This document shows, piece after piece, positions 1 through 64,000 of a DNA stretch of 64,000 nt. Below the pieces are notes generated by a model. That model was not told the DNA's origin. It was given only the letters and a program-made list of their open reading frames with translations, and did no database searches. Made by a program: the position numbers and the translations under genes. The number at the start of each line of letters is the position of its first letter. Within the stretch, counting starts at the first letter, position 1. This DNA is from Aquimarina latercula DSM 2041 (GTDB lineage Bacteria > Bacteroidota > Bacteroidia > Flavobacteriales > Flavobacteriaceae): the NCBI RefSeq assembly GCF_000430645.1, contig NZ_KE387185.1:903780-967779 (forward strand), written 5' to 3'.

Positions 1-75
1 ATATCCTTCATTTTGTAATTCTACAACGGTATGCGATCCGATAAACCCCAATCCACCGGTAACTAGTATTTTCAT
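1..75 (-). CDS. galE: UDP-glucose 4-epimerase, N-terminal fragment (cut by window edge)
   Basis: Reading from ATG at 75 down to base 1 gives 25 residues beginning MKILVTGGLGFIGSHTVVEL. This is the Rossmann NAD-binding start (TGGxGFIGSH) typical of GalE, which interconverts UDP-galactose and UDP-glucose in the Leloir pathway. The rest lies outside the window. It follows the SGLT-type symporter on the same strand with a gap of about 90 bases, so it may be the last visible gene of the galactoside locus. Other extended short-chain dehydrogenase epimerases share this N-terminus, but the SHTVVEL continuation favours GalE. Confidence 0.8.
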   Translation of the reverse strand, partial: MKILVTGGLGFIGSHTVVELQNEGY

Positions 76-168
76 TTTTTTGTTTTCAAGAGTTTTTACT
101 AAAGTATATTGTAAAGTTACTACAATATGATATATAACTAAAAATAGATTAGGAATAAGTTTTAGTAA

Positions 169-1815
169 TTAGAAAATCAAATATGTACTCACTACTAAAG
201 CTGTAATAATCCCTCCAGTGATCAAGGCATATTTCCAAGGAGTAGTGTCTATAACATCCGTGGTAATAGGTGTGTAAATTTCTGTTTTTGGTTTTAGTAC
301 TCCAATGATCAGCATGATAATTACATTGATTACAAATAAGATACCCATAATATGTAAAAAATGAGGATATGCTTCAGCTTTTATAATGGCTAATTGATCT
401 ACATCTGTAATGCCATTAATAGAAGCTTCTACTAAGGCTTCATTTGTAAAATAAGGGCCAAGAATGAGTAAACTTATTAAGTACATAAGTACTCCTGCAA
501 TTAGGACTATTTTAGCACCGATAGCAGGAACTTTTTTTGTTAAAATACCAATGATAACAACCGCCAAAATAGGAACACTTAAACTTCCTAATGCCTGTTG
601 AATATAGGAAAATAATCCTTCAGGAGCATTTGCTATAAATGGTGCAATCGTCATGGAAATTATGGCTATAATAAGTCCAAATAGTTTTCCAGCTTTTACT
701 GTTTGAAGTTCATTAGCATTAGGCTTAAAGAATTTTTTGTAAAGGTCAAATCCAAATAGTGTGGCGCTGCTATTTAATAAACTATTAAAAGAACTTAGAA
801 CAGCTCCAAAAAGAACAGCGGCAAAAAAACCAAGTAACGCAGGAGGAAGAACTTTTCGCACTAATTCTGGATAGGCTTGATCCGCAGAATCAAGTTCTCC
901 ATTAAAAACATTCCAAGCAATAATTCCAGGAAGCACAACAATTATTGGTATCAAAAATTTTACAAAGGCAGCAAGCATCATACCTTTTTGCCCTTCTTTT
1001 AAGCTTTTAGCGCCAAAAACACGTTGTAATATAGATTGATTTGTTCCCCAATAATACATTTGAGCAATCATCATTCCTGTAAAAATAGTTCCTACTGGGA
1101 TTGATGAAGTAACTCCTCCAGTTACATTAAATTTATCTCGATTTTCTGTCCACAAAGTTTGTACACCATTCATCATGTTTCCATCACCAATTAACTTCAA
1201 TCCGAAATATGGAATGAATAATCCGCCTATTAATAAACCTATTGCATTTATAAGATCCGACACGGCAACAGCTTTTAATCCTCCAAAAATTGCATATATA
1301 ACCCCAATCAATCCAATGCTCCATACACAAAGCGAAATAGTAGCAGATTGGGATAGATTTAATAAAGATGGTAAATCAAACATAGTGCTAAATGCTAGTG
1401 ATCCAGAATAAAGGATTGTAGGTAGCAACACAATACTAAACGCAATTAAAAATAAAACAGATAGTATTGCTTTTGTGTTTTCGTCAAAACGTTTTTCTAT
1501 AAATTCTGGAATGGTGGTAATACCAACTTTCATGTATTTTGGTAATAACCATATAGCTGTAAGTATCATAGCAATAGCAGCTAGTGTCTCCCAAGCCATT
1601 ACCAGAATACCTTCTGTAAATGCTTGACCATTTAAGCCAACAATTTGTTCTGCCGATAAATTGGTAAGTAATAATGAACCTGCAATAGTGATAGCACCAA
1701 GACTTCTGCCTCCTAAGTAATACCCATCAGCAGATTTTTCGTCTGTACTCCGAGTTTTCCACCAAGCATATATTGCTACAAGTAATGTAAATCCGATAAA
1801 TGATAATATGCCCAT
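169..1815 (-). CDS. Sodium/solute symporter, SGLT-type (likely Na+/galactose or galactoside)
   Basis: A 548-residue inner-membrane protein of the SSS family with about 14 hydrophobic segments spread over its length. It resembles Vibrio SGLT. The NLSAEQ motif, the Glu of AWETL, YYWGTNQ and the Lys of AFVKFLIP lie where that transporter lines its sugar and sodium sites. I therefore infer Na+-driven uptake of a galactose-like sugar or small galactoside from the periplasm. The gene lies 48 bases downstream of the glpK-glpD fusion and upstream of galE, probably in one transcript. Substrate is not proven, because related SSS members carry glucose, inositol or sialic acid. Confidence 0.85.
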   Translation of the reverse strand: MGILSFIGFTLLVAIYAWWKTRSTDEKSADGYYLGGRSLGAITIAGSLLLTNLSAEQIVGLNGQAFTEGILVMAWETLAAIAMILTAIWLLPKYMKVGITTIPEFIEKRFDENTKAILSVLFLIAFSIVLLPTILYSGSLAFSTMFDLPSLLNLSQSATISLCVWSIGLIGVIYAIFGGLKAVAVSDLINAIGLLIGGLFIPYFGLKLIGDGNMMNGVQTLWTENRDKFNVTGGVTSSIPVGTIFTGMMIAQMYYWGTNQSILQRVFGAKSLKEGQKGMMLAAFVKFLIPIIVVLPGIIAWNVFNGELDSADQAYPELVRKVLPPALLGFFAAVLFGAVLSSFNSLLNSSATLFGFDLYKKFFKPNANELQTVKAGKLFGLIIAIISMTIAPFIANAPEGLFSYIQQALGSLSVPILAVVIIGILTKKVPAIGAKIVLIAGVLMYLISLLILGPYFTNEALVEASINGITDVDQLAIIKAEAYPHFLHIMGILFVINVIIMLIIGVLKPKTEIYTPITTDVIDTTPWKYALITGGIITALVVSTYLIF

Positions 1816-1863
1816 ACAAGTTTTGTGTTAAATTGATAAATCAGATGATTATATGTTTTTAAT

Positions 1864-4800
1864 TTAAGCAATTTCGTGCTCATAATAAGTGGATGCATCT
1901 TGTAATAACAAATCTAGGTATTCATTTTCCTTTGCCAGACGTTGTTCATCCCAATGTAAATATTTTATAAGATCCTCTTGTACTAATGATCGATATTGAC
2001 GAACACTATTAATATCAAAATAGAGTCTACCGGTTCGTCGCACAAAAAAATCTGCCAAACCGTTTATCATCTCATGATGTACGCCATACCAAACTTCTGA
2101 TCGTATTAATTTTTCTTCAATAGAATCGTTTAGAAAGTAACCAACTTTATTAATGATAGTATTTGCTTGTTTACCATATGTAGTGGCTAAATACCATCCG
2201 TAGTATTCATCCTGTATATTTAGATCTTTTAGCTGTTGATTAATTTGTAGAAGATATTTTTCCACTTCTTCAGTATCTTTTAATGGATCATTAGTAAGTG
2301 GTATATTTTGTGTATGTGATTTTGAGAATTGTTCTCTTTTTTTGGAGCTCATTGTTTTAAGAACTGCATCAATAACACGTTGCGCCATTTTACGATACCC
2401 TGTTAATTTTCCTCCAGCTATTGAAATCAATCCTGTTTTAGAAATAAATATCTCATCTTTTCTGGATAATTCTGAAGGGTCTTTGCCGTCTTCGTGTATC
2501 AGTGGTCGCAGTCCAGCCCAGTTAGACTCTATATCATCTATTGTGAGTTGCACAGAAGGGAACATATTATTAACCGCGTCTAATAAGTATTGAGCATCTT
2601 CTTGTGTAGCTACTACCCGGTTTAAATTAGCCTTGTAGTTGGTATCCGTAGTTCCTACATATGTTGCGCGACCTCTGGGGATAGCAAAAATCATTCTTCC
2701 ATCGGATACGTCAAAATAGATAGATTGTGTAAGAGGAAATCGTTCTCGTGAAAAAACAATGTGTACACCTTTTGTAAGGTGTAAATACTTGTTATTCATA
2801 GAGTGATCTTTTTCTCTTAATAAATCCACCCAAGGACCTGCTGCAGAAACATAGTTTCTGGATTTTATAGTTATTTTTTTATTCGAATTATATTCTAAAC
2901 ACTCTAAACTTTTTATTTTTCCTTCAGTATCATAGTTAAAGGTTGTCATTTCGCAATAATTGATGATGTTTGCTCCATATGAAGCTGCTTTTTTAAGAAG
3001 CTCTACGGTAAGTCTCGCATCATCTGTACGATATTCTGCATAATAACCACCTCCAGTAAGTCCATTTTTATTTAATAAAGGTTCCTTGGCAATTGTTTCT
3101 TCAATACTTAGCATTTTTCGTTTGTCATCTCCTTCTACATTTGCTAAAAAATCATATACTTTTAATCCAATCGCAGTCATCATCTTTCCATACGTACCAC
3201 CTTCTATTAATGGTAATAACATTTTTTCTGGAACGACTAAATGGGGGGCAAGTTTATGAACCATAGCACGCTCACTTCCTGATTCTTTTACCAAACCTAT
3301 TTCCATTTGTTTTAGATATCGTAGTCCACCGTGAATCAGTTTTGTAGACTTATTACTGGTTCCGGATGCAAAATCGTTTTTTTCTACCAGGCATACTTTT
3401 AAGCCTCTCGAAGCTGCGTCTAAAGCAATTCCGGCTCCGGTCACACCACCACCAATAATAAAGAGATCATATTTGGTAGTTTGTGCTTTTTGTAATTGTA
3501 TGTGTCGGTCTAGAATAGAAAAACGTATAGGACCTTGTTCTTTTACAGATAGCATTTTTGCATTGGTAGATTTTGTGCGTTCTACTGCGTCCTTCCATCC
3601 ACTATATTTTCTACTCCTTTCGTGTTCATTAATCTGGGGTTTAAACTTAGTATCGACAATTCTAATTCTGGAAATGTCTTTTTTAGTCCAAACCCCAGCT
3701 TTTATTCCTGCCAGGAATGCAGCACCAAGTGCTGTAACTTCTAACATTGCTGGTCGATCAACCTCTACATTGAGGATGTCAGCCTGAAATTGCATCAAAT
3801 AGTTGTTAGCAGATGCGCCTCCATCTACTTTAAGTTCTTTCATTAGCTTACCACTATCTTCGACCATAGCATCTAATACATCACGAGTTTGGTAGGCTAA
3901 GGCATCTACAGTAGCTTTTATAATTTCATTTTTACCGGAATCCAATGTTAGTCCATATATTGCTCCTTTAGCATTCATGTCCCAATAAGGAGCTCCAAGA
4001 CCGGCAAAAGCGGGAACAACGTACAAACCTTTAGAAGAGGGAGTAGATATACAGATCTCTTCTGTTTCAGAAGCTTTAGAAATGACTTGCAATTTATCAC
4101 GAAGCCATTGTACAGAAGCACCCCCTACGAAAACACTACCTTCGAGCGCATATTTGATATTATCTTCAGGAAGACTACAACATAAAGTTGTTAATAAGCC
4201 ATTCTTAGAATGGTAGGCTTTTTTTCCTGTATTTAATAATAAAAAACAGCCTGTGCCATAGGTGTTTTTAGCAATTCCTGATTTATAACCACCTTGGCCA
4301 AATAAAGATGCTTGTTGATCTCCGGCAACTCCATATATCGGAATCTCTTTTCCTTGATAAGAAATATTTCCAAAGTCTGATGATGAATATTGAACTTTGG
4401 GTAACATTTCCTTAGGAATGTCTAGTGCATTTAACATAGTTTCATCCCATTCTAATCGTATGATATTATATAACATTGTTCGAGATGCGTTGGAATGATC
4501 CGTCACATGTCTTGATCCATTTGTAAATTTCCAAATTAGCCAGGTATCAATTGTACCAAATAGCAGATCTCCTTTGTTAGCTTTTTCTCTTGCCCCTTCT
4601 ACATTGTCTAGAATCCATTTTAATTTTGTGCCAGAAAAATAAGAGTCAATTACCAAACCGGTGTTCTTAGAAACATAATCTTCTAAACCAATAGACTTAA
4701 GATTTTTACAAATGTTAGAAGTTCTTTTGTCTAACCAAACAATAGCGTTATGTACTGGTTTCCCTGTAGTTTTATCCCAAACAACTGTTGTCTCTCTTTG

Positions 4801-5043
4801 ATTGGTGATTCCAACACCAGCGATTTGATCAATACTTATTTTAGATGTAGCTAATACTTCTTCAAAAACGTTTTTTTGATGTTGAAAAATTTCTTCAGGA
4901 TCATGTTCTACCCATCCAGATTGAGGATAATGTTGTGTTAGTTCTTTTTGAGAGATGCCACAAATACTGCCATTATTATCAAAAATAATAGCTCTAGTAC
5001 TAGTTGTTCCTTGATCAAATGCAATGATATATTTTTTATCCAT
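1864..5043 (-). CDS. Glycerol kinase - glycerol-3-phosphate dehydrogenase fusion protein
   Basis: A single 1059-codon frame joins two complete enzymes. Residues 1 to about 495 are an FGGY-family glycerol kinase: the phosphate-binding DQGTTSTR at 10-17, GITNQRETTVVWD, GVAGDQQASLFGQ, and DGGASANNYLMQFQ near the C-terminus. Residues from about 525 to 1059 are a full-length FAD glycerol-3-phosphate dehydrogenase (GlpD): GGGVTGAGIALDAASRG, TSNKSTKLIHGGLRYL, YRTDDARLTVELL, and GGKLTGYRKMAQ before the C-terminal cap. A linker of roughly 28 residues connects them. The product of the first half, glycerol 3-phosphate, is the substrate of the second, which yields dihydroxyacetone phosphate and reduces quinones at the membrane. 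Neither domain has an obvious lost motif. No glpF is nearby. An internal start at the Met just before the linker could also produce free GlpD. Confidence 0.95.
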   Translation of the reverse strand: MDKKYIIAFDQGTTSTRAIIFDNNGSICGISQKELTQHYPQSGWVEHDPEEIFQHQKNVFEEVLATSKISIDQIAGVGITNQRETTVVWDKTTGKPVHNAIVWLDKRTSNICKNLKSIGLEDYVSKNTGLVIDSYFSGTKLKWILDNVEGAREKANKGDLLFGTIDTWLIWKFTNGSRHVTDHSNASRTMLYNIIRLEWDETMLNALDIPKEMLPKVQYSSSDFGNISYQGKEIPIYGVAGDQQASLFGQGGYKSGIAKNTYGTGCFLLLNTGKKAYHSKNGLLTTLCCSLPEDNIKYALEGSVFVGGASVQWLRDKLQVISKASETEEICISTPSSKGLYVVPAFAGLGAPYWDMNAKGAIYGLTLDSGKNEIIKATVDALAYQTRDVLDAMVEDSGKLMKELKVDGGASANNYLMQFQADILNVEVDRPAMLEVTALGAAFLAGIKAGVWTKKDISRIRIVDTKFKPQINEHERSRKYSGWKDAVERTKSTNAKMLSVKEQGPIRFSILDRHIQLQKAQTTKYDLFIIGGGVTGAGIALDAASRGLKVCLVEKNDFASGTSNKSTKLIHGGLRYLKQMEIGLVKESGSERAMVHKLAPHLVVPEKMLLPLIEGGTYGKMMTAIGLKVYDFLANVEGDDKRKMLSIEETIAKEPLLNKNGLTGGGYYAEYRTDDARLTVELLKKAASYGANIINYCEMTTFNYDTEGKIKSLECLEYNSNKKITIKSRNYVSAAGPWVDLLREKDHSMNNKYLHLTKGVHIVFSRERFPLTQSIYFDVSDGRMIFAIPRGRATYVGTTDTNYKANLNRVVATQEDAQYLLDAVNNMFPSVQLTIDDIESNWAGLRPLIHEDGKDPSELSRKDEIFISKTGLISIAGGKLTGYRKMAQRVIDAVLKTMSSKKREQFSKSHTQNIPLTNDPLKDTEEVEKYLLQINQQLKDLNIQDEYYGWYLATTYGKQANTIINKVGYFLNDSIEEKLIRSEVWYGVHHEMINGLADFFVRRTGRLYFDINSVRQYRSLVQEDLIKYLHWDEQRLAKENEYLDLLLQDASTYYEHEIA

Positions 5044-5097
5044 CAGTGATAGTTGACTTTATTTTTATATACTTTCTTGGTTGATGATTTCTTTGTG

Positions 5098-5131
5098 ATC
5101 TTCTAAAAAAACAATGTTATTTTTAGAAGAT
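5098..5131 (-). promoter_or_regulatory. Stem-loop in the leader of the glpK-glpD fusion gene
   Basis: ATCTTCTAAAAA (5098-5109) and TTTTTAGAAGAT (5120-5131) are perfect 12-bp arms around a 10-base loop. They end 55 bases before the ATG at 5043, inside the predicted 5' untranslated region. The A/T-rich stem without a following U-run argues against a terminator. A role in mRNA stability or protein binding is possible but unproven. Confidence 0.45.
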
Positions 5132-5172
5132 TGGTCAATTGATTATAAATATCTGAATTATTAAAGCAATTG

Positions 5173-5203
5173 AAAAGATAATTACGAACTAAAAAAAATG
5201 CAA
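5173..5203 (-). promoter_or_regulatory. Candidate Bacteroidota-type promoter of the glpK-glpD fusion
   Basis: On the minus strand TTG (5201-5203) is followed after 20 bases by TATCTTTT (5173-5180). That is one mismatch from the -7 consensus TAnnTTTG with standard spacing. It would give a leader of about 120 bases. It suggests the glycerol genes can be expressed separately from the upstream GH36/Sus genes. Confidence 0.4.
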
Positions 5204-5265
5204 TCGTTTGTATTATTTTTTATAAGGTATATTGATGATTTTATTGATTTTTTTAATGAAATCAT

Positions 5266-7032
5266 TTAAGATCCGGTGTTTTTTTCTAATCTAATCAATC
5301 CACAAACTGGAGCTTTTATCTGAACTACTCCAATGAGAATCATTAAGTTACATTCGTGTGTTATTTTTCCTGTACAATCGTAAGTCGTACAATGATATGC
5401 TCCATAATTTTTATCACTGTTTAGCACAATTTTAGTAACTAATTGACCATTGATGATGTCAATTTTATTTGTAATTTCATTAAAATCAACTATATAGTTA
5501 TCAAACACTCCTATAATTGTATGATCATTTAGAGAAGATTTGAGTATTGGGTAATTAGCCAAAGGTTTTTGTGGTATAAAGTTTCCTTTAAGAAAAATCT
5601 GTGAATGATTTCTCCAATAATGAGTATAAAAATGTATCATAGATAATTCTTCTGATGTTGCTTCTTGTAGTAATACAGAAAGTTGTGGAACTCCAAATAA
5701 AATATTTACCAGTTGTAATGCTTTTATTTCTAGAGGTTCCTCTTTATGATAGGTAAACATATCACTGTGTACAGCAGTATCTCCACAAATCATCTTGATA
5801 TCGGTGATACGTACGCGATTCATTAAAGAATCACCTGGGCAATCAAAAGCCCTAAACATATTTCCATATTTTCGCATGGCTGGACCGGTATATTTTTGAC
5901 GAAATTCGATTACAACTTCTTGATTGATTGCGTGTAGGGAACTTATGATGTCGGTCATTAATCGATCAACAGCTAGATTTACGGAGGAATAGTCTCTTCC
6001 GTTTTCTTTGGTTAGTTTGGTGCTAGGGTATACTTTGAATTCATCAATAAAATCTAGTTTGAATCCATCAATTCCCCACATGTTTAAGGCATTTACATAT
6101 AAATTTATTAGGTATTCTCTTACTTCTGGATATCTTGGGTCAAATACGGGAGCCCAACGATGTTCTTCTGTAAGGAATTTACCTTTAAATTTTTTATAAG
6201 CTTCTGATTTTTTACCACAAAAAGGAACAGAATACCATAAAGCTAATTTCATTCCTGTAGCGTGAATTTTGCTCACAAAATGTTTCATTTTAGGAATTCT
6301 TTCTGGATACCAATCTCCAGTATAATCATATCCTCTATTTTCATCCTTGGTTTGCCATCCATCATCAATGATTATTAGTTCATACCCTAAATCAGATGCA
6401 ATTTTACACTCCTCAATAAGGGTTTCTATATTTAGTTTTTGATGGAACTGGTACCAAGTAGAATAAACAGGGACTTTTGCTAAATCAGGGACCGTAACTG
6501 GGGTAAGATTTTCGAAACTTTCCCACCATTTCCCTACGTTTTTTAGAGATTCTGAAAAAGATTGATCACTTTGATCTATTCTTAGTTGTGCATTGTAATT
6601 AGAAATTGAATGATGTCTTTCTGTAAAAAACGATATGTGACAATAGATACAGTTATCTTCTTCTCGATATAAGGCATTAAGTTTTTTGGTGTTTATTGCA
6701 TCAGAACAAGCAAAGGTGATAACGTTGTTGTCGTCATGGCCAAATAATGAAATTACTGGAGAATCAACAGAAATTCTTGATTCCATATGATCCAATTCCC
6801 AATCATCCATGATTCTTTTTGCAAAATCAGTAGTAGGTTTCCAAACACCTTTGATATTAACCGCGGGAATCTTCCATTTAAAGGTTACCGTTTGGGGTGT
6901 AAATGTAGTTATGGATGTGAAATTTATATTATATATAGTGACTCCATTTTGTTCTTCAAGTAGCGTTATGTCAACTTGAAAATCTTTGGACTCTTGTATT
7001 ACCTCGATATTATGAGTAATTACTTCTTTCAT
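5266..7032 (-). CDS. GH36-type alpha-galactosidase, predicted cytoplasmic
   Basis: A 588-residue glycoside hydrolase of the GH36 (melibiase) clan with an N-terminal beta-rich domain (about 1-180) and a TIM barrel. The barrel carries LIIIDDGWQ, the MKLALWYSVPF strand, and WGIDGFKLDF, whose Asp327 is the expected nucleophile. Asp397 or Asp401 in FDCPGDS is the candidate acid/base. There is no signal peptide or lipobox, so the enzyme should act in the cytoplasm on an imported substrate. That is unusual for a Sus locus, where such enzymes are normally exported. It begins 29 bases after the FG-GAP lipoprotein gene and precedes the glycerol-catabolic fusion gene. Retaining cleavage of terminal alpha-galactosides is the family activity. 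An alpha-N-acetylgalactosaminidase specificity cannot be excluded. Confidence 0.85.
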   Translation of the reverse strand: MKEVITHNIEVIQESKDFQVDITLLEEQNGVTIYNINFTSITTFTPQTVTFKWKIPAVNIKGVWKPTTDFAKRIMDDWELDHMESRISVDSPVISLFGHDDNNVITFACSDAINTKKLNALYREEDNCIYCHISFFTERHHSISNYNAQLRIDQSDQSFSESLKNVGKWWESFENLTPVTVPDLAKVPVYSTWYQFHQKLNIETLIEECKIASDLGYELIIIDDGWQTKDENRGYDYTGDWYPERIPKMKHFVSKIHATGMKLALWYSVPFCGKKSEAYKKFKGKFLTEEHRWAPVFDPRYPEVREYLINLYVNALNMWGIDGFKLDFIDEFKVYPSTKLTKENGRDYSSVNLAVDRLMTDIISSLHAINQEVVIEFRQKYTGPAMRKYGNMFRAFDCPGDSLMNRVRITDIKMICGDTAVHSDMFTYHKEEPLEIKALQLVNILFGVPQLSVLLQEATSEELSMIHFYTHYWRNHSQIFLKGNFIPQKPLANYPILKSSLNDHTIIGVFDNYIVDFNEITNKIDIINGQLVTKIVLNSDKNYGAYHCTTYDCTGKITHECNLMILIGVVQIKAPVCGLIRLEKNTGS

Positions 7033-7061
7033 TCGTTTTTATTCTTTATTATTTGGTAAAA

Positions 7062-10000
7062 TCAGTTTTTTGCCAAAGCATTTCTTTTTTTACTCTGTAT
7101 TCGATATACCATTGTACTATCATTATTTTGTGTAGCAAGAATTAATTTTTCATTGTTCCTGTTTTGCATAGAAATAATATGATTAGATTGTTTGGGGACA
7201 AGAAACCCTGTCTTATTATTCTTTGTAGGGATGAAACCTTTTTCTGATCCCTTTAAATAGATTCCTATTATGGCATCGTGTCTGCCATAACTTGCTTCTG
7301 CGGAATAATCATTCCCCACAATCAACACATCTTTAAAACCATCCTGATCAATATCCTCTACAAGAAAATTATTGATAGGAGATTGTTGACAAGGTTCAGG
7401 TAAAAACTTGACTTTGAAAGTATTGTTACCTATGTTTTCTGCATAAATAGATTGAAATATATGAGCGCTAAAAGTTTCTTCTTCTAAATTATTAATATTC
7501 AACAATTCCTTAAAATTAGCTTTAGCAAATTCATTATACGTTGGGTATTGTTTCTTTAAACTCACTAATTGTTTCATGACGTCGTCCCTAGTGTGAATTG
7601 GTTGCAATGATAATCCATTAGATGTCTTGAAATACTGCGCTAGCAAGGGGTCAATACTTCCGTTATTGTCAAAATCTTTTTTGTACACATATACGGCTTG
7701 ATTAAACATTGGCTTGATGTATCCGTTGATACCTTGATTACCTGCAAGTATATCTTGATCACCATCGTTATCAATATCTGCCAGTGTAATACTGTTCCAC
7801 CAACCAGACATATTCAATGTGTTTCCTTGCGTATCTATCCATTTTATAGGAATTTCTTTTGCTTTGTTTGTATCGATTTGATATATAGAAATTGGCATCC
7901 ACTGTCCAACTACAATAAGTTCCTTAGTTTTATTATTGTTAATATCCGCCCAGGTAGCATCTGTTACTATTCCTGATCCAGAAAATGGAATGTTGTTGTT
8001 TATGGAAAGATTGCCTTTTTGATTAGTGATTAAATAGCTAGGAGTAGAAAGTGGATATTTCCCTGTTAATACACTGCCTCCAACAAAAATATTTTGTATA
8101 CCCGTATTATCAGTGTTGTCTGCTGTCACACAAGCTGTATTTGTTATTATTTTGGAAAGAGTTTTAGTTTCACTTATTAAAAAAGAACCAGTTCCGTCAT
8201 TAATGTATATTCTGTCTTTTAATAGTTCGTCATTATTTCCAGCATCAGTTCCACCACTACCGATGTACAAATCTTTGTCTCCATCATAATCTATATCAAT
8301 AAATAAAGCCGCAGTATCTTCGTATTTAGTGTCAAATTTCTGCTTAGGTTTATAAACACCATTTTGGTTTTCGCTAAAAAGAGTGCCAGAAAAACCTTTA
8401 CTGCCACCAATAAAGATTTCTTCACCTTGTTTATTGTCTACGTTTTCACTTATAATGCATGGACCCAAAGAATTAAATTGATGACTTAATAAGGATTGTT
8501 GTAGGTAGTCATTTAAATAGTTTTCGGTATGTGCAAATGAAAAGGTACTGATATCTTTTTGAAATAAAAGATCAGTTTCTTTTTCTGAAGGATTATCAAA
8601 AGAATTTTGATGATTAATAATTATAAGTTGGTTCGATGGAATATCTTTTTTATAACTAATAGCACCATTAGGCCATAGTATCTTTAATGAATCAACTTTT
8701 TCTGAATGCAAACCAAAGTGAATAATTGGCTCTACAGAAGATAAATATCCTTTGATGGTGGATTGATATTGTGTTTGTTTAGTACCATTATCCCACAAGG
8801 TAATTTTTGCCCCAATTCCATTTTTATTTTTATCTGTTCCTTTTAGTTGTACTCTTAAAAACTTCTTGTTTTTTTCCGATATATGATTTTCTAGTATAAA
8901 TGCAGGACTATTTATATTGTTTACGATTAAATCTAAATCTCCATCTTGATCTAAATCCGCGTAGGCGGAGCCATTAGAGTAGGAATTTTTCTCATCTATC
9001 CATTGAGAGGAAACATCGGTAAATTGAGCATTACCTTTATTTTCATAGATTACATTCGGAAGATGAATTCCTGGAAGTTGTTCAATTAGATTTTTGGATT
9101 TTTCTTTTCTAGCATTTGGTGTTCCAAAGATGTTATTATGTCCAGAATAATTAATAAAATCAAGATCTGTAATGTCTTTAACATAACCATTTGTAATGTA
9201 AATATCTTTATTTCCATCATTATTGTAGTCTGCAATTAGTGGTGCCCAACTCCAATCTGTACTGGCAATGCCAGAAGCGAATCCAATTTCTGATGCTGGT
9301 AATATTTGACCTTTGATAAGGCCATTATGAATTTGAAGTGTATTGTGAACATATTGCGGAGTATATCCATTTCTTTTGGATAATAAATATTTATCATAAT
9401 TGTTAGAAGCTAACATTTTCTTTTGTCTCTGATAATCATTAGGCAACATGTCTACCACCATAATATCCGGTAATAAATCATTATTAATATCTGCTACATC
9501 AACTCCCATTGCATTATAGGTTTGTTTTGATAAAACCTGTTGGTTCATTTCGCTAAATCCAAGATGAATTCCGTTACTGTTTTTACCCTTATTGATGTAC
9601 AAAAGGTCATTGGTAATAAAATCATTACTAATGTAGATATCGGGTAAATTATCGTTATTAAAATCATTAATAGCTACTCCTAATCCAAATCCTTTATGAG
9701 TGATACCCATACTATCTGAGACGTTAGAGAAAAATATTTGATTCGTATTTTTTAAAGTTTTGTTTTCTAATAAGTAATCGGATAAATGTTTAGGTTGATA
9801 AATTTTGGGTATAGGAGTATTTCGATCTCTTTTGGTATTACCATTATGAACAATATATGCATCTAAATCGCCATCTAAATCATAATCAAAAAAAACAGTT
9901 TGTTGGCTATAACTGCCATCATCTAGTCCATAGATTGAAGCTTGTTCTTTAAAATAAGGGATTCCCTTCTTACTTAAACCTTGGTTTATAAACAATAGAT

Positions 10001-10424
10001 TATTACAATCATTATTACAATTACTTCCACCAACATTAAGATAGATGTCATCCAACCCATCCGCATTGATATCTATAATACTTACCCCGGTTATCCATGA
10101 ATTTGTTTTAAAATTAGATTCGATAGAAATATCTTTAAATTTTAAATTACCTAGATTTAGATATAACTTGCTAGTTACTTGATTTCCGGTAAAAATAATA
10201 TCTGATAGTCCGTCTTGATTAAAATCACCAATACCGACACCACCACCATTATAGCAGTATTGAAAATCTATAACATTGATATTATCATTTTCGGTGATTG
10301 TATTTTGGAAAAGAATACTACTGTGCGAAGATGGTACAAGAGTGAATAGAGTATCTTTTGGCAATCGTTTTTTGCAACCAAAAAATAACAGAATTAATAT
10401 GATATGGATTACATTTTTTTTCAA
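7062..10424 (-). CDS. FG-GAP/VCBS repeat and ASPIC/UnbV-domain surface lipoprotein (TTG start)
   Basis: A 1120-residue protein beginning with a lipoprotein signal (LLFFGC, Cys17). Many FG-GAP calcium-binding repeats follow, of the form DxNxDGxxD (DFNQDGLSD, DINADGLDD, DYDLDGDLD, DINNDLLPD). They are arranged as a first beta-propeller, an ASPIC/UnbV segment around residues 520-610 (GIGAKITLW, HFGLHSEKVDSLKILWPNG) and a second propeller. The start codon is TTG at 10424, because an in-frame TGA lies shortly upstream and no ATG precedes the signal peptide. Such proteins recur beside SusC/SusD pairs and are thought to help capture glycans at the cell surface. It lies between susD and the GH36 gene, so a role in the same uptake system is inferred. 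Confidence 0.85.
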   Translation of the reverse strand: MKKNVIHIILILLFFGCKKRLPKDTLFTLVPSSHSSILFQNTITENDNINVIDFQYCYNGGGVGIGDFNQDGLSDIIFTGNQVTSKLYLNLGNLKFKDISIESNFKTNSWITGVSIIDINADGLDDIYLNVGGSNCNNDCNNLLFINQGLSKKGIPYFKEQASIYGLDDGSYSQQTVFFDYDLDGDLDAYIVHNGNTKRDRNTPIPKIYQPKHLSDYLLENKTLKNTNQIFFSNVSDSMGITHKGFGLGVAINDFNNDNLPDIYISNDFITNDLLYINKGKNSNGIHLGFSEMNQQVLSKQTYNAMGVDVADINNDLLPDIMVVDMLPNDYQRQKKMLASNNYDKYLLSKRNGYTPQYVHNTLQIHNGLIKGQILPASEIGFASGIASTDWSWAPLIADYNNDGNKDIYITNGYVKDITDLDFINYSGHNNIFGTPNARKEKSKNLIEQLPGIHLPNVIYENKGNAQFTDVSSQWIDEKNSYSNGSAYADLDQDGDLDLIVNNINSPAFILENHISEKNKKFLRVQLKGTDKNKNGIGAKITLWDNGTKQTQYQSTIKGYLSSVEPIIHFGLHSEKVDSLKILWPNGAISYKKDIPSNQLIIINHQNSFDNPSEKETDLLFQKDISTFSFAHTENYLNDYLQQSLLSHQFNSLGPCIISENVDNKQGEEIFIGGSKGFSGTLFSENQNGVYKPKQKFDTKYEDTAALFIDIDYDGDKDLYIGSGGTDAGNNDELLKDRIYINDGTGSFLISETKTLSKIITNTACVTADNTDNTGIQNIFVGGSVLTGKYPLSTPSYLITNQKGNLSINNNIPFSGSGIVTDATWADINNNKTKELIVVGQWMPISIYQIDTNKAKEIPIKWIDTQGNTLNMSGWWNSITLADIDNDGDQDILAGNQGINGYIKPMFNQAVYVYKKDFDNNGSIDPLLAQYFKTSNGLSLQPIHTRDDVMKQLVSLKKQYPTYNEFAKANFKELLNINNLEEETFSAHIFQSIYAENIGNNTFKVKFLPEPCQQSPINNFLVEDIDQDGFKDVLIVGNDYSAEASYGRHDAIIGIYLKGSEKGFIPTKNNKTGFLVPKQSNHIISMQNRNNEKLILATQNNDSTMVYRIQSKKRNALAKN

Positions 10425-10448
10425 AAAGATAGTATTAGATTTTCAAGA

Positions 10449-10478
10449 CCAAGCAAACCCAAGTAAGGGTTTGCTTGG
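10449..10478 (-). terminator. Strong intergenic hairpin between susD and the FG-GAP gene
   Basis: CCAAGCAAACCC (10449-10460) and GGGTTTGCTTGG (10467-10478) form a perfect 12-bp stem with a 6-base loop. It sits 38 bases after the susD stop and 25 bases before the TTG start. Neither strand has a proper U-tract after the stem. It may be an attenuator or an mRNA-stabilising 3' structure that keeps susCD transcripts more abundant than the downstream genes. Confidence 0.6.
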
Positions 10479-10515
10479 TTGACTAAAACAATAAACAACA
10501 ATTAATCAGATAGGT

Positions 10516-12105
10516 TTAGTAACCATCATTTTGTTTCAAGTTAGGGTTGGCTTGTAATTCTGGTAATGGAATCCATAAACGTTCATCTTGTCCAGTAGTA
10601 AATACAGCTGCTGGCCCTGCAAGAGATTTAGGATGACGACCTGCAGATATAGTTGAACCAGGACCTAATATATCATCCGCTAGTTCCCAGCGTACTAAAT
10701 CGAAAAAACGATGGCCTTCTCCTGTTAATTCCATAATTCGCTCATCTATAATGGCTTGTTCTACTTGTTCTTTAGATAAAGTATTAGGTAATAAAGAAAT
10801 CTGTGCACGTTCTCTTACTTGATTAATAAACGGTATAGCATCTGATGTACCTCCATTTTCATTGAGAGCCTCTGCTAACATTAATAATACGTCAGCATAG
10901 CGTATGATTCTCCAGTTAGTTCCTAGTGTGTGTCCAAAACCAGGGATTTCTGCACTAGACATACCTTCATCCAAACCTGCATATTTCCTAGAAAATAATG
11001 CTGGAACTCCTAGATTCTCTGCAATTTCTATACTTGAAGCAAAATCATCTGTAAATGGTGCCCCTCCATATCCTGTGGCACCTGGATAATCAAAAGCAAT
11101 TGTTTTGTTTCTTCTTACGGTGTCTCCATTATCGTCGAAAACTTGAAGAATATGTGGATTTATGACATGACCTTGATCTAAACTTACATGAGGGGGAGAA
11201 TAATCAATATACCAATTGGATTGCGAGCCAGTAAGTGGCGAATCTGCTCCCCAAACAAAGTTGTCTTGTCCAACATACTGAAGTTCGTAGACAGATTCTG
11301 AATTATTTTCTACTGAAGAATTAGATGAAAAGTTATCGCCGTAATTATTTGAAGGTAGTAAAGAATATCCTAGACTAGTTACTTCTGTAAAATCTGTAAC
11401 AGCATTTGCCCAATTTTCCATATATAAATATGTTTTTCCTCTTAAGGCTAGTGCTGCTCCTCTTGTGGGACGGCCTAAATCATCTGCTCCCCAGGATTGC
11501 GGAAGTCTGTTTACCGCTTCAGTAAGGTCTGCGATAATAGCTTCATTAAACATTGAAGGTGTAGCATTAGCTGGGAAAAATTCTTCCGGATTTTGTGTGT
11601 CTGGTGTTTGCATAACAAGTGGAGGGGTTCCAAAGAGATTTAATAAATACCAATTACAGAATGCGCGCTGAAAATGTGCTTGTCCCAAAATTTCATTTTG
11701 AACGTCTCCAGATAACACATTATTTTCTGCATCTTCTTCAATAATTCTATTGGCCCTAGCAATAGATTGATACAATTGAGGATACAAGTCTACTGCCCAT
11801 CTAGAAATACCTGGTTGCCCTTCTAATGTAGACATCGTTGTATTTTGTTGGAATGGGATTACATTATAAGCATCCGATCGTAGCATAGCACCTGTATGAA
11901 TAACTCGTCCCCAAAATAATACAGCAGTTATTGGGTGATACATGCCGTTTACAGCAAGTCTGAAGTCATTTTCGGTCTGAAAAAACTCAGGTTCTGCTAC
12001 ATTATTCGGATTAGAAATATTAAGATCTTCTTCGTTACAACTATAATATATTACTACAAAAAGTAATAACATTATGAAAGGGAATAGTTTTTTAATGGTT
12101 TTCAT
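10516..12105 (-). CDS. SusD/RagB family outer-membrane nutrient-binding lipoprotein
   Basis: A 529-residue lipoprotein (signal ending YYSC, Cys23) with the SusD layout: N-terminal conserved EPEFFQTENDFRLAVNGMY, helical TPR-like repeats (FCNWYLLNLFG, RGAALALRGKTYLYMENW), and the C-terminal RagB signature (NWRIIRYADVLLMLAEALNENG, ERIMELTGEGHRFFDLVRW). It caps the SusC barrel on the outer face and binds the oligosaccharide. It starts 21 bases after susC, so the two are translationally coupled in one mRNA. Ligand identity cannot be read from sequence. The neighbouring alpha-galactosidase suggests a galactoside. Confidence 0.95.
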   Translation of the reverse strand: MKTIKKLFPFIMLLLFVVIYYSCNEEDLNISNPNNVAEPEFFQTENDFRLAVNGMYHPITAVLFWGRVIHTGAMLRSDAYNVIPFQQNTTMSTLEGQPGISRWAVDLYPQLYQSIARANRIIEEDAENNVLSGDVQNEILGQAHFQRAFCNWYLLNLFGTPPLVMQTPDTQNPEEFFPANATPSMFNEAIIADLTEAVNRLPQSWGADDLGRPTRGAALALRGKTYLYMENWANAVTDFTEVTSLGYSLLPSNNYGDNFSSNSSVENNSESVYELQYVGQDNFVWGADSPLTGSQSNWYIDYSPPHVSLDQGHVINPHILQVFDDNGDTVRRNKTIAFDYPGATGYGGAPFTDDFASSIEIAENLGVPALFSRKYAGLDEGMSSAEIPGFGHTLGTNWRIIRYADVLLMLAEALNENGGTSDAIPFINQVRERAQISLLPNTLSKEQVEQAIIDERIMELTGEGHRFFDLVRWELADDILGPGSTISAGRHPKSLAGPAAVFTTGQDERLWIPLPELQANPNLKQNDGY

Positions 12106-12126
12106 ATCGTATTCTTTTTTTTGTTT

Positions 12127-15100
12127 TTAAAATGACATTTGCACCCCAATGGTAAACGTACGAGGTCTTGGTTGTGCTCTTACATCTAATCCTCTATCGA
12201 AAACAGAATCGGCACTTGTAAGTGGTGTAAAACCAAAGAAACCACGATTGGTTCCTAAACCACTGTTGTTAGATCCAATTTCTGGATCATATCCAGAATA
12301 ATTTGTAATCGTGAAAACATTCTGAACGTTTGCAAATAATCTAGCATTAGAGATCCATTCTTTTCCAATAAAGTTGCTAAAATTGTATCCTATTTCTAAC
12401 GTTTTAAGTCGGAAAAAAGAACCATCTTCTACGAAGAAATCGGATGGGAGCTGGTTTCCTGCGGTATCCTGTGTAGTTACTCGAGGAAGATTTGTATTTG
12501 GGTTAGCTGGAGTATAAGCATCTCTTACAATTCCCAGTTTATTGTCATCTAAGAAAAAATATCCAAAGAACTTGGTAACATTATAAATCTCGTTTCCTTG
12601 AACTCCATTAAAAAAGGCTCCAATATCCCAGTTTTTATAATTTACAGATAAGTTAATTCCATATGTAAAATCTGGAGTTGGATCACCTAAATATGTTTGA
12701 TCCTCATCATTGATAATACCATCATTATTTATATCTACACGTCTAAAATCTCCAGGTCGTAACAATGCTCTGCGATCAGGATCATTAGCTAAAAAAGGAT
12801 CGTTATCAATTTCTGCTTGGTCATTATAGATTCCGTCTGTTTCAAATCCAAAGAAGAATCCTAATGGTTGTCCAACTTCAAAACGATTTGCTCTTAATCC
12901 TTCTTCGTTATATGAAGGACCTACAATTGGATTTGGAGAATCCGTAAGTTCGTTTTGGATTGCGGATAAATTAACCCCTATGTTAAAGGTTAAGTCTCCA
13001 CCCTTATCGTGGGTGTAGGCTGCTTCGAACTCAAAACCTTTGTTGTCAATAGATGAAGCATTTTGAAATACAGGGTTTACTGATCCATTAGAATCTGGTA
13101 TAGCAACCGCCTGAATTACATCCTCATTATCTCGATTAAAATAATCTAAACTTAGTTTTAAACTATTGTTTAACAGGGAAGTGTCTAAACCAAAATTAAT
13201 GGTTTTAGATGTTTCGAAACTTAATGTAGGATCTACTAAACTGGTAATTGCGAATCCGGGAATCTGTCCAGAAGAACCACCAACAGTAATTGGAGAATTG
13301 GGTTCTACTACGGATTGATTCGAAAAAGGATCTACATTTTGAGAACCTAATTCGCCATATCCAGCTCTAAATTTGAGGGAGTTGAAAAGACCATCTTGAT
13401 TAAAGAAATTTTCATCACTAATAACCCATCCAACTGAGAAAGAAGGAAATGTACCTGTGTTAAATCCATCAGCAAAAAGAGAAGTTTTATCTCTACGAAC
13501 AATAGCAGTGAACAAATATTTTTGATTATAATTATAATTTACACGCCCAAAATAGGAGAAAAGTTTATTATCAAAACGTCCTCCACCAGAGTTTATAATA
13601 TTGTCAGTAAACTGTGCTATATTAGTAATGTTGTTGCTAGGCAAGCCTTCTGCGTAAATAGCAAGTGTGTTTCTGGTGATATCCTGACGAGCGCTTCCGA
13701 CAAGAATATCTAGGTTATGTTCTCCAATGCTTTTTTTATAGTTAAGCGTGGGTTCTACGTTTATAGCATAGCGTTCTCCTCTTACTTCAGTTAAATCATT
13801 AAGGGGGTTTGCATTAGTTTCACTATCTATATTACTTTGAAAAAATGTAGGTTGAAATGTGTTTCTATAAAAACTAGTATATTCGGTTCCTACATTAAGC
13901 TTAGCAGTAAGTCCTTCTATAATTTCATATGAAAAATTCATATTTCCTAGAAAATTACGCTCTGTATTTTGATCATTTACTAGTTGTGCATTGGCAAATT
14001 TATTGGTTCCTCCAATTCCAAAAATAGGATCACTAATAGCTTCAAATCCACCTTCGTTTTCTGGAGCAAAAGGACGAATTATTGGAACTGTTCCTCCTTG
14101 ATTTCCAAAAGCGTTATTACGAGTAAATCTATTTTCAGAAAATCCAAAAGATTCCTGAATTTTAAGTTTACCTATTTTAAATTCACTATTAAGGCGGATA
14201 TTTTTGCGATTAAATTCTTCACTAATTAATAATCCCTCCTCATCGTAATAATTAGCGCTAAAAAAGTATTTTGAATTTTCGCCACCACCAGATATATTAA
14301 ATCCAAAATCTTGGATGGTACCAGAGTTTATGCTTAAATCTTGAAAATCTGTATTGATTCCTGGATCAGGAATATTACCATCAAGACCATCATTAATTCT
14401 ACGTTGGTTAAGAAATGCTATATACTCAGGACCATTAAGTAAATCAAGTTTTCTAGATTGAGTATTAACTCCACTTCGGACATCAATATTTACTACGGGA
14501 GAAGAGTTTTGTTTACCCCTATTGGTGGTAACTATAATTACACCATTTGCGGCACGGGAACCATATATTGCAGCGGATGTCGCGTCTTTTAATACTTGAA
14601 GATTTACAATGTCTTTTGCGTTTAAAAAATTTATATTGTCAGAAATAGCACCATCAACAACATATAATGGAAAAGAGTTAGTTAAAGAACTTACACCACG
14701 TACAAAAACATTTGCAGGGCTACCAGGTGCACCACCAGCTGTTTCTACCTGAACTCCAGCAAGCTTACCTTGTAAAGCTGAGGTTGGGTTTGCTGTAACA
14801 ACTTGGACAATATCTTCGGATTTAATTTGAGATATTGCTCCTGTAACATCTCTCTTGGATTGGGATCCATATCCTACAATAACTATCTCATCAAGAGCAG
14901 CAGAATCCTCTTCGAGCGTAATGTTAATAATAGTTTGTCCATTTACTGGTATTTCGGTAGTTAAAAAACCAACATAACTAAATATTAGAGTAGCATCGTT
15001 GGCAACGTTGCTTAGGGTATACTTACCATCAAAATCTGTAGTGGTACCATTATCAGTCCCTTTTACTAAGATGTTTACTCCTGGTAAAGGACCGTTAGGT

Positions 15101-15198
15101 TCATTGACTGTTCCGGAAACAGTTTGCTGGGCGCTAACAAAGGTAGTTGTTAGGCCGATGAGTAGTATCATAATACGATTAAATACTTTTCGCTCCAT
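12127..15198 (-). CDS. SusC/RagA family TonB-linked outer-membrane transporter
   Basis: A 1023-residue protein with signal peptide (cleavage near FVSAQQ) and a CarboxypepD_reg-like beta-sandwich (about 25-105: SGTVNEPNGPLPGVNILVKG). The RagA/SusC signature follows (LDEIVIVGYGSQSKRDVTGA), then a plug (ALQGKLAGVQVETAGGAPGS, FVRGVSSLTNSFPLYVVDG) and a 22-strand-type barrel ending in FTIGVQMSF with a terminal Phe. It imports bound oligosaccharide into the periplasm using TonB energy. It is first in the sus operon, followed 21 bases later by susD. The TonB-binding region lies between the N-terminal domain and the plug. Confidence 0.95.
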   Translation of the reverse strand: MERKVFNRIMILLIGLTTTFVSAQQTVSGTVNEPNGPLPGVNILVKGTDNGTTTDFDGKYTLSNVANDATLIFSYVGFLTTEIPVNGQTIINITLEEDSAALDEIVIVGYGSQSKRDVTGAISQIKSEDIVQVVTANPTSALQGKLAGVQVETAGGAPGSPANVFVRGVSSLTNSFPLYVVDGAISDNINFLNAKDIVNLQVLKDATSAAIYGSRAANGVIIVTTNRGKQNSSPVVNIDVRSGVNTQSRKLDLLNGPEYIAFLNQRRINDGLDGNIPDPGINTDFQDLSINSGTIQDFGFNISGGGENSKYFFSANYYDEEGLLISEEFNRKNIRLNSEFKIGKLKIQESFGFSENRFTRNNAFGNQGGTVPIIRPFAPENEGGFEAISDPIFGIGGTNKFANAQLVNDQNTERNFLGNMNFSYEIIEGLTAKLNVGTEYTSFYRNTFQPTFFQSNIDSETNANPLNDLTEVRGERYAINVEPTLNYKKSIGEHNLDILVGSARQDITRNTLAIYAEGLPSNNITNIAQFTDNIINSGGGRFDNKLFSYFGRVNYNYNQKYLFTAIVRRDKTSLFADGFNTGTFPSFSVGWVISDENFFNQDGLFNSLKFRAGYGELGSQNVDPFSNQSVVEPNSPITVGGSSGQIPGFAITSLVDPTLSFETSKTINFGLDTSLLNNSLKLSLDYFNRDNEDVIQAVAIPDSNGSVNPVFQNASSIDNKGFEFEAAYTHDKGGDLTFNIGVNLSAIQNELTDSPNPIVGPSYNEEGLRANRFEVGQPLGFFFGFETDGIYNDQAEIDNDPFLANDPDRRALLRPGDFRRVDINNDGIINDEDQTYLGDPTPDFTYGINLSVNYKNWDIGAFFNGVQGNEIYNVTKFFGYFFLDDNKLGIVRDAYTPANPNTNLPRVTTQDTAGNQLPSDFFVEDGSFFRLKTLEIGYNFSNFIGKEWISNARLFANVQNVFTITNYSGYDPEIGSNNSGLGTNRGFFGFTPLTSADSVFDRGLDVRAQPRPRTFTIGVQMSF

Positions 15199-15257
15199 AT
15201 GATTTGTGTTTGTTAATAGAATTTTTCTGAATTGAGTGATAGATGAGTATATCTTAT

Positions 15258-15287
15258 TATGCTATGATACACTATGCTACTATGCAA
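15258..15287 (-). promoter_or_regulatory. Repeated TATGCTA sites at the predicted susC transcription start
   Basis: On the plus strand TATGCTA occurs at 15258-15264 and 15273-15279, with TATGCAA at 15281-15287. All abut the -7 element of the susC promoter on its downstream side. A regulator bound there would block initiation. The adjacent GntR-family gene is the obvious candidate binder, but the match is to no motif I know. Confidence 0.3.
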
Positions 15288-15315
15288 ATGTAAAATATTT
15301 ATTTTTATATCAAAA
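15285..15315 (-). promoter_or_regulatory. Promoter of the susC-susD operon
   Basis: On the minus strand TTTTG (15311-15315) is followed after 18 bases by TACATTTG (15285-15292), an exact match to the Bacteroidota -7 element TAnnTTTG. Transcription would start near 15279, giving a leader of about 80 bases before the susC ATG at 15198. This is among the clearest promoters in the window. Confidence 0.65.
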
Positions 15316-15482
15316 TATAAAATCATAATTTTTTGAATTATTTGTACTTAAATAGCTTAAAAAATACGAATATGTCACATTGGTTCTTTGGGTGGTATTA
15401 AAGAATCCATTATGAGGTAGGAACCAGAATGTATCAATTACAACGAATCGGGTTCATTGTAAGTTCCAGAAGAGTAGGAGTT

Positions 15483-16499
15483 CTATAGAGAGTTGCGTTG
15501 TCTCAGATATGTAGGAACAATTTCTTGAATGGTTTTTCCTTCTTTTACGAAGAGTGCTGCTTTTTTGGCAATTTCTGCAAAATCAGTAGAAATTGTTGTA
15601 ATTCCTCCAAATGCAATTTCTTTTACAATATTATCATCGTGAGCAAGAATACCTATATCAGCTCCAATTCGATATTCCATTTTTCGCGCATCTTTTAATA
15701 CCTTCCATAATTGAGTGTCACTTATAGAAAAATACGCAGTACTTTTTTTAAGAGTATTAGGTTCATAACCAGTTAAAACTTCCCCATTTATCTTAAAATC
15801 TTTTACATAACGGTTAAACGCAAATAGGATTTCTGGAGGGAAATCTGAATTTTTCTTAAAGAACAATACGAATTTATTGTACTTTTTAATTTGAGGAGTA
15901 AGCTCTACTAGTTTTTGATAGGTTACTTCTTCAAACTCTTGAGAAACATAAGAATAGTCTTTAGGCATTTTTAAATAACGATCCACAATTAATAGGCGAT
16001 CAGAAGGTATTTGTTTCATCATCGATGGAACTTCTTTTTCTTGTATTGGAGCAATAACATACATACCATATTTACGAGAAATATTATCTAATATCGTCTT
16101 AAGTAGCGTTAGATTATTGTGGTGAAAGAAAATATCAATGTGATATTTTTTACCAAGCTCTTTTCTAAAGGTGTTATAAAAATCTTCTTGGAAACTATGA
16201 AACGCAAATAAAATTAGAGCTACTTTTAATTTTACATTCGTTTCTTCACTAATAATATAGTATCCTTTAAGGTTTTTAGATTCTACTAATCCTCGTTCTT
16301 TTAGTTCGGTATATGCTTTTACAAAGGTTTTTCTTGCATATCCAATTTCGGCTACCATTTCATTAATAGAAGGTAGTTTATCTCCTACTTTTAGTATTCC
16401 AGAATCAATGGCATCGGTTATTCCATTAACGATTTGTTCGTGCTTGGATAAGGTATTTATATCCTGAAGGTCGTGTATTTTTTGAAGTAACGATGACAT
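15483..16499 (-). CDS. GntR-family transcriptional regulator with sugar-binding-type effector domain
   Basis: A 338-residue protein. Residues about 15-85 are a GntR winged helix (IVNGITDAIDSGILKVGDKLPSINEMVAEIGYARKTFVKAYTELKERGLVESKNLKGYYI). Residues about 90-335 resemble a LacI/periplasmic-binding-protein fold (VALILFAFHSFQEDFYNTF, MYVIAPI, IGADIGILAHDD). This architecture is used in Bacteroidota to sense sugars, for example in arabinose regulators. It lies directly upstream of susC in the same orientation, about 280 bases away, so it likely controls the locus. A TAATTTTG -7-like element (16550-16557) and a GTCAAA-T-TTTGAC dyad (16593-16605) lie upstream and could serve its own expression. 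Confidence 0.85.
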   Translation of the reverse strand: MSSLLQKIHDLQDINTLSKHEQIVNGITDAIDSGILKVGDKLPSINEMVAEIGYARKTFVKAYTELKERGLVESKNLKGYYIISEETNVKLKVALILFAFHSFQEDFYNTFRKELGKKYHIDIFFHHNNLTLLKTILDNISRKYGMYVIAPIQEKEVPSMMKQIPSDRLLIVDRYLKMPKDYSYVSQEFEEVTYQKLVELTPQIKKYNKFVLFFKKNSDFPPEILFAFNRYVKDFKINGEVLTGYEPNTLKKSTAYFSISDTQLWKVLKDARKMEYRIGADIGILAHDDNIVKEIAFGGITTISTDFAEIAKKAALFVKEGKTIQEIVPTYLRQRNSL

Positions 16500-16668
16500 A
16501 TCAATTGAAAATTATAGCATCCCTAAATTTAAACTTAAATACTAGATTTCAAAATTATATCTTGATCGTTACCATCTCTTATCAGATATTTCGTCAAATT
16601 TTGACAAGAGCATGCAATCAAAGAAACTTGATTCTGTTACGTAAAATTGTTTTCTTACAATACTCTTA

Positions 16669-17124
16669 CTACAGTATTTTTGCGACTTCTTGGTTTACGA
16701 ATTCTAGAAATCTTTCATCCTCTTCTGTAAAAGGATTGGGAGTTTCTGAATCAATATCTATTTGTCCAATATTTTCTCCATCTTTAAATAAAGGGATAAC
16801 AATTTCAGATTTCACAGTAAAACTACAAGCGATATAATTATCTTGAGCCTGAACATCTGGAACTACAAAGTTTTCATTAGATACAGCTACCTGACCACAA
16901 ATCCCTTTTCCAAAAGGTATGATTTCGTGATCGGTCTCTTCACCAACATAAGTTCGAAGTTTTAATTCTTCTTTATCACCATTTTTAAAATAAAAACCTA
17001 CCCAATCATAGTATTCAATAGTATCACTTAATAATTGACATATTTCGTGTAATCTATCTGTAACCGAGTTATCATTATTCTTGAGTATGTCAACAACCTT
17101 TGGTTTTAATTCTTTAAATAGCAT
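16669..17124 (-). CDS. GAF-domain protein, likely free methionine-(R)-sulfoxide reductase
   Basis: A 151-residue single GAF domain of fRMsr (YebR/MsrC) size. The family features are present: YDWVGFYF at the start of the fold, IPFGKGICGQVA with a Cys, DNYIACSFTVKSEIVIPL with the Cys corresponding to the catalytic one, and GQIDIDSETPNPFTEED. It should reduce free methionine-R-sulfoxide in the cytoplasm using thioredoxin. It is transcribed toward the GntR gene but 170 bases away, and its function seems unrelated to the sugar locus. A pure GAF sensor is less likely given both cysteines. Confidence 0.8.
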   Translation of the reverse strand: MLFKELKPKVVDILKNNDNSVTDRLHEICQLLSDTIEYYDWVGFYFKNGDKEELKLRTYVGEETDHEIIPFGKGICGQVAVSNENFVVPDVQAQDNYIACSFTVKSEIVIPLFKDGENIGQIDIDSETPNPFTEEDERFLEFVNQEVAKIL

Positions 17125-17247
17125 TCCTTACAATTTTTCGGCAAAAGTATTTAAAATATTTAAAATTGTCTGATTTTTAGTGTGGTATTGTTTTGTTAAA
17201 AGTTTCTAAGGAAAATGCAAAAAAAAGACTATTCTTTAAATATTATG

Positions 17248-17255
17248 TATTTTTG
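17248..17255 (+). promoter_or_regulatory. -7 element just upstream of the HYC_CC_PP gene
   Basis: TATTTTTG matches TAnnTTTG exactly and lies only 9 bases before the ATG at 17264. It would give a nearly leaderless transcript. I see no good TTG/TTTG at the -33 distance, so strength is uncertain. Confidence 0.35.
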
Positions 17256-17263
17256 ATGTTAGA

Positions 17264-17680
17264 ATGAAAAAGAGTTTTCAGAAAATAGTATCAATGTCTT
17301 TAGCATGTTTAGTGTTATTGTCTACGTTGTCATTTACTGTAGAGAAGCACTATTGTGGTCGATTTTTAGTGGATGTTGCCGTGTTTTCGAAAGCTAAAGA
17401 TTGCGGGATGGAAATGATGAATCATTCCTTAGATCACAATATAGAAATAAAGAAAAAGTCTTGTTGTAAAAATGAAGTAATCGTTGTAGAAGGTCAAGAC
17501 GAGCTTAAGATTTCCTTTGATCAGATTGATTTTCCTCAAAAAATGATTTTCATCTCATTTTTCAATTCTTATCAACACCTCTTTGTTCCAAAAAAAGAGA
17601 ACAACCTGATTTTTAAAGAATATTCTCCACCCGAAAGGATTACAGATTTTTTTATTCTTTACGAGACATATCTCATTTGA
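17264..17680 (+). CDS. HYC_CC_PP family exported protein of copper-efflux loci
   Basis: A 138-residue protein with a signal peptide (about 1-26). The three name-giving motifs of this small Bacteroidota family are present: HYC at 29-31 (VEKHYCG), a CC pair in KKKSCCKNE near residue 66, and PP in YSPPERITDFF near the C-terminus. The function is not established. Its Cys and His residues and its usual position before CusA-type pumps suggest periplasmic metal binding. Here it lies 122 bases upstream of cusA in the same orientation. Confidence 0.8.
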   Translation: MKKSFQKIVSMSLACLVLLSTLSFTVEKHYCGRFLVDVAVFSKAKDCGMEMMNHSLDHNIEIKKKSCCKNEVIVVEGQDELKISFDQIDFPQKMIFISFFNSYQHLFVPKKENNLIFKEYSPPERITDFFILYETYLI

Positions 17681-17743
17681 TTTAGAGTATTGTTATTGTT
17701 TGCTAGTCGTAATCATATAGAATTATTGTTAGCAAAAAAGTTG

Positions 17744-17767
17744 TTGAGTTCACTGTAGTGAAATCAA
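17744..17767 (+). promoter_or_regulatory. 24-bp dyad operator candidate upstream of cusA
   Basis: The arms are TTGA-n-TTCACT (17744-17754) and AGTGAA-n-TCAA (17757-17767) around a central GT. All positions pair except the one-base gaps and the centre. The site ends 35 bases before the cusA ATG, in the only intergenic space of the efflux island large enough for a promoter. This looks like a dimeric metalloregulator site. No regulator gene is visible nearby. Confidence 0.5.
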
Positions 17768-17802
17768 TTGACGTTATTAATAATTACTAAATCTCATTAA
17801 GT

Positions 17803-20800
17803 ATGCTGAATAAAAGCATCAAGTTTTTAATAGAAAACAAATTAATAGCAGTTTTATTACTATTGATTTTAATAGGTTGGGGTCTTATTCATTCACCATT
17901 CCAATCGAATTTAGGTTTTTTACCTAATGATCCTGTAGCTGTGGATGCAATACCTGATATTGGAGAAAATCAACAGATTGTTTTTACCAAATGGGATGGA
18001 AAATCCCCTCAGGATATAGAAGATCAAATTACTTATCCATTAACGACTTCTTTACTCGGTCTGCCTGGGGTTAAAACAATTCGTAGCTCTTCTATGTTCG
18101 GTTTTTCTAGTATCTATATCATTTTTGAAGAAGATGTAGAATTTTATTGGAGTCGCAGTCGAATTCTAGAAAAGCTAAATTCTTTGCCGAATGATTTATT
18201 GCCTAACGAAGTGAATCCGTTATTAGGACCTGATGCTACCGGCCTTGGACAAATTTTTTGGTATACCCTAGAAGGGCGAGATGAAAAAGGAAAGGTAACA
18301 GGAGGTTGGGATCTTCAAGAATTACGAAGTATACAAGATTATTATGTAAAATATGCGTTATCATCGGCTGGCGGAGTTTCTGAAGTAGCATCGGTAGGAG
18401 GATACGTTCAGGAATATCAGGTGGATGTAGATCCAGAATTGATGAAGCAATATAATATCGGATTACATCAGATAGTGAAAGCTGTAAAAGAAAGTAATCG
18501 AGATATTGGAGCACAAACATTAGAGATTAATCAAGCCGAATATCTGGTAAGAGGGTTGGGGTATGTTAAGTCTATTGCTGATATAGAAAATGCAGTTGTC
18601 GCTTCAGAAAGTTATACAGCGATCCGGATAAAAGATATAGCTAAAGTTTCTCTCGGACCATCTACCAGACGAGGAATTTTGGATAAAGAAGGAGCAGAAG
18701 TAGTGGGAGGAGTTGTAGTTGCAAGGTATGGCTCAAACCCTATGGAAGTTATTACTAATGTAAAAGATAAAATAAAAGAATTAAGTTCAGGATTACCGTC
18801 TAAAGTACTTAGTGATGGTCGTACTTCTAAATTAACTATTGTTCCTTTTTATGATAGGACTGAGTTGATTAAGGAAACTCTAGGCACGCTAAATGAAGCG
18901 CTAACATTAGAAATATTAATTACAGTCTTGGTAATCATTCTTATGGTCTTTAATATTAGAGCTTCTGTTTTAATTTCAGGATTATTACCCGTAGCAGTTT
19001 TGATGGTTTTTATTACGATGAAAATCTTTGATGTAGAGGCTAATATTGTTGCATTATCCGGTATAGCGATTGCTATTGGTACTATGGTTGATGTTGGAGT
19101 AATTCTTTCAGAAAATATCATAAGACATCTTGATGATAATAAAAATAACTTATCAATTAATACTGTAGTATATAATGCAACTAGTGAAGTTTCTGGAGCT
19201 ATATTAACAGCTGTTTTAACTACTATTATAAGTTTTATTCCTGTTTTTACTATGGTAGGAGCAGAAGGAAAACTTTTTCGTCCATTAGCTTTTACAAAGA
19301 CGATGGCACTTGTATCATCAATCATTATAGCACTTTTTTTGATACCACCTTTTGCTGCATTTTTATTTAAACAACGATCTACTAAAAAAGTTATAGGGTA
19401 TGTTTTTAATACGATATTAATTATCTCAGGTATTGTAGCACTTTATTATGGAATTTTATTAGGTCTTGTTCTTATAGCATTTGGTGTAACTAAATTGTTA
19501 CAGTTTGTATTACAACTTGCTACAGATAGAATAAATAAAATCCAGATTATTATTTCTGGAATCACTATTGTTTTTCTTTTAGCAGTGTATTGGAGACCAT
19601 TGGGAGTAGAAAAGAGTGTTTTTTGGAATGTAATCTTTGTTGGTTTTATCTGTTTTGGATTACTAGGTTTATTTGGTATGTTCAGAAAGTACTATGTAAA
19701 AATTTTAAATTGGGCATTGTGTAATAAGCTAGTATTTATGTTGTTGCCAATGACTTTAGTAATAGTAGGTGTTGTTATAATGAAAAATACCGGTAAAGAG
19801 TTTATGCCTTCTTTAAATGAAGGTTCATTTCTTTTAATGCCTACATCATTGCCGCACGCTGGAGTAGAAGAAAATAAAAGAGTATTGCAACAACTAGATA
19901 TGGCGGTAGCCACAATTCCTGAGATAAAAACTGTTGTTGGTAAGGCAGGAAGAACAGAATCAGCATTAGATCCTGCTCCTTTATCCATGTATGAAAATAT
20001 AATTCTGTATAAATCAGAATATGTATTAAATGATAATGGAGAACGACAGCGATTTAAAGTCAATGAAGATGGTTTATTCGAGCTTAGAGATGGTCGATTT
20101 GTAGGAAACGCCAAAGCTAAAAAAGATCAATTAATCCCTGATGAGAATGGAGAATATTATAGAAACTGGAGGTCACAAATTAAATCTCAGGATGATATAT
20201 GGAAAGAGATTGTTAGTGTCACAAATCTTCCAGGAGTAACTTCAGCTCCAAAATTACAGCCTATAGAAACCAGATTGATAATGCTACAAACTGGGATGAG
20301 AGCCCCAATGGGAATTAAAGTAAAAGGGCAAAATCTCAAAGAGATTGAAAATTTTGGTATTCAGCTAGAAGAAATTTTAAAACAAGTAGAAGGAGTTAAA
20401 AATGAAGCAGTTTTTGCCGATAGAATTATAGGAAAGCCTTATTTATTAATTGATATAGATCGTGATCGGATTGCTCGATACGGAGTTTCTATTGAAGGGG
20501 TTCAAAGAGTATTGCAAGTTGCATTAGGTGGAATGATGCTTACCCAAACGGTGGATGGAAGAGAACGTTATGGAATTAGAGTTCGCTATCCAAGAGATTT
20601 GCGATCCAATCCAGAAGATCTTAAAAAGATATATATACCAGTTTCAAAAGGTAATCCAATTCCATTAAGTGAGTTGGTAACTATTAGATATGAACAAGGA
20701 CCACAAGTAATAAAGAGTGAGGATACGTTTCTTATTGGATACGTATTATTTGATAGGCAGAAAGCGTATGCAGAAGTAGATGTAATACAAAATGCGCAAG

Positions 20801-21480
20801 AATTAATTCAGGAAAAAATTAATAAGAGAGAACTTGTGATTCCAAAAGGAATCAATTATCAATTTACAGGGACCTACGAAAATCAAATACGAGCTGAGAA
20901 AACATTATCTTTTGTTATTCCATTGGCGTTGGTAATTATTTTCTTGATTTTGTACTTTCAGTTTAGATCCGTGACTACATCTCTTATGGTTTTTACGGGA
21001 ATTGCGGTTGCTTTTGCTGGTGGTTTTTTAATGATTTGGTTATATGGTCAAGATTGGTTTTTTAATATTAATTTCTTTGGAGATAATTTAAGAGATTTGT
21101 TTCAGATGCAAACAATTCATTTAAGTGTGGCAGTTTGGATTGGGTTTATTGCTTTATTTGGTATTGCTACAGATGATGGAGTTGTTATGGCAACTTATTT
21201 GACACAAACTTTTAAAAGAAATAAACCAAAAACATTAAATGATATTAGATCTTCTGTAATAGAAGCAGGTGAGAAAAGAATACGGCCTTGTTTGATGACA
21301 ACAGCCACTACCATTTTAGCATTATTGCCAATATTAACATCAACCGGAAGAGGAAGCGATATTATGATTCCGATGGCTATACCTAGTTTTGGAGGTATGT
21401 TAATAGCGTTAGTTACATTATTTGTGGTACCAGTTTTATTTAGTTGGAGAGCAGAGTTTTTATTAAAAAAAGAAAAATAG
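17803..21480 (+). CDS. cusA: Heavy-metal efflux RND pump, CusA/CzcA family (likely Cu+/Ag+)
   Basis: A 1225-residue inner-membrane RND proton antiporter. The HME class is shown by GTMVDVGVILSENIIRHL in TM4, IATDDGVVMATYLTQTF in the second half, the porter motif LQTGMRAPMGIKVKG, and the C-terminal helix FGGMLIALVTLFVVPVLF. It exceeds the typical 1040 residues because of an extra hydrophobic stretch between the two halves (about residues 530-630) and an insert in the second periplasmic loop (about 745-800). Both seem usual for Bacteroidota homologues. It heads an operon with cusC, DUF3347, HMA-MauE, PepSY and cusB genes. The copper-type partners favour Cu+/Ag+ over Co/Zn/Cd. Confidence 0.9.
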   Translation: MLNKSIKFLIENKLIAVLLLLILIGWGLIHSPFQSNLGFLPNDPVAVDAIPDIGENQQIVFTKWDGKSPQDIEDQITYPLTTSLLGLPGVKTIRSSSMFGFSSIYIIFEEDVEFYWSRSRILEKLNSLPNDLLPNEVNPLLGPDATGLGQIFWYTLEGRDEKGKVTGGWDLQELRSIQDYYVKYALSSAGGVSEVASVGGYVQEYQVDVDPELMKQYNIGLHQIVKAVKESNRDIGAQTLEINQAEYLVRGLGYVKSIADIENAVVASESYTAIRIKDIAKVSLGPSTRRGILDKEGAEVVGGVVVARYGSNPMEVITNVKDKIKELSSGLPSKVLSDGRTSKLTIVPFYDRTELIKETLGTLNEALTLEILITVLVIILMVFNIRASVLISGLLPVAVLMVFITMKIFDVEANIVALSGIAIAIGTMVDVGVILSENIIRHLDDNKNNLSINTVVYNATSEVSGAILTAVLTTIISFIPVFTMVGAEGKLFRPLAFTKTMALVSSIIIALFLIPPFAAFLFKQRSTKKVIGYVFNTILIISGIVALYYGILLGLVLIAFGVTKLLQFVLQLATDRINKIQIIISGITIVFLLAVYWRPLGVEKSVFWNVIFVGFICFGLLGLFGMFRKYYVKILNWALCNKLVFMLLPMTLVIVGVVIMKNTGKEFMPSLNEGSFLLMPTSLPHAGVEENKRVLQQLDMAVATIPEIKTVVGKAGRTESALDPAPLSMYENIILYKSEYVLNDNGERQRFKVNEDGLFELRDGRFVGNAKAKKDQLIPDENGEYYRNWRSQIKSQDDIWKEIVSVTNLPGVTSAPKLQPIETRLIMLQTGMRAPMGIKVKGQNLKEIENFGIQLEEILKQVEGVKNEAVFADRIIGKPYLLIDIDRDRIARYGVSIEGVQRVLQVALGGMMLTQTVDGRERYGIRVRYPRDLRSNPEDLKKIYIPVSKGNPIPLSELVTIRYEQGPQVIKSEDTFLIGYVLFDRQKAYAEVDVIQNAQELIQEKINKRELVIPKGINYQFTGTYENQIRAEKTLSFVIPLALVIIFLILYFQFRSVTTSLMVFTGIAVAFAGGFLMIWLYGQDWFFNINFFGDNLRDLFQMQTIHLSVAVWIGFIALFGIATDDGVVMATYLTQTFKRNKPKTLNDIRSSVIEAGEKRIRPCLMTTATTILALLPILTSTGRGSDIMIPMAIPSFGGMLIALVTLFVVPVLFSWRAEFLLKKEK

Positions 21481-21491
21481 CATAAAGAAAA

Positions 21492-22772
21492 ATGAATACA
21501 ATAAATATTTTAAATAAAAGAAATAAGGCTTTTTATTTATTTGCCTCACTCATTGATGTAAAAAAGGGAATTATATTGAGTTTTTTTATTTTCTTTTTTA
21601 ATATCACCAGCGCTCAGACATTACAACAGTATATAAGAGAAGCAAAAGAAAATAATCCTGAACTTAAGGCAGCTCAGAATGTATTAGATGCAAGTTTAGA
21701 AAAGATACGCGAAGTTGGAGGGTTGCCGAATACTAGAATTGGAACAGGATATTTCGTAAGTGAACCAGAAACACGAACTGGAGCTCAAAAAGCAAGATTT
21801 AATGTGCAGCAAGATATTCCTTGGTTTGGAACAATAAAAGCAAGAAAAGAAACCGCTTCTACCGAAAGTGAGGTGAATAAAAATGAATTAGAAATTGCAA
21901 GAAGAAAAATCACCTTACTAGTAGAACAAACATATTATAAGCTATTTGAATTAAAAGCTAGGCAAAAGATATTAGTAGAACAAAATAAGCTATTAGACAC
22001 CTATATTGAGATTGCACTTAAAGAAGTTGAGAATAATAGAGCATCTACCGTGGATGTCTTAAAATTTAATATCGCAAAAAATAATCTTCAGAATGAAGAA
22101 GAGATTTTAAAAGGAGAAATTCTTACGGCCGAAACAGCAATGAATCAGTTGTTACATAGAGATGGTTTTGATCCATTAGTAGTTCCAGATAATTTATTCA
22201 TTCCAGAAGAAGAACCTACAATGATATTAGATGATATCACCTACCATCCTGAATTAATAACCTATGATCATTTAAATGATTTATTAGATAAAAAGGAGAG
22301 CGTTAATGCCAAAGAATCTTTGCCATCCATAGGTCTAGGTTTAGATTACGTAATTGTTGAAGAACGTCCAAATATTAGTTTTTCTGATAATGGAAAAGAC
22401 ATTGTTATGCCAAAGATTTCACTTTCGGTCCCTCTTTTTTCTAAAAAATACAAGTCACGTTCTAAACAGTATGAGTTACAAAAGGAGGAAGTATATCAAA
22501 AAAGAGAAGCTTCTCAGAATAACTTAGAAAATATGATGGAAGAAGCAATAAATAATAGGATTACAGCTCGAATTAATTACGACACACAACAAAAAAATAT
22601 AATGCAGGCAAAACAAGCAGAAGAGATAATATTATCAGCATACCAAACGACTCAGCTTAATTTTGAAGATGTGCTAGATGTACAACAGATGTTATTAGAT
22701 TTCGAAAACAAGAAAATTGAAGCTGTAGCGATGTATTTTATGCAGACGGCAGTGCTTAATTATTTAAGGTAA
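21492..22772 (+). CDS. cusC: TolC-family outer-membrane channel of the copper pump (CusC-like)
   Basis: A 426-residue outer-membrane efflux protein with an unusually long N-terminal extension before the hydrophobic signal core (cleavage near NITSAQ, about residue 42). Two OEP repeats carry the long coiled helices, for example YIREAKENNPELKAAQNVLDAS and the LNFEDVLDVQQMLLDFENKK region near the end. It starts 11 bases after cusA. It should form the trimeric exit duct that docks to CusA/CusB. Confidence 0.85.
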   Translation: MNTINILNKRNKAFYLFASLIDVKKGIILSFFIFFFNITSAQTLQQYIREAKENNPELKAAQNVLDASLEKIREVGGLPNTRIGTGYFVSEPETRTGAQKARFNVQQDIPWFGTIKARKETASTESEVNKNELEIARRKITLLVEQTYYKLFELKARQKILVEQNKLLDTYIEIALKEVENNRASTVDVLKFNIAKNNLQNEEEILKGEILTAETAMNQLLHRDGFDPLVVPDNLFIPEEEPTMILDDITYHPELITYDHLNDLLDKKESVNAKESLPSIGLGLDYVIVEERPNISFSDNGKDIVMPKISLSVPLFSKKYKSRSKQYELQKEEVYQKREASQNNLENMMEEAINNRITARINYDTQQKNIMQAKQAEEIILSAYQTTQLNFEDVLDVQQMLLDFENKKIEAVAMYFMQTAVLNYLR

Positions 22773-22810
22773 TATAATAGAAAAAGTAGCAATAACTAAA
22801 AAATAGAATA

Positions 22811-23377
22811 ATGAATAAAATATTTTTAAAAACCATTTTTGCAGGTATTATAGTTGTATCAATCTATTCCTGTGGGAAAGATCAGAAAGAATCAAAAAAA
22901 GAGATTCCAGTAAAAGAAGAAGTGGCTGCAGAAAGCAATGTAGATCTTAATCTTACAGATTCGAGAAGTGAAATTGTTTTTGATGATGACAATGTTACGA
23001 ATGTTTATGATCAATATTTATTGATAAAAAGAGGATTGGTAAATTCTAATTTTAAGGTTGTACAGCAAGAAGCGAAAAAGATGGGTAATCTTATAAAGGA
23101 TACAGATCAAACAAAACAATTAAAATCTACAGCAAAATTAATCGCTCTTACTAAAGATATTAAAAAGCAGAGAGATTTTTTTGTAACACTTACAGTAGAA
23201 ACCGAAAAATTAATTAATACTTCTGCTATTACTTCTGGAGAGGTATATAAACAATTTTGTCCAATGGCTTTTGATGGAAATGGAGGGTATTGGTTATCCG
23301 ACTCTAAAGAAGTGCGTAATCCTTATTATGGTAATAAAATGCTAAAATGTGGGAGCGTTAATGAAACAATAAAATGA
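22811..23377 (+). CDS. DUF3347 copper-site lipoprotein
   Basis: A 188-residue lipoprotein (SIYSC, Cys21). It has a Lys/Glu-rich spacer, a four-helix segment from about residue 60 (VYDQYLLIKRGLVNSNF) and the DUF3347 C-terminal signature: QFCPMAF, then GYWLSDSKEVRNPYYGNKMLKCGSV. The Cys and Met residues suggest Cu+ binding in the periplasm. The same domain is fused to the C-terminus of the CusB adaptor later in the operon. Its last bases overlap the next gene by 4 (ATGA), indicating translational coupling. The precise role, chaperone or sink, is not established. Confidence 0.8.
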   Translation: MNKIFLKTIFAGIIVVSIYSCGKDQKESKKEIPVKEEVAAESNVDLNLTDSRSEIVFDDDNVTNVYDQYLLIKRGLVNSNFKVVQQEAKKMGNLIKDTDQTKQLKSTAKLIALTKDIKKQRDFFVTLTVETEKLINTSAITSGEVYKQFCPMAFDGNGGYWLSDSKEVRNPYYGNKMLKCGSVNETIK

Positions 23378-24102
23378 AAATAAAGTATCATATAGAAGGA
23401 ATGACCTGCGAAGGTTGTAGATCTGGATTAGAACATGTTTTGACTACTATTCCAGAAGTTTCTAGTGCCACCGTAAATCTGGAGAAAAAAGAAGCTGTTA
23501 TTGTTTTTAGCGAGAGGTTGCCCGTTGATCACTTAATAAAAACAATTCCATCTAAGTATACAATTGCGGAAAAAGCGGATCAAAATTTCAGTGGGATGGA
23601 TGATAATCTTTTAGTAAAGAAGAGCGAACTGAAACAATTATTTCCACTTTTTTTGATTTTTGGATACATTACTAGTGCATCTGTAATGATCAATTATCAA
23701 TCCTGGAATACGGATGATTTTATGATGGATTTTATGGGGTTGTTTTATATCGTTTTTAGTTTTTTTAAAATACTAGATTTAAAAGGTTTTTTCGGGTCGT
23801 TTGCAATGTATGACCCTTTGGCTAAAAAAATACCCTTTTATAGTTGGGTATATCCTTTTATAGAAGTTGGATTAGGGTTGATGTTTTTAATGCGATTTAA
23901 AATTAATATAGCATTAATAATTACCATATTAATTTTGGGTATCACAACCATTGGTGTTACTAAAGTGTTAATAGACAAAAGAAGTATCCAGTGTGCTTGT
24001 TTAGGAACAGCTCTAAAATTACCAATGACTAAAGCTACTTTTATTGAGAATTCGATTATGCTAGGAATGGCTTTTTGGATGCTCATAAAAATATATTCAT
24101 AG
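23374..24102 (+). CDS. HMA domain fused to MauE/DoxX-like membrane domain
   Basis: Residues 1-68 are a heavy-metal-associated fold with EGMTCEGC (metal-binding Cys12 and Cys15) and the typical VSSATVNLEKKEAVIVF strand. Residues about 85-242 form four membrane helices of MauE/methylamine-utilisation or DoxX type: WVYPFIEVGLGLMFL, and KRSIQCACLGTALKLPM with a CxC. It overlaps the DUF3347 gene by 4 bases. A cytoplasmic Cu+ chaperone domain tethered to a small redox-type membrane module would fit metal delivery to the pump, but this is inference. Confidence 0.75.
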   Translation: MKIKYHIEGMTCEGCRSGLEHVLTTIPEVSSATVNLEKKEAVIVFSERLPVDHLIKTIPSKYTIAEKADQNFSGMDDNLLVKKSELKQLFPLFLIFGYITSASVMINYQSWNTDDFMMDFMGLFYIVFSFFKILDLKGFFGSFAMYDPLAKKIPFYSWVYPFIEVGLGLMFLMRFKINIALIITILILGITTIGVTKVLIDKRSIQCACLGTALKLPMTKATFIENSIMLGMAFWMLIKIYS

Positions 24103-24118
24103 AAGAAATATTGATAGA

Positions 24119-24817
24119 ATGGTTAAAAGAAAAACAGCAATATTTATAAGAAAAGCACATCGTTATCTTGGCGTGTTTTTAGGAATACAATTTTTAATGT
24201 GGACAATTAGTGGATTATATTTCAGTTGGACGGATATTGATGAGATTCATGGTGATCAATTTAAAAATGAAATAACTCCAGTAGTACATTCTAATTTGTT
24301 AAAGTTAGATTCGACTTTTTCATTACCTGCAGTTTCTTCTTTAGAATTAAGAACAATAGCTGGTCATCCATTTTATTGGGTAAATGATAGTGTTTTAATT
24401 AATGCTAGATCTGGGAAATTAAAATCAAAAATATCAAAAGAAGAAGCATTAAAGATAGCTTCGGTACATATGCGATCTGATTTAGAAGTTACTTCTGTTG
24501 ATTTTATTGACAAAGTTGGAAAACATCATGAATATAGAGGAAGATCATTACCTGCATTTGTAATTAATTATAATCATCCAGATAATGTAAAAGTATATAT
24601 ATCTGCTTTAGATGGTTCTTTTCAGAGAGTAAGACATCAATCTTGGAGATGGTTCGATTTTTTGTGGATGACACATACGATGGATTATGAAGGAAGAGAT
24701 GATTTTAATACTACAGTGTTAAGAGTTTTTTCTCTATTAGGATTGATAACAGTACTTAGTGGTTTTTTACTTTGGTACATTTCCTCTCCAACACTTAGGA
24801 AATTTTTTAAAAGATAA
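24119..24817 (+). CDS. PepSY-domain membrane protein
   Basis: A 232-residue protein with an N-terminal membrane helix (about 16-37, YLGVFLGIQFLMWTISGLYF), a periplasmic PepSY-like region (about 40-185, including EEALKIASVHM) and a C-terminal helix (about 200-222). PepSY-associated TM proteins often sit in metal and redox loci. Here it lies between the HMA-MauE gene and cusB, separated from cusB by 2 bases. Function unknown. A part in periplasmic copper handling or electron transfer is inferred only from context. Confidence 0.7.
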   Translation: MVKRKTAIFIRKAHRYLGVFLGIQFLMWTISGLYFSWTDIDEIHGDQFKNEITPVVHSNLLKLDSTFSLPAVSSLELRTIAGHPFYWVNDSVLINARSGKLKSKISKEEALKIASVHMRSDLEVTSVDFIDKVGKHHEYRGRSLPAFVINYNHPDNVKVYISALDGSFQRVRHQSWRWFDFLWMTHTMDYEGRDDFNTTVLRVFSLLGLITVLSGFLLWYISSPTLRKFFKR

Positions 24818-24819
24818 TT

Positions 24820-26541
24820 ATGATGAAGAAAAATGTTGTTTATATAATCATTTCAATATTGATAGGGTTGCTTTTAGGGTATCTTATTTTTGGTGATAAT
24901 TCGACCAGCGAATCTATTGAAGAACACGATCATTCGGCAGAAGTTTTAGATCAAATCTGGACATGTTCGATGCATCCGAAAATTATGAAATCCGAACCTG
25001 GAGATTGTCCAATATGTGGGATGGATTTGGTGCGTTCTGAAATCAAAGAAAATGGACTTTCGATGGATCAGTTTAGTATGACTGAAAATGCAATGGCTTT
25101 AGCTAATATTCAGACCTCTGTGGTAGGTATGACGACTTCAGAATCGCAAGAGGTGAAATTATCAGGTAAGATTAAAGAAAATGAAGAAACCAATACAGTT
25201 CAGGTAACCCATTTTTCGGGTAGAGTAGAAAAATTGTTGATTAATTCGGTAGGAGATAAAGTTTATAAAGGACAAACAATTGCAATTTTATATTCTCCGG
25301 AATTAGTGGCTGCTCAGCAAGAGTTGTTAACCGCTGTTAAATTAAAAAAAGAACAACCAGCTCTATATAAGGCGGTAAGGAATAAGTTGAAGCTAAGAAA
25401 AATTTCAGAAGATCAAATTGATTTAATCGAATCTTCTGGAAAAATCAAAGAAACATTTCCTATCCATGCGCATATGTCTGGTGTAGTTTCTGAAAAAATA
25501 ATAGAAGAAGGAAATCATGTGGATAGAGGGCAAATATTATATAAAATATCAAATTTAAATTCGTTGTGGGCATCTTTTGATGCTTATGAGAATCAAATTT
25601 CTTTATTAAAAATTGGACAACATATTAAAATTAAAACGAATGCATATCCCGAGATGGATTTTGATGCTAAAATTTCATTTATAGATCCAGTTTTAGATAC
25701 AAATACAAGAACGATAACTGTGAGAGCTGTACTTGTAAATAAAGATAATGTTTTTAAACCTGGAATGTTTATAGAAGGAGTTATTGCGGTAGCAAACCAG
25801 GAATCTAATAAAACAATTGCAATACCTAGAAGTGCGGTCTTATGGACCGGAAAACGTTCAATTGTATATGTAAAGGTTAAATCTGATCAACCTGTTTTTG
25901 AGATGAGAGAAGTAACACTTGGCACTTCTTATGAGCACGAATATCAAATTTTAGAAGGCATAAAAGAAGGAGAGACAATTGTGACTAACGGAACTTTTAC
26001 GGTAGACGCTGCGGCTCAATTGCAAGGCAAACGATCTATGATGAATCAGACAGAAACAACTGGTTCATCGGATAAAGAAGAAAGTGAGAAAATAAATCTA
26101 ACAGGTGATTTTCAAAAAAGGTTTCTTCGGACATTGTCAGTGTATTTTAAGTTAAAAGATGCTTTGGTAAAGAGTGATGCTAAAGAAGCTTCCGTGTTTT
26201 CTAAAAAAATGATAGAAGGGCTAGAAGATATAGATACTAAGGAGTTACAAAACGATGTTGGCAAATATTTGAAGGAAGTTTTACTTGTTTTAGAATTAAT
26301 CAAAGAAAAAGAAAGTCTAGAAGAACAAAGAGATTACTTTATTAGTCTAAATGAAAATTTAGAGAGTATGATTAAAAGAATAGATAGTTTTTCTGAACAC
26401 ATATATATTCAAAAGTGTCCAATGGCGGGCAACAATAAAGGGGCTATTTGGTTAAGTAAGGAAAAAGAAATTAGGAACCCTTATTTTGGAGAAGCAATGC
26501 TTACTTGTGGTAGTATAATTGATACCCTAGGAAGAAAATAA
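24820..26541 (+). CDS. cusB: CusB-type periplasmic adaptor with metal-binding N-terminus and DUF3347 tail
   Basis: A 573-residue membrane-fusion protein. An N-terminal anchor (about 5-25) is followed by a heavy-metal-binding domain (about 47-72, TCSMHPKIMKSEPGDCPICGMDL). The barrel-sandwich, hairpin and beta-barrel domains cover about 110-400 (VEKLLINSVGDKVYKGQTI, VLWTGKRSIVYVKV). The C-terminal DUF3347 covers about 440-573 (QKCPMAGNN, KEIRNPYFGEAMLTCGSI). It links CusA to CusC and can hand over Cu+/Ag+. Last gene of the island. The DUF3347 repeats the stand-alone lipoprotein encoded 1.5 kb earlier. Confidence 0.9.
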   Translation: MMKKNVVYIIISILIGLLLGYLIFGDNSTSESIEEHDHSAEVLDQIWTCSMHPKIMKSEPGDCPICGMDLVRSEIKENGLSMDQFSMTENAMALANIQTSVVGMTTSESQEVKLSGKIKENEETNTVQVTHFSGRVEKLLINSVGDKVYKGQTIAILYSPELVAAQQELLTAVKLKKEQPALYKAVRNKLKLRKISEDQIDLIESSGKIKETFPIHAHMSGVVSEKIIEEGNHVDRGQILYKISNLNSLWASFDAYENQISLLKIGQHIKIKTNAYPEMDFDAKISFIDPVLDTNTRTITVRAVLVNKDNVFKPGMFIEGVIAVANQESNKTIAIPRSAVLWTGKRSIVYVKVKSDQPVFEMREVTLGTSYEHEYQILEGIKEGETIVTNGTFTVDAAAQLQGKRSMMNQTETTGSSDKEESEKINLTGDFQKRFLRTLSVYFKLKDALVKSDAKEASVFSKKMIEGLEDIDTKELQNDVGKYLKEVLLVLELIKEKESLEEQRDYFISLNENLESMIKRIDSFSEHIYIQKCPMAGNNKGAIWLSKEKEIRNPYFGEAMLTCGSIIDTLGRK

Positions 26542-26772
26542 CTTACTTAGAATAAATATTTTTAAACTCCTAAATGTTAAAATATTAACGTTTTTCTTTC
26601 ATTGTAGGTGAAAACAACGTATCTTTAATTTAGGGAAATATTGGATTACGTTTTTTATTAGATTACAATCGTTAGTATTGTGGGGTGTTTTTTAAAAACT
26701 CACCTACGATATGTTTTGCTATTGTTGTAAAATTAGATACTAATAAATATTGTGGTCAAAAACGAAAGGGAT

Positions 26773-27531
26773 ATGGTAAAAAAACTACTATTTATTACAT
26801 TTTTAGCCTTACTTTTTTCTTGTAAGGAAACCTCTGTCACTACGATGACCAGTGCTAGTACATTAGCATTGTTAGAAAAATCAAAAGCCATTCAGTTAAG
26901 AGCGGAAAGGGTAGAAAAGAATATGCAGAAATGGCAAGATTCTTTAGATAGATTCGATAACAAGACAGTAGAGCAAAGTCCAATTGAGGATGGAGAGTTT
27001 GTAAATATTGAGGAATTATCTAATTATTTTGTGTTAGACATGAAATACGCCACCAGCGATAATTTTTTGAAAAAAGCAGTTTATTCTTGTGCTAAGTGTT
27101 ATGTAAGAGGAGTTGTTGCCAAAGCACTAATTGCAGCTAATAAAGATTTTATGGCAAAAGGATATCGAATTAAGTTGTTTGATTGCTATAGACCGCATAG
27201 TGTACAGAAAAAGATGTGGAAAATATTTCCTAATCCTGGGTATGTTGCTGATCCTAAAGGAGGATCAATTCATAATAAGGGAGCTGCAGTAGATATAACC
27301 CTTACTGATTTGAAAGGGAATCAACTTGATATGGGTACTAAATTCGATCATTTTGGTAAAGAAGCACATCATTCTTATAAGTCGCTATCTGATGAGGTAC
27401 TTGCTAATCGTAAAATACTTAAAGAAATTATGGAAAAACATGGTTTCTCTATTATTAGAACAGAATGGTGGCACTATAACTTTAAAAATAAAAAGTTTAA
27501 GATTTCTGATTTTAGATGGAAATGTGGTTAA
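26773..27531 (+). CDS. D-Ala-D-Ala dipeptidase, VanX/peptidase M15D family lipoprotein
   Basis: I place the start at ATG 26773, not the in-frame GTG 21 bases earlier, because it leads straight into a lipoprotein signal (ALLFSC, Cys17). The 252-residue product has the VanX zinc motif SIHNKGAAVDITL (His and Asp ligands) and EWWHYNF (catalytic Glu, third ligand His). The LFDCYRPHSVQKKMW segment is also typical. It should cleave D-Ala-D-Ala or related D,D-dipeptides in the periplasm, most simply for peptidoglycan turnover. No vanA/vanH neighbours, so vancomycin resistance is not indicated. Confidence 0.85.
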   Translation: MVKKLLFITFLALLFSCKETSVTTMTSASTLALLEKSKAIQLRAERVEKNMQKWQDSLDRFDNKTVEQSPIEDGEFVNIEELSNYFVLDMKYATSDNFLKKAVYSCAKCYVRGVVAKALIAANKDFMAKGYRIKLFDCYRPHSVQKKMWKIFPNPGYVADPKGGSIHNKGAAVDITLTDLKGNQLDMGTKFDHFGKEAHHSYKSLSDEVLANRKILKEIMEKHGFSIIRTEWWHYNFKNKKFKISDFRWKCG

Positions 27532-27581
27532 AAATAGGAGTACTTTCTTATTTCTAAAAACAATTAAAACCAAGTTTAAAA

Positions 27582-28880
27582 TTATCGATTAAATGGATTT
27601 TCATTGATCCAATGAAACCCTCTATTAATCAATAAGAATTCTTCTCGTTCTTTCTTTTTAGCAATAATTTTAAGATTATCACATTTGTAAGTTCCTTCAA
27701 AAGTATAGATGCTATCCTTTTTCGTATAAGAAAAACTTCTTATATCTGTGCTATCACTATATGAAATTAGATTTAATGTTTGTGATGTCGAATCTGTTTT
27801 TTCTTTAAGTCGAATAAACATTTCATCCATAGTCTGAATATTACTATATCGTTTATCTACTATTAAGCGTTTCCAGCGGATAGTGTCTGTTGTTAATGGA
27901 GGTAAAGTGTCATCGTTTTTAATGAATTCTTTTACTTCGTAAATACCAAATAAAGCTGGTTTTGGCGCTTTTTTACCCCACTGTTTTTCTCCTTCAATAG
28001 AACCTTCGATATTGGTGTAAAATAGATATCCTATAACTATAATTTTTATTGAAATAGCAGCAATTTGTAGTTTCTTTTTACTAAAATATTGTGGAATATC
28101 TTTTTGATTCACCGTTTTGTTTAGAACAAAGAAATTTAGAATGTCTTTAATATCTGGTGCTAATAAAAATAATCCCATTATTGTTAGTAAAGCACTATAC
28201 AACTTTACAGGAATATCATAACTCATGTTCATCATGAAAACATTGAACATTACACCTATGATCATAAATGAACCTAAAAGTGTAGTTTTTCTAAAAATCA
28301 ATAATATCCCAGCAATGATTTCTGCATAACCTGAAAATTTCGTATAAGTATCACTATACTCCATAAAATTCCACATTAACCCCATAGGAGATTGATTACC
28401 AAAAGGTTTGATGAGGTCTATATTTCGTAACTCCGAAAATTGAAGGGTGAAAGCTTTAGAAAACCCATAAGAAAACATAGTAGCAATTAGGTAATACCTA
28501 ACAAGGGTTCTTGTGTAAAGTAATAACTTGTTGTAGTTAGATCTTTTTAAATCAATAATGCTCCAGATGATAGTAGCGATAACTGCAATGTATAAGTATA
28601 CGAATTGAAATACATAATCAGCCGTAGTATCTCCACTTCCCGAAGGTTGCATAGATATTTCATACGTGATATTTAGGATGTTTTTTCCACTCCAAAGACA
28701 TAACTGCTCAAATCCGTCGTAATAGAAAGAGAAAATATTCCCTAGTCCTGGAATTAAACCTATATAATAGAATGGAAACGGAAAGATGTTTAGAAAGAGA
28801 TAAACAAAAAAGAATCTAAAAATAATTTTTGTTGATAACTTCCAGTTATCTTGAGTATTGATATCTTGTGTGACTGGCAT
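27582..28880 (-). CDS. DoxX-like multi-pass membrane protein with soluble C-terminal domain
   Basis: A 432-residue protein. About seven hydrophobic segments lie in residues 20-285, including a DoxX-like four-helix part (YGFSKAFTLQF, GYAEIIAGILLIFRKTTLLGSFMIIG, LFLLAPDI). A soluble region of about 135 residues follows (from GSIEGEKQWGKK). Its product is not functionally known. Members of this Bacteroidota family are simply labelled DoxX or hypothetical. It faces vanX tail to tail with 50 bases between and lies downstream of the malate synthase terminator, so it is likely its own unit. Confidence 0.6.
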   Translation of the reverse strand: MPVTQDINTQDNWKLSTKIIFRFFFVYLFLNIFPFPFYYIGLIPGLGNIFSFYYDGFEQLCLWSGKNILNITYEISMQPSGSGDTTADYVFQFVYLYIAVIATIIWSIIDLKRSNYNKLLLYTRTLVRYYLIATMFSYGFSKAFTLQFSELRNIDLIKPFGNQSPMGLMWNFMEYSDTYTKFSGYAEIIAGILLIFRKTTLLGSFMIIGVMFNVFMMNMSYDIPVKLYSALLTIMGLFLLAPDIKDILNFFVLNKTVNQKDIPQYFSKKKLQIAAISIKIIVIGYLFYTNIEGSIEGEKQWGKKAPKPALFGIYEVKEFIKNDDTLPPLTTDTIRWKRLIVDKRYSNIQTMDEMFIRLKEKTDSTSQTLNLISYSDSTDIRSFSYTKKDSIYTFEGTYKCDNLKIIAKKKEREEFLLINRGFHWINENPFNR

Positions 28881-28943
28881 TTGATTGATGGTTTGTTATA
28901 TTACTTTTATAAGACTACAAGTGTAGTTAGATGTTACAAAAAA

Positions 28944-28970
28944 ACAGCATTCGTTTAAAACGAATGCTGT
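28944..28970 (-). terminator. Rho-independent terminator of malate synthase
   Basis: ACAGCATTCGTTT (28944-28956) pairs perfectly with AAACGAATGCTGT (28958-28970). On the minus strand the stem is followed by a run of seven T. It lies about 90 bases after the aceB stop and just upstream of the DoxX-like gene. Confidence 0.8.
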
Positions 28971-29061
28971 AAGAGCACAATTATAAAATCGGAAAAAATT
29001 AGAATTGTTTAATTTTAGTGTGGTAGCTTTAATAGCTTTTTAACTATATGATTTTAATCTA

Positions 29062-30660
29062 TTATAAGTATTTATAAGCTTGTGTTGTTAAAAATTCTTC
29101 AAATCTATCAGTGGTAACTAAGTTGTGAAATATCTGGATTGCATTTTGATAATTTTCACTATCAAAAAGATCTTTTCCTGCTTGATCTTCTATGGTTTTC
29201 AATTCATCTTCAAAAAGAATATGAAACATATTAGAATTCAGTCTCAACCCATTATCAAGTTTTACTTCGTTTTTGAGCCATTGCCAGATTTGGGTTCTGC
29301 TAATTTCTGCGGTAGCGGCATCTTCCATAAGATCGTATAGAGCTACAGCACCATTTCCTCCTAACCAAGTTGCGATATAGTGTATGCCAACATTAATGTT
29401 TTCTCGGATTCCCTTTTCTGTTATAGTTCCTTGAGGGATTTCTAAAAGATCTTCTTCTGTTACAACTACATCTTCTCTTTTTACATCTAATTGATTTGCT
29501 TCTTGCATATGCATATCGAAAACACCCATAGCTAATGGTACCAGACCTGGATGTGCTACCCAAGTTCCATCATGACCATTCTTTACTTCACGTTCTTTAT
29601 CAGCTTTTACTTTGGCAAATGCTTGCTTGTTTCTTTCTTCATCATTTTTGATCGGAATTTGAGCTGCCATACCTCCTATGGCTAATATATTCCTTTTATG
29701 ACATCGTTGTATTACTCTTTTGCTATAAGCATCCATAAATGGACTTGTCATAGTTACTTGAGCACGATCGGGAACTACAAAACCTTTATGATTTCTTAGT
29801 TTTTTGATGTAACTAAATATATAATCCCACCTTCCACAGTTTAATCCAACAATATGTTCTTTTAATGCATAAATGATTTCATCTAATTGAAAACTAGCTG
29901 TAATAGTTTCTACTAGCGCAGTAACTTTTATAGTTGCATGTTCTAAACCAAGATATTCTTCAGAAAAATCGATCACGTCATTCCACCAGATTGCCTCTGT
30001 AAAATGTTCTAGTTTAGGGATGTAATAATAAGGAGCAGTGCCATTTTCTTTTAGTTGTTCGTTGTTATGAAATACATACAATGCAAAATCAAAAAGAGAA
30101 GCACTAATTTCCTTGTTTTCTATTAAAAGATGTTTCTCATTAAGGTGTAATCCTCTGGGACGTACAATTAATGTAGCTACTTCTTCATTTAGCTGATACG
30201 TTTTATCTTTCTTAGGATTGTAGAACGAAATAGTTTTGTTGACGGCATCCATGAGATTTTTTTGTCCTTGTAAACAGTTTTCCCATAAAGGAGCATTACT
30301 GTCTTCAAAGTCTGCCATGAATGTTTTTGCACCCGAGTTTAAGGCATTGATGACCATTTTTCTGTCAACAGGACCTGTGATCTCTACTCTTCTATCCTGA
30401 AGATCTGCAGGTATTGGAGCTGCGGACCATTCACTATTGCGAATTTCTTTAGTGTTTTCCGGAAATGCTGGAAAAGTTTCTAGATCAAACAGTTGTTGCT
30501 GTTGTTCTCTGTTGTTTAAAAGTGCTAATCGTCTTCCGTCAAAACGATTATGCAAAGCTTCAAGAAAAGCTAAAGCACCATCCGTAAGAATCTCTGGATG
30601 ATAATTTTTCACCTCTTTTGTAAAGCTAATTTTCTGACTTAGGTTTGTTTGAGTTTCCAT
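29062..30660 (-). CDS. aceB: Malate synthase A
   Basis: From ATG 30660 (METQTNLSQ) the protein is 532 residues, the usual malate synthase A length. An upstream ATG at 30711 would add 17 residues but falls in the promoter. Diagnostic segments: AKTFMADFEDSNAP, ATLIVRPRGLHLNEKH with the catalytic-site Arg, LNCGRWDYIFSYIKK, GGMAAQIPIK, and DGTWVAHPGLVPLA. It condenses glyoxylate and acetyl-CoA to malate in the glyoxylate shunt. Isocitrate lyase, often adjacent in this phylum, is not in the window. The divergent gene encodes a RamB/ScfR-type regulator that probably controls it. Confidence 0.95.
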   Translation of the reverse strand: METQTNLSQKISFTKEVKNYHPEILTDGALAFLEALHNRFDGRRLALLNNREQQQQLFDLETFPAFPENTKEIRNSEWSAAPIPADLQDRRVEITGPVDRKMVINALNSGAKTFMADFEDSNAPLWENCLQGQKNLMDAVNKTISFYNPKKDKTYQLNEEVATLIVRPRGLHLNEKHLLIENKEISASLFDFALYVFHNNEQLKENGTAPYYYIPKLEHFTEAIWWNDVIDFSEEYLGLEHATIKVTALVETITASFQLDEIIYALKEHIVGLNCGRWDYIFSYIKKLRNHKGFVVPDRAQVTMTSPFMDAYSKRVIQRCHKRNILAIGGMAAQIPIKNDEERNKQAFAKVKADKEREVKNGHDGTWVAHPGLVPLAMGVFDMHMQEANQLDVKREDVVVTEEDLLEIPQGTITEKGIRENINVGIHYIATWLGGNGAVALYDLMEDAATAEISRTQIWQWLKNEVKLDNGLRLNSNMFHILFEDELKTIEDQAGKDLFDSENYQNAIQIFHNLVTTDRFEEFLTTQAYKYL

Positions 30661-30680
30661 AACTATATCGTTTGAGTGAA

Positions 30681-30711
30681 CAATATTAAAAAAAAGTTTT
30701 TTATAAAACAA
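30681..30711 (-). promoter_or_regulatory. Candidate promoter of malate synthase
   Basis: On the minus strand TTG (30709-30711) is followed after 20 bases by TAATATTG (30681-30688), one mismatch from TAnnTTTG. The palindrome at 30711-30724 touches its -33 element. Confidence 0.45.
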
Positions 30712-30724
30712 GCGAACGTTCGCT
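30711..30724. promoter_or_regulatory. 14-bp palindromic operator candidate AGCGAACGTTCGCT
   Basis: A perfect inverted repeat in the 119-base divergent region between aceB and its putative regulator, abutting the -33 of the aceB promoter. The GCGAA/TTCGC half-sites recur in TTCGCGAA at 30753-30760. Confidence 0.55.
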
Positions 30725-30740
30725 AAATGTGAATTTTTTG

Positions 30741-30774
30741 TTTTTGAAAATATTCGCGAAAATCCCTACTTTTG
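30741..30774 (+). promoter_or_regulatory. Promoter of the RamB/ScfR-type regulator, predicted leaderless
   Basis: TTTTTG (30741-30746), 20 bases, then TACTTTTG (30767-30774), an exact -7 match. The ATG at 30780 follows by 5 bases, so the mRNA should begin at or next to the start codon. The second palindrome TTCGCGAA (30753-30760) sits in the spacer, consistent with autoregulation. Confidence 0.6.
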
Positions 30775-30779
30775 GCTTT

Positions 30780-32261
30780 ATGGCAATAGCAGAAGAATAT
30801 ATTAGATTGATTTTTGGTCTGAAAATCAAGCAAATACGGGCAGATAAAGACTTGTCGCTTTTTGGTTTATCCAAGTTAAGTGGGTTGTCTAAGTCGTACC
30901 TTAATGAGATAGAAAAAGGAAAAAAATATCCAAAAACAGATAAGATAATTAAGCTTGCAGAAACCTTAGAGGTGCCTTATGATAGTTTAGTTTCCTTAAA
31001 ATTAGATAAAAACCTTGCTCCAATTGGAGAAATTTTACAGTCAGGAATTCTTGATGAAATTCCACTAGAGTTATTTGGAATCCAGCAAAGTGACCTTATT
31101 GATATTATCGCGAATGCCCCTTCTAAGGTAAATGCATTTATAAGTACTATCATAGAAATTGCTCAGCATTATAATATGAGTAGAGAAGGTTTTTATTTAG
31201 CTTCTTTACGATCTTATCAAGAAGCGCATAACAATTTTTTCAAGGATTTAGAAGATACTGCCGTACGATTTGCCAATTCTTATCAATTAGACTTGTCGGG
31301 TAATATTGCTGCGTCAGAATTAGAAGAGATTTTGATCGAGGAGTATGGTTATACTATTAATACTGCAGGAATACCGCATCACGAAGAGTTGGATAATCTG
31401 AGATCTGTATTTGTACCATCAACAAAAACACTCCTTTTATCAGATAGAGTAGATGAGCCGCAGAAAACATTTATCTATGCAAAGGAGTTGGGGTATCAAT
31501 ATATGGAGATTAAACAGCGACCTTATACTTTTTCTTGGATACGTTATGATAATTTCGAAGAGGTATTGCATAATTTTTATGCTTCTTATTTTGCAGGGGC
31601 ATTAATTATACCTAGGAATCATTTAAAAGGCCATCTAAAAGATCTTTTTACTGGAAAACGTTTTTCCGAAAAATCTTTTCATAAAATAATGAAGCTGTAT
31701 AATGCTTCTCCAGAATCCTTTTACCAACGTCTAACTAATATTTTGCCTAAGGATTTTGGAATGCAGAATGTTTTCTTTTTAAGGTTTACTCATAGAAAAG
31801 GAATGGAGCGATTTAATTTAGTGAAGGAATTGCATATCACGCATCAACAACAACCTCATGCAAATGAGATTAATGAGCATTACTGTAGGAGATGGATGGC
31901 TATTAAAACATTACAACGTACTGCAAGTGATGATCTATCTTATTCTTTCGATATTCAGATTTCTGATTATGCAGATACGGATCAACAATATCTTGTGTTT
32001 ACGTCTGCTACCAAAGATCCATTTAGAAAAGATTATTATCGTAGTATTGGTATTGGATTTTTAATATCATCTTCTTTGGAGAAAAAAATTGCATTTGTTA
32101 ATGATTCTAAAATTCCAAAGGTGAAGGTTGGAGTTACTTGCGAATCTTGTTCTATTATGGATTGCGAGGTTAGAAAAGCACCACCAAAGCGATTATTAGC
32201 AAAAGAAAAATATAAAAGAACTTCTAGATTGGTAGCCGATATTGTTAAGGAGTATTCGTAA
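30780..32261 (+). CDS. XRE-family regulator with IrrE-like and DUF2083 domains (RamB/ScfR type)
   Basis: Start at ATG 30780 (MAIAEEYIRL), 493 residues. The 17 extra upstream codons would be translated promoter. Residues about 10-70 are an XRE helix-turn-helix (LSLFGLSKLSGLSKSYLNEIEKGKKYPKTDKI). The middle is an ImmA/IrrE-like fold in which the protease HExxH is replaced by KELGY, so it is not a peptidase. The C-terminal DUF2083 ends with the cysteine motif CESCSIMDCEVRKAPP. RamB/ScfR relatives sense short-chain acyl-CoA status and control glyoxylate and propionate genes, matching the divergent aceB. Confidence 0.85.
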   Translation: MAIAEEYIRLIFGLKIKQIRADKDLSLFGLSKLSGLSKSYLNEIEKGKKYPKTDKIIKLAETLEVPYDSLVSLKLDKNLAPIGEILQSGILDEIPLELFGIQQSDLIDIIANAPSKVNAFISTIIEIAQHYNMSREGFYLASLRSYQEAHNNFFKDLEDTAVRFANSYQLDLSGNIAASELEEILIEEYGYTINTAGIPHHEELDNLRSVFVPSTKTLLLSDRVDEPQKTFIYAKELGYQYMEIKQRPYTFSWIRYDNFEEVLHNFYASYFAGALIIPRNHLKGHLKDLFTGKRFSEKSFHKIMKLYNASPESFYQRLTNILPKDFGMQNVFFLRFTHRKGMERFNLVKELHITHQQQPHANEINEHYCRRWMAIKTLQRTASDDLSYSFDIQISDYADTDQQYLVFTSATKDPFRKDYYRSIGIGFLISSSLEKKIAFVNDSKIPKVKVGVTCESCSIMDCEVRKAPPKRLLAKEKYKRTSRLVADIVKEYS

Positions 32262-32279
32262 TTACAATTAGTTCAATTA

Positions 32280-33050
32280 TTAACGAAAAACGTTATTTAA
32301 TTTATTTAAATATTGTGATGTAGTCTCTTTTAAATACATTCCCATTGCGATAGCTGTTTTATCTAATAAATTCATTTTGAAAAATGAATAATCAAAATGA
32401 TATGATTTTCCGCTGGTTAAATCTATACGCTTTTGTGTTAAAATTTCGCATTCAGAACGAGAGATGTTATTTACTCCTCCAGCGTTGATATAATTGCGTA
32501 ATCGATCTTCGGTATTTGCTAAAGCTTCTTCTAGAATTGATAAACTTGCTGCTGCATCTGCAAGAATTTTTCTTTGCATATTGATATGATCAATTGCTAT
32601 TTCTTTATCTGATTGTACTTGCTTATCGGTCTTTTGGATGGAATAATAATCCTTATCAATATCACGATTAAATTGTTTAATTGTTTCTAGGTGTATGCTT
32701 CCTAGATCTCGCATTGAGGTAATGACAGCTTCAAATTTGTTTTGAAGTAAATTATAGTAATCACGTTCTTTTGCTAAAGTACCTTGATCGTATTTATCTT
32801 TTGCAACTAAGAAAAAATCAATGATTCCTTTTTCGATTTCATGATCGATTGCTCTGGTATTGGTAAGTAGCTTAGAAAATGGCTCTGCCTTTGTATTAAA
32901 TTGTTTTGATAGTATTAATATCTCATCTAATGACTCTTTTCCTGTTTCTTGAAAACGATCATTGTCCAGGTCTATAGGCTGGGATTTAGAATCATTGGCT
33001 TTGCTCTTCTTTCCATCTTCTTCAAATAAGTCATCATATAGACTAGGCAT
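32280..33050 (-). CDS. Uncharacterised cytoplasmic helical protein
   Basis: A 256-residue protein I do not recognise. It has an acidic, polar N-terminus (about 1-40), then almost uninterrupted helix-forming sequence with coiled-coil character (about 45-190: KDKYDQGTLAKERDYYNLLQ, KTDKQVQSDKEIAIDHIN, LSILEEALANTEDRLRNYI). It ends in an aromatic tail (YHFDYSFFKMN). There is no signal peptide or membrane helix. It is convergent with the regulator gene (18-base gap) and upstream of the groESL unit. The regular composition and codon use suggest a real gene. Confidence 0.6.
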   Translation of the reverse strand: MPSLYDDLFEEDGKKSKANDSKSQPIDLDNDRFQETGKESLDEILILSKQFNTKAEPFSKLLTNTRAIDHEIEKGIIDFFLVAKDKYDQGTLAKERDYYNLLQNKFEAVITSMRDLGSIHLETIKQFNRDIDKDYYSIQKTDKQVQSDKEIAIDHINMQRKILADAAASLSILEEALANTEDRLRNYINAGGVNNISRSECEILTQKRIDLTSGKSYHFDYSFFKMNLLDKTAIAMGMYLKETTSQYLNKLNNVFR

Positions 33051-33155
33051 ACTACTAGTGAAGGTTAAAGTTGGTTTATTTTTTTATGAATCCAAAGATA
33101 CTATTTTTAGAAAAAGGTTTTAATCATTGGGAATTCAATATTGATATTAAAAACA

Positions 33156-33185
33156 AACCCCGTTTCAAATTTTTGAAACGGGGTT
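33156..33185 (-). terminator. Terminator of groES-groEL
   Basis: AACCCCGTTTCAAA (33156-33169) and TTTGAAACGGGGTT (33172-33185) form a perfect 14-bp stem. On the minus strand it is followed by a T-rich tract (TGTTTTTAA). It lies about 50 bases beyond the groEL stop. Confidence 0.8.
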
Positions 33186-33234
33186 AAGTATTTTAGCATA
33201 AACTAGCTAATTTTATATCTATAGCAATTTGCTA

Positions 33235-34887
<1,653 letters not shown>

Positions 34888-34951
34888 TTAATCTTGAATT
34901 CCTGATTTACTTCAGGGTATCAAAAATTTAGATTTGTGTTTTGATTGAATG

Positions 34952-35227
34952 TTAAACGATTGCTAGGATATCATCCTCGCGCATTATTAAATAATCGTTA
35001 CCGTCTAATTTTAATTCAGTACCAGAATATTTTCCATAAAGTACAGTATCACCAACTTTTACGGTCATTTCGTGATCTTTTTTACCGCTACCTACAGCAG
35101 CTACTTTACCTTTTTGTTGCTTTTCCTGTGCTGAATCAGGGATGTATAATCCTGATGCCGTTTGCGTTTCCGCTGGAAGTGGCTCAATAACCACACGATC
35201 CGAAAGAGGTTTAATATTTACTCCCAT
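34952..35227 (-). CDS. groES: Co-chaperonin GroES
   Basis: A 91-residue Gro[24 protein letters not shown] with the mobile loop, [26 protein letters not shown], and the terminal [14 protein letters not shown]. It caps GroEL. First gene of the groESL operon, with a possible sigma54-like promoter element 54-68 bases upstream. Confidence 0.99.
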
Positions 35228-35280
35228 TATTATTGGTTTTATATTTTTAAATTAAAATGAATTATTTGATGCTATGCATT

Positions 35281-35295
35281 TCAGAAATTATGCCA
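35281..35295 (-). promoter_or_regulatory. Sigma54-like -24/-12 element before groES
   Basis: On the minus strand TGGCATAATTTCTGA has the invariant GG and, 10 bases later, GA where the sigma54 -12 consensus has GC. The implied start gives a leader of about 40 bases before the groES ATG at 35227. A TGTCAGTA just upstream (35306-35313) could be part of an activator site. No TAnnTTTG is evident here. One invariant base is off, so this is tentative. Confidence 0.35.
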
Positions 35296-35325
35296 GTGGC
35301 TTGATACTGACAAATTGAAACAAAA

Positions 35326-35353
35326 AATGCCGACTGTATGACAAGTCGGCATT
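35326..35353 (-). terminator. Terminator of the miaB-secG operon
   Basis: AATGCCGACT (35326-35335) and AGTCGGCATT (35344-35353) pair perfectly around an 8-base loop. On the minus strand a six-T run follows immediately. It lies 24 bases beyond the secG stop and separates secG from groES. Confidence 0.9.
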
Positions 35354-35376
35354 GTATCTTGGTTTCATAAACTGAA

Positions 35377-35709
35377 TTATTCTTCAGGTGTGTCATCCGT
35401 TGCAGGAGCAACAGGTGCATCCTGAATCAATTCTACATCATTCGTGTCTACTGTTGGATCTTGATTTGTAGCTCCATCCATTAAGTCTACATTAGATAAA
35501 AGAATAAGAACTAATAGCAGTGTTGCTAATGCCCAAGTACTTTTATCTAAGAAATCTGTGGTTTTTTTTACACCGCCTAATTGTTGTGTTCCTCCTCCAC
35601 CGAAAGAAGACGATAAACCTCCTCCCTTAGGGTTTTGAACCATAATTACTACTACCAGTAAAAATGACACAACTACGATTAATATTAAAAAGATTGAAAA
35701 CGTTGTCAT
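35377..35709 (-). CDS. secG: Preprotein translocase subunit SecG
   Basis: A 110-residue protein with two membrane helices (about 2-22 and 55-75) flanking the SecG signature VMVQNPKGGGLSSSFGGG, followed by an acidic Asp/Pro-rich tail typical of Bacteroidota SecG. It is the non-essential partner of SecYE that aids protein export. Last gene of the run miaB - sigma54 activator - lptE - TPR protein - secG, 9 bases after the TPR gene. Confidence 0.95.
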   Translation of the reverse strand: MTTFSIFLILIVVVSFLLVVVIMVQNPKGGGLSSSFGGGGTQQLGGVKKTTDFLDKSTWALATLLLVLILLSNVDLMDGATNQDPTVDTNDVELIQDAPVAPATDDTPEE

Positions 35710-35718
35710 TATATATTG

Positions 35719-36660
35719 TTATTTATTTTCTTGTAATTTTTTTACCGCTCGAATTTGGTCTGCAAAGAAACCACTTTTTTCGGGATTTTTCAAAATTAAT
35801 ATTTTATATGCCTGAATTGCCTTTTTGTATTTTTTTTGAGCTAAATAAACTCTAGCCAAAGTCTCTGTCATTAGCTCGTCTGGAGCTACCATATGTTCAT
35901 TAGCTAAATTTCGAGATGGGGCATTTTTTTCTGCTGGTTTGATCTTTGGGTTGTTGGCAATAAATTCATCGATAAGGTTAAACTTGTGTTCTTGGTCAGA
36001 AGGTTTTTCAATTTCACCTTTTTTATCTTCGGTTTGATTTTTTACTTCAGTTTCTCTGTCAATTGGTTGTATGGACGAAAGTTTTAACCATTCTGCAAAA
36101 GAATGCGCTTCTTTTTTATCAAAATCAAATGGTTTATCTATATCCAATTCTTTTTCGGCATCTTTTGCAATTATAGTGTTTTCAGGTTTATTATTTTTTT
36201 CTGATTGTTCTATGATTGTTTCTGCAATTGTAATATTATTAGGGGTATCTTCATCTTTATGAGAGAACAAAGATGGGTCAAGTACATCTTCAGCTTCTTC
36301 CATATTCATGGATACAGCATCGTCTATGGAGATTCTTTCGAGTACTTTAACTTCTTGCGCGTCTACAACATCGATATCACTATTGATCTTCTTTTCTGTA
36401 TCAAGTGTTTTGATACTGCTATTAAAGAGCTCAGATGTTATAAAATCAAACAAAACTCCTCTGTCAGTAGTATAAGCTGCTGTAGTTTTTAATTCTTGAT
36501 TGTATCTGAAGTTTTCATCTTCTTTAAGCCCTTTTAAGAGTAAAGATCTTACAGACTGAAAATAAGGAAACTCTTGAATGATTTTCACTAGATTTTCTGT
36601 TTGTTCCTTTTTTATAGATAAAGGGTTTTGAAATAGATATGTAAGTTCTTTGGTATTCAA
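35719..36660 (-). CDS. TPR-containing protein of unknown function
   Basis: A 313-residue cytoplasmic protein. It has a conserved N-terminal part (about 1-85: FPYFQSVRSLLLKGLKEDENF, TTDRGVLFDFI), a long acidic low-complexity middle rich in Glu, Asp and Lys, and one C-terminal TPR-like unit (ETLARVYLAQKKYKKAIQAYKILILKNPEKSGFFADQI). No export signal. It sits between lptE and secG in this operon, suggesting a link to envelope biogenesis, but no function can be assigned. Confidence 0.7.
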   Translation of the reverse strand: MNTKELTYLFQNPLSIKKEQTENLVKIIQEFPYFQSVRSLLLKGLKEDENFRYNQELKTTAAYTTDRGVLFDFITSELFNSSIKTLDTEKKINSDIDVVDAQEVKVLERISIDDAVSMNMEEAEDVLDPSLFSHKDEDTPNNITIAETIIEQSEKNNKPENTIIAKDAEKELDIDKPFDFDKKEAHSFAEWLKLSSIQPIDRETEVKNQTEDKKGEIEKPSDQEHKFNLIDEFIANNPKIKPAEKNAPSRNLANEHMVAPDELMTETLARVYLAQKKYKKAIQAYKILILKNPEKSGFFADQIRAVKKLQENK

Positions 36661-36679
36661 AAAATAATAATTTAAGGTT

Positions 36680-37183
36680 TTACCACTTTGCTAATGTAGC
36701 ATTTAGTATATCCTGAGTAATTCTGTCATAGATTATTTGGACAGCTTCATCTCTAACAGCTGTCTCAGCTTGTGTAGCTGGGTAGTCGAAAAAGAATGAA
36801 AAACGTTGTTCTAAATCTTCCTTAGGGTTCTTTATGTCATAAAAACGAACATTTACAGCAATGGTAAGTCTGTTTTGTGCAGCTGTGTTTGCTGATGTTG
36901 CATTGGTTGGGGCTACATAATATTGAACAATTTCGCCTTCATAGGCAATATCTCCGTTAGAAGTTACCAGGTCTAGATTAGTTTGATTTAATATCAAATC
37001 TTGTAACTGATTGGTAAACGTTTGATCAATTCCAGGGATAATGATTGATGCTTGATTTTGGAAAAAACCTACTTGAAATGTAGTTGCTGTAGTGTTTATT
37101 CCACTAAAAGAGTATGCCCCACATCCTTGGATTATAATAATTCCGATGATTGCTACAATGGTATATTTAATTTTGTGTACCAA
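36680..37183 (-). CDS. lptE: LPS-assembly lipoprotein LptE
   Basis: A 167-residue lipoprotein (IIIIQGC, Cys21) of the Bacteroidota LptE type: GAYSFSGINT after the lipid anchor, then QTFTNQLQDLILNQTNLDLV and NRLTIAVNVRFYDIKNPKEDLEQRFSFFFDYPA. LptE plugs the LptD barrel that inserts LPS in the outer membrane. It follows the sigma54-type regulator gene by 35 bases in the miaB-secG operon. Confidence 0.85.
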   Translation of the reverse strand: MVHKIKYTIVAIIGIIIIQGCGAYSFSGINTTATTFQVGFFQNQASIIIPGIDQTFTNQLQDLILNQTNLDLVTSNGDIAYEGEIVQYYVAPTNATSANTAAQNRLTIAVNVRFYDIKNPKEDLEQRFSFFFDYPATQAETAVRDEAVQIIYDRITQDILNATLAKW

Positions 37184-37218
37184 TTTTATATGTTTTTAAT
37201 GAGTGTTTATTTTTTGTG

Positions 37219-38478
37219 TTAAAGATCGTATTGTTTAATCTTTCTATATAAGGTGCGCTCACTTATTCCTAATTCTTCTGCCGCCGCTTTCCTTTTTCCG
37301 CGATGACGTTCCAGAGATTTTTTAATTAACTCTAATTCTTTATCATGTAAGGAAAGAGTTTCTTCTTCTTCAATTTCCTCTGCAAAATGATATTTGTCTT
37401 CGTCTTTTTTAATTGTGTCAGAAGGGGTTATTTGTAAAACTTCTGTTGTTTGCGTTACAGGTTCTTCAAAAGGTGTTTCTTCTTCTTTTTCTTCCCGATA
37501 AATCTTTCTAATTAACCCTTCATTTTCTTTCTGTACCTGTTGAGAATTTCCACTTTGCATTAATTCCATCGTCAGCTTTTTGAGATCATTAAGATCGTTT
37601 TTCATGTCAAAAAGCACTTTGTATAGTATCTCTCGTTCATTGCTAAAATCACTATCTTTTTTGTCCGAAGATATTATAGCGGGTAAATTACTTCCAATAT
37701 CAGGTAAATATCCTCGTAATGTGCTAGCGGATATCGTTCTGTTTTGTTCAAGGACTGATATTTGTTCTGCAATGTTGCGTAATTGCCTGATATTACCGCT
37801 CCAATGATATTTCTCTAGTAATTGAGCAGCAGCATCTTCTAGTCGAATAGTTGGCATCTTATATTTTGTAGCAAAATCAGAAGCAAATTTTCTGAATAAG
37901 AGGTGTATGTCTTGCTCACGATCTCGCAAAGGAGGTAATAGGATCTCTACTGTACTTAGGCGATAATATAGATCTTCCCTAAACTTTTCTTTTTTGATAG
38001 CTTCGAACATATTTACATTTGTTGCTGCCACAATTCGTACATCAGTTTTTTGGACTTTAGACGATCCTACTTTAATAAACTCACCATTTTCTAGTACTCT
38101 TAATAGTCTTACTTGTGTTGTTAGTGGTAACTCTCCAACTTCATCAAGAAATATAGTTCCACCATCTGCTACTTCAAAATATCCACTTCTGGTTGAGGTA
38201 GCTCCGGTAAAGGCTCCTTTTTCATGACCAAATAGTTCACTATCGATTGTTCCTTCTGGAATAGCACCGCAATTGACAGCGATATATTTACCGTGTTTTC
38301 GATGTGATAACGAATGAACAATTTTTGGGATACTTTCCTTACCAACACCGCTTTCTCCAGTAACCAGAACCGATATATCCGTAGGAGCTACCTGAATAGC
38401 TTTTTCTATGGATCGGTTTAGTTTAGGATCGTTTCCTATAATACCGAATCGCTGTTTTGTGGCTTGAACTGATTCCAT
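37219..38478 (-). CDS. Sigma54-dependent transcriptional activator lacking a receiver domain
   Basis: A 419-residue bacterial enhancer-binding protein. The AAA+ domain starts almost at once (about 10-240): Walker A GESGVGKES, sigma54-contact loop GAFTGA, Walker B GTIFLDEVGELPL, and sensor region RLSTVEILLPPLRDRE. A long charged linker follows (about 270-370). The Fis-type helix-turn-helix is at the C-terminus (GKRKAAAEELGISERTLYRKIKQ). No phosphoreceiver, GAF or PAS domain precedes the ATPase, so control must come through another protein or expression level. Placed between miaB and lptE. A sigma54-like element lies before groES about 2 kb away. Confidence 0.95.
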   Translation of the reverse strand: MESVQATKQRFGIIGNDPKLNRSIEKAIQVAPTDISVLVTGESGVGKESIPKIVHSLSHRKHGKYIAVNCGAIPEGTIDSELFGHEKGAFTGATSTRSGYFEVADGGTIFLDEVGELPLTTQVRLLRVLENGEFIKVGSSKVQKTDVRIVAATNVNMFEAIKKEKFREDLYYRLSTVEILLPPLRDREQDIHLLFRKFASDFATKYKMPTIRLEDAAAQLLEKYHWSGNIRQLRNIAEQISVLEQNRTISASTLRGYLPDIGSNLPAIISSDKKDSDFSNEREILYKVLFDMKNDLNDLKKLTMELMQSGNSQQVQKENEGLIRKIYREEKEEETPFEEPVTQTTEVLQITPSDTIKKDEDKYHFAEEIEEEETLSLHDKELELIKKSLERHRGKRKAAAEELGISERTLYRKIKQYDL

Positions 38479-38512
38479 GTGATAAACTATATTGGTTGTT
38501 TAAATTGTTTTT

Positions 38513-39958
38513 TTAATTATTATCAGAGTATCCAACAGCCTCTCCAAGTAGTGTTGCACTGGTGCACTCATCAATACGAACCATTACAAAATCTCCAATT
38601 TTGTAATCTCCTTTAGGGAAAACGGCGACTATATTCTGAGTATTTCTTCCACTCCAGTGTGCATTGGATTTTTTTGATTCTTTTTCGATTAATATTTCCA
38701 TAGTTTTACCTAAGAATGCTTCATGTCTTTCAGTACTATGACGGCGTTGAGCTGTAATAATTTCGTTAAGTCTTCTCTTTTTAGTAGCTTCAGGAACATC
38801 ATCTTCTAATTTACGACCAGCTAAAGTTCCTGGGCGTTCAGAATAAGCAAACATAAACCCGTATTCGTATTTTACATATTCCATTAAGGATAATGTATCT
38901 TGGTGATCTTCCTCGGTTTCCGTAGGAAACCCTGTGATAATATCCTGAGAAATAGCACAATCAGGAATCAACCTTTTAATATTGTCGATTAATTCAAAAT
39001 ATTCTTGACGAGTATGTAAACGATTCATTTCTTTAAGAATGCGATCACTACCACTCTGTATAGGTAAGTGGATATATTTACAAATGTTTTTATGGTTTGC
39101 CATTACTTTTATAACATCTAATGTCATATCCTGAGGATTAGATGTAGTAAAACGTAATCTTATTTTAGGATGTTTTTCTGCAACCATATCCAATAACTTA
39201 GCAAAATTTACCGCAGTAGCTTTTTGAAAATCACTTGCTTTTTCAAAGTCTTTTTTCAATCCTCCACCGTACCATAGATAGCTATCTACATTTTGACCTA
39301 ATAGGGTAATTTCTTTGAATTTTTTTGCAGCTAAGTCATCGATTTCTTCCATGATACTTTGTGGATCACGGCTACGTTCTCTACCCCTTGTGAAAGGAAC
39401 TACACAAAATGTACACATATTATCACAGCCTCTGGTGATAGATACAAATGCAGAAACACCGTTGCTTTGTAAGCGAACAGGAGAAATATCTCCGTATGTT
39501 TCTTCTTTAGAGAGTATTACATTCACTGCGTTACGCCCTGCGTCTACTTCTTCAATGAGATTAGGAAGGTCTTTATATGCATCCGGACCAACTACAAGGT
39601 CTACAATTTTTTCTTCCTCTAGGAATTTACTTTTAAGACGTTCTGCCATGCATCCGAGAACACCTACTTTCATTTTTGGGTTAATTCTTTTTACAGCATT
39701 ATATTTTTCCAGACGTTTTCTTACCGTAAGTTCTGCTTTTTCGCGAATAGAGCAAGTGTTTACAAGGACCAAATCAGCATCTTCAAGCTTTTGGGTAGTA
39801 TTAAATCCTTCTTTTGCTAAAATTGAAGCAACAATTTCACTATCACTAAAATTCATTTGACACCCATAGCTTTCAATAAAAAGCTTCCTAGTGTTTCCTT
39901 CTTTATTATCTAAAGACAATGCCTGTCCTTGAATGTTCTCGTCAATAATCTTCTCCAT
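38513..39958 (-). CDS. miaB: tRNA methylthiotransferase MiaB
   Basis: A 481-residue radical-SAM enzyme. The N-terminal MTTase domain has ESYGCQMNFSDSE and LVNTCSIREKAE with VLGCMAER for the auxiliary cluster. The radical-SAM motif is CDNMCTFCVVPFTRGRERSR. A C-terminal TRAM domain follows (about 410-478). It adds the 2-methylthio group to i6A37 of tRNAs reading U-starting codons. First gene of the minus-strand operon, and the next gene follows by 34 bases. Confidence 0.97.
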   Translation of the reverse strand: MEKIIDENIQGQALSLDNKEGNTRKLFIESYGCQMNFSDSEIVASILAKEGFNTTQKLEDADLVLVNTCSIREKAELTVRKRLEKYNAVKRINPKMKVGVLGCMAERLKSKFLEEEKIVDLVVGPDAYKDLPNLIEEVDAGRNAVNVILSKEETYGDISPVRLQSNGVSAFVSITRGCDNMCTFCVVPFTRGRERSRDPQSIMEEIDDLAAKKFKEITLLGQNVDSYLWYGGGLKKDFEKASDFQKATAVNFAKLLDMVAEKHPKIRLRFTTSNPQDMTLDVIKVMANHKNICKYIHLPIQSGSDRILKEMNRLHTRQEYFELIDNIKRLIPDCAISQDIITGFPTETEEDHQDTLSLMEYVKYEYGFMFAYSERPGTLAGRKLEDDVPEATKKRRLNEIITAQRRHSTERHEAFLGKTMEILIEKESKKSNAHWSGRNTQNIVAVFPKGDYKIGDFVMVRIDECTSATLLGEAVGYSDNN

Positions 39959-39997
39959 GTATAATAATGTCCTTGCTGATTTAACTCAAATAGTGTG

Positions 39998-40029
39998 CAA
40001 AGATACTCTTTAAAACGATATATGACAAA
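39998..40029 (-). promoter_or_regulatory. Promoter of the miaB operon
   Basis: On the minus strand TTTG (40026-40029), 20 bases, then TATCTTTG (39998-40005) match the Bacteroidota -33/-7 consensus exactly. The leader is about 35 bases to the ATG at 39958. Confidence 0.75.
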
Positions 40030-40096
40030 GTGGCAGTGTTATATTTGTTTAAATATTTATATTTGAGATAACTAATTAACTAAATCCATACGCATT

Positions 40097-40879
40097 ATGA
40101 ATTCCAACCAGCTCTTTGAAAAAATAGAAAACAGTAATTCTGTCGATTTTGGAAATATTTTTAATAATAGTATAGAGCTTTTTAAGAAAGTCTGGTTGCA
40201 GGGCTTTGTTCATTTGTTAATTTCTTTGGTTATAATGATCCCTTTACTTATTGTGATTTATATACCTCTTTTTGCAATAATTGGAGTGGCTGGATTAGAA
40301 AATAGTTATGGAGATTATGGGTATGTTCAAGAAGACTTGTCTATAGGTATGGGAATTTTATTTGTAATATTAGTTATTATAGTATCTATGGTAGCCTCTG
40401 CGTTTCAATTAGCTATAACGGCTCATTTTTATAGGGTTTGTAAACAGGTGGATATGGGGCTTCCCCAGACCACCAGTTATTTTATGTTTTTTAAAGGTAA
40501 ATATTTAGGTAAAATATTTACGTTAGCGATAGCAACTTTTGGGATTGCGTTATTAGCAGCATCTCTATGCTATCTCCCTCTTTTTTATGTTATAGTTCCT
40601 TTGCAATTGTTAGGGGTTATTTTTGCTTTTAATCCAGATGTCAGTGCTTCTGATTTAATCAAGGCAAGTTTTAAATTCGGAAATAAAATTTGGTTAATCG
40701 CTTTCGGATTGATTTTTATTTCATCAATGTTAGCACAAATAGTAGGAATGATATTGTGTTTTATAGGAGTTTTCTTTACGGCTTCTTTTGTCTACTTGCC
40801 TATATATTATTTATATAAAGACGGTATAGGTTTTGAAAATGAAAATGAATCTGAAAGCTGGAACGTAATTGTAGAATAA
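40097..40879 (+). CDS. Integral membrane protein of unknown function
   Basis: A 260-residue protein with about six hydrophobic helices from residue 35 onward (for example LISLVIMIPLLIVIYIPLFAIIG and LIFISSMLAQIVGMILCFIGVFF) and short polar ends. It resembles the uncharacterised flavobacterial membrane proteins sometimes mislabelled beta-carotene monooxygenase. I see no catalytic motif supporting that. Monocistronic: it has its own terminator and lies divergent from miaB. TATATTTG elements occur at 40040-40047 and 40058-40065 upstream. Confidence 0.7.
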   Translation: MNSNQLFEKIENSNSVDFGNIFNNSIELFKKVWLQGFVHLLISLVIMIPLLIVIYIPLFAIIGVAGLENSYGDYGYVQEDLSIGMGILFVILVIIVSMVASAFQLAITAHFYRVCKQVDMGLPQTTSYFMFFKGKYLGKIFTLAIATFGIALLAASLCYLPLFYVIVPLQLLGVIFAFNPDVSASDLIKASFKFGNKIWLIAFGLIFISSMLAQIVGMILCFIGVFFTASFVYLPIYYLYKDGIGFENENESESWNVIVE

Positions 40880-40890
40880 TAAATAAAACA

Positions 40891-40912
40891 AAACCTGCTA
40901 ATCTGCAGGTTT
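40891..40912 (+). terminator. Rho-independent terminator after the 40097 membrane-protein gene
   Basis: AAACCTGC (40891-40898) and GCAGGTTT (40905-40912) enclose a six-base loop and run into a seven-T tract. It lies 12 bases beyond the stop codon. Confidence 0.9.
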
Positions 40913-40937
40913 TTTTATGATAATTTCTGAGAAAAAA

Positions 40938-40967
40938 TTTTGATCTCGAAAAATTGGTATACTTTTG
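40938..40967 (+). promoter_or_regulatory. Promoter of topA
   Basis: TTTTG (40938-40942), 17 bases, then TACTTTTG (40960-40967), an exact -7 match. The start would be near 40973, leaving a leader of about 105 bases. Confidence 0.65.
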
Positions 40968-41028
40968 TTCTCAGAAAAAAGCCCTCGTGGCTGGGTAACT
41001 ACCAACTAAAAATGTTTATTAGAGATTC

Positions 41029-41065
41029 CATCTGTAAACTAATAGACATTAATTATCAACAGATG
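41029..41065 (+). promoter_or_regulatory. Inverted repeat in the topA leader
   Basis: CATCTGT (41029-41035) can pair with ACAGATG (41059-41065), closing a loop that ends 13 bases before the topA ATG. It could hide or expose the translation start region. No known riboswitch is recognised. Confidence 0.3.
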
Positions 41066-41078
41066 AAAAAAAAGGATT

Positions 41079-43577
41079 ATGGCTAAGAATTTAGTGATTG
41101 TGGAGTCACCAGCTAAGGCAAAGACAATAGAAAAGTTTCTAGGAAAAGACTATAAAGTAGCTTCTAGTTTCGGACATATTGCTGATTTGCCGGCAAAAGA
41201 ACTTGGAGTAGATGTAGAAGAAGGTTTTAAACCTAAGTATATTGTCTCCAAGGATAAGAAAGATGTGGTTAAGAAATTAAAAGATCTTTCTAAGAAGGCC
41301 GAGATGGTTTGGTTGGCGAGTGATGAAGATCGAGAAGGAGAAGCTATTGCTTGGCACTTAGCAGAGGAGTTGAAGTTGGATAAAGAGAGAACCCGTCGTA
41401 TTGTTTTTCATGAGATTACTAAGAAAGCTATACTTAAAGCAATAGAGAATCCAAGGAGTATAGATTATAATCTGGTAAATGCGCAGCAAGCCAGAAGAGT
41501 ACTGGATAGGTTAGTAGGATATGAGTTATCTCCCGTATTATGGAGAAAAGTAAAGGGAGGGTTATCTGCTGGTAGAGTACAATCGGTATCAGTTCGTTTA
41601 ATCGTAGAGAGAGAACGTGATATACTTGGTTTTACACCTATAGCTTCATATCGTATTGATGCTGAGTTTTCTAATGAAAAAGGAAAGTCTTTTAAAGCAA
41701 AATTACCTAAGAACTTTAAAACAAAAGCTGAAGCTGAAGCATTTTTACAAAAAAATCTTGGAGCAGGATTTCAAGTCGCAGATCTTACTACAAAACCGGC
41801 AAAAAAATCTCCAGCTCCCCCATTTACAACATCTACACTACAACAGGAGGCTTCGAGAAAACTATATTTTTCTGTTAGTAAGACAATGACCATGGCGCAA
41901 CGTCTATACGAAGCAGGATTGATTACATATATGAGAACGGATAGTGTTAACCTGTCTACCGAAGCCCAGAATAGTGCAAAAGCAGAAATAATTTCTGCAT
42001 ATGGAGATGAGTATAGTAATCCTAAGCAATATAAAGGTAAATCAAAAGGTGCTCAAGAAGCTCACGAAGCGATAAGACCTACAGATTTTGCCAGGCATAC
42101 AGTTCCTGTTGATCATGATCAACAACGCTTGTATGAATTAATTTGGAAAAGAGCGATCGCTTCACAGATGAGTGATGCTAAATTAGAAAGAACCAATGTT
42201 AAAATTGGATCGACTTCACATAATGAGCAATTCGTTGCAAATGGAGAGGTGATAAAATTTGAAGGTTTTCTAAAAGTTTATTTAGAGGGCAATGATGATG
42301 AAGATGAAGAACAAAGTGGAATTCTTCCTGCAATGAAGGTGGGAGAGAGTTTGTTTAATAATTATGTAACCGCTACCGAAAGGTTTACAAGACCGCCAAG
42401 CAGGTATTCAGAAGCAGCTTTGGTTAAGAAGTTAGAAGAATTAGGTATTGGTCGTCCATCTACATATGCGCCAACAATTTCTACTATTCAAAATAGAAAC
42501 TATATAGAGAAAGGTTCTAAAGAAGGAGAAGAACGAGGATATGTACAGATTACGCTTTCTGGAGATGCCATTAAAGAAAAAAATCTAAAGGAAAAAGTTG
42601 GTAGTGATAAAGGAAAATTAATTCCAACTGATGTAGGTATGGTAGTTAATGACTTTTTAGTAAATCATTTTTCCTCTATTTTAGATTATAATTTTACTGC
42701 AAAAGTAGAACAGGACTTTGATGAAATTGCTGAAGGTCAAGAGGACTGGACACATGTGATGAAGGAGTTTTATGATGAGTTTCATCCTAGAGTGGAGGAT
42801 GTTGCTCAGAATGCGGAACGTGAAGTAGGAGAAAGAATTTTGGGAGAAGATCCAGAATCAGGAAAACCAGTAAGTGTTCGTTTAGGTAAATTTGGCCCTA
42901 TGGTGCAGATTGGTACGGCAGAAGATGAGGATAAGCCTAGGTTTGCTAGTTTGGCTCCGGGACAAACATTAAGTAGTGTTACTTTTGAAGAGGCAATGGA
43001 TTTGTTTCAATTACCAAAGGAACTTGGAGATTATAAGGGAGAAACAGTTACTGTTAATAATGGACGTTTTGGACCTTATGTGAAATTTGGAGCTAAATTT
43101 GTTTCTTTAGATAAAGGAGAAGATCCATTAAGTACTTCTCTTGAGAGAGCAATAGAGCTTATTGATGCAAAGGAGAAAGCAGATGCTCCTATATATACCT
43201 ATGAAGATTTACCGGTACAGAAAGGTACAGGTAGATTTGGTCCATTTATTAAATGGAAAGGTATGTTTATTAATGTGAATAAAAAATATGACTTTGATAA
43301 TCTTTCTGATGAAGATATAATTCAGCTTATTGAAGAAAAGAAACAAAAAGAGATAGATAAAGTAATTCACAATTGGGAAGAAGAAGGTATCAGGGTTGAG
43401 AAAGCAAGATGGGGCCGAAGTAATATAATAAAAGGTAAAACTAAAATTGAATTACCTAAAACCGTGGATGCTACTAAGCTTACTTTAGAGAAAGTGAAAG
43501 ATCTTATTGAAAAGAATGCTCCAAAGAAAAAGACAGCAAAGAAAAAAACTACAAAAAAGACTACTAAAAAGAAATAA
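41079..43577 (+). CDS. topA: DNA topoisomerase I
   Basis: An 832-residue type IA topoisomerase. It has an N-terminal Toprim (NLVIVESPAKAKTIEKFLG, WLASDEDREGEAIAWHL), the active-site Tyr in GLITYMRTDSVNLS, and GIGRPSTYAPTISTI. The C-terminal region has repeated GKFGPMVQIG / GRFGPYVKFG / GRFGPFIKWKG units instead of zinc fingers. It ends in a Lys/Thr-rich tail (KKKTAKKKTTKK). It relaxes negative supercoils. The arginase-like gene follows by 9 bases. Confidence 0.98.
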   Translation: MAKNLVIVESPAKAKTIEKFLGKDYKVASSFGHIADLPAKELGVDVEEGFKPKYIVSKDKKDVVKKLKDLSKKAEMVWLASDEDREGEAIAWHLAEELKLDKERTRRIVFHEITKKAILKAIENPRSIDYNLVNAQQARRVLDRLVGYELSPVLWRKVKGGLSAGRVQSVSVRLIVERERDILGFTPIASYRIDAEFSNEKGKSFKAKLPKNFKTKAEAEAFLQKNLGAGFQVADLTTKPAKKSPAPPFTTSTLQQEASRKLYFSVSKTMTMAQRLYEAGLITYMRTDSVNLSTEAQNSAKAEIISAYGDEYSNPKQYKGKSKGAQEAHEAIRPTDFARHTVPVDHDQQRLYELIWKRAIASQMSDAKLERTNVKIGSTSHNEQFVANGEVIKFEGFLKVYLEGNDDEDEEQSGILPAMKVGESLFNNYVTATERFTRPPSRYSEAALVKKLEELGIGRPSTYAPTISTIQNRNYIEKGSKEGEERGYVQITLSGDAIKEKNLKEKVGSDKGKLIPTDVGMVVNDFLVNHFSSILDYNFTAKVEQDFDEIAEGQEDWTHVMKEFYDEFHPRVEDVAQNAEREVGERILGEDPESGKPVSVRLGKFGPMVQIGTAEDEDKPRFASLAPGQTLSSVTFEEAMDLFQLPKELGDYKGETVTVNNGRFGPYVKFGAKFVSLDKGEDPLSTSLERAIELIDAKEKADAPIYTYEDLPVQKGTGRFGPFIKWKGMFINVNKKYDFDNLSDEDIIQLIEEKKQKEIDKVIHNWEEEGIRVEKARWGRSNIIKGKTKIELPKTVDATKLTLEKVKDLIEKNAPKKKTAKKKTTKKTTKKK

Positions 43578-43586
43578 GCTTAAAAT

Positions 43587-44750
43587 ATGTCGTTAGAATT
43601 CCTTTCGCCGGTTAGCGAAATAGTAGCTGCGCATGTTGCTTTGCTTCCAGATCAAGCACTTGGAAAAGAAATTAAGATCCATACCTCCGAGTATGGAGTG
43701 CCAGAGTTAGATAAGGTGAACATTGCAATAATTGGTGTTAGAGAAAATAGGAATGATATTAATTTTTTAGGAGAGGATCTTTATTTTGATACCATTCGTA
43801 AATCTTTATATGATCTTTTCCCAGGCAACTGGGATACTTCGATTGTAGATCTTGGAGATATTATTCCTGGAGAAGAGGTTAGTGATACCTATTTTTTAAT
43901 GAAAGATGTTCTTTCAATGCTACTTCAAAAAAATGTTACACCTCTAATTATTGGAGGAAGTCAAGATTTGGTGTATGGTCAATATCGTGCTTTCGATATT
44001 TTAGAAAGGATGGTTAACTTAGTAAATGTAGATAGTAGATTTGATTTAGGAAATACTTCTCAACCGATAAAAAATAATTCTTTCGTTGGTAAAATTATTG
44101 TAGAGCAACCATATAATCTTTTTAATTATAGTAACATTGGGTATCAAACTTATTTTAATTCTCAAGAAGAGATAGATCTTATTGAAAAGCTATATTTCGA
44201 TGCCTATAGGCTAGGAGAGGTTACTCATGATGTTACTATTGTTGAGCCAATTATGAGAGATGCTGATATTGTAGCTATTGATCTTGGCGCGATGAGTTCT
44301 ACCTGTCTTGACTATAAATACGCTTCTCCAAATGGATTTAATGGAAGAGAGATTTGTGCTATAGCAAGATATGCAGGTATTAGCGATAAAGTAAAAAGTT
44401 TTGGAGTGTATGAATTTAAAAATTTTAAACATGAAGAAACCACAGCTTTATTAATTGCTCAAATATTATGGTATTTTATTGAAGGAGTTAATTATAGGTC
44501 TAACGAACTGGATATTAAGAATCAAGCAGGAACGCTTCATTATAATGTTCCAATAGAAGACGAGGTTCTTTCATTTTATAAGAGTCCTAAAACAGAAAGA
44601 TGGTGGATAGAAATACCATTTATTTCATCTGGAAATAATAAATTGAAAAGACACACGTTATTACCTTGCACATACAACGATTATGAGCGTGCTTGTAATC
44701 AAGAAATACCTGAAAGATGGTATAAGGCAAAACGAAAAAACGAAGTTTAA
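43587..44750 (+). CDS. Arginase-fold protein with degenerate metal-binding site
   Basis: A 387-residue protein of the ureohydrolase (arginase/agmatinase/formimidoylglutamase) fold, recognisable from LIIGGSQDLVYGQYRAF, LVNVDSRFDLG, and the DIVAIDLGAMSSTCLDYKYASPNGFNGREICAIARYAG region. Canonical Mn ligands are mostly altered. GGxHD has become GGSQD, DAHxD has become DSRFD, and DxDxxDP has become DLGAMSS. Hydrolase activity is therefore unlikely, although automatic annotation would call it formimidoylglutamase. No hut genes are near. It lies between topA and gldK, a neighbourhood I believe recurs in gliding Bacteroidota. Confidence 0.75.
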   Translation: MSLEFLSPVSEIVAAHVALLPDQALGKEIKIHTSEYGVPELDKVNIAIIGVRENRNDINFLGEDLYFDTIRKSLYDLFPGNWDTSIVDLGDIIPGEEVSDTYFLMKDVLSMLLQKNVTPLIIGGSQDLVYGQYRAFDILERMVNLVNVDSRFDLGNTSQPIKNNSFVGKIIVEQPYNLFNYSNIGYQTYFNSQEEIDLIEKLYFDAYRLGEVTHDVTIVEPIMRDADIVAIDLGAMSSTCLDYKYASPNGFNGREICAIARYAGISDKVKSFGVYEFKNFKHEETTALLIAQILWYFIEGVNYRSNELDIKNQAGTLHYNVPIEDEVLSFYKSPKTERWWIEIPFISSGNNKLKRHTLLPCTYNDYERACNQEIPERWYKAKRKNEV

Positions 44751-44763
44751 CATTTTTATTAGG

Positions 44764-44836
44764 GAGATTTAAGGTTTTTTTTAGAAAAAAATTGTTTTTC
44801 TGGAAATAAATAAATAGGTTTACGACCTTAAATCTC
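44764..44836. repeat. Long-spaced inverted repeat flanking the gldK promoter
   Basis: GAGATTTAAGGT (44764-44775) and ACCTTAAATCTC (44825-44836) are perfect 12-bp arms 49 bases apart. The first lies upstream of the predicted -33, and the second lies at the predicted transcription start. It could be a pair of operator half-sites, or a stem in read-through mRNA from topA. Confidence 0.5.
44792..44822 (+). promoter_or_regulatory. Candidate promoter of gldKLMN
   Basis: TTG (44792-44794), 20 bases, TAGGTTTA (44815-44822), one mismatch from TAnnTTTG. The leader is about 35 bases to the gldK ATG. Confidence 0.45.
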
Positions 44837-44860
44837 AAAGATCTTAACCTAAAACACGTT

Positions 44861-46234
44861 ATGAAGAAATTTGTATCACTCTTTGCTATTGTAGCAATGC
44901 TCTATAGTTGTGGTGGAGGAAACCGCGGAGAACTAGTCGGAGTAAAGGGTAAAAAATGGCATCCAGAGAAACCTTATGGAATGGCCCTCATCCCCGGAGG
45001 ATCGTTTATCATGGGTAAATCTGATGATGACAAAGCTGCATTGGCTAATGCACCTACGAAAACAGTTACTGTTCGTTCTTTCTACATGGACGAAACTGAA
45101 GTTACTAACAGTGAATATAGACAATTTGTTCGCTGGGTTCGTGATTCTACAATCAGAATGAAGTTAGCTATCATGGCTGATGATTTGGGTAAAACCCCAG
45201 GTGATGATGGTATCGGAGAATATGCTTTCCTTGATGCGAACACAGAAGATATGTCTGTTTATGAAAAATATGTATACGACAATTATAGTGGAACAGGTGA
45301 AACTGGTTACGAAGGTCGTAAACTTAATAAAGATATAGACATCGAATGGGATACGGAAGATTATCCTGATGAGTTTTATACAGAAGTTATGGATTCTTTA
45401 TACATTCCTTTAGAAGAATCTTATAACGGTAGACGAACATTTGATGTGCAGAATTTTAAATTCAGGTTTACTTGGATGGATATTCAAGCTGCTGCTCGTG
45501 CTAAGAAGGGAAGAAGAAAAGATTTTGTTAAGGAAACAGTAATCGAAGTATACCCTGATACGACAGTATGGATTAAAGATTTTAATTATTCTTATAATGA
45601 ACCAATGCATAATGATTATTTCTGGCATAGTTCGTATGATGATTATCCAGTAGTTGGAGTTTCTTGGGAACAAGCAAAAGCTTTTTGTACTTGGAGAACT
45701 ATCGAAAAAAATTCTTATCAGAAAAAACGTAACAAGGAATTCGTAAATTATTTTAGATTACCTACAGAGGCTGAGTGGGAATACGCAGCTAGAGGTGGTC
45801 TAGAATCAGGAACATATCCTTGGGGAGGTCCATATGCGCTAAATGATAGAGGTTGTTTCTTAGCGAACTTTAAACCTTTACGTGGTAATTATGCTGCGGA
45901 TAACTTCCTTTATACGGTAGAAGCTAAAACATTTGAGCCTAATGATTATAACCTATATAATATGGCTGGAAATGTTTCAGAATGGGTGCAGTCTTCTTAT
46001 GATCCTGCAGCCTATGAATATGTATCATCAATGAACCCGAATGTTAATGATGATCAGAACAAACGAAAAGTTGTACGTGGTGGATCTTGGAAAGATGTTG
46101 CTTATTTCCTACAGGTAAGTACGAGAGATTACGAATACGCGGATTCAGCTAGAAGTTATATTGGATTCAGAACGGTACAGGATTATATGGGTACTGACGT
46201 TACTGGAGAAGATAATACCCAAAATCAGAATTAG
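44861..46234 (+). CDS. gldK: Gliding motility / type IX secretion lipoprotein GldK
   Basis: A 457-residue lipoprotein (AMLYSC, Cys17) with a formylglycine-generating-enzyme/sulfatase-modifying fold: MALIPGGSFIMGKSDDD, DETEVTNSEYRQFVRW, FRLPTEAEWEYAARGG, NMAGNVSEWV, and KVVRGGSWKD. GldK and GldN form the periplasmic outer-membrane-attached ring of the type IX secretion system. It acts structurally here, not as a sulfatase activator. First gene of gldKLMN. Confidence 0.97.
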   Translation: MKKFVSLFAIVAMLYSCGGGNRGELVGVKGKKWHPEKPYGMALIPGGSFIMGKSDDDKAALANAPTKTVTVRSFYMDETEVTNSEYRQFVRWVRDSTIRMKLAIMADDLGKTPGDDGIGEYAFLDANTEDMSVYEKYVYDNYSGTGETGYEGRKLNKDIDIEWDTEDYPDEFYTEVMDSLYIPLEESYNGRRTFDVQNFKFRFTWMDIQAAARAKKGRRKDFVKETVIEVYPDTTVWIKDFNYSYNEPMHNDYFWHSSYDDYPVVGVSWEQAKAFCTWRTIEKNSYQKKRNKEFVNYFRLPTEAEWEYAARGGLESGTYPWGGPYALNDRGCFLANFKPLRGNYAADNFLYTVEAKTFEPNDYNLYNMAGNVSEWVQSSYDPAAYEYVSSMNPNVNDDQNKRKVVRGGSWKDVAYFLQVSTRDYEYADSARSYIGFRTVQDYMGTDVTGEDNTQNQN

Positions 46235-46324
46235 AATAAGTCCCAAAATTTATCTATCAACCTTAATTACTAACCCTTTTTTAATTTAATATTTAAAAAA
46301 TTTAAAAAACTAAACACATTTATT

Positions 46325-46951
46325 ATGGCAAATTCAAAATCAAGCAAGAAGTTAATGAACATGGTATGCGGTCTCGGAGCGGCTGTAGTAATCCTTGGAG
46401 CTTTATTTAAAATTATGCACTGGCCTTTTGGAAACGAGATGCTTATCATTGGTCTAATTACAGAAGCACTTGTATTTACAGTTTCTGCATTCGAACCAGT
46501 AGATGATGAGTTAGATTGGTCTCTAGTATATCCAGAGTTAGCTGGTGGAAGTAAAAGAGATAAGAAAGAAGCTCAAACTCCTGAAGGTTTATTATCTAAA
46601 AAATTAGATGATATGCTTAAAGAGGCTAGATTAGATACAAATTTAATGAATAGTCTTGGAGAAAGTATCCGTAACTTCGAAGGTGCTGCTAAAGGTATTG
46701 CACCTAGTGTGGATGCTATCCAAGGAACTAAAAAATATAGTGAAGAAATGGCCGCTGCTGCCACTCACTTAGAATCTTTGAACAGTTTGTACAAAGTACA
46801 ATTAGAATCTTCTGCAAAACAAGCTGAAGCTAATGCTGCAATTGCTGATAACGCTAAAGCGCTTGAAGAGCAAATGAAGAGCTTGTCTAGTAACCTGTCT
46901 TCTCTTAATGGAGTATATGGTGGTATGTTAAGTGCTATGAACAGAAACTAG
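46325..46951 (+). CDS. gldL: Gliding motor / type IX secretion inner-membrane protein GldL
   Basis: A 208-residue protein with two N-terminal membrane helices (about 12-31 and 38-58) and a long cytoplasmic helical tail. Lys29 (ALFKIMHWPFG) and Glu47 (GLITEALVF) correspond in position to the charged intramembrane residues implicated in proton-driven rotation of GldL in Flavobacterium. It forms a pentamer around the GldM dimer. Located 90 bases after gldK and 42 before gldM. Confidence 0.97.
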   Translation: MANSKSSKKLMNMVCGLGAAVVILGALFKIMHWPFGNEMLIIGLITEALVFTVSAFEPVDDELDWSLVYPELAGGSKRDKKEAQTPEGLLSKKLDDMLKEARLDTNLMNSLGESIRNFEGAAKGIAPSVDAIQGTKKYSEEMAAAATHLESLNSLYKVQLESSAKQAEANAAIADNAKALEEQMKSLSSNLSSLNGVYGGMLSAMNRN

Positions 46952-46993
46952 TATTTAACTTAATTTAAAAAATAACTACCAAAATATAGAAAT

Positions 46994-48541
46994 ATGGCAG
47001 GAGGAAAATTATCACCAAGGCAGAAGATGATCAATCTTATGTACTTGGTATTTATAGCGATGATGGCATTAAATATGTCAAAAGAAGTATTATCTGCATT
47101 CGGTTTAATGAATGAAAAACTTACAGCAGCTAATACTATTGCTACTGAACGTAATTCAGCATTTATGACTGGATTAGCGGACAAAGTTTCGGAACAACCG
47201 GAAAAATATACACCACTTAAGCAGAAGGCTGATGAAATCAGTACTTATTCTAACGAATTTAATGCATATGTGGAACAATTAAAGTCTGAGTTATTAGAAA
47301 CAGCTGATGATCCAACAGATTACGAGACAATGGATAAGCCTGATGCTTTAGATACTAAATTCTTTGAAGGAGGTAAAACTTCAGCAGCTGCGTCGGAGTT
47401 CCTTGAAAAAATCAAGACATATAGAGAAGGAGTTGTTACAGCTATCCGTTCTGTAAAAGAAGTTGATGGTCAAGTAGCAACTGATGTTGAGAAAGCTTTC
47501 TCTACAGAAGATGTAGAAAACAGAGATAAGGTAAAAGTAGACTGGTTGAAATATAACTTCGAAGGTTTTCCTTTAGTAGCTTCTCTTACTAAATTAACTC
47601 AAATGCAAGCTGATGTTAAAACTACAGAAAGTAAAGTGTTATCTGCTTTATTAGCTGGACAGCAAGCTTCTGAATTATCGTTTAGTAATTATGAAGCGAT
47701 AGTTGTTCCGGATAAAACTGCTTTCTTTAGTGGAGAGAAATTTAAAGGACGTATTGTTCTTGGTCGTTTTGACGCTACATTAAAGCCAACGAAAGTAATG
47801 GTTAATGGTAAGGAGCAAACTGAAGTTCAGAACGGTCAGATTATGTTAGATTTCCCAGCTGGAAATGTTGGAGAAAGAAAAATAGACGGTGTACTTGAGT
47901 TTAAAGAAGGTGATTCTATCATACCAATTAAGATTCAAAGTACTTACGCTGTTATCCCAAAACCAAATTCTGCTGTAATTTCAGCTGATAAAATGAATGT
48001 GGTATATAGAGGAGTTCAGAATCCTATGACGATTTCTATTCCTGGAGTTCCTGCAGTTAGTGCAAGTGCACCTGGTCTAAAGAAAAGCGGTGGAGCTGGT
48101 AAATATGTAATGAATGTTACTACAGTTAAAGCAAGAGAAGTTGCTATCAAAGTAAGTGGTAAACTTCCAAATGGAACTACTGTTAGTGATAGTAAGAAAT
48201 TTAGAATTAAAGATATTCCAAGACCTGTAGGTACTGCAAGAGGTGAAGATGGAAGTATTAAAATGTCCAAAAGTGGTTTAGAGAAAGCTTCTATTGGAGC
48301 AATACTACCGGATTTCGATTTTGATATTAAGTTAGACGTAACTAGCTTTAAGTTTAAAGTAAGTGGTCAGCCTACTATTAATGTAAGAGGACGTAGATTG
48401 GATTCAAGAGCAAAATCTGCACTTAAGAAAGCAAAGAGAGGATCTACAGTTCAGGTAATGGATATCAAAGCTCAGTTAAAAACGAATAAGGGATATAAAT
48501 TGAAAAAAATATCTCCAGTTGTCATTGAGTTAACGAACTAA
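46994..48541 (+). CDS. gldM: Gliding motor / type IX secretion protein GldM
   Basis: A 515-residue protein. The N-terminal MAGGKLSPRQKMINLMYLVFIAMMALNMSKEVL includes the single membrane helix that sits in the GldL pentamer. Four periplasmic domains follow, with helices at about 60-220 and beta domains to the end (VSGKLPNGTTVSDSKKF). GldM spans the periplasm and transmits motor torque to the GldK/GldN ring. Confidence 0.97.
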   Translation: MAGGKLSPRQKMINLMYLVFIAMMALNMSKEVLSAFGLMNEKLTAANTIATERNSAFMTGLADKVSEQPEKYTPLKQKADEISTYSNEFNAYVEQLKSELLETADDPTDYETMDKPDALDTKFFEGGKTSAAASEFLEKIKTYREGVVTAIRSVKEVDGQVATDVEKAFSTEDVENRDKVKVDWLKYNFEGFPLVASLTKLTQMQADVKTTESKVLSALLAGQQASELSFSNYEAIVVPDKTAFFSGEKFKGRIVLGRFDATLKPTKVMVNGKEQTEVQNGQIMLDFPAGNVGERKIDGVLEFKEGDSIIPIKIQSTYAVIPKPNSAVISADKMNVVYRGVQNPMTISIPGVPAVSASAPGLKKSGGAGKYVMNVTTVKAREVAIKVSGKLPNGTTVSDSKKFRIKDIPRPVGTARGEDGSIKMSKSGLEKASIGAILPDFDFDIKLDVTSFKFKVSGQPTINVRGRRLDSRAKSALKKAKRGSTVQVMDIKAQLKTNKGYKLKKISPVVIELTN

Positions 48542-48550
48542 AATAAACTA

Positions 48551-49447
48551 ATGATTATGAATTTGAAAAATTTGTTATTAACCGTTTTTGGCCTATTCGT
48601 GACGTTGTTTTCGTTTGGTCAAGCCAATATTTTGAATGCTGATAGTCCAGAAGATATTGGGAAAAAAACAATCGAACAGATTCAAGCGGATAATGACCTT
48701 CCGTTGGAATATGGTTATGTTGACAAACGTGATGTACTTTGGGCAAAAACTACTTGGGAGACAATCGATCTTGATGAGCGTATAAATTTCCCATTATATT
48801 ATCCTATAGATACGGTTAATATTGGTGCTGATAGACGTGCATTATATGATGTACTGTTGTCAAATGTTAAGAATGGTAAAATCCAAAAAATTTACGCAGA
48901 TTCATATTTTACAGAGACACGTACATTAAGTGATCTTGATGGTACTTTGTCTAAAATAGATACGTTAGATTTAGGGTATGAGCAGTTTAATGCTGGTGAG
49001 CCTGTAGATCCTCAATATATTGAGGTAACTACAATTAGTGCTGCTGACATTTCGGAATATAAGATCAGAGGATACTGGTATTTTGATAAGCGTCAGGGAG
49101 AATTAAGATATAGGCTACTTGGTATTGCTCCAGTTGCACCGGATGTAAACTTTATTAATGATGATGAGCCTGATATGGTTCCGTTATTTTGGGTTTGGTA
49201 TCCTGATGTAAGAGAGATACTTCATAATGCGAAGGCTTTTAATAGGAAGAATACCTCAATGCCTTTTACTTATGATCACGTACTTAATGCAAGACGATTT
49301 AATTCGGTAATTTACAAGGAAGATAACATTCAAGGTGACCGAGAGGTAAATGATTATATCATTGACAATGCTTTGATGCAGTTATTGGAAAGTGAAAGAA
49401 TTAAAGAAAGTATCAGAAATTTTGAAATGGATATGTGGAGTTACTAA
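48551..49447 (+). CDS. gldN: Gliding motility / type IX secretion protein GldN
   Basis: A 298-residue exported protein. The signal peptide ends near LFSFGQANI, and translation may start at 48551 or at the second ATG two codons on. Conserved stretches include DKRDVLWAKTTWETIDLDERINFPLYYP and YKIRGYWYFDKRQGELRYRLLGIAP. It is a partner of GldK in the outer-membrane ring. Ten bases after gldM. The operon ends in the hairpin at 49474. Confidence 0.97.
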   Translation: MIMNLKNLLLTVFGLFVTLFSFGQANILNADSPEDIGKKTIEQIQADNDLPLEYGYVDKRDVLWAKTTWETIDLDERINFPLYYPIDTVNIGADRRALYDVLLSNVKNGKIQKIYADSYFTETRTLSDLDGTLSKIDTLDLGYEQFNAGEPVDPQYIEVTTISAADISEYKIRGYWYFDKRQGELRYRLLGIAPVAPDVNFINDDEPDMVPLFWVWYPDVREILHNAKAFNRKNTSMPFTYDHVLNARRFNSVIYKEDNIQGDREVNDYIIDNALMQLLESERIKESIRNFEMDMWSY

Positions 49448-49473
49448 ACTCTATAGTTTCTAATATAATATAT

Positions 49474-49499
49474 AAACGCCCAACTTTTGTTGGGCGTTT
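49474..49499 (+). terminator. Terminator of gldKLMN
   Basis: AAACGCCCAAC (49474-49484) and GTTGGGCGTTT (49489-49499) form a perfect 11-bp stem with a TTTT loop. A T-rich stretch follows. Confidence 0.9.
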
Positions 49500-49514
49500 T
49501 GTTATTTTTATTCT

Positions 49515-50561
49515 ATGGTAGATTATATAGTTGTTGGATTCGGACTAGCTGGGTTATCATTTGTTAATAAGTTAGAAGATAATAATAAGTCATATTTGGT
49601 TTATGAGAATAGCTCAGAACAATCTTCTAGGGTTGCTGGGGGATTGTTTAACCCAGTAATTCTTAAGCGATTTACTCCAGCTTGGTTGGCTTCGGAACAA
49701 CTACAGTTGGCAATGAATGTTTATAAAAATATAGAGAGTAAATTAGATGTACCTCTAATTTCTATGTTTCCAATTTTGAGACGATTTAATGATATTGAAG
49801 AACAAAATTTATGGTTTGAAGCTTGCGATAAACCATCATTAACAAGATTTCTTTCTTCTGATTTAATTAAAAACCAAAATAAGGCTTTAGATATACCATT
49901 TCATTTTGGGGAAGTAAAACATGCTGGAAAAATTGATGTTAGTACAATGTTACGGTTGTATTTATCTTATATAGAAAGCAAGAATTCTTTGGTTACGGAG
50001 TCTTTTGAGTATGATAAACTAGTAGTCAAAGAGGATTTCATAGAGTATAAAGGAGTAAAGGCTAAAAACATTCTATTTTCTGAAGGGTATGGTCTTAGAA
50101 ATAATCCGTTCTTTAATTATTTACCGTTACAAGGAAATAAAGGGGAGTATATTATAATTAAATCAGAAGAGCTAAAACTTAATGAAGCAGTAAAATCATC
50201 TATATTTATTATTCCGTTAGGAGATAATTTGTATAAGGTTGGAGCTACCTATAACAATCAAGATAAGACTCCTGATATTACAGTTTCTGCTAAGAAAAGT
50301 TTAGAAAAAAAGTTAAGTCGTTTCTTAAAAGTAGCGTATAAAGTTGTTGATCAAGTAGCCGGTATAAGACCAACAACTAGAGATAGAAGGCCTTTTATAG
50401 GTACGCATCCAGTACATAAAAACCTTCACATAATAAATGGTTTAGGGAGTCGTGGTATATTGATTGGACCTTATGTGACAGAAAAGTTATATGCCAGTAT
50501 AGAAAAAGGAGTTACTTTAGAGAAAGAAATTGATATTAATCGCTATTTTGAATTAAGATAA
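49515..50561 (+). CDS. FAD-dependent oxidoreductase (DAO family)
   Basis: A 348-residue soluble flavoprotein. It has an N-terminal FAD fold (DYIVVGFGLAGLSFVNKL, GxGxxG), SRVAGGLFNPVILKRFTPAW, and a C-terminal DAO closing motif (AGIRPTTRDRRPFIGTHP, NGLGSRGILIGPYV). It should oxidise an amine or amino acid, but the substrate is unknown. Relatives include ThiO and MnmC-type domains. The ATG is just 15 bases after the gldN terminator. The 3' end overlaps the convergent DUF983 gene by 9 bases. Confidence 0.8.
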   Translation: MVDYIVVGFGLAGLSFVNKLEDNNKSYLVYENSSEQSSRVAGGLFNPVILKRFTPAWLASEQLQLAMNVYKNIESKLDVPLISMFPILRRFNDIEEQNLWFEACDKPSLTRFLSSDLIKNQNKALDIPFHFGEVKHAGKIDVSTMLRLYLSYIESKNSLVTESFEYDKLVVKEDFIEYKGVKAKNILFSEGYGLRNNPFFNYLPLQGNKGEYIIIKSEELKLNEAVKSSIFIIPLGDNLYKVGATYNNQDKTPDITVSAKKSLEKKLSRFLKVAYKVVDQVAGIRPTTRDRRPFIGTHPVHKNLHIINGLGSRGILIGPYVTEKLYASIEKGVTLEKEIDINRYFELR

Positions 50562-50939
50562 GTTTTTCTTTTTGCCATAATGCATAAAAAGATTAATCCA
50601 AATGTTTCTTGATAACCTAAGAATTATAGGAAAGAAGAATATTAGTGTTCCTACGATTACAAAGAAGCTATTTAACAAATTAAGTTCTAGAAATAAGTTG
50701 CCAATCACAAACGCCGCAACTGCAAATGCGATGCCAACACCATAGCTTACATACATAGCGCCATAAAAGAAAGATGGTTCTATCTTGTATTTTGTGTTAC
50801 AGTGACTACAACGTTCGTGCATTTGAAAGATTTTTCCAAGTTTGTATGGATTATTATCCTTATACATACTTTCTTTTTGACATACTGGACATGTCCCTGT
50901 AAAAATGCTGTAGATTTTAGTTCCTTTTAAGAAGCTCAT
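50553..50939 (-). CDS. DUF983 membrane protein
   Basis: A 128-residue protein with two CxxC pairs in the N-terminal part (CPVC near residue 18 and CSHC near residue 45), suggesting a zinc-ribbon. Two membrane helices follow (about 60-82 and 88-110). This matches the DUF983 family, whose function is unknown. It is divergent from the ABC-F gene and convergent, overlapping by 9 bases, with the FAD oxidoreductase. Confidence 0.8.
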   Translation of the reverse strand: MSFLKGTKIYSIFTGTCPVCQKESMYKDNNPYKLGKIFQMHERCSHCNTKYKIEPSFFYGAMYVSYGVGIAFAVAAFVIGNLFLELNLLNSFFVIVGTLIFFFPIILRLSRNIWINLFMHYGKKKNLS

Positions 50940-50995
50940 AGTACTTTTATTCTATTACAAAATTAATCATCTTTGCACAAAAGATTCAAAAGCTG

Positions 50996-52912
50996 ATGTT
51001 AAACATACATAACCTTTCAATTTCGTTTGGAGGAGAATATCTTTTCGAAGAAATCGCCTTTAGATTAAATGCCGGAGATAGAGTTGGATTAGTAGGAAAA
51101 AATGGTGCAGGGAAATCCACAATGCTTAAAATTTTATCCAAAGAACAAGAACCAGATTCTGGTCAGATAGCGATGGATAAAGAAATAAAAATTGGTTTTC
51201 TAAAGCAGGATATTGATTTTGTTTTAGGGAGAACAGTACTGGAAGAGTCGTATGAAGCCTTCACAGAAATCAAGAAGATTGAAAGAGAAATAGATAAGAT
51301 TAATACTCAACTAGCAGAACGTACGGATTATGAAAGTGAGAGTTATAATCAATTGATAACAGATCTAAGTGATTATACGCATCAATATGAAATTCTAGGT
51401 GGATATAATTATCAAGGAGAAACCGAACGCGTATTGCAAGGTTTAGGGTTTGTAAGGGAGGATTTTGGTAAACTAACAGATACTTTTTCTGGAGGTTGGC
51501 GTATGAGAATTGAACTGGCAAAGTTGTTATTGCAAAATAATGATGTACTCCTGTTGGATGAGCCTACTAACCATTTAGATATTGAGTCTATTATATGGTT
51601 AGAAGGTTTTCTGAAAAACTATGTAGGCGTAGTAGTTATAGTTTCTCATGATAAAATGTTTTTGGATAATGTTACTAATAGAACTATAGAAATATCATTA
51701 GGTCGAATTTACGACTATAATAAACCGTATTCTAAGTATTTAGTGCTTCGTAAGGAAATAAGAGATCAGCAATTAGCAACACAAAAAAATCAATCTAAAC
51801 AGATTGAACAGACCGAAAAGCTTATCGAAAAATTTAGAGCGAAAGCCTCAAAAGCCTCTATGGCGCAATCGCTTATTAAGAAATTGGATAAAGTAGAACG
51901 TATTGAAGTAGACGAAGACGATAATGCAGTAATGAACATCAGTTTTCCTATAAGTGTGCAGCCAGGTAAAGTAGTTATAGAGGCTGAGAAAGTTGGTAAA
52001 AACTATGGAGAAAAGGAGATTCTAAAAGATATTGATTTGTTAGTAGAACGCGGTTCTAAAACAGCTTTTGTGGGCCAGAATGGGCAAGGAAAATCTACAT
52101 TAGCTAAAATTATAATAGATGAGATATCACATATAGGTAATCTGAAACTAGGTCATAATGTACAGATAGGATATTTTGCACAGAATCAATCAGAATATCT
52201 CGATGGTGAATTAACAATTCATGATACTATGATTAATGCTGCAAATGAGAAAACCCGAAGTAAAGTGAGGGATATGCTAGGAGCATTTTTATTTAGAGGA
52301 GATGAAGTGGAGAAAAAGGTAAAGGTGCTTTCTGGTGGTGAGCGTAATCGATTGGCTTTGTGTAAGATGCTTTTAGAACCTTTTAATGTATTGGTTATGG
52401 ATGAGCCTACTAACCATTTAGATATTAAATCCAAAAACATATTAAAAGAAGCTTTAAAAAGTTTCGAAGGGACTTTGATTTTAGTGTCTCACGATAGAGA
52501 TTTTCTTCAGGGATTAACCAATACCGTGTATGAATTTAGGAATAAGCAGATAAAAGAATATCTAGGAGATATTGATTATTATTTAGAACAAAGAAGGGTA
52601 GATGATCTACGCGATATAGAAAAGAAAGATAAACAAGCTAAATCTATTTCAGATACAAAAGAAACTGCTAAGCAATCTTATGAGAGTCAGAAAAAGTTAA
52701 AATCATTAAATAATAAGCTTAGTAATATAGAATCTAAGATCAACAAACTAGAAAAAGAAATAAAAGAAATAGACGTAGAGTTAGCGATTAATTATGATCA
52801 AACTATTGCACAACCAGATTTCTTTGACAAATATCAAGCAAAAAAAGAAAATTTAGCTTCATTGATGGAAAATTGGGAAACATTACAGGAAGAAATTGAT
52901 AAATTATCTTAG
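50996..52912 (+). CDS. ABC-F family ATPase (ribosome-associated)
   Basis: A 638-residue protein with two ABC domains and no membrane helices. Walker A motifs are GKNGAGKST and GQNGQGKST, signatures are FSGGWRMR and LSGGERNR, and both Walker B motifs read DEPTNHLDI. The interdomain linker is Lys/Gln-rich (about 250-310), and the C-terminal coiled coil covers about 545-638. The layout matches the Uup/YdiF branch, which acts on the ribosome rather than in transport. Whether it gives antibiotic protection cannot be told from sequence. Confidence 0.9.
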   Translation: MLNIHNLSISFGGEYLFEEIAFRLNAGDRVGLVGKNGAGKSTMLKILSKEQEPDSGQIAMDKEIKIGFLKQDIDFVLGRTVLEESYEAFTEIKKIEREIDKINTQLAERTDYESESYNQLITDLSDYTHQYEILGGYNYQGETERVLQGLGFVREDFGKLTDTFSGGWRMRIELAKLLLQNNDVLLLDEPTNHLDIESIIWLEGFLKNYVGVVVIVSHDKMFLDNVTNRTIEISLGRIYDYNKPYSKYLVLRKEIRDQQLATQKNQSKQIEQTEKLIEKFRAKASKASMAQSLIKKLDKVERIEVDEDDNAVMNISFPISVQPGKVVIEAEKVGKNYGEKEILKDIDLLVERGSKTAFVGQNGQGKSTLAKIIIDEISHIGNLKLGHNVQIGYFAQNQSEYLDGELTIHDTMINAANEKTRSKVRDMLGAFLFRGDEVEKKVKVLSGGERNRLALCKMLLEPFNVLVMDEPTNHLDIKSKNILKEALKSFEGTLILVSHDRDFLQGLTNTVYEFRNKQIKEYLGDIDYYLEQRRVDDLRDIEKKDKQAKSISDTKETAKQSYESQKKLKSLNNKLSNIESKINKLEKEIKEIDVELAINYDQTIAQPDFFDKYQAKKENLASLMENWETLQEEIDKLS

Positions 52913-52998
52913 CTCCTGTTTGGGGTGTTTAATTTACAGAATGTGTAAAAATAAAACCCTAAAATTATAATTCTGATAGTACAAGGTCACTTTTTTTA

Positions 52999-53022
52999 AA
53001 CATACTTAAATTAACGTATGTT
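52999..53022. promoter_or_regulatory. Inverted repeat upstream of marR-type gene
   Basis: AACATAC (52999-53005) and GTATGTT (53016-53022), 10 bases apart, lie about 120 bases before the MarR-family start codon. A dimeric regulator site is possible. The spacing and distance make it tentative. Confidence 0.25.
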
Positions 53023-53104
53023 ACCTAAATGTTAAGATAGAATGAACCTTATAATTGATGATAATTTTTGTCGTTTGTATCAGGTACAACTGAATATTTA
53101 TAGA

Positions 53105-53112
53105 TATTTTTG
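53105..53112 (+). promoter_or_regulatory. -7 element of the MarR-family gene
   Basis: TATTTTTG matches TAnnTTTG exactly, 26 bases before the ATG at 53139. No convincing -33 at the normal distance. Confidence 0.4.
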
Positions 53113-53138
53113 TACTCGTAAACTAAAGTATACAATGT

Positions 53139-53594
53139 ATGAATGATACAAAAGCCATTGATTTAAATGCACATGCGTTATCTTGGGTAGGGAAAATCCA
53201 TTATGATTTTGGGTTTCTGGTTCAGAAAGCGTTTGGTGAAAATGGATTGGATTTATCAAAAGAACAATGGAGTGTTTTGAAGCGTCTAAGAGTTAATGAT
53301 GGGCAATCTCAAAATGATTTAGCATTTATTACGCATCGTGATAAGACCTCTATGACAAGATTGGTAAATACAATGGAGAGTAAGAATCTTGTGGTAAGAA
53401 AGAGCGATGAGAATGATAGAAGAGTAAATAGAATTTTCCTCACAGATTATGGAAAAGAAGTTATCGAAAAGGTAACTCCAATTATGTACGATTTGATACC
53501 AGCTGTTCAAGAAAGTTTGAGTAATGAAGAAATCGAAAATTTGATTGGCACACTTAAGAAAATAAAAGCTAAAATCGCTGAAATAGCAGATTAA
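53139..53594 (+). CDS. MarR-family transcriptional regulator
   Basis: A 151-residue winged-helix protein: LSKEQWSVLKRLRVNDGQSQNDLAFITHRDKTSMTRLVNTME is the recognition region, followed by the wing (LVVRKSDENDRRVNRIFLTDYGKEV) and a C-terminal dimerisation helix. Such regulators repress efflux genes and respond to small lipophilic or phenolic ligands. The RND pump operon starts 167 bases downstream, after a terminator, so it is the likely target. Confidence 0.9.
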   Translation: MNDTKAIDLNAHALSWVGKIHYDFGFLVQKAFGENGLDLSKEQWSVLKRLRVNDGQSQNDLAFITHRDKTSMTRLVNTMESKNLVVRKSDENDRRVNRIFLTDYGKEVIEKVTPIMYDLIPAVQESLSNEEIENLIGTLKKIKAKIAEIAD

Positions 53595-53618
53595 CATAAA
53601 TAAATCTTAAATAAGATT

Positions 53619-53651
53619 AAAAAGACATTTAAAATTTTTAGATGTCTTTTT
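53619..53651 (+). terminator. Terminator after the MarR-family gene
   Basis: AAAAAGACAT (53619-53628) and ATGTCTTTTT (53642-53651) pair around a 13-base A/T-rich loop and run into T's. It lies 24 bases past the stop, so the pump operon needs its own promoter. Confidence 0.75.
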
Positions 53652-53693
53652 TGGTTTTTACAAGGTGGTTGTTTTTTATGAGTTCTTTAACTG

Positions 53694-53721
53694 CAACACA
53701 CGTTTGTTGTTGATAGTTTTG
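53694..53721 (+). promoter_or_regulatory. Candidate MarR operator and -7 element before the RND pump
   Basis: CAACACACGTTTGTTG (53694-53709) is a 16-bp palindrome with a single mismatched pair. It is followed directly by TAGTTTTG (53714-53721), an exact -7 match, 40 bases before the ATG at 53762. Binding there would cover the -33/-7 spacer and block transcription. Confidence 0.45.
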
Positions 53722-53761
53722 TGCAGCTTTTCATGTTAGAAGTATAAACAAATTATTGTGT

Positions 53762-54925
53762 ATGAGAAACGTAATACTTTCTATCCTTGGATTATTACTA
53801 ATTGCCGGAGCTTTATTTGGAGCTAAAAAACTTATTGATAGTAAGAAGAGAGTAAAGCCCAAATCCGCTAAGGTTATTAAAACTGTTTTTGTAGATACTA
53901 TTAAGAATGGTACTGTTCCGATTAAGATTACTGCCAATGGTAATCTTATTGCTAAGAGACGATTAGAATTGTTTTCTGAAGTGCAAGGAGTTTTTAAAGG
54001 AGGCACCAAACTCTTTAAAACAGGTCAACAATATCAAAAAGGACAAACATTAATAAGTATAGATGCCTCAGAGTATTACGCATCTGTACAATCGGCTAAG
54101 AGTAATTTATATAACTTAATTACTTCAATAATGCCTGATTTACGTCTGGATTACCCTGATATATTTGATAAATGGCAAAATTACCTTACTAACTTTGATA
54201 TAAATAAAGTAACTCCAGAGCTACCAGAAACTACTTCCGAAAAAGAAAAATATTTTATTACTGGTAGAAATATTTATACCACATATTATAATGTAAAAAA
54301 TCTGGAACAGCGATTGTCTAAATATAGAATTTCGGCTCCGTTTTCTGGAGTACTTACAGAAGCTTTGGTTACAGAAGGAACTTTAATTCGTCAAGGCCAA
54401 AAACTGGGAGAGTTCATAGATACTAGCGCTTATGAAATTGAAGTAGCCATAGGGAAAGAATATTCAGATTTATTAAAAATAGGAGAATCAGTAGAACTTT
54501 CCGATCTTAATAAATCTAAATTCTATACAGGTATAGTCAGTAGGATAAACGGAAGTGTAGATCAGGCTACTCAAACGATAACCACTTTTATAGAGGTTAA
54601 AGATCCGTCTTTAAAAGAAGGAATGTATTTAGAAGCAAATCTTAATGCCAGAAAAGCAGAGAATGCAATAGAAATTGATCGAAATTTACTTCAACAAGGA
54701 GATAAGATTTTTGTGGTTAGAGATAGTATTTTAGATATTATCGATGTAAGACCAGTTTATTTTTCTGACAAAAAAGTGATCTTAACTGGAGTTCCTAATG
54801 GAGATGTAATCCTTAATAAACCTGTTCCTGGAGCGTATGCAGGAATGCTAGTGAAAATATATCAAGGCAAATCTAGAAATTCTTCAGCTGCGGATAATAA
54901 CGTGATTAGTACCAATTCAAAATAG
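53762..54925 (+). CDS. RND efflux periplasmic adaptor (membrane-fusion protein)
   Basis: Start taken at ATG 53762, two codons after an in-frame TTG, giving 387 residues. It has an N-terminal membrane anchor (about 4-25), the barrel-sandwich lipoyl-like halves (LFSEVQGVFKGGTKLFKTGQQYQKGQTL and YRISAPFSGVLTEALVTEGTLIRQGQKLGEF) with a short helical hairpin between, and a beta-barrel (VELSDLNKSKFYTGIV). It bridges the inner-membrane pump to the TolC-like channel encoded two genes on. The pump gene follows after 5 bases. Confidence 0.9.
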   Translation: MRNVILSILGLLLIAGALFGAKKLIDSKKRVKPKSAKVIKTVFVDTIKNGTVPIKITANGNLIAKRRLELFSEVQGVFKGGTKLFKTGQQYQKGQTLISIDASEYYASVQSAKSNLYNLITSIMPDLRLDYPDIFDKWQNYLTNFDINKVTPELPETTSEKEKYFITGRNIYTTYYNVKNLEQRLSKYRISAPFSGVLTEALVTEGTLIRQGQKLGEFIDTSAYEIEVAIGKEYSDLLKIGESVELSDLNKSKFYTGIVSRINGSVDQATQTITTFIEVKDPSLKEGMYLEANLNARKAENAIEIDRNLLQQGDKIFVVRDSILDIIDVRPVYFSDKKVILTGVPNGDVILNKPVPGAYAGMLVKIYQGKSRNSSAADNNVISTNSK

Positions 54926-54930
54926 TAGTT

Positions 54931-57900
54931 ATGCGTAAAATAATCTCTTATTTTATTAGGTACCACGTTGCCGTAGATGTAATTGTAATTGCTTTTATTG
55001 CATTCGGAATTTTTGGAGCAATATCGCTTAAGTCATCATTTTTTCCACTTACAGATTCTAAAAACATTAATATAAGTGTTGTCTATCCTGGTGCTTCTCC
55101 ACTAGAGATAGAAGAAGGTATTATACTTAAAGTAGAAGATAATCTTAAGGGTTTGGAAGGGGTAGAACGAGTAACTTCGACTTCTAGAGAAAATAGCGGA
55201 AACATTAATGTTGAAATCGAAAAAGGAAAAGATATCGATTTTATGTTGCTCGAAGTTAAAAATGCGGTAGATAGAGTGCCTTCATTTCCGACAGGAATGG
55301 AGCCTATTGTAACCTCTAAACAAGAAGCAATTAGGCCTACTATAGATTTTGCAATAAGTGGTACAGATATACCTTTGGTTACTTTAAAACAGATTGCAAG
55401 ACAAATCGAAAATGATCTTAGAGCAATAGATGGTATTTCGCAAATAAGTATAAGCGGTTATCCTGATGAAGAAATTGAAATTGCGGTAAATGAAAATAAC
55501 CTACTAGCTTTTAGACTTAGTTTTAATGAAGTAGCACAGGCAGTAAGTCAGGCTAATATATTAACTACCGGAGGTACTATTAAGACGAATGCAGAAGAAT
55601 ATCTTATCCGTGCAAATAATCGATCCTATTATGCCAATGAACTCTCTAACTTAATTATACGTGCAGATGCATCGGGACGAACAATAAGGCTTAAGGATGT
55701 TGCAGAGATTAGGGATCGTTTTTCAGAATCACCAAATGCATCATATTTTAATGGAAATCTCTCTGTTAATGTACAGATAACAAGTACCAATACAGAAGAT
55801 TTGATCTCATCGGCAGAGAAGACAAAAGCGTATATAGAAGAATTTAATCAGAAATATAACAACGTAACGCTTAATGTAATTAGTGATCGTTCTATTACGT
55901 TGGTACAGCGTACCAAATTGCTTACAGAAAATGCGATTATAGGAATGATCCTGGTACTTATATTTTTATCATTATTTCTTAATACTCGTTTAGCATTTTG
56001 GGTGGCATTTGGACTACCAATTGCTTTTTTAGGAATGTTCGTGTTAGCAGGATATTTTGATGTTACCATTAATGTTTTATCTCTTTTTGGGATGATCATT
56101 GTTATTGGTATTCTAGTAGATGATGGTATTGTAATTGCCGAAAATATTTATCAACATTACGAAAAAGGAAAAAGCCCTGTTCAGGCTGCGATTGATGGAA
56201 CAATGGAGGTAATTCCTCCGATAGTATCTGCAATTTTGACTACGATAATAGCTTTTGGGATCTTTTTATTTTTAGATGGTCGTATTGGTGATTTCTTTGG
56301 AGAAGTATCAGTTATAGTTATTCTAACTCTAGGTGTTTCGTTAATAGAGGCCTTAATTATTCTTCCGGCCCATTTGGCTCATTCGAAAGCTTTAAAAGCA
56401 GAAGACAAAAGACCTAAAAGTGGTATTGCTAATTTATTTTCAAAATTGAGATATATAAATACTTTTGGAGATAAAATTATGAGATGGCTGCGTGATAACA
56501 TTTATAGCCCGGCTCTAAGTTTTACATTAAAAAATAAGTTTTTTACGTTTTCCATTTTTGTGGTAATACTCATATTTACAATTGGAAGTGTTGGAGGAGG
56601 AATTGTAAGAACAGCGTTTTTTCCTCGTATTGCTAGTGATGTAATATCTGTTGATTTAGGTATGCCAAATGGTACTAATGAAAAGATAACAGATTCTATT
56701 ATTTCTATGATAGAAGAAAAAGCATGGCTCGTAAATAAAGAACTGAGTGAAGAGTTTTTGGTAGGAGAAGATTATGGAGGGAAACAGTTATTCGAAAATA
56801 TAATTAGAAGTGTAAATTCGTCTTCCAATGCATCTCTACGTATCAATATGTTACCTGGAGAAGAACGACCTAACGCAGTTAATTCTGGTTTAGTGGCAAA
56901 CAAAATTCGAGAGAAAGTAGGACCTGTTTTCGGTACAGAGCGCTTGATTTTTGGATCAGGTGGAAATTTTGGAGGAAGTCCAGTTTCCGTTTCGTTATTA
57001 GGAAGCAACATAGGAGAATTAAAAGCAGCAAAAGAAGAATTTAAAACTATATTAGAAAATGATTCCAGACTTAAAGATGTTGCTGATAACGACCCTGCCG
57101 GAATCAAAGAGATTAAATTAGAGCTTAAAGAAAGTGCATATGCTTTAGGCCTTAATCTTAGAGATGTTATGGCGCAGGTAAGAGGAGGTTTTTTTGGAAT
57201 ACAAGCACAACGTTTTCAAAGAGGTCAAGATGAAATAAGAGTTTGGGTTCGTTATGATAGAGAAAATAGATCTTCGATTTTAGATCTTGATAATATGAGG
57301 ATTTCTACGGCTGCAGGGGAGAGAATACCCTTAAATGAAATAGTTGATTACTCTATAGAGCGAGGAGACGTAGCGGTTAATCATCTAGATGGAAGGAGAG
57401 AGGTTCAGATTTCTGCGGATTTAAAAAATCCAGAAACTACGAGTTCTACAGATATTTTAGAAGAGATTCGTAACTCGATTATGCCAGAGATTATAGCAAA
57501 ATACCCAACAGTAACACCTTCGTATGAAGGACAAAATAGAGAAGCTGGAAAATTTCTTGGTTCTTTAGGACCAGTTGGTCTTACTGCATTAGCATTAATA
57601 TATATTACTATTGCGTTCACGTTTAGAAGTTATAGTCAACCATTGTTATTATTATTACTTATTCCATTGAGTCTTCCGGCTGTAGCTTTCGGTCATTGGA
57701 TACATGGATTTCCTATTAATATATTATCGCTCTTAGGGATTATAGCTTTGATAGGTATTATGGTTAATGATGGATTAGTTCTTATAGGGAAATTTAATAG
57801 TAATCTTAGAGCAGGAATGACTTTTGATAGTGCAATTTATGAAGCCGGAAAATCTCGTTTTCGAGCGATTTTTTTAACTTCCTTAACTACAATTGCAGGA

Positions 57901-58155
57901 TTAGCACCATTAATTTTTGAAGAAAGTCGTCAGGCAAAATTTCTTATTCCTATGGCAATTTCAATCGCTTATGGAATCGGTTTTGCCACAGTACTTACGT
58001 TGTTAGTATTACCATTGTTTTTGTCATTTAGTAATACGTTAAAAGTAGGAACCAAGTGGTTAGTTACAGGGAATAAAATAACAAAAGAAGAAGTAGAACG
58101 TGCTATAAAAGAGCAAAAAGAGGAACATGAGGAGCAACATGAATTACAAGTATAA
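54931..58155 (+). CDS. RND multidrug efflux transporter permease (AcrB-like)
   Basis: A 1074-residue inner-membrane RND transporter: KSSFFPLTDSKNINISVVYPGASPLEIEEG at the N-terminus, TM4 VIGILVDDGIVIAENIYQHYEKG with the proton-relay Asp pair, a second-half counterpart ALIGIMVNDGLVLIGKFN, and two large periplasmic loops. It lacks heavy-metal signatures, so drugs, lipids or other organic compounds are the likely substrates. The end overlaps the TolC-family gene. Confidence 0.92.
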   Translation: MRKIISYFIRYHVAVDVIVIAFIAFGIFGAISLKSSFFPLTDSKNINISVVYPGASPLEIEEGIILKVEDNLKGLEGVERVTSTSRENSGNINVEIEKGKDIDFMLLEVKNAVDRVPSFPTGMEPIVTSKQEAIRPTIDFAISGTDIPLVTLKQIARQIENDLRAIDGISQISISGYPDEEIEIAVNENNLLAFRLSFNEVAQAVSQANILTTGGTIKTNAEEYLIRANNRSYYANELSNLIIRADASGRTIRLKDVAEIRDRFSESPNASYFNGNLSVNVQITSTNTEDLISSAEKTKAYIEEFNQKYNNVTLNVISDRSITLVQRTKLLTENAIIGMILVLIFLSLFLNTRLAFWVAFGLPIAFLGMFVLAGYFDVTINVLSLFGMIIVIGILVDDGIVIAENIYQHYEKGKSPVQAAIDGTMEVIPPIVSAILTTIIAFGIFLFLDGRIGDFFGEVSVIVILTLGVSLIEALIILPAHLAHSKALKAEDKRPKSGIANLFSKLRYINTFGDKIMRWLRDNIYSPALSFTLKNKFFTFSIFVVILIFTIGSVGGGIVRTAFFPRIASDVISVDLGMPNGTNEKITDSIISMIEEKAWLVNKELSEEFLVGEDYGGKQLFENIIRSVNSSSNASLRINMLPGEERPNAVNSGLVANKIREKVGPVFGTERLIFGSGGNFGGSPVSVSLLGSNIGELKAAKEEFKTILENDSRLKDVADNDPAGIKEIKLELKESAYALGLNLRDVMAQVRGGFFGIQAQRFQRGQDEIRVWVRYDRENRSSILDLDNMRISTAAGERIPLNEIVDYSIERGDVAVNHLDGRREVQISADLKNPETTSSTDILEEIRNSIMPEIIAKYPTVTPSYEGQNREAGKFLGSLGPVGLTALALIYITIAFTFRSYSQPLLLLLLIPLSLPAVAFGHWIHGFPINILSLLGIIALIGIMVNDGLVLIGKFNSNLRAGMTFDSAIYEAGKSRFRAIFLTSLTTIAGLAPLIFEESRQAKFLIPMAISIAYGIGFATVLTLLVLPLFLSFSNTLKVGTKWLVTGNKITKEEVERAIKEQKEEHEEQHELQV

Positions 58156-59497
58156 ATATATAGTAAAATTAATCTTGTTTTTGTTTTTGGTTAGTGGTAG
58201 TGTTTTTGCCCAAAAATTAACAAAACAAGAAGCTATTAGATTAACATTAGAGAATAATTATGGTATTCTAATAGCAACTAATAATATAGATGTAGCAAAA
58301 AATAATAAAGGGCTACTAAATTCTGGTTATTTACCCACGTTAGCAGCCAATGCAGGAGCAAATTACCAAGAAACAACTTCTAAAACATCATTTCCTGGAG
58401 CTATTAATCCAGATACAGGATTACCCAGAGAAGATATTGAAATCGATGGAGCCGAAACTCAACGATACAACGCTTCACTTAATTTTAATTATACATTGTT
58501 CGATGGTTTAGGCAGGTATTATAATTATAAAAGGTTAAAGGAGCAGTATAATCTAACAGAATTACAGGCCAGAGAAACTATAGAGAATACTATGTTGCAA
58601 TTGTTTTCTGTATATTATGAAATAGCACGACTTACAGAAAATGAACAAGTTCTAGAAGAAACCCTCAGAATTTCTAAAGAACGAGTAACTAGATCTACTT
58701 ATCAGTTTGAGTATGGTCAAAATAATAAGTTAAATGTACTAAATGCAGAAGTTGATGTGGCAAATGATAGTATCAATTTACTAAATACAAAGCAACAACT
58801 AGCGAATACCAAACGAGACCTGAACGTGATTGTAGATAATGAATTGGAGAAACAATTTACGGTAGACACTATAGTAAAATTTATTTCAAGATTAGAAATT
58901 GATAGTTATTTAGAAAAATCAGTTGATAATAATGTAACCTTGTTACAGAATGAAAGTAATATTAGAATTAGTGATTATGATATAAAGGTTAGTAAATCTG
59001 GGTATTTACCAACGATTGGTCTCACTGGTTCTTATGGATGGAATGAAAACAGGAACCCTCCATCTGCTTTTTTTCCAGGTAATGTCGCCGATACGTATAC
59101 TTTAGCAGGAGGACTTAGTTTGAGCTGGAATCTTTTTGATGGTGGTGGTACTATAACCAGAGTTAAAAACGCTAAAATTGCATTAGACTCACAGGAATTG
59201 GCAAAAATTCAAGTGGAGCAACAAGTCAAAAGAGATATTGCAAATGCCTTAGGGAATTATGATAATCGTCTTAAAGTATATGAAATACAACAGCAAAATG
59301 TAGTTACCAATCAAAACAATTTTGAACGTTCTAAAGAAAGGTTCAATTTGGGACAAATTACTTCTATAGAATTTAGACAAGCTCAAATTAACCTAATACA
59401 AGCTCAGACCAATAAGACATTGGCTAAGTATGATGCTAAATTAGCAGAATTACAGTTATTACAGCTTACAGGACAGCTGTTAAATATTGATTTTTAG
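58139..59497 (+). CDS. TolC-family outer-membrane channel of the RND pump
   Basis: From ATG 58139 (MNYKYKYIVKLI) the protein is 452 residues with a signal peptide ending at SVFAQ. This start has a purine-rich GAGGAG upstream. An earlier in-frame ATG at 58127 is possible. Two OEP repeats follow: QEAIRLTLENNYGILIATNNIDVAK, YQFEYGQNNKLNVLNAEVDV, and ERFNLGQITSIEFRQAQINLIQAQ. It overlaps the pump gene by 17 bases, so adaptor, pump and channel form one operon. Confidence 0.9.
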   Translation: MNYKYKYIVKLILFLFLVSGSVFAQKLTKQEAIRLTLENNYGILIATNNIDVAKNNKGLLNSGYLPTLAANAGANYQETTSKTSFPGAINPDTGLPREDIEIDGAETQRYNASLNFNYTLFDGLGRYYNYKRLKEQYNLTELQARETIENTMLQLFSVYYEIARLTENEQVLEETLRISKERVTRSTYQFEYGQNNKLNVLNAEVDVANDSINLLNTKQQLANTKRDLNVIVDNELEKQFTVDTIVKFISRLEIDSYLEKSVDNNVTLLQNESNIRISDYDIKVSKSGYLPTIGLTGSYGWNENRNPPSAFFPGNVADTYTLAGGLSLSWNLFDGGGTITRVKNAKIALDSQELAKIQVEQQVKRDIANALGNYDNRLKVYEIQQQNVVTNQNNFERSKERFNLGQITSIEFRQAQINLIQAQTNKTLAKYDAKLAELQLLQLTGQLLNIDF

Positions 59498-59569
59498 AAT
59501 AACTTTAATCTAGTTTGGTTTTTGAATGAACAAAAAATATGAGGTTTCAAAATTGAAATAAATAATCTT

Positions 59570-59752
59570 ATGTTCGAACACTTTTTTCAATGCCCATATT
59601 GTTGGGAACAGGTATCAATGTTGCTAGACCCCTCTGTTTCTTATCAGGCGTATGTGGAAGATTGTGAGGTGTGCTGCAACCCAATAGAACTACACCCAAG
59701 ATTTGAGGGTCAGAATTTGATTTCTTTTGAAGCTCTTGACATAGAGCAGTAA
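59570..59752 (+). CDS. CPXCG-motif cysteine-rich small protein
   Basis: A 60-residue protein with FQCPYCWEQVSMLLDPSV and VEDCEVCCNPIEL, matching the short CPXCG-type family, with two CxxC pairs likely binding zinc. Its function is unknown. It is located between the pump operon and the signalling operon and is probably independent. The opposite-strand frame of similar length has no such motif. Confidence 0.85.
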   Translation: MFEHFFQCPYCWEQVSMLLDPSVSYQAYVEDCEVCCNPIELHPRFEGQNLISFEALDIEQ

Positions 59753-59897
59753 TAATTCTATTTTCCATTCATCTACAGTAAACAACCACTCGTCGATAGT
59801 TTAAATGATTCCAACGAGGATCAAACGATTACCTCCCTAAAATTATTGATTTTTACGATATAAGCAGTAAATCCTTATGTTTTAAATCAATATCTAA

Positions 59898-60308
59898 ATG
59901 AAAAATTTAAAAATTTTATTAATTGAAGACGACGAGATAGAAAGAATGAAGTTTACCAGAGTTTTGCAAAAAAACAATTATGATTGTAAACTTCAAGAAG
60001 CGACAAACGGTGAGGAAGCCGTGGAAATTTTGAATGATGATACTAGAACTCCCGATCTTGTATTGCTAGATCTTAATATGCCAAAAATGAATGGTATTGA
60101 GTTTCTTAAAAGTTTAAAGTCTAATCAGAAATTAAAATATATTCCTGTTATAATTTTAAGTACTTCTAATAATCACCAAGATCTAAAAAGGTGCTATGAA
60201 GAAGGAATTGCGGGATATTTAGTAAAACCATTGAAGTATGAAGATTACGTAGAAAAAATAAAATCTTTAATAGAATATTGGGGAAAAAATGAGTTAATTT
60301 CTGTCTGA
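59898..60308 (+). CDS. Single-domain response regulator (CheY/Rcp-like)
   Basis: A 136-residue receiver domain with no output domain. It has the acidic pocket IEDDE (10-14), phospho-acceptor Asp58 in LVLLDLNMPKMNG, the Ser/Thr of ILSTS, and Lys in GYLVKPLK. It should take phosphate from the histidine kinases encoded downstream. It opens the H-NOX/FIST operon, with 46 bases to the next gene. Confidence 0.93.
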   Translation: MKNLKILLIEDDEIERMKFTRVLQKNNYDCKLQEATNGEEAVEILNDDTRTPDLVLLDLNMPKMNGIEFLKSLKSNQKLKYIPVIILSTSNNHQDLKRCYEEGIAGYLVKPLKYEDYVEKIKSLIEYWGKNELISV

Positions 60309-60354
60309 ACTACCAGAAAACTCGTAACTTAACTTACCAATTTAATACTATATT

Positions 60355-60900
60355 ATGAAAGGAATTGTTTTTACTGAGTTTTTACAACTTGTCGAGGATA
60401 AGTTTGGTCTAGAAATGGTAGATCAAATTATCGAAGAATCTAATTTACCATCTAATGGAGTTTATACGTCAATAGGGACGTATGAGTTTTCTGAAATGTT
60501 AAGCCTTATTACTAACCTAAGTAAAAATACTAACATTAAAACGGATGATTTGCTGCTAACATATGCGGAGCACTTTTTTAGTGTACTGGCTTCAAACTAT
60601 CCACAGTTGATAGAACGTTATACGGATCCGCTGGATATGTTAGAGTCTATAGAAAATCATATCCACGTAGAAGTAAGAAAAATTTATCCCAATGCAGAAC
60701 TTCCTACCTTTCAGGTATTAGAAAGAACACCAAATTCATTAGCTATGATATATAAATCAAGTAGGTCAATGTATAGTTTTGGACTAGGTTTGATGCACAA
60801 AACATTTGAACATTTTAACAAAAGGGCTGTTATATCATATGAGAAATTAAAAGATGATGGGACCGAAGTTAAATTTATGATTCAAATGAAAAATGGGTAA
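60355..60900 (+). CDS. H-NOX (haem nitric oxide/oxygen-binding) protein
   Basis: A 181-residue stand-alone haem-NO-binding domain of standard length. The proximal haem ligand is His104 in NHIHVEVRKIYP. The propionate-binding YxSxR motif is YKSSR at 133-137. The conserved AELPTF segment follows the haem His. It binds NO (and CO) at haem and usually inhibits a partner histidine kinase. The stop overlaps the start of the kinase gene by 8 bases, a strong sign that they work as a pair. Confidence 0.92.
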   Translation: MKGIVFTEFLQLVEDKFGLEMVDQIIEESNLPSNGVYTSIGTYEFSEMLSLITNLSKNTNIKTDDLLLTYAEHFFSVLASNYPQLIERYTDPLDMLESIENHIHVEVRKIYPNAELPTFQVLERTPNSLAMIYKSSRSMYSFGLGLMHKTFEHFNKRAVISYEKLKDDGTEVKFMIQMKNG

Positions 60901-62116
60901 ACTTAATGCTGATATATTGCAAAGAGCACTTGCTAGGGAAAAAGCAGCTCGTAAACAAGCAGAGGGCATTCTAGAAGATAAATCACGAGAATTATACGAG
61001 GTTGCTCAAGAATTAAAACAGGTAAATGAACAATTAAAAGGAGTTCTAGCCAAAAAAAGTTCTGAACTACAGGGAATGTTTGACAATCTCGTAGATGCCT
61101 ATGTTCTGATGAAAGTGAACGGTGATGTAATAGAGATGAATGACTCAGCAAAGGAGCTATTTGGTTATGATGTTAATAAAGAAAAAATTAATGTAACCTC
61201 TCTTATTTATAAAGATGATGTTCACTATGCTATGGAATCCTTTCAGAAATTAATTACAAAAGGATCTTTTACTGATTATGTGGCTAGAGCAGTAACCAAA
61301 AGTAATGGAGTTAGAACAGTCCATATTAATGGAAGTGTAATTCGAGATAAAGATAATAATGCAATAGCTGCACAAGGAATTGTGCGAGATATTACGGATC
61401 AGATAGAGGCAGAAAAACTAAAAGAAGAATTACTCAAAAATTTAGAGCAAAGTAATAAAGAGTTAAATGATTTTGCGCACGTGGTATCGCACGATTTGAA
61501 ATCACCTTTGCGTAGTATGAATGCGCTTATTAATTGGTTAAAAGAAGATTATGAAGATAAGTTGGATGAAAATGCAGTAACCTCTTTTAATGCTTTACTT
61601 AATAAAATTGAAAAAATGGATCATATGATTGATGGGATTCTAAGTTATTCGAGTATAGATAGAAATGAAAAGGTTGGTAAAGCAGTAAGTCTGGATAAAG
61701 TAGTATCGGATATATTAGAAATGATTTATGTTCCAGAAACATTTAGAATCAATATTCACAATACACTTCCTACGATGATGGGTGATCGATTTAGATTTCA
61801 ACAATTATTTCAAAATATAATCAGTAATGCGATAAAATATAATGACAAGGAAAAAGGAGTTTTAGATATTAAATGTAATGATATCGGTGATTTTTGGGAA
61901 ATTACGCTTGCGGATAATGGCCCAGGAATTCCAGAAGCATATCATCGTAAGATTTTTGAAATTTTTCAAACAGCTCAAGATAAATCTAAATCTACAGGAA
62001 TTGGATTGTCGATTGTAAAAAAGATAGTTAATATGTATGGAGGAGAAGTCGATGTATCCTCAGAAGAAAACAAAGGCACCACTTTTTTATTCACTCTTAA
62101 AAAACCTTCTATATGA
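60893..62116 (+). CDS. PAS-domain hybrid-free histidine kinase, partner of H-NOX
   Basis: A 407-residue soluble kinase. It has an N-terminal coiled coil (about 10-60), a PAS domain (about 60-170: MFDNLVDAYVLMKVNGDVIEMN) and an HisKA with His200 in VVSHDLKSPLRSMNAL. The ATPase domain has the N-box (NIISNAIKY), G1 (DNGPGIP) and G2 (GIGLSIVKK). There are no membrane helices, so it reads a cytoplasmic signal, most likely through H-NOX. It overlaps H-NOX by 8 bases and the FIST gene by 4. Confidence 0.93.
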   Translation: MGKLNADILQRALAREKAARKQAEGILEDKSRELYEVAQELKQVNEQLKGVLAKKSSELQGMFDNLVDAYVLMKVNGDVIEMNDSAKELFGYDVNKEKINVTSLIYKDDVHYAMESFQKLITKGSFTDYVARAVTKSNGVRTVHINGSVIRDKDNNAIAAQGIVRDITDQIEAEKLKEELLKNLEQSNKELNDFAHVVSHDLKSPLRSMNALINWLKEDYEDKLDENAVTSFNALLNKIEKMDHMIDGILSYSSIDRNEKVGKAVSLDKVVSDILEMIYVPETFRINIHNTLPTMMGDRFRFQQLFQNIISNAIKYNDKEKGVLDIKCNDIGDFWEITLADNGPGIPEAYHRKIFEIFQTAQDKSKSTGIGLSIVKKIVNMYGGEVDVSSEENKGTTFLFTLKKPSI

Positions 62117-63246
62117 AAATTCAACAGTACGAAAGAAAGAGAAATGGCAATTGGGAATCAACCACATCGTGTGATGAGAAGCTAAAAAACCCATTAGTAT
62201 TAGTCTTTGGGAATCGGTTTATTCTAGAAAAAGAACCCATTCTGGAAGAGGTGAAAAAATTATTTGACAATAGTGAAATTATTATAGGTTCTTCTGCGGG
62301 AGAAATTTTGGGAGCAAATGTTACTGAAAACACTATTTCATTGACAGCTGTAGAGTTTGAAAATAGCACATATAAATTAAGTCATCAGAACATTTTAGAT
62401 ACTCAAAAAGATGCTTTTGAAACTGGAAAAAGATTAGCAGCTCAATTACCTTCAGAGAACTTAAAACATATTTTTATTGTAAGTGAAGGTAGTTATGTTA
62501 ATGGTTCTGCTTTGATAGATGGTGTAGAGGAAATACATAGAGAAATACCGTGTACAGGAGGTTTATGTGGAGATGATGCTAGGTTCGAAAAAACATTAGT
62601 AGGCTATAATGAAAATCCAAAAGAAGGAGAAATCGTAGCAGTTGGATTTTACGGAGATAGTTTGCAGATTACTAGTGCACAGTATGGTGGATGGACTCCT
62701 TTTGGACCAGAAAGAATAATTACAAAATCAGATAATAATGTATTATTTGAATTAGATAATCAACCAGCACTTGATTTATACAAAAAATATTTGGGAGATA
62801 AAGCTTCAGAATTACCACAGTCAGCATTATTGTATCCATTAAGTGTAAAAACAGAAGGGCGTAAAGAAGCTATAGTAAGAACTATTCTTTCTATTGATGA
62901 AGAAAAAAATGCTATGATTTTAGCAGGAGATGTGCCAGAAGGATCCGTTGTACAATTAATGATGGCTAACATTGATAAGATAGCAGAGGGAGCTTCCAAA
63001 GCAGCAGAAATAGCTATGAAGTCTAGGGATAAAGATCCTCAATTAGCACTATTAGTAAGTTGTATTGGTAGAAAATTAGTAATGGATCAGAGAGTAGAAG
63101 AAGAAATTGAAGAAGTTATAGAAGAAGTAGGTGAAAACGCAGTTATAACTGGTTTTTATTCTTATGGAGAGTTAGCCCCTTTTAGTAATAGTACTAGGTG
63201 TGAACTTCATAATCAAACTATGACTTTAACCTTATTGAGTGAATAA
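62113..63246 (+). CDS. FIST-domain sensory protein (NosP-like candidate)
   Basis: A 377-residue cytoplasmic protein with FIST_N (about 25-215: LVLVFGNRFIL, IIIGSSAGEILGANV, CTGGLCGDDARFEKTLVG) and FIST_C (about 220-365: DLYKKYLGDKASELPQSALLYPLSV, GFYSYGELAPF, and LHNQTMTLTLL at the end). FIST proteins are signal-input modules for kinases or cyclases. Some (NosP) bind haem and sense NO. Placement between two kinases and after H-NOX makes a NosP-like role plausible. I cannot identify the haem ligand with confidence. It overlaps the previous gene by 4 bases, and the next begins 3 bases later. Confidence 0.88.
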   Translation: MKIQQYERKRNGNWESTTSCDEKLKNPLVLVFGNRFILEKEPILEEVKKLFDNSEIIIGSSAGEILGANVTENTISLTAVEFENSTYKLSHQNILDTQKDAFETGKRLAAQLPSENLKHIFIVSEGSYVNGSALIDGVEEIHREIPCTGGLCGDDARFEKTLVGYNENPKEGEIVAVGFYGDSLQITSAQYGGWTPFGPERIITKSDNNVLFELDNQPALDLYKKYLGDKASELPQSALLYPLSVKTEGRKEAIVRTILSIDEEKNAMILAGDVPEGSVVQLMMANIDKIAEGASKAAEIAMKSRDKDPQLALLVSCIGRKLVMDQRVEEEIEEVIEEVGENAVITGFYSYGELAPFSNSTRCELHNQTMTLTLLSE

Positions 63247-63249
63247 AGA

Positions 63250-64000
63250 ATGAATTCATTACTGAAGAGGCAGATAAGAAAAAAATTATCAGATGATTTA
63301 AAAAATCATCCTGAAATTCAGGAGTTTTTGGCTGCAATTGATGGTTCGTATAATACCTATGAAGAGCAATTTTCAATGTTGCAAAGAGCTATGTCAATAA
63401 GTTCGCAAGAATTATTTGATGCTAATAAACAATTAACTGAAGAAGCAAAGCGACAAAGATTGGTTATTGAACGATTGAATGATGCGATAAAAACGCTGCG
63501 ATCTATTAATGATAAAAAGGATAAAGAAGTAGCAACAAGTATTGAAGATCTTACAGGTATTGAATTAGCTACATTGATCGAGGAACAAGCAGCTAAGATT
63601 TCTGATTTTGAAAAACAGAGAGCAAAGATGTTGATGGATCTAGAAAAGAGTAATGAAGAACTGACAAGTTATGCACAAGTAGTTTCGCATGATTTAAAAT
63701 CTCCTTTAAGAAATGTAAGTGCTTTGATAACTTGGATAAAAGAGGATGCAGAAGACTTGAGCGGTACTGTTTTGAGTCATTTTGGCCATATCGAAGAGAA
63801 TATTGAAAAAATGGATAGTATGATCGGAGGGATTTTGGAATATTCTCTAATTGATAAAAAAGACAAAATTGTAAATAAAGTAGATCTCAATATGTTATTA
63901 TATCAAACAATAGAATCGCTACATGCACCAGATTTTATAGAGTTTAGCATAGATAATAAGCTTCCAACTATTAGGAAGGATCCACATAGAATTAAGCAAT
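63250..64000 (+). CDS. Histidine kinase, partial (cut by window end)
   Basis: An open frame from ATG 63250 to the window end gives 250 residues. A helical N-terminal region of the sort found in FIST-associated kinases (about 1-130: FSMLQRAMSISSQELFDANKQL) is followed by a coiled coil. The HisKA has His147 in VVSHDLKSPLRNVSAL, closely resembling the upstream kinase, so the two are probably paralogues. The ATPase domain lies mostly outside. The gene follows the FIST gene after 3 bases. Confidence 0.9.
   Translation, partial: MNSLLKRQIRKKLSDDLKNHPEIQEFLAAIDGSYNTYEEQFSMLQRAMSISSQELFDANKQLTEEAKRQRLVIERLNDAIKTLRSINDKKDKEVATSIEDLTGIELATLIEEQAAKISDFEKQRAKMLMDLEKSNEELTSYAQVVSHDLKSPLRNVSALITWIKEDAEDLSGTVLSHFGHIEENIEKMDSMIGGILEYSLIDKKDKIVNKVDLNMLLYQTIESLHAPDFIEFSIDNKLPTIRKDPHRIKQ

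Follow-up and report, generated by a model that had tools for sequence, protein, structure and literature searches.

The stretch of DNA analysed here (the window) comprises 64,000 nt of the forward strand of Aquimarina latercula DSM 2041 (NZ_KE387185.1, positions 903,780 to 967,779). Open reading frame and Pfam analysis identified five genes on the plus strand in the order originally predicted, namely a single-domain receiver (59898..60308; Response_reg, 95 bits; D58, T89 and K110), an H-NOX haem NO sensor (60355..60900), a PAS histidine kinase and proposed H-NOX partner (HK1; 60893..62116; PAS, HisKA and HATPase_c domains), a FIST protein which forms the sensor of cassette 1 (FIST1; 62113..63246; FIST 146 bits, FIST_C 126 bits), and the kinase of the same cassette (HK2; 63250..64302, cut by the window at 64000; HisKA). 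The 8- and 4-base overlaps and subsequent 3-base gap described between these genes were likewise found. In the sequence past position 64000, four further genes follow HK2 on the plus strand, giving an operon of nine genes which extends to about 67632. These include, in window numbering, a second FIST protein (FIST2; open reading frame 64309-65409; FIST 72 bits, FIST_C 69 bits) and, identified by open reading frame and Pfam match, a third kinase (HK3; 65406-66569) and a LytTR response regulator (66907-67632), with an Hpt-like protein (66573-66893) encoded between the latter two. A tandem direct repeat, the proposed LytTR site, lies upstream of the receiver gene (59764..59802, plus strand).

The H-NOX protein combines the HNOB domain (PF07700, 139 bits) with the proximal haem histidine and the YxSxR motif, and the haem residues for which the original prediction had argued are conserved, with His104, Y133 and S135 present in 101/101 aligned proteins and R137 in 98. 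Position 142, which on the basis of the motif offset we take to correspond to Tyr140 of the O2 sensor, is occupied by phenylalanine in A. latercula and by an apolar residue (F, L or M) in all 101 aligned proteins. Judged by F142, the A. latercula protein is predicted to be an NO-type H-NOX, with no distal tyrosine. The role of Tyr140 in O2-sensing H-NOX proteins is dealt with in the available text on the Kordia algicida H-NOX (PDB 6bdd; PMC7356049); that protein shares 72 % identity with the A. latercula sensor (129/178 residues), and the same text presents its structure and simulation without a pathway.

FIST1 and FIST2 both contain PF08495 and PF10442 domains above the cut-off values. Four residues (C317, R320, C363 and H366) are shared by 73/73 operon FIST1 proteins, while FIST1 and FIST2 are only 20 % identical and differ in their invariant histidine (H366 versus H176) as well as in their invariant cysteines. 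Assignment of either protein to NosP was rejected on the basis of the NCBIfam equivalog NF041558 (67.5 and 33.6 bits, respectively, against a cut-off of 450), and FIST1 does not have the histidine common to the NosP-type proteins L283-L290 (8/8). FIST proteins of the Burkholderiales resemble FIST1, and in six of thirty Burkholderiales loci they adjoin receiver/HD-GYP-like genes, the layout reported for B. pseudomallei NosP in the available part of that account (PMC12570481). By analogy with this layout, B. pseudomallei NosP is probably of the FIST1 type. A sequence search of solved structures yielded no FIST relative. The predicted structure of A. amphilecti FIST2 (18 sequences, pLDDT 92.9) matched FBXO22 (Z 21.6, rmsd 3.1, 245 aligned residues), followed by chorismatase (Z 12.1); the former match shows the modelled fold of FIST2, not its ligand. 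For FIST1, prediction from 10 sequences gave a low-quality model (pLDDT 57.6), which was set aside.

Among 397 genomes of the family, from which 149 H-NOX genes were used (one of 150 matches, below the cut-off, was dropped), H-NOX occurs in 146 and FIST in at least 116, with at least 93 carrying both (Fisher p 8.5e-31, for genomes which are themselves related). Considering the 150 FIST matches listed, at least 75/149 H-NOX genes have a FIST gene within 15 kb, and 74 of these 75 listed neighbours lie downstream on the same strand, at a distance of 1.3-2.7 kb. Across the 101 surveyed H-NOX loci, the common core consists, in conserved order, of the receiver, H-NOX, kinase, Hpt and LytTR regulator, and in 100 of them a kinase follows H-NOX (median overlap, 8 bases). 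The FIST-kinase cassettes are optional, and in these 101 loci their slot is located between the H-NOX kinase and Hpt. Two cassettes are found in five named relatives, with the order in two of the five (L166 and L167) reversed relative to that in L164, L165 and L171. No additional receiver gene accompanies the cassettes in the surveyed operons.

The residues expected of a His-Asp-His-Asp relay (kinase histidine, receiver aspartate, Hpt histidine and output aspartate) are all present and conserved. Receiver residues D58 and K110 occur in 98/98 homologues and T89 in 97/98, H56 of Hpt in 96/96 homologues and K59 in 94, and D53 of the LytTR regulator in 93/93. The A. latercula Hpt-like protein scores 18.7 bits against the PF01627 cut-off of 24.6, which is exceeded by five of the nine relatives tested. 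Since Hpt and the LytTR regulator are conserved operon members that come later in the operon, the view that signalling ends at the single-domain receiver is not supported, and the LytTR regulator is the likely endpoint as judged from gene content.

The H-boxes of HK1 (VVSHDLKSPLRSM) and HK2 (VVSHDLKSPLRNV) are nearly identical, as had been noted. The N-terminal portion of HK2 (about 140 residues; LLKRQ...SSxEL) has no Pfam domain, and a Pfam search with the N-terminal half of HK3 gave no match. The three kinase cores are mutual best matches within the genome (49 % and 41 % identity; next 36 %) and form one clade, separate from the remaining own kinase cores in the tree (27 of 41 other own matches were placed); this tree left out operons L064, L136, L141 and L147, kinases shorter than 300 residues and, of the kinases in named loci, those that carry a receiver domain. 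In two relatives the cores look as though they have been exchanged, in that HK2 and HK3 of locus L171 share 82 % identity across 653 nt of their cores but have N-terminal halves that are dissimilar, and HK1 and HK2 of locus L166 show 70 % identity over 662 nt. Clear exchange was limited to these two operons, and a test for general concerted evolution among the operon kinases found none. With two duplicate operons (L175 and L185) removed, HK1-HK2 similarity in the DHp domain was 0.472 within operons versus 0.473 for random pairing, and the CA domain showed a small within-operon excess (0.477 versus 0.464). On these values, general co-evolution of the kinases carries no imprint of a shared output. 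In 13/13 named-locus proteins that contain all three modules, the fusion order is kinase, receiver and Hpt, and one such fusion (locus L237) is encoded immediately 3′ of H-NOX. The exchanged cores and these fusions point in the same direction as the clade and mutual best matches, and lend indirect support to the earlier suggestion that the kinases converge on one receiver.

The tandem repeat consists of two boxes, each 18 bases long, which begin at 59764 and 59785 (134 and 113 bp 5′ of the receiver ATG; period 21 bp) and score 23.2 and 21.3 bits, respectively. LytTR sites are usually direct repeats two helical turns apart, and the predicted box has this form and lies upstream of the operon. 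No other site was found in the window at thresholds of ≥14 or ≥12 bits. Using a matrix derived from the same 99 upstream regions that it scored (101 loci less L116 and L147, where no receiver gene was detected), a single site of ≥12 bits was found in 84/99 and a tandem of ≥16 bits in 69/99. A box of ≥14 bits precedes the operon in 82/99 loci, including 20/20 lacking an operon FIST cassette, and is absent from 17 of the 79 operons in the group labelled as having FIST. At 14 bits, four sites occur in the 17 kb downstream of the A. latercula operon, none of them with a strong second box, versus none in 358 kb of its own background. Furthermore, 73 sites of ≥20 bits were found outside the operon promoters in 1.6 Mb of locus sequence versus none in Markov sequence, with 71/73 falling outside long open reading frames; within the stretch fetched, 49/101 loci have no box of this strength beyond the operon promoter. 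Adjacent boxes are spaced at 21 bp in 16/17 pairs, and 94/96 sites are on the plus strand.

The four downstream boxes of A. latercula lie in an exopolysaccharide-type locus, where they precede genes for a lipoprotein, a STAS protein, a glycosyltransferase and a membrane protein, with the STAS gene followed by a flippase gene and a further glycosyltransferase gene. In relatives, a box also precedes the gene for a large secreted protein. No box lies directly upstream of the A. latercula copy of the glycosyltransferase used for the survey or of the gene for its 1319-residue secreted protein. This matrix-locus glycosyltransferase occurs in 101/146 H-NOX genomes versus 6/251 others and is missing from 45/146 H-NOX genomes. 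In 89/101 it is encoded on the same strand within 60 kb downstream, in a position list that omits some second copies and leaves the genome counts unchanged. Genome G238 encodes the glycosyltransferase with neither relay nor box in 40 kb, while G005 retains the relay and boxes though H-NOX is absent. A genome-wide search for GGDEF domains found none in A. latercula, and GGDEF exceeded the cut-off in 2/199 family genomes; with a LytTR regulator as operon output, the locus does not correspond to a c-di-GMP-based H-NOX/NosP pathway.

We consider it likely (probability of about 0.7), on the sequence evidence, that a multi-sensor NO phosphorelay controls the adjacent matrix-type genes without c-di-GMP. 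The parts, their order, the conserved phospho-residues, the boxes and the linkage can be read from the sequence itself; the sensor-kinase partners, phosphate flow, pairing of LytTR regulator and box, sign of the response and FIST ligands are inferred. H-NOX/HK1, FIST1/HK2 and FIST2/HK3 would form three input modules that differ in their sensory halves and have related kinase cores, and all three kinases would phosphorylate (or dephosphorylate) the single-domain receiver, the proposed shared phosphate intermediate. Phosphate would pass from the receiver to Hpt and on to the LytTR regulator, which may bind the boxes upstream of its own operon and of genes in the adjacent locus. This final DNA-binding protein of the relay probably controls the neighbouring genes for sticky surface material, such that NO and two FIST signals would set matrix production, with c-di-GMP not involved. 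The odds are about even that the architecture is of a plug-in type, where cassettes are inserted, swapped and re-ordered at a fixed slot in an NO relay, recombining cores wire new sensors to the same receiver, and the LytTR output drives the matrix genes directly.

Two further accounts concern the FIST proteins. In the original prediction H-NOX and FIST may both sense NO through haem, with their kinases feeding the single-domain receiver as the last component, perhaps widening the NO range or adding redox discrimination. The adjacency of the genes and the similar H-boxes agree with this, as does the resemblance of the six Burkholderiales FIST1-type loci to the NO-responsive B. pseudomallei NosP layout. 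However, the conserved Hpt and LytTR genes supply the remaining steps of a relay, neither FIST protein reaches the NosP equivalog cut-off, and the invariant residues differ between the FIST types, making this account improbable. A version of the multi-sensor relay in which the FIST proteins read cues other than NO, such as free haem or small ligands, has a somewhat less than even chance of being correct. It is consistent with the divergence of FIST1 from FIST2, including their different invariant histidines, the optional nature of the cassettes and the description of B. thailandensis NosP as haem-responsive in the available part of PMC13259868, but the ligands measured for FIST proteins elsewhere are, in the available accounts, haem or NO.

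The wiring of the relay may also be questioned at either end. If the FIST kinases served other regulators and HK1 alone fed the receiver, the operon would reflect co-expression only; the HK1-HK2 split is ancient, and the two kinases of one operon are no more alike in DHp than those of different operons, as such an arrangement might show. This is nevertheless improbable, given that the operon kinase cores share a clade which excludes the other own kinases placed, that cores were apparently exchanged in two operons, and that, in the surveyed operons, the cassettes bring no receiver of their own. Similarly, the several operons without a box might indicate that the box is the site of another regulator and that the matrix genes are tied to the relay by position only. 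We regard this as unlikely, though slightly less so, as most loci, including all twenty without a FIST cassette, have the box ahead of the operon itself, and as the box has the repeat form usual for LytTR sites and is retained with the relay in G005.

The relay thus favoured, a multi-sensor phosphorelay with a LytTR output, offers a specific path by which NO could reach the matrix genes and a defined DNA box, and the natural cassette changes illustrate how an existing relay may acquire new sensors. H-NOX and NosP signalling has been described mainly via c-di-GMP in Proteobacteria, while in this family 146/397 genomes carry H-NOX and 2/199 a GGDEF domain above the cut-off. If the plug-in architecture holds, it would represent a c-di-GMP-free Bacteroidota counterpart of the proteobacterial NO-biofilm pathways, in which a single operon holds as many as three sensors of different chemistry. 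FIST genes near group 1 H-NOX, including that of Cellulophaga algicola, have already been published (Mukhopadhyay 2020; PMC7108781; PMC8738867), but the available text on these neighbourhoods does not mention the cassette architecture, Hpt/LytTR relay, box or matrix locus, and a search of the open-access literature, as far as its available text extends, found no account of the operon, the box or the link to matrix genes. The following comparisons likewise refer to the available parts of the cited accounts. The H-NOX/HnoK network of Shewanella oneidensis and Vibrio similarly has a stand-alone H-NOX regulating a kinase and a biofilm output (PMC8846402, PMC8738867). Its output consists of c-di-GMP enzymes, whereas A. 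latercula has a separate receiver, Hpt and LytTR regulator, no GGDEF, and FIST cassettes within the same operon. The NosR-NosP-NosK system of B. pseudomallei also pairs a FIST protein with a kinase whose N-terminal region of about 130 residues has no known sensor domain (PMC12570481), but it is a three-gene operon without H-NOX and has a degenerate HD-GYP output. In the Vibrio NosP/VpsS and H-NOX/HqsK pathways to LuxU-LuxO, the cytosolic kinases are likewise controlled by H-NOX or FIST sensors and converge on a single Hpt (PMC6769237). The kinases there are hybrids and the quorum-sensing Hpt is common to the autoinducer receptors, in contrast to the single operon, separate receiver and cassette slot of A. 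latercula.

The gene run proposed in the original prediction, comprising a receiver, an H-NOX protein, a PAS kinase (HK1), a FIST protein (FIST1) and a second kinase (HK2) from window position 59898 to 64000, was recovered with its positions, overlaps of 8 and 4 bases, 3-base gap and named domains intact. The window ends within HK2, and the sequence after it (L004) adds the rest of this kinase, a second FIST (FIST2), a third kinase (HK3), a 106-residue Hpt-like protein and a LytTR-domain response regulator. The nine genes run in a single direction with intergenic gaps of at most 46 bases, and are followed by a gap of 389 bases. The nearest named match, A. amphilecti, shares the nine-gene order and has a FIST2 that is 97 % identical. 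An RND-type transporter and a TolC-like outer membrane gene (54931-59497), assigned from translations only, lie directly upstream on the same strand, with a separation of 400 bases.

Among 397 genomes of the same family (Flavobacteriaceae), H-NOX occurs in 146, FIST in at least 116 and both in at least 93, and among the FIST matches listed at least 75 of 149 H-NOX genes have one within 15 kb. Four loci (L138-L141) were scored as not near FIST, yet an adjoining FIST gene or fragment is present. The survey covered 101/149 H-NOX loci, made up of 75 with a near FIST (the window among them), seven of 18 with FIST apparently elsewhere and nineteen of 53 in genomes with no listed FIST match; being picked by H-NOX, these loci are uninformative on the constancy of H-NOX itself. 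The order receiver, H-NOX, kinase, FIST, kinase, Hpt and LytTR regulator is found in 67/101 loci and the identical order without FIST and its kinase in seventeen, while the remaining seventeen are variants, some of them since one gene lies more than 200 bases off. A deviant order occurs in L064 (G253), with a long receiver protein, FIST, H-NOX and a hybrid kinase of 1156 residues. Tandem lower-scoring FIST genes are found in G069, G101, G225 and G261 (four each) and G368 (three), with no H-NOX match there. The H-NOX-to-FIST distances cluster at approximately 1350, 1730, 2115 and 2500 bp, consistent with an HK1 that carries from one to four PAS domains, and three PAS stretches occur in L138.

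The slot between the H-NOX kinase and Hpt is variable in content. In L138, L139 and L140 it holds a FIST2-HK3 pair (46-48 % and 32-39 % identity to FIST2 and HK3 of the window genome) instead of FIST1-HK2, while both cassettes occur together in the window alone among the 101 surveyed loci. Among 80 named loci, taken from the matches listed with the FIST2 alignment as query, the order FIST1-HK2-FIST2-HK3 recurs in L164 and L165 (Aquimarina) and L171 (Winogradskyella), of which L164 may be nearly the same species as the window. The reverse, with FIST2-HK3 ahead of FIST1, is found in L166 and L167 (Aquimarina), the latter truncated by a contig end. Outside H-NOX operons, the FIST2 relatives of the named loci listed usually lie directly 5' of a kinase or hybrid kinase, in taxa from Saprospiraceae to Methanolobus. 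In L168 and L221 an extra 671-residue kinase gene precedes the operon receiver and may add an input cassette on the 5' side; L168 has a second receiver gene before that kinase. In three Saprospiraceae-type loci (L203, L204 and L212), genes for H-NOX, a hybrid kinase and a LytTR regulator come first, and a receiver protein, FIST2 and a hybrid uniting kinase, receiver and Hpt are encoded immediately after them.

The operon is best explained as a multi-sensor NO phosphorelay, which would have a LytTR output. Near-universal among homologues are D58, T89 and K110 of the receiver, H56 and K59 of Hpt and D53 of the LytTR receiver. The Hpt of the window genome falls below the Pfam cut-off, which five of nine relatives checked exceed. 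In the named loci listed, all thirteen proteins with a kinase core, a receiver and Hpt carry them in that order, which would be the same as for the separate genes here; five of the thirteen were Pfam-scanned, with Hpt recognised in four. Twelve of these fusions directly follow FIST2 and one (L237) directly follows H-NOX. Against its own genome, the HK1 core matches HK2 (49 %), HK3 (41 %) and then a next-best protein at 36 % (44 matches in all). In a tree of kinase cores, those of the operon group together (support 0.83); of the 27 other own kinases placed there, none falls in this clade, whose only additional members are two stand-alone FIST2 kinases. Across 77 operons, HK1-HK2 similarity within operons was not raised in DHp (0.472 vs 0.473 for random pairing), and the CA domain showed a slight within-operon excess (0.477 vs 0.464; 0/2000 permutations). 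The cores of HK2 and HK3 in L171 share 82 % identity across 653 nucleotides, while the N-terminal halves of the two kinases are dissimilar. The L166 HK2 core clusters with HK1 cores, the nearest being those of L163 (distance 0.44) and L166 (0.45), and HK1 and HK2 of L166 share 70 % identity over 662 nucleotides. Both cases are read as natural core swaps, which would argue that the kinase cores are interchangeable at the receiver.

The 300 bases upstream of the operon contain the motif ATTCGTC in 63/99 loci (shuffle expectation 2.4). The element, a proposed LytTR site, is a direct repeat with 21-bp spacing in 16/17 adjacent pairs; sites are present in 77/99 loci, 94/96 in the same orientation. 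With a weight matrix derived from them, the window as a whole yields a single tandem pair (59764 and 59785), and 358,218 bases from eighteen other stretches of the same genome yield no site of at least 14 bits. Four further sites, none with a strong second box, occur in the 17 kb following the operon end, with none in the next 31 kb. One lies before an M10-like lipoprotein, one before a STAS gene (with a flippase, whose Pfam score is under its cut-off, and a glycosyltransferase behind it), one before a family 2 glycosyltransferase and one before a divergent membrane protein of 1030 residues. Across the surveyed loci (1.6 Mb), another 73 sites score at least 20 bits, spread over 52/101 loci, against zero for Markov sequence of the same length. 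Of these sites, 71 fall outside long ORFs, and for 62 an ORF begins no more than 400 bases away, most commonly at 80-100. Secreted proteins of 800-930 residues, recognised by sequence pattern, are the most frequent class downstream (25/73), with a type IX tail in one scanned example.

The region after the operon in the window genome, some of whose promoters carry the box, constitutes a matrix-type locus (L004:9802-19501 and L333:1-9207). It encodes the M10-like lipoprotein, a type IX secreted protein, a TPR protein, STAS, the flippase, glycosyltransferases and a GH2-like protein. The secreted protein (1319 residues; DUF6923, DUF4114 and a type IX sorting tail) sits between boxed genes without its own box. 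At a threshold of E 1e-60 or better, the group 1 glycosyltransferase encoded here is found in 101/146 H-NOX genomes and 6/251 others (odds ratio 92; p 2.5e-50, which overstates independence, the genomes being related). In 89/101 it is encoded downstream of H-NOX on the same strand, no more than 60 kb away (median 12.3 kb), and 24/30 glycosyltransferase loci retrieved have a box of at least 14 bits. Of the six genomes that have the glycosyltransferase without an H-NOX match, five were inspected. G005 (L383-L384) has a receiver, kinase, Hpt, LytTR and boxes with H-NOX absent, so that H-NOX may also be optional. A kinase, Hpt and LytTR were seen in G062, at a contig end, and in G123, beside an unreadable stretch and with no boxes; G147 has boxes on a short contig where the relay was not seen, and G238 has the glycosyltransferase with neither relay nor boxes in 40 kb.

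The H-NOX protein is 72 % identical (129/178 residues) to that of Kordia algicida, a PDB entry tied to the species via PMC7356049. In the window genome, FIST1 and FIST2 share 20 % identity. Residues C317, R320, C363 and H366 are kept in the FIST1-type proteins of 73/73 operons, and of nine FIST1-like proteins in the named loci listed, four have Gln at residue 366. In the 80 FIST2-type proteins aligned among the matches listed, H176, C304 and R307 are kept throughout, with no conserved counterpart to C363 and H366. An SSxEL motif occurs in the N-terminus of the kinase 3' of FIST1-type genes in 27/29 loci examined. Both FIST1 and FIST2 score under the cut-off of the NosP equivalog model; in a NosP-type comparison set from Gammaproteobacteria, L283 and L284 score above it and L285-L290 below. 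A His one column from H176 is common to all eight of this set, and one lies a column from H366 in seven. In Burkholderiales, 27 of the best-scoring 30 FIST loci are FIST1-type by score, and a receiver/HD-GYP-like gene, recognised by motif pattern, adjoins FIST in six of the 30. The gene layout of these six is like that reported for the NO-responsive NosP of B. pseudomallei, described beside a receiver/HD-GYP-like gene in the part of PMC12570481 consulted. On the basis of these residue and layout comparisons, it is plausible that FIST1 senses haem or NO, while FIST2 probably reads something through a different site.

Genes for FIST near group 1 H-NOX are already in print (PMC8738867, section 10; PMC7108781, section 14). 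Searches of a library of open-access papers turned up no account of the cassette slot, of a relay from receiver through Hpt to LytTR, of the box or of the link to matrix genes. No GGDEF domain was found in the window genome, and only 2/199 family genomes have one above the cut-off; the usual c-di-GMP output is thus not available. In Vibrio, according to the portion of PMC6769237 consulted, H-NOX or NosP act on kinases that have a single Hpt as their common target.
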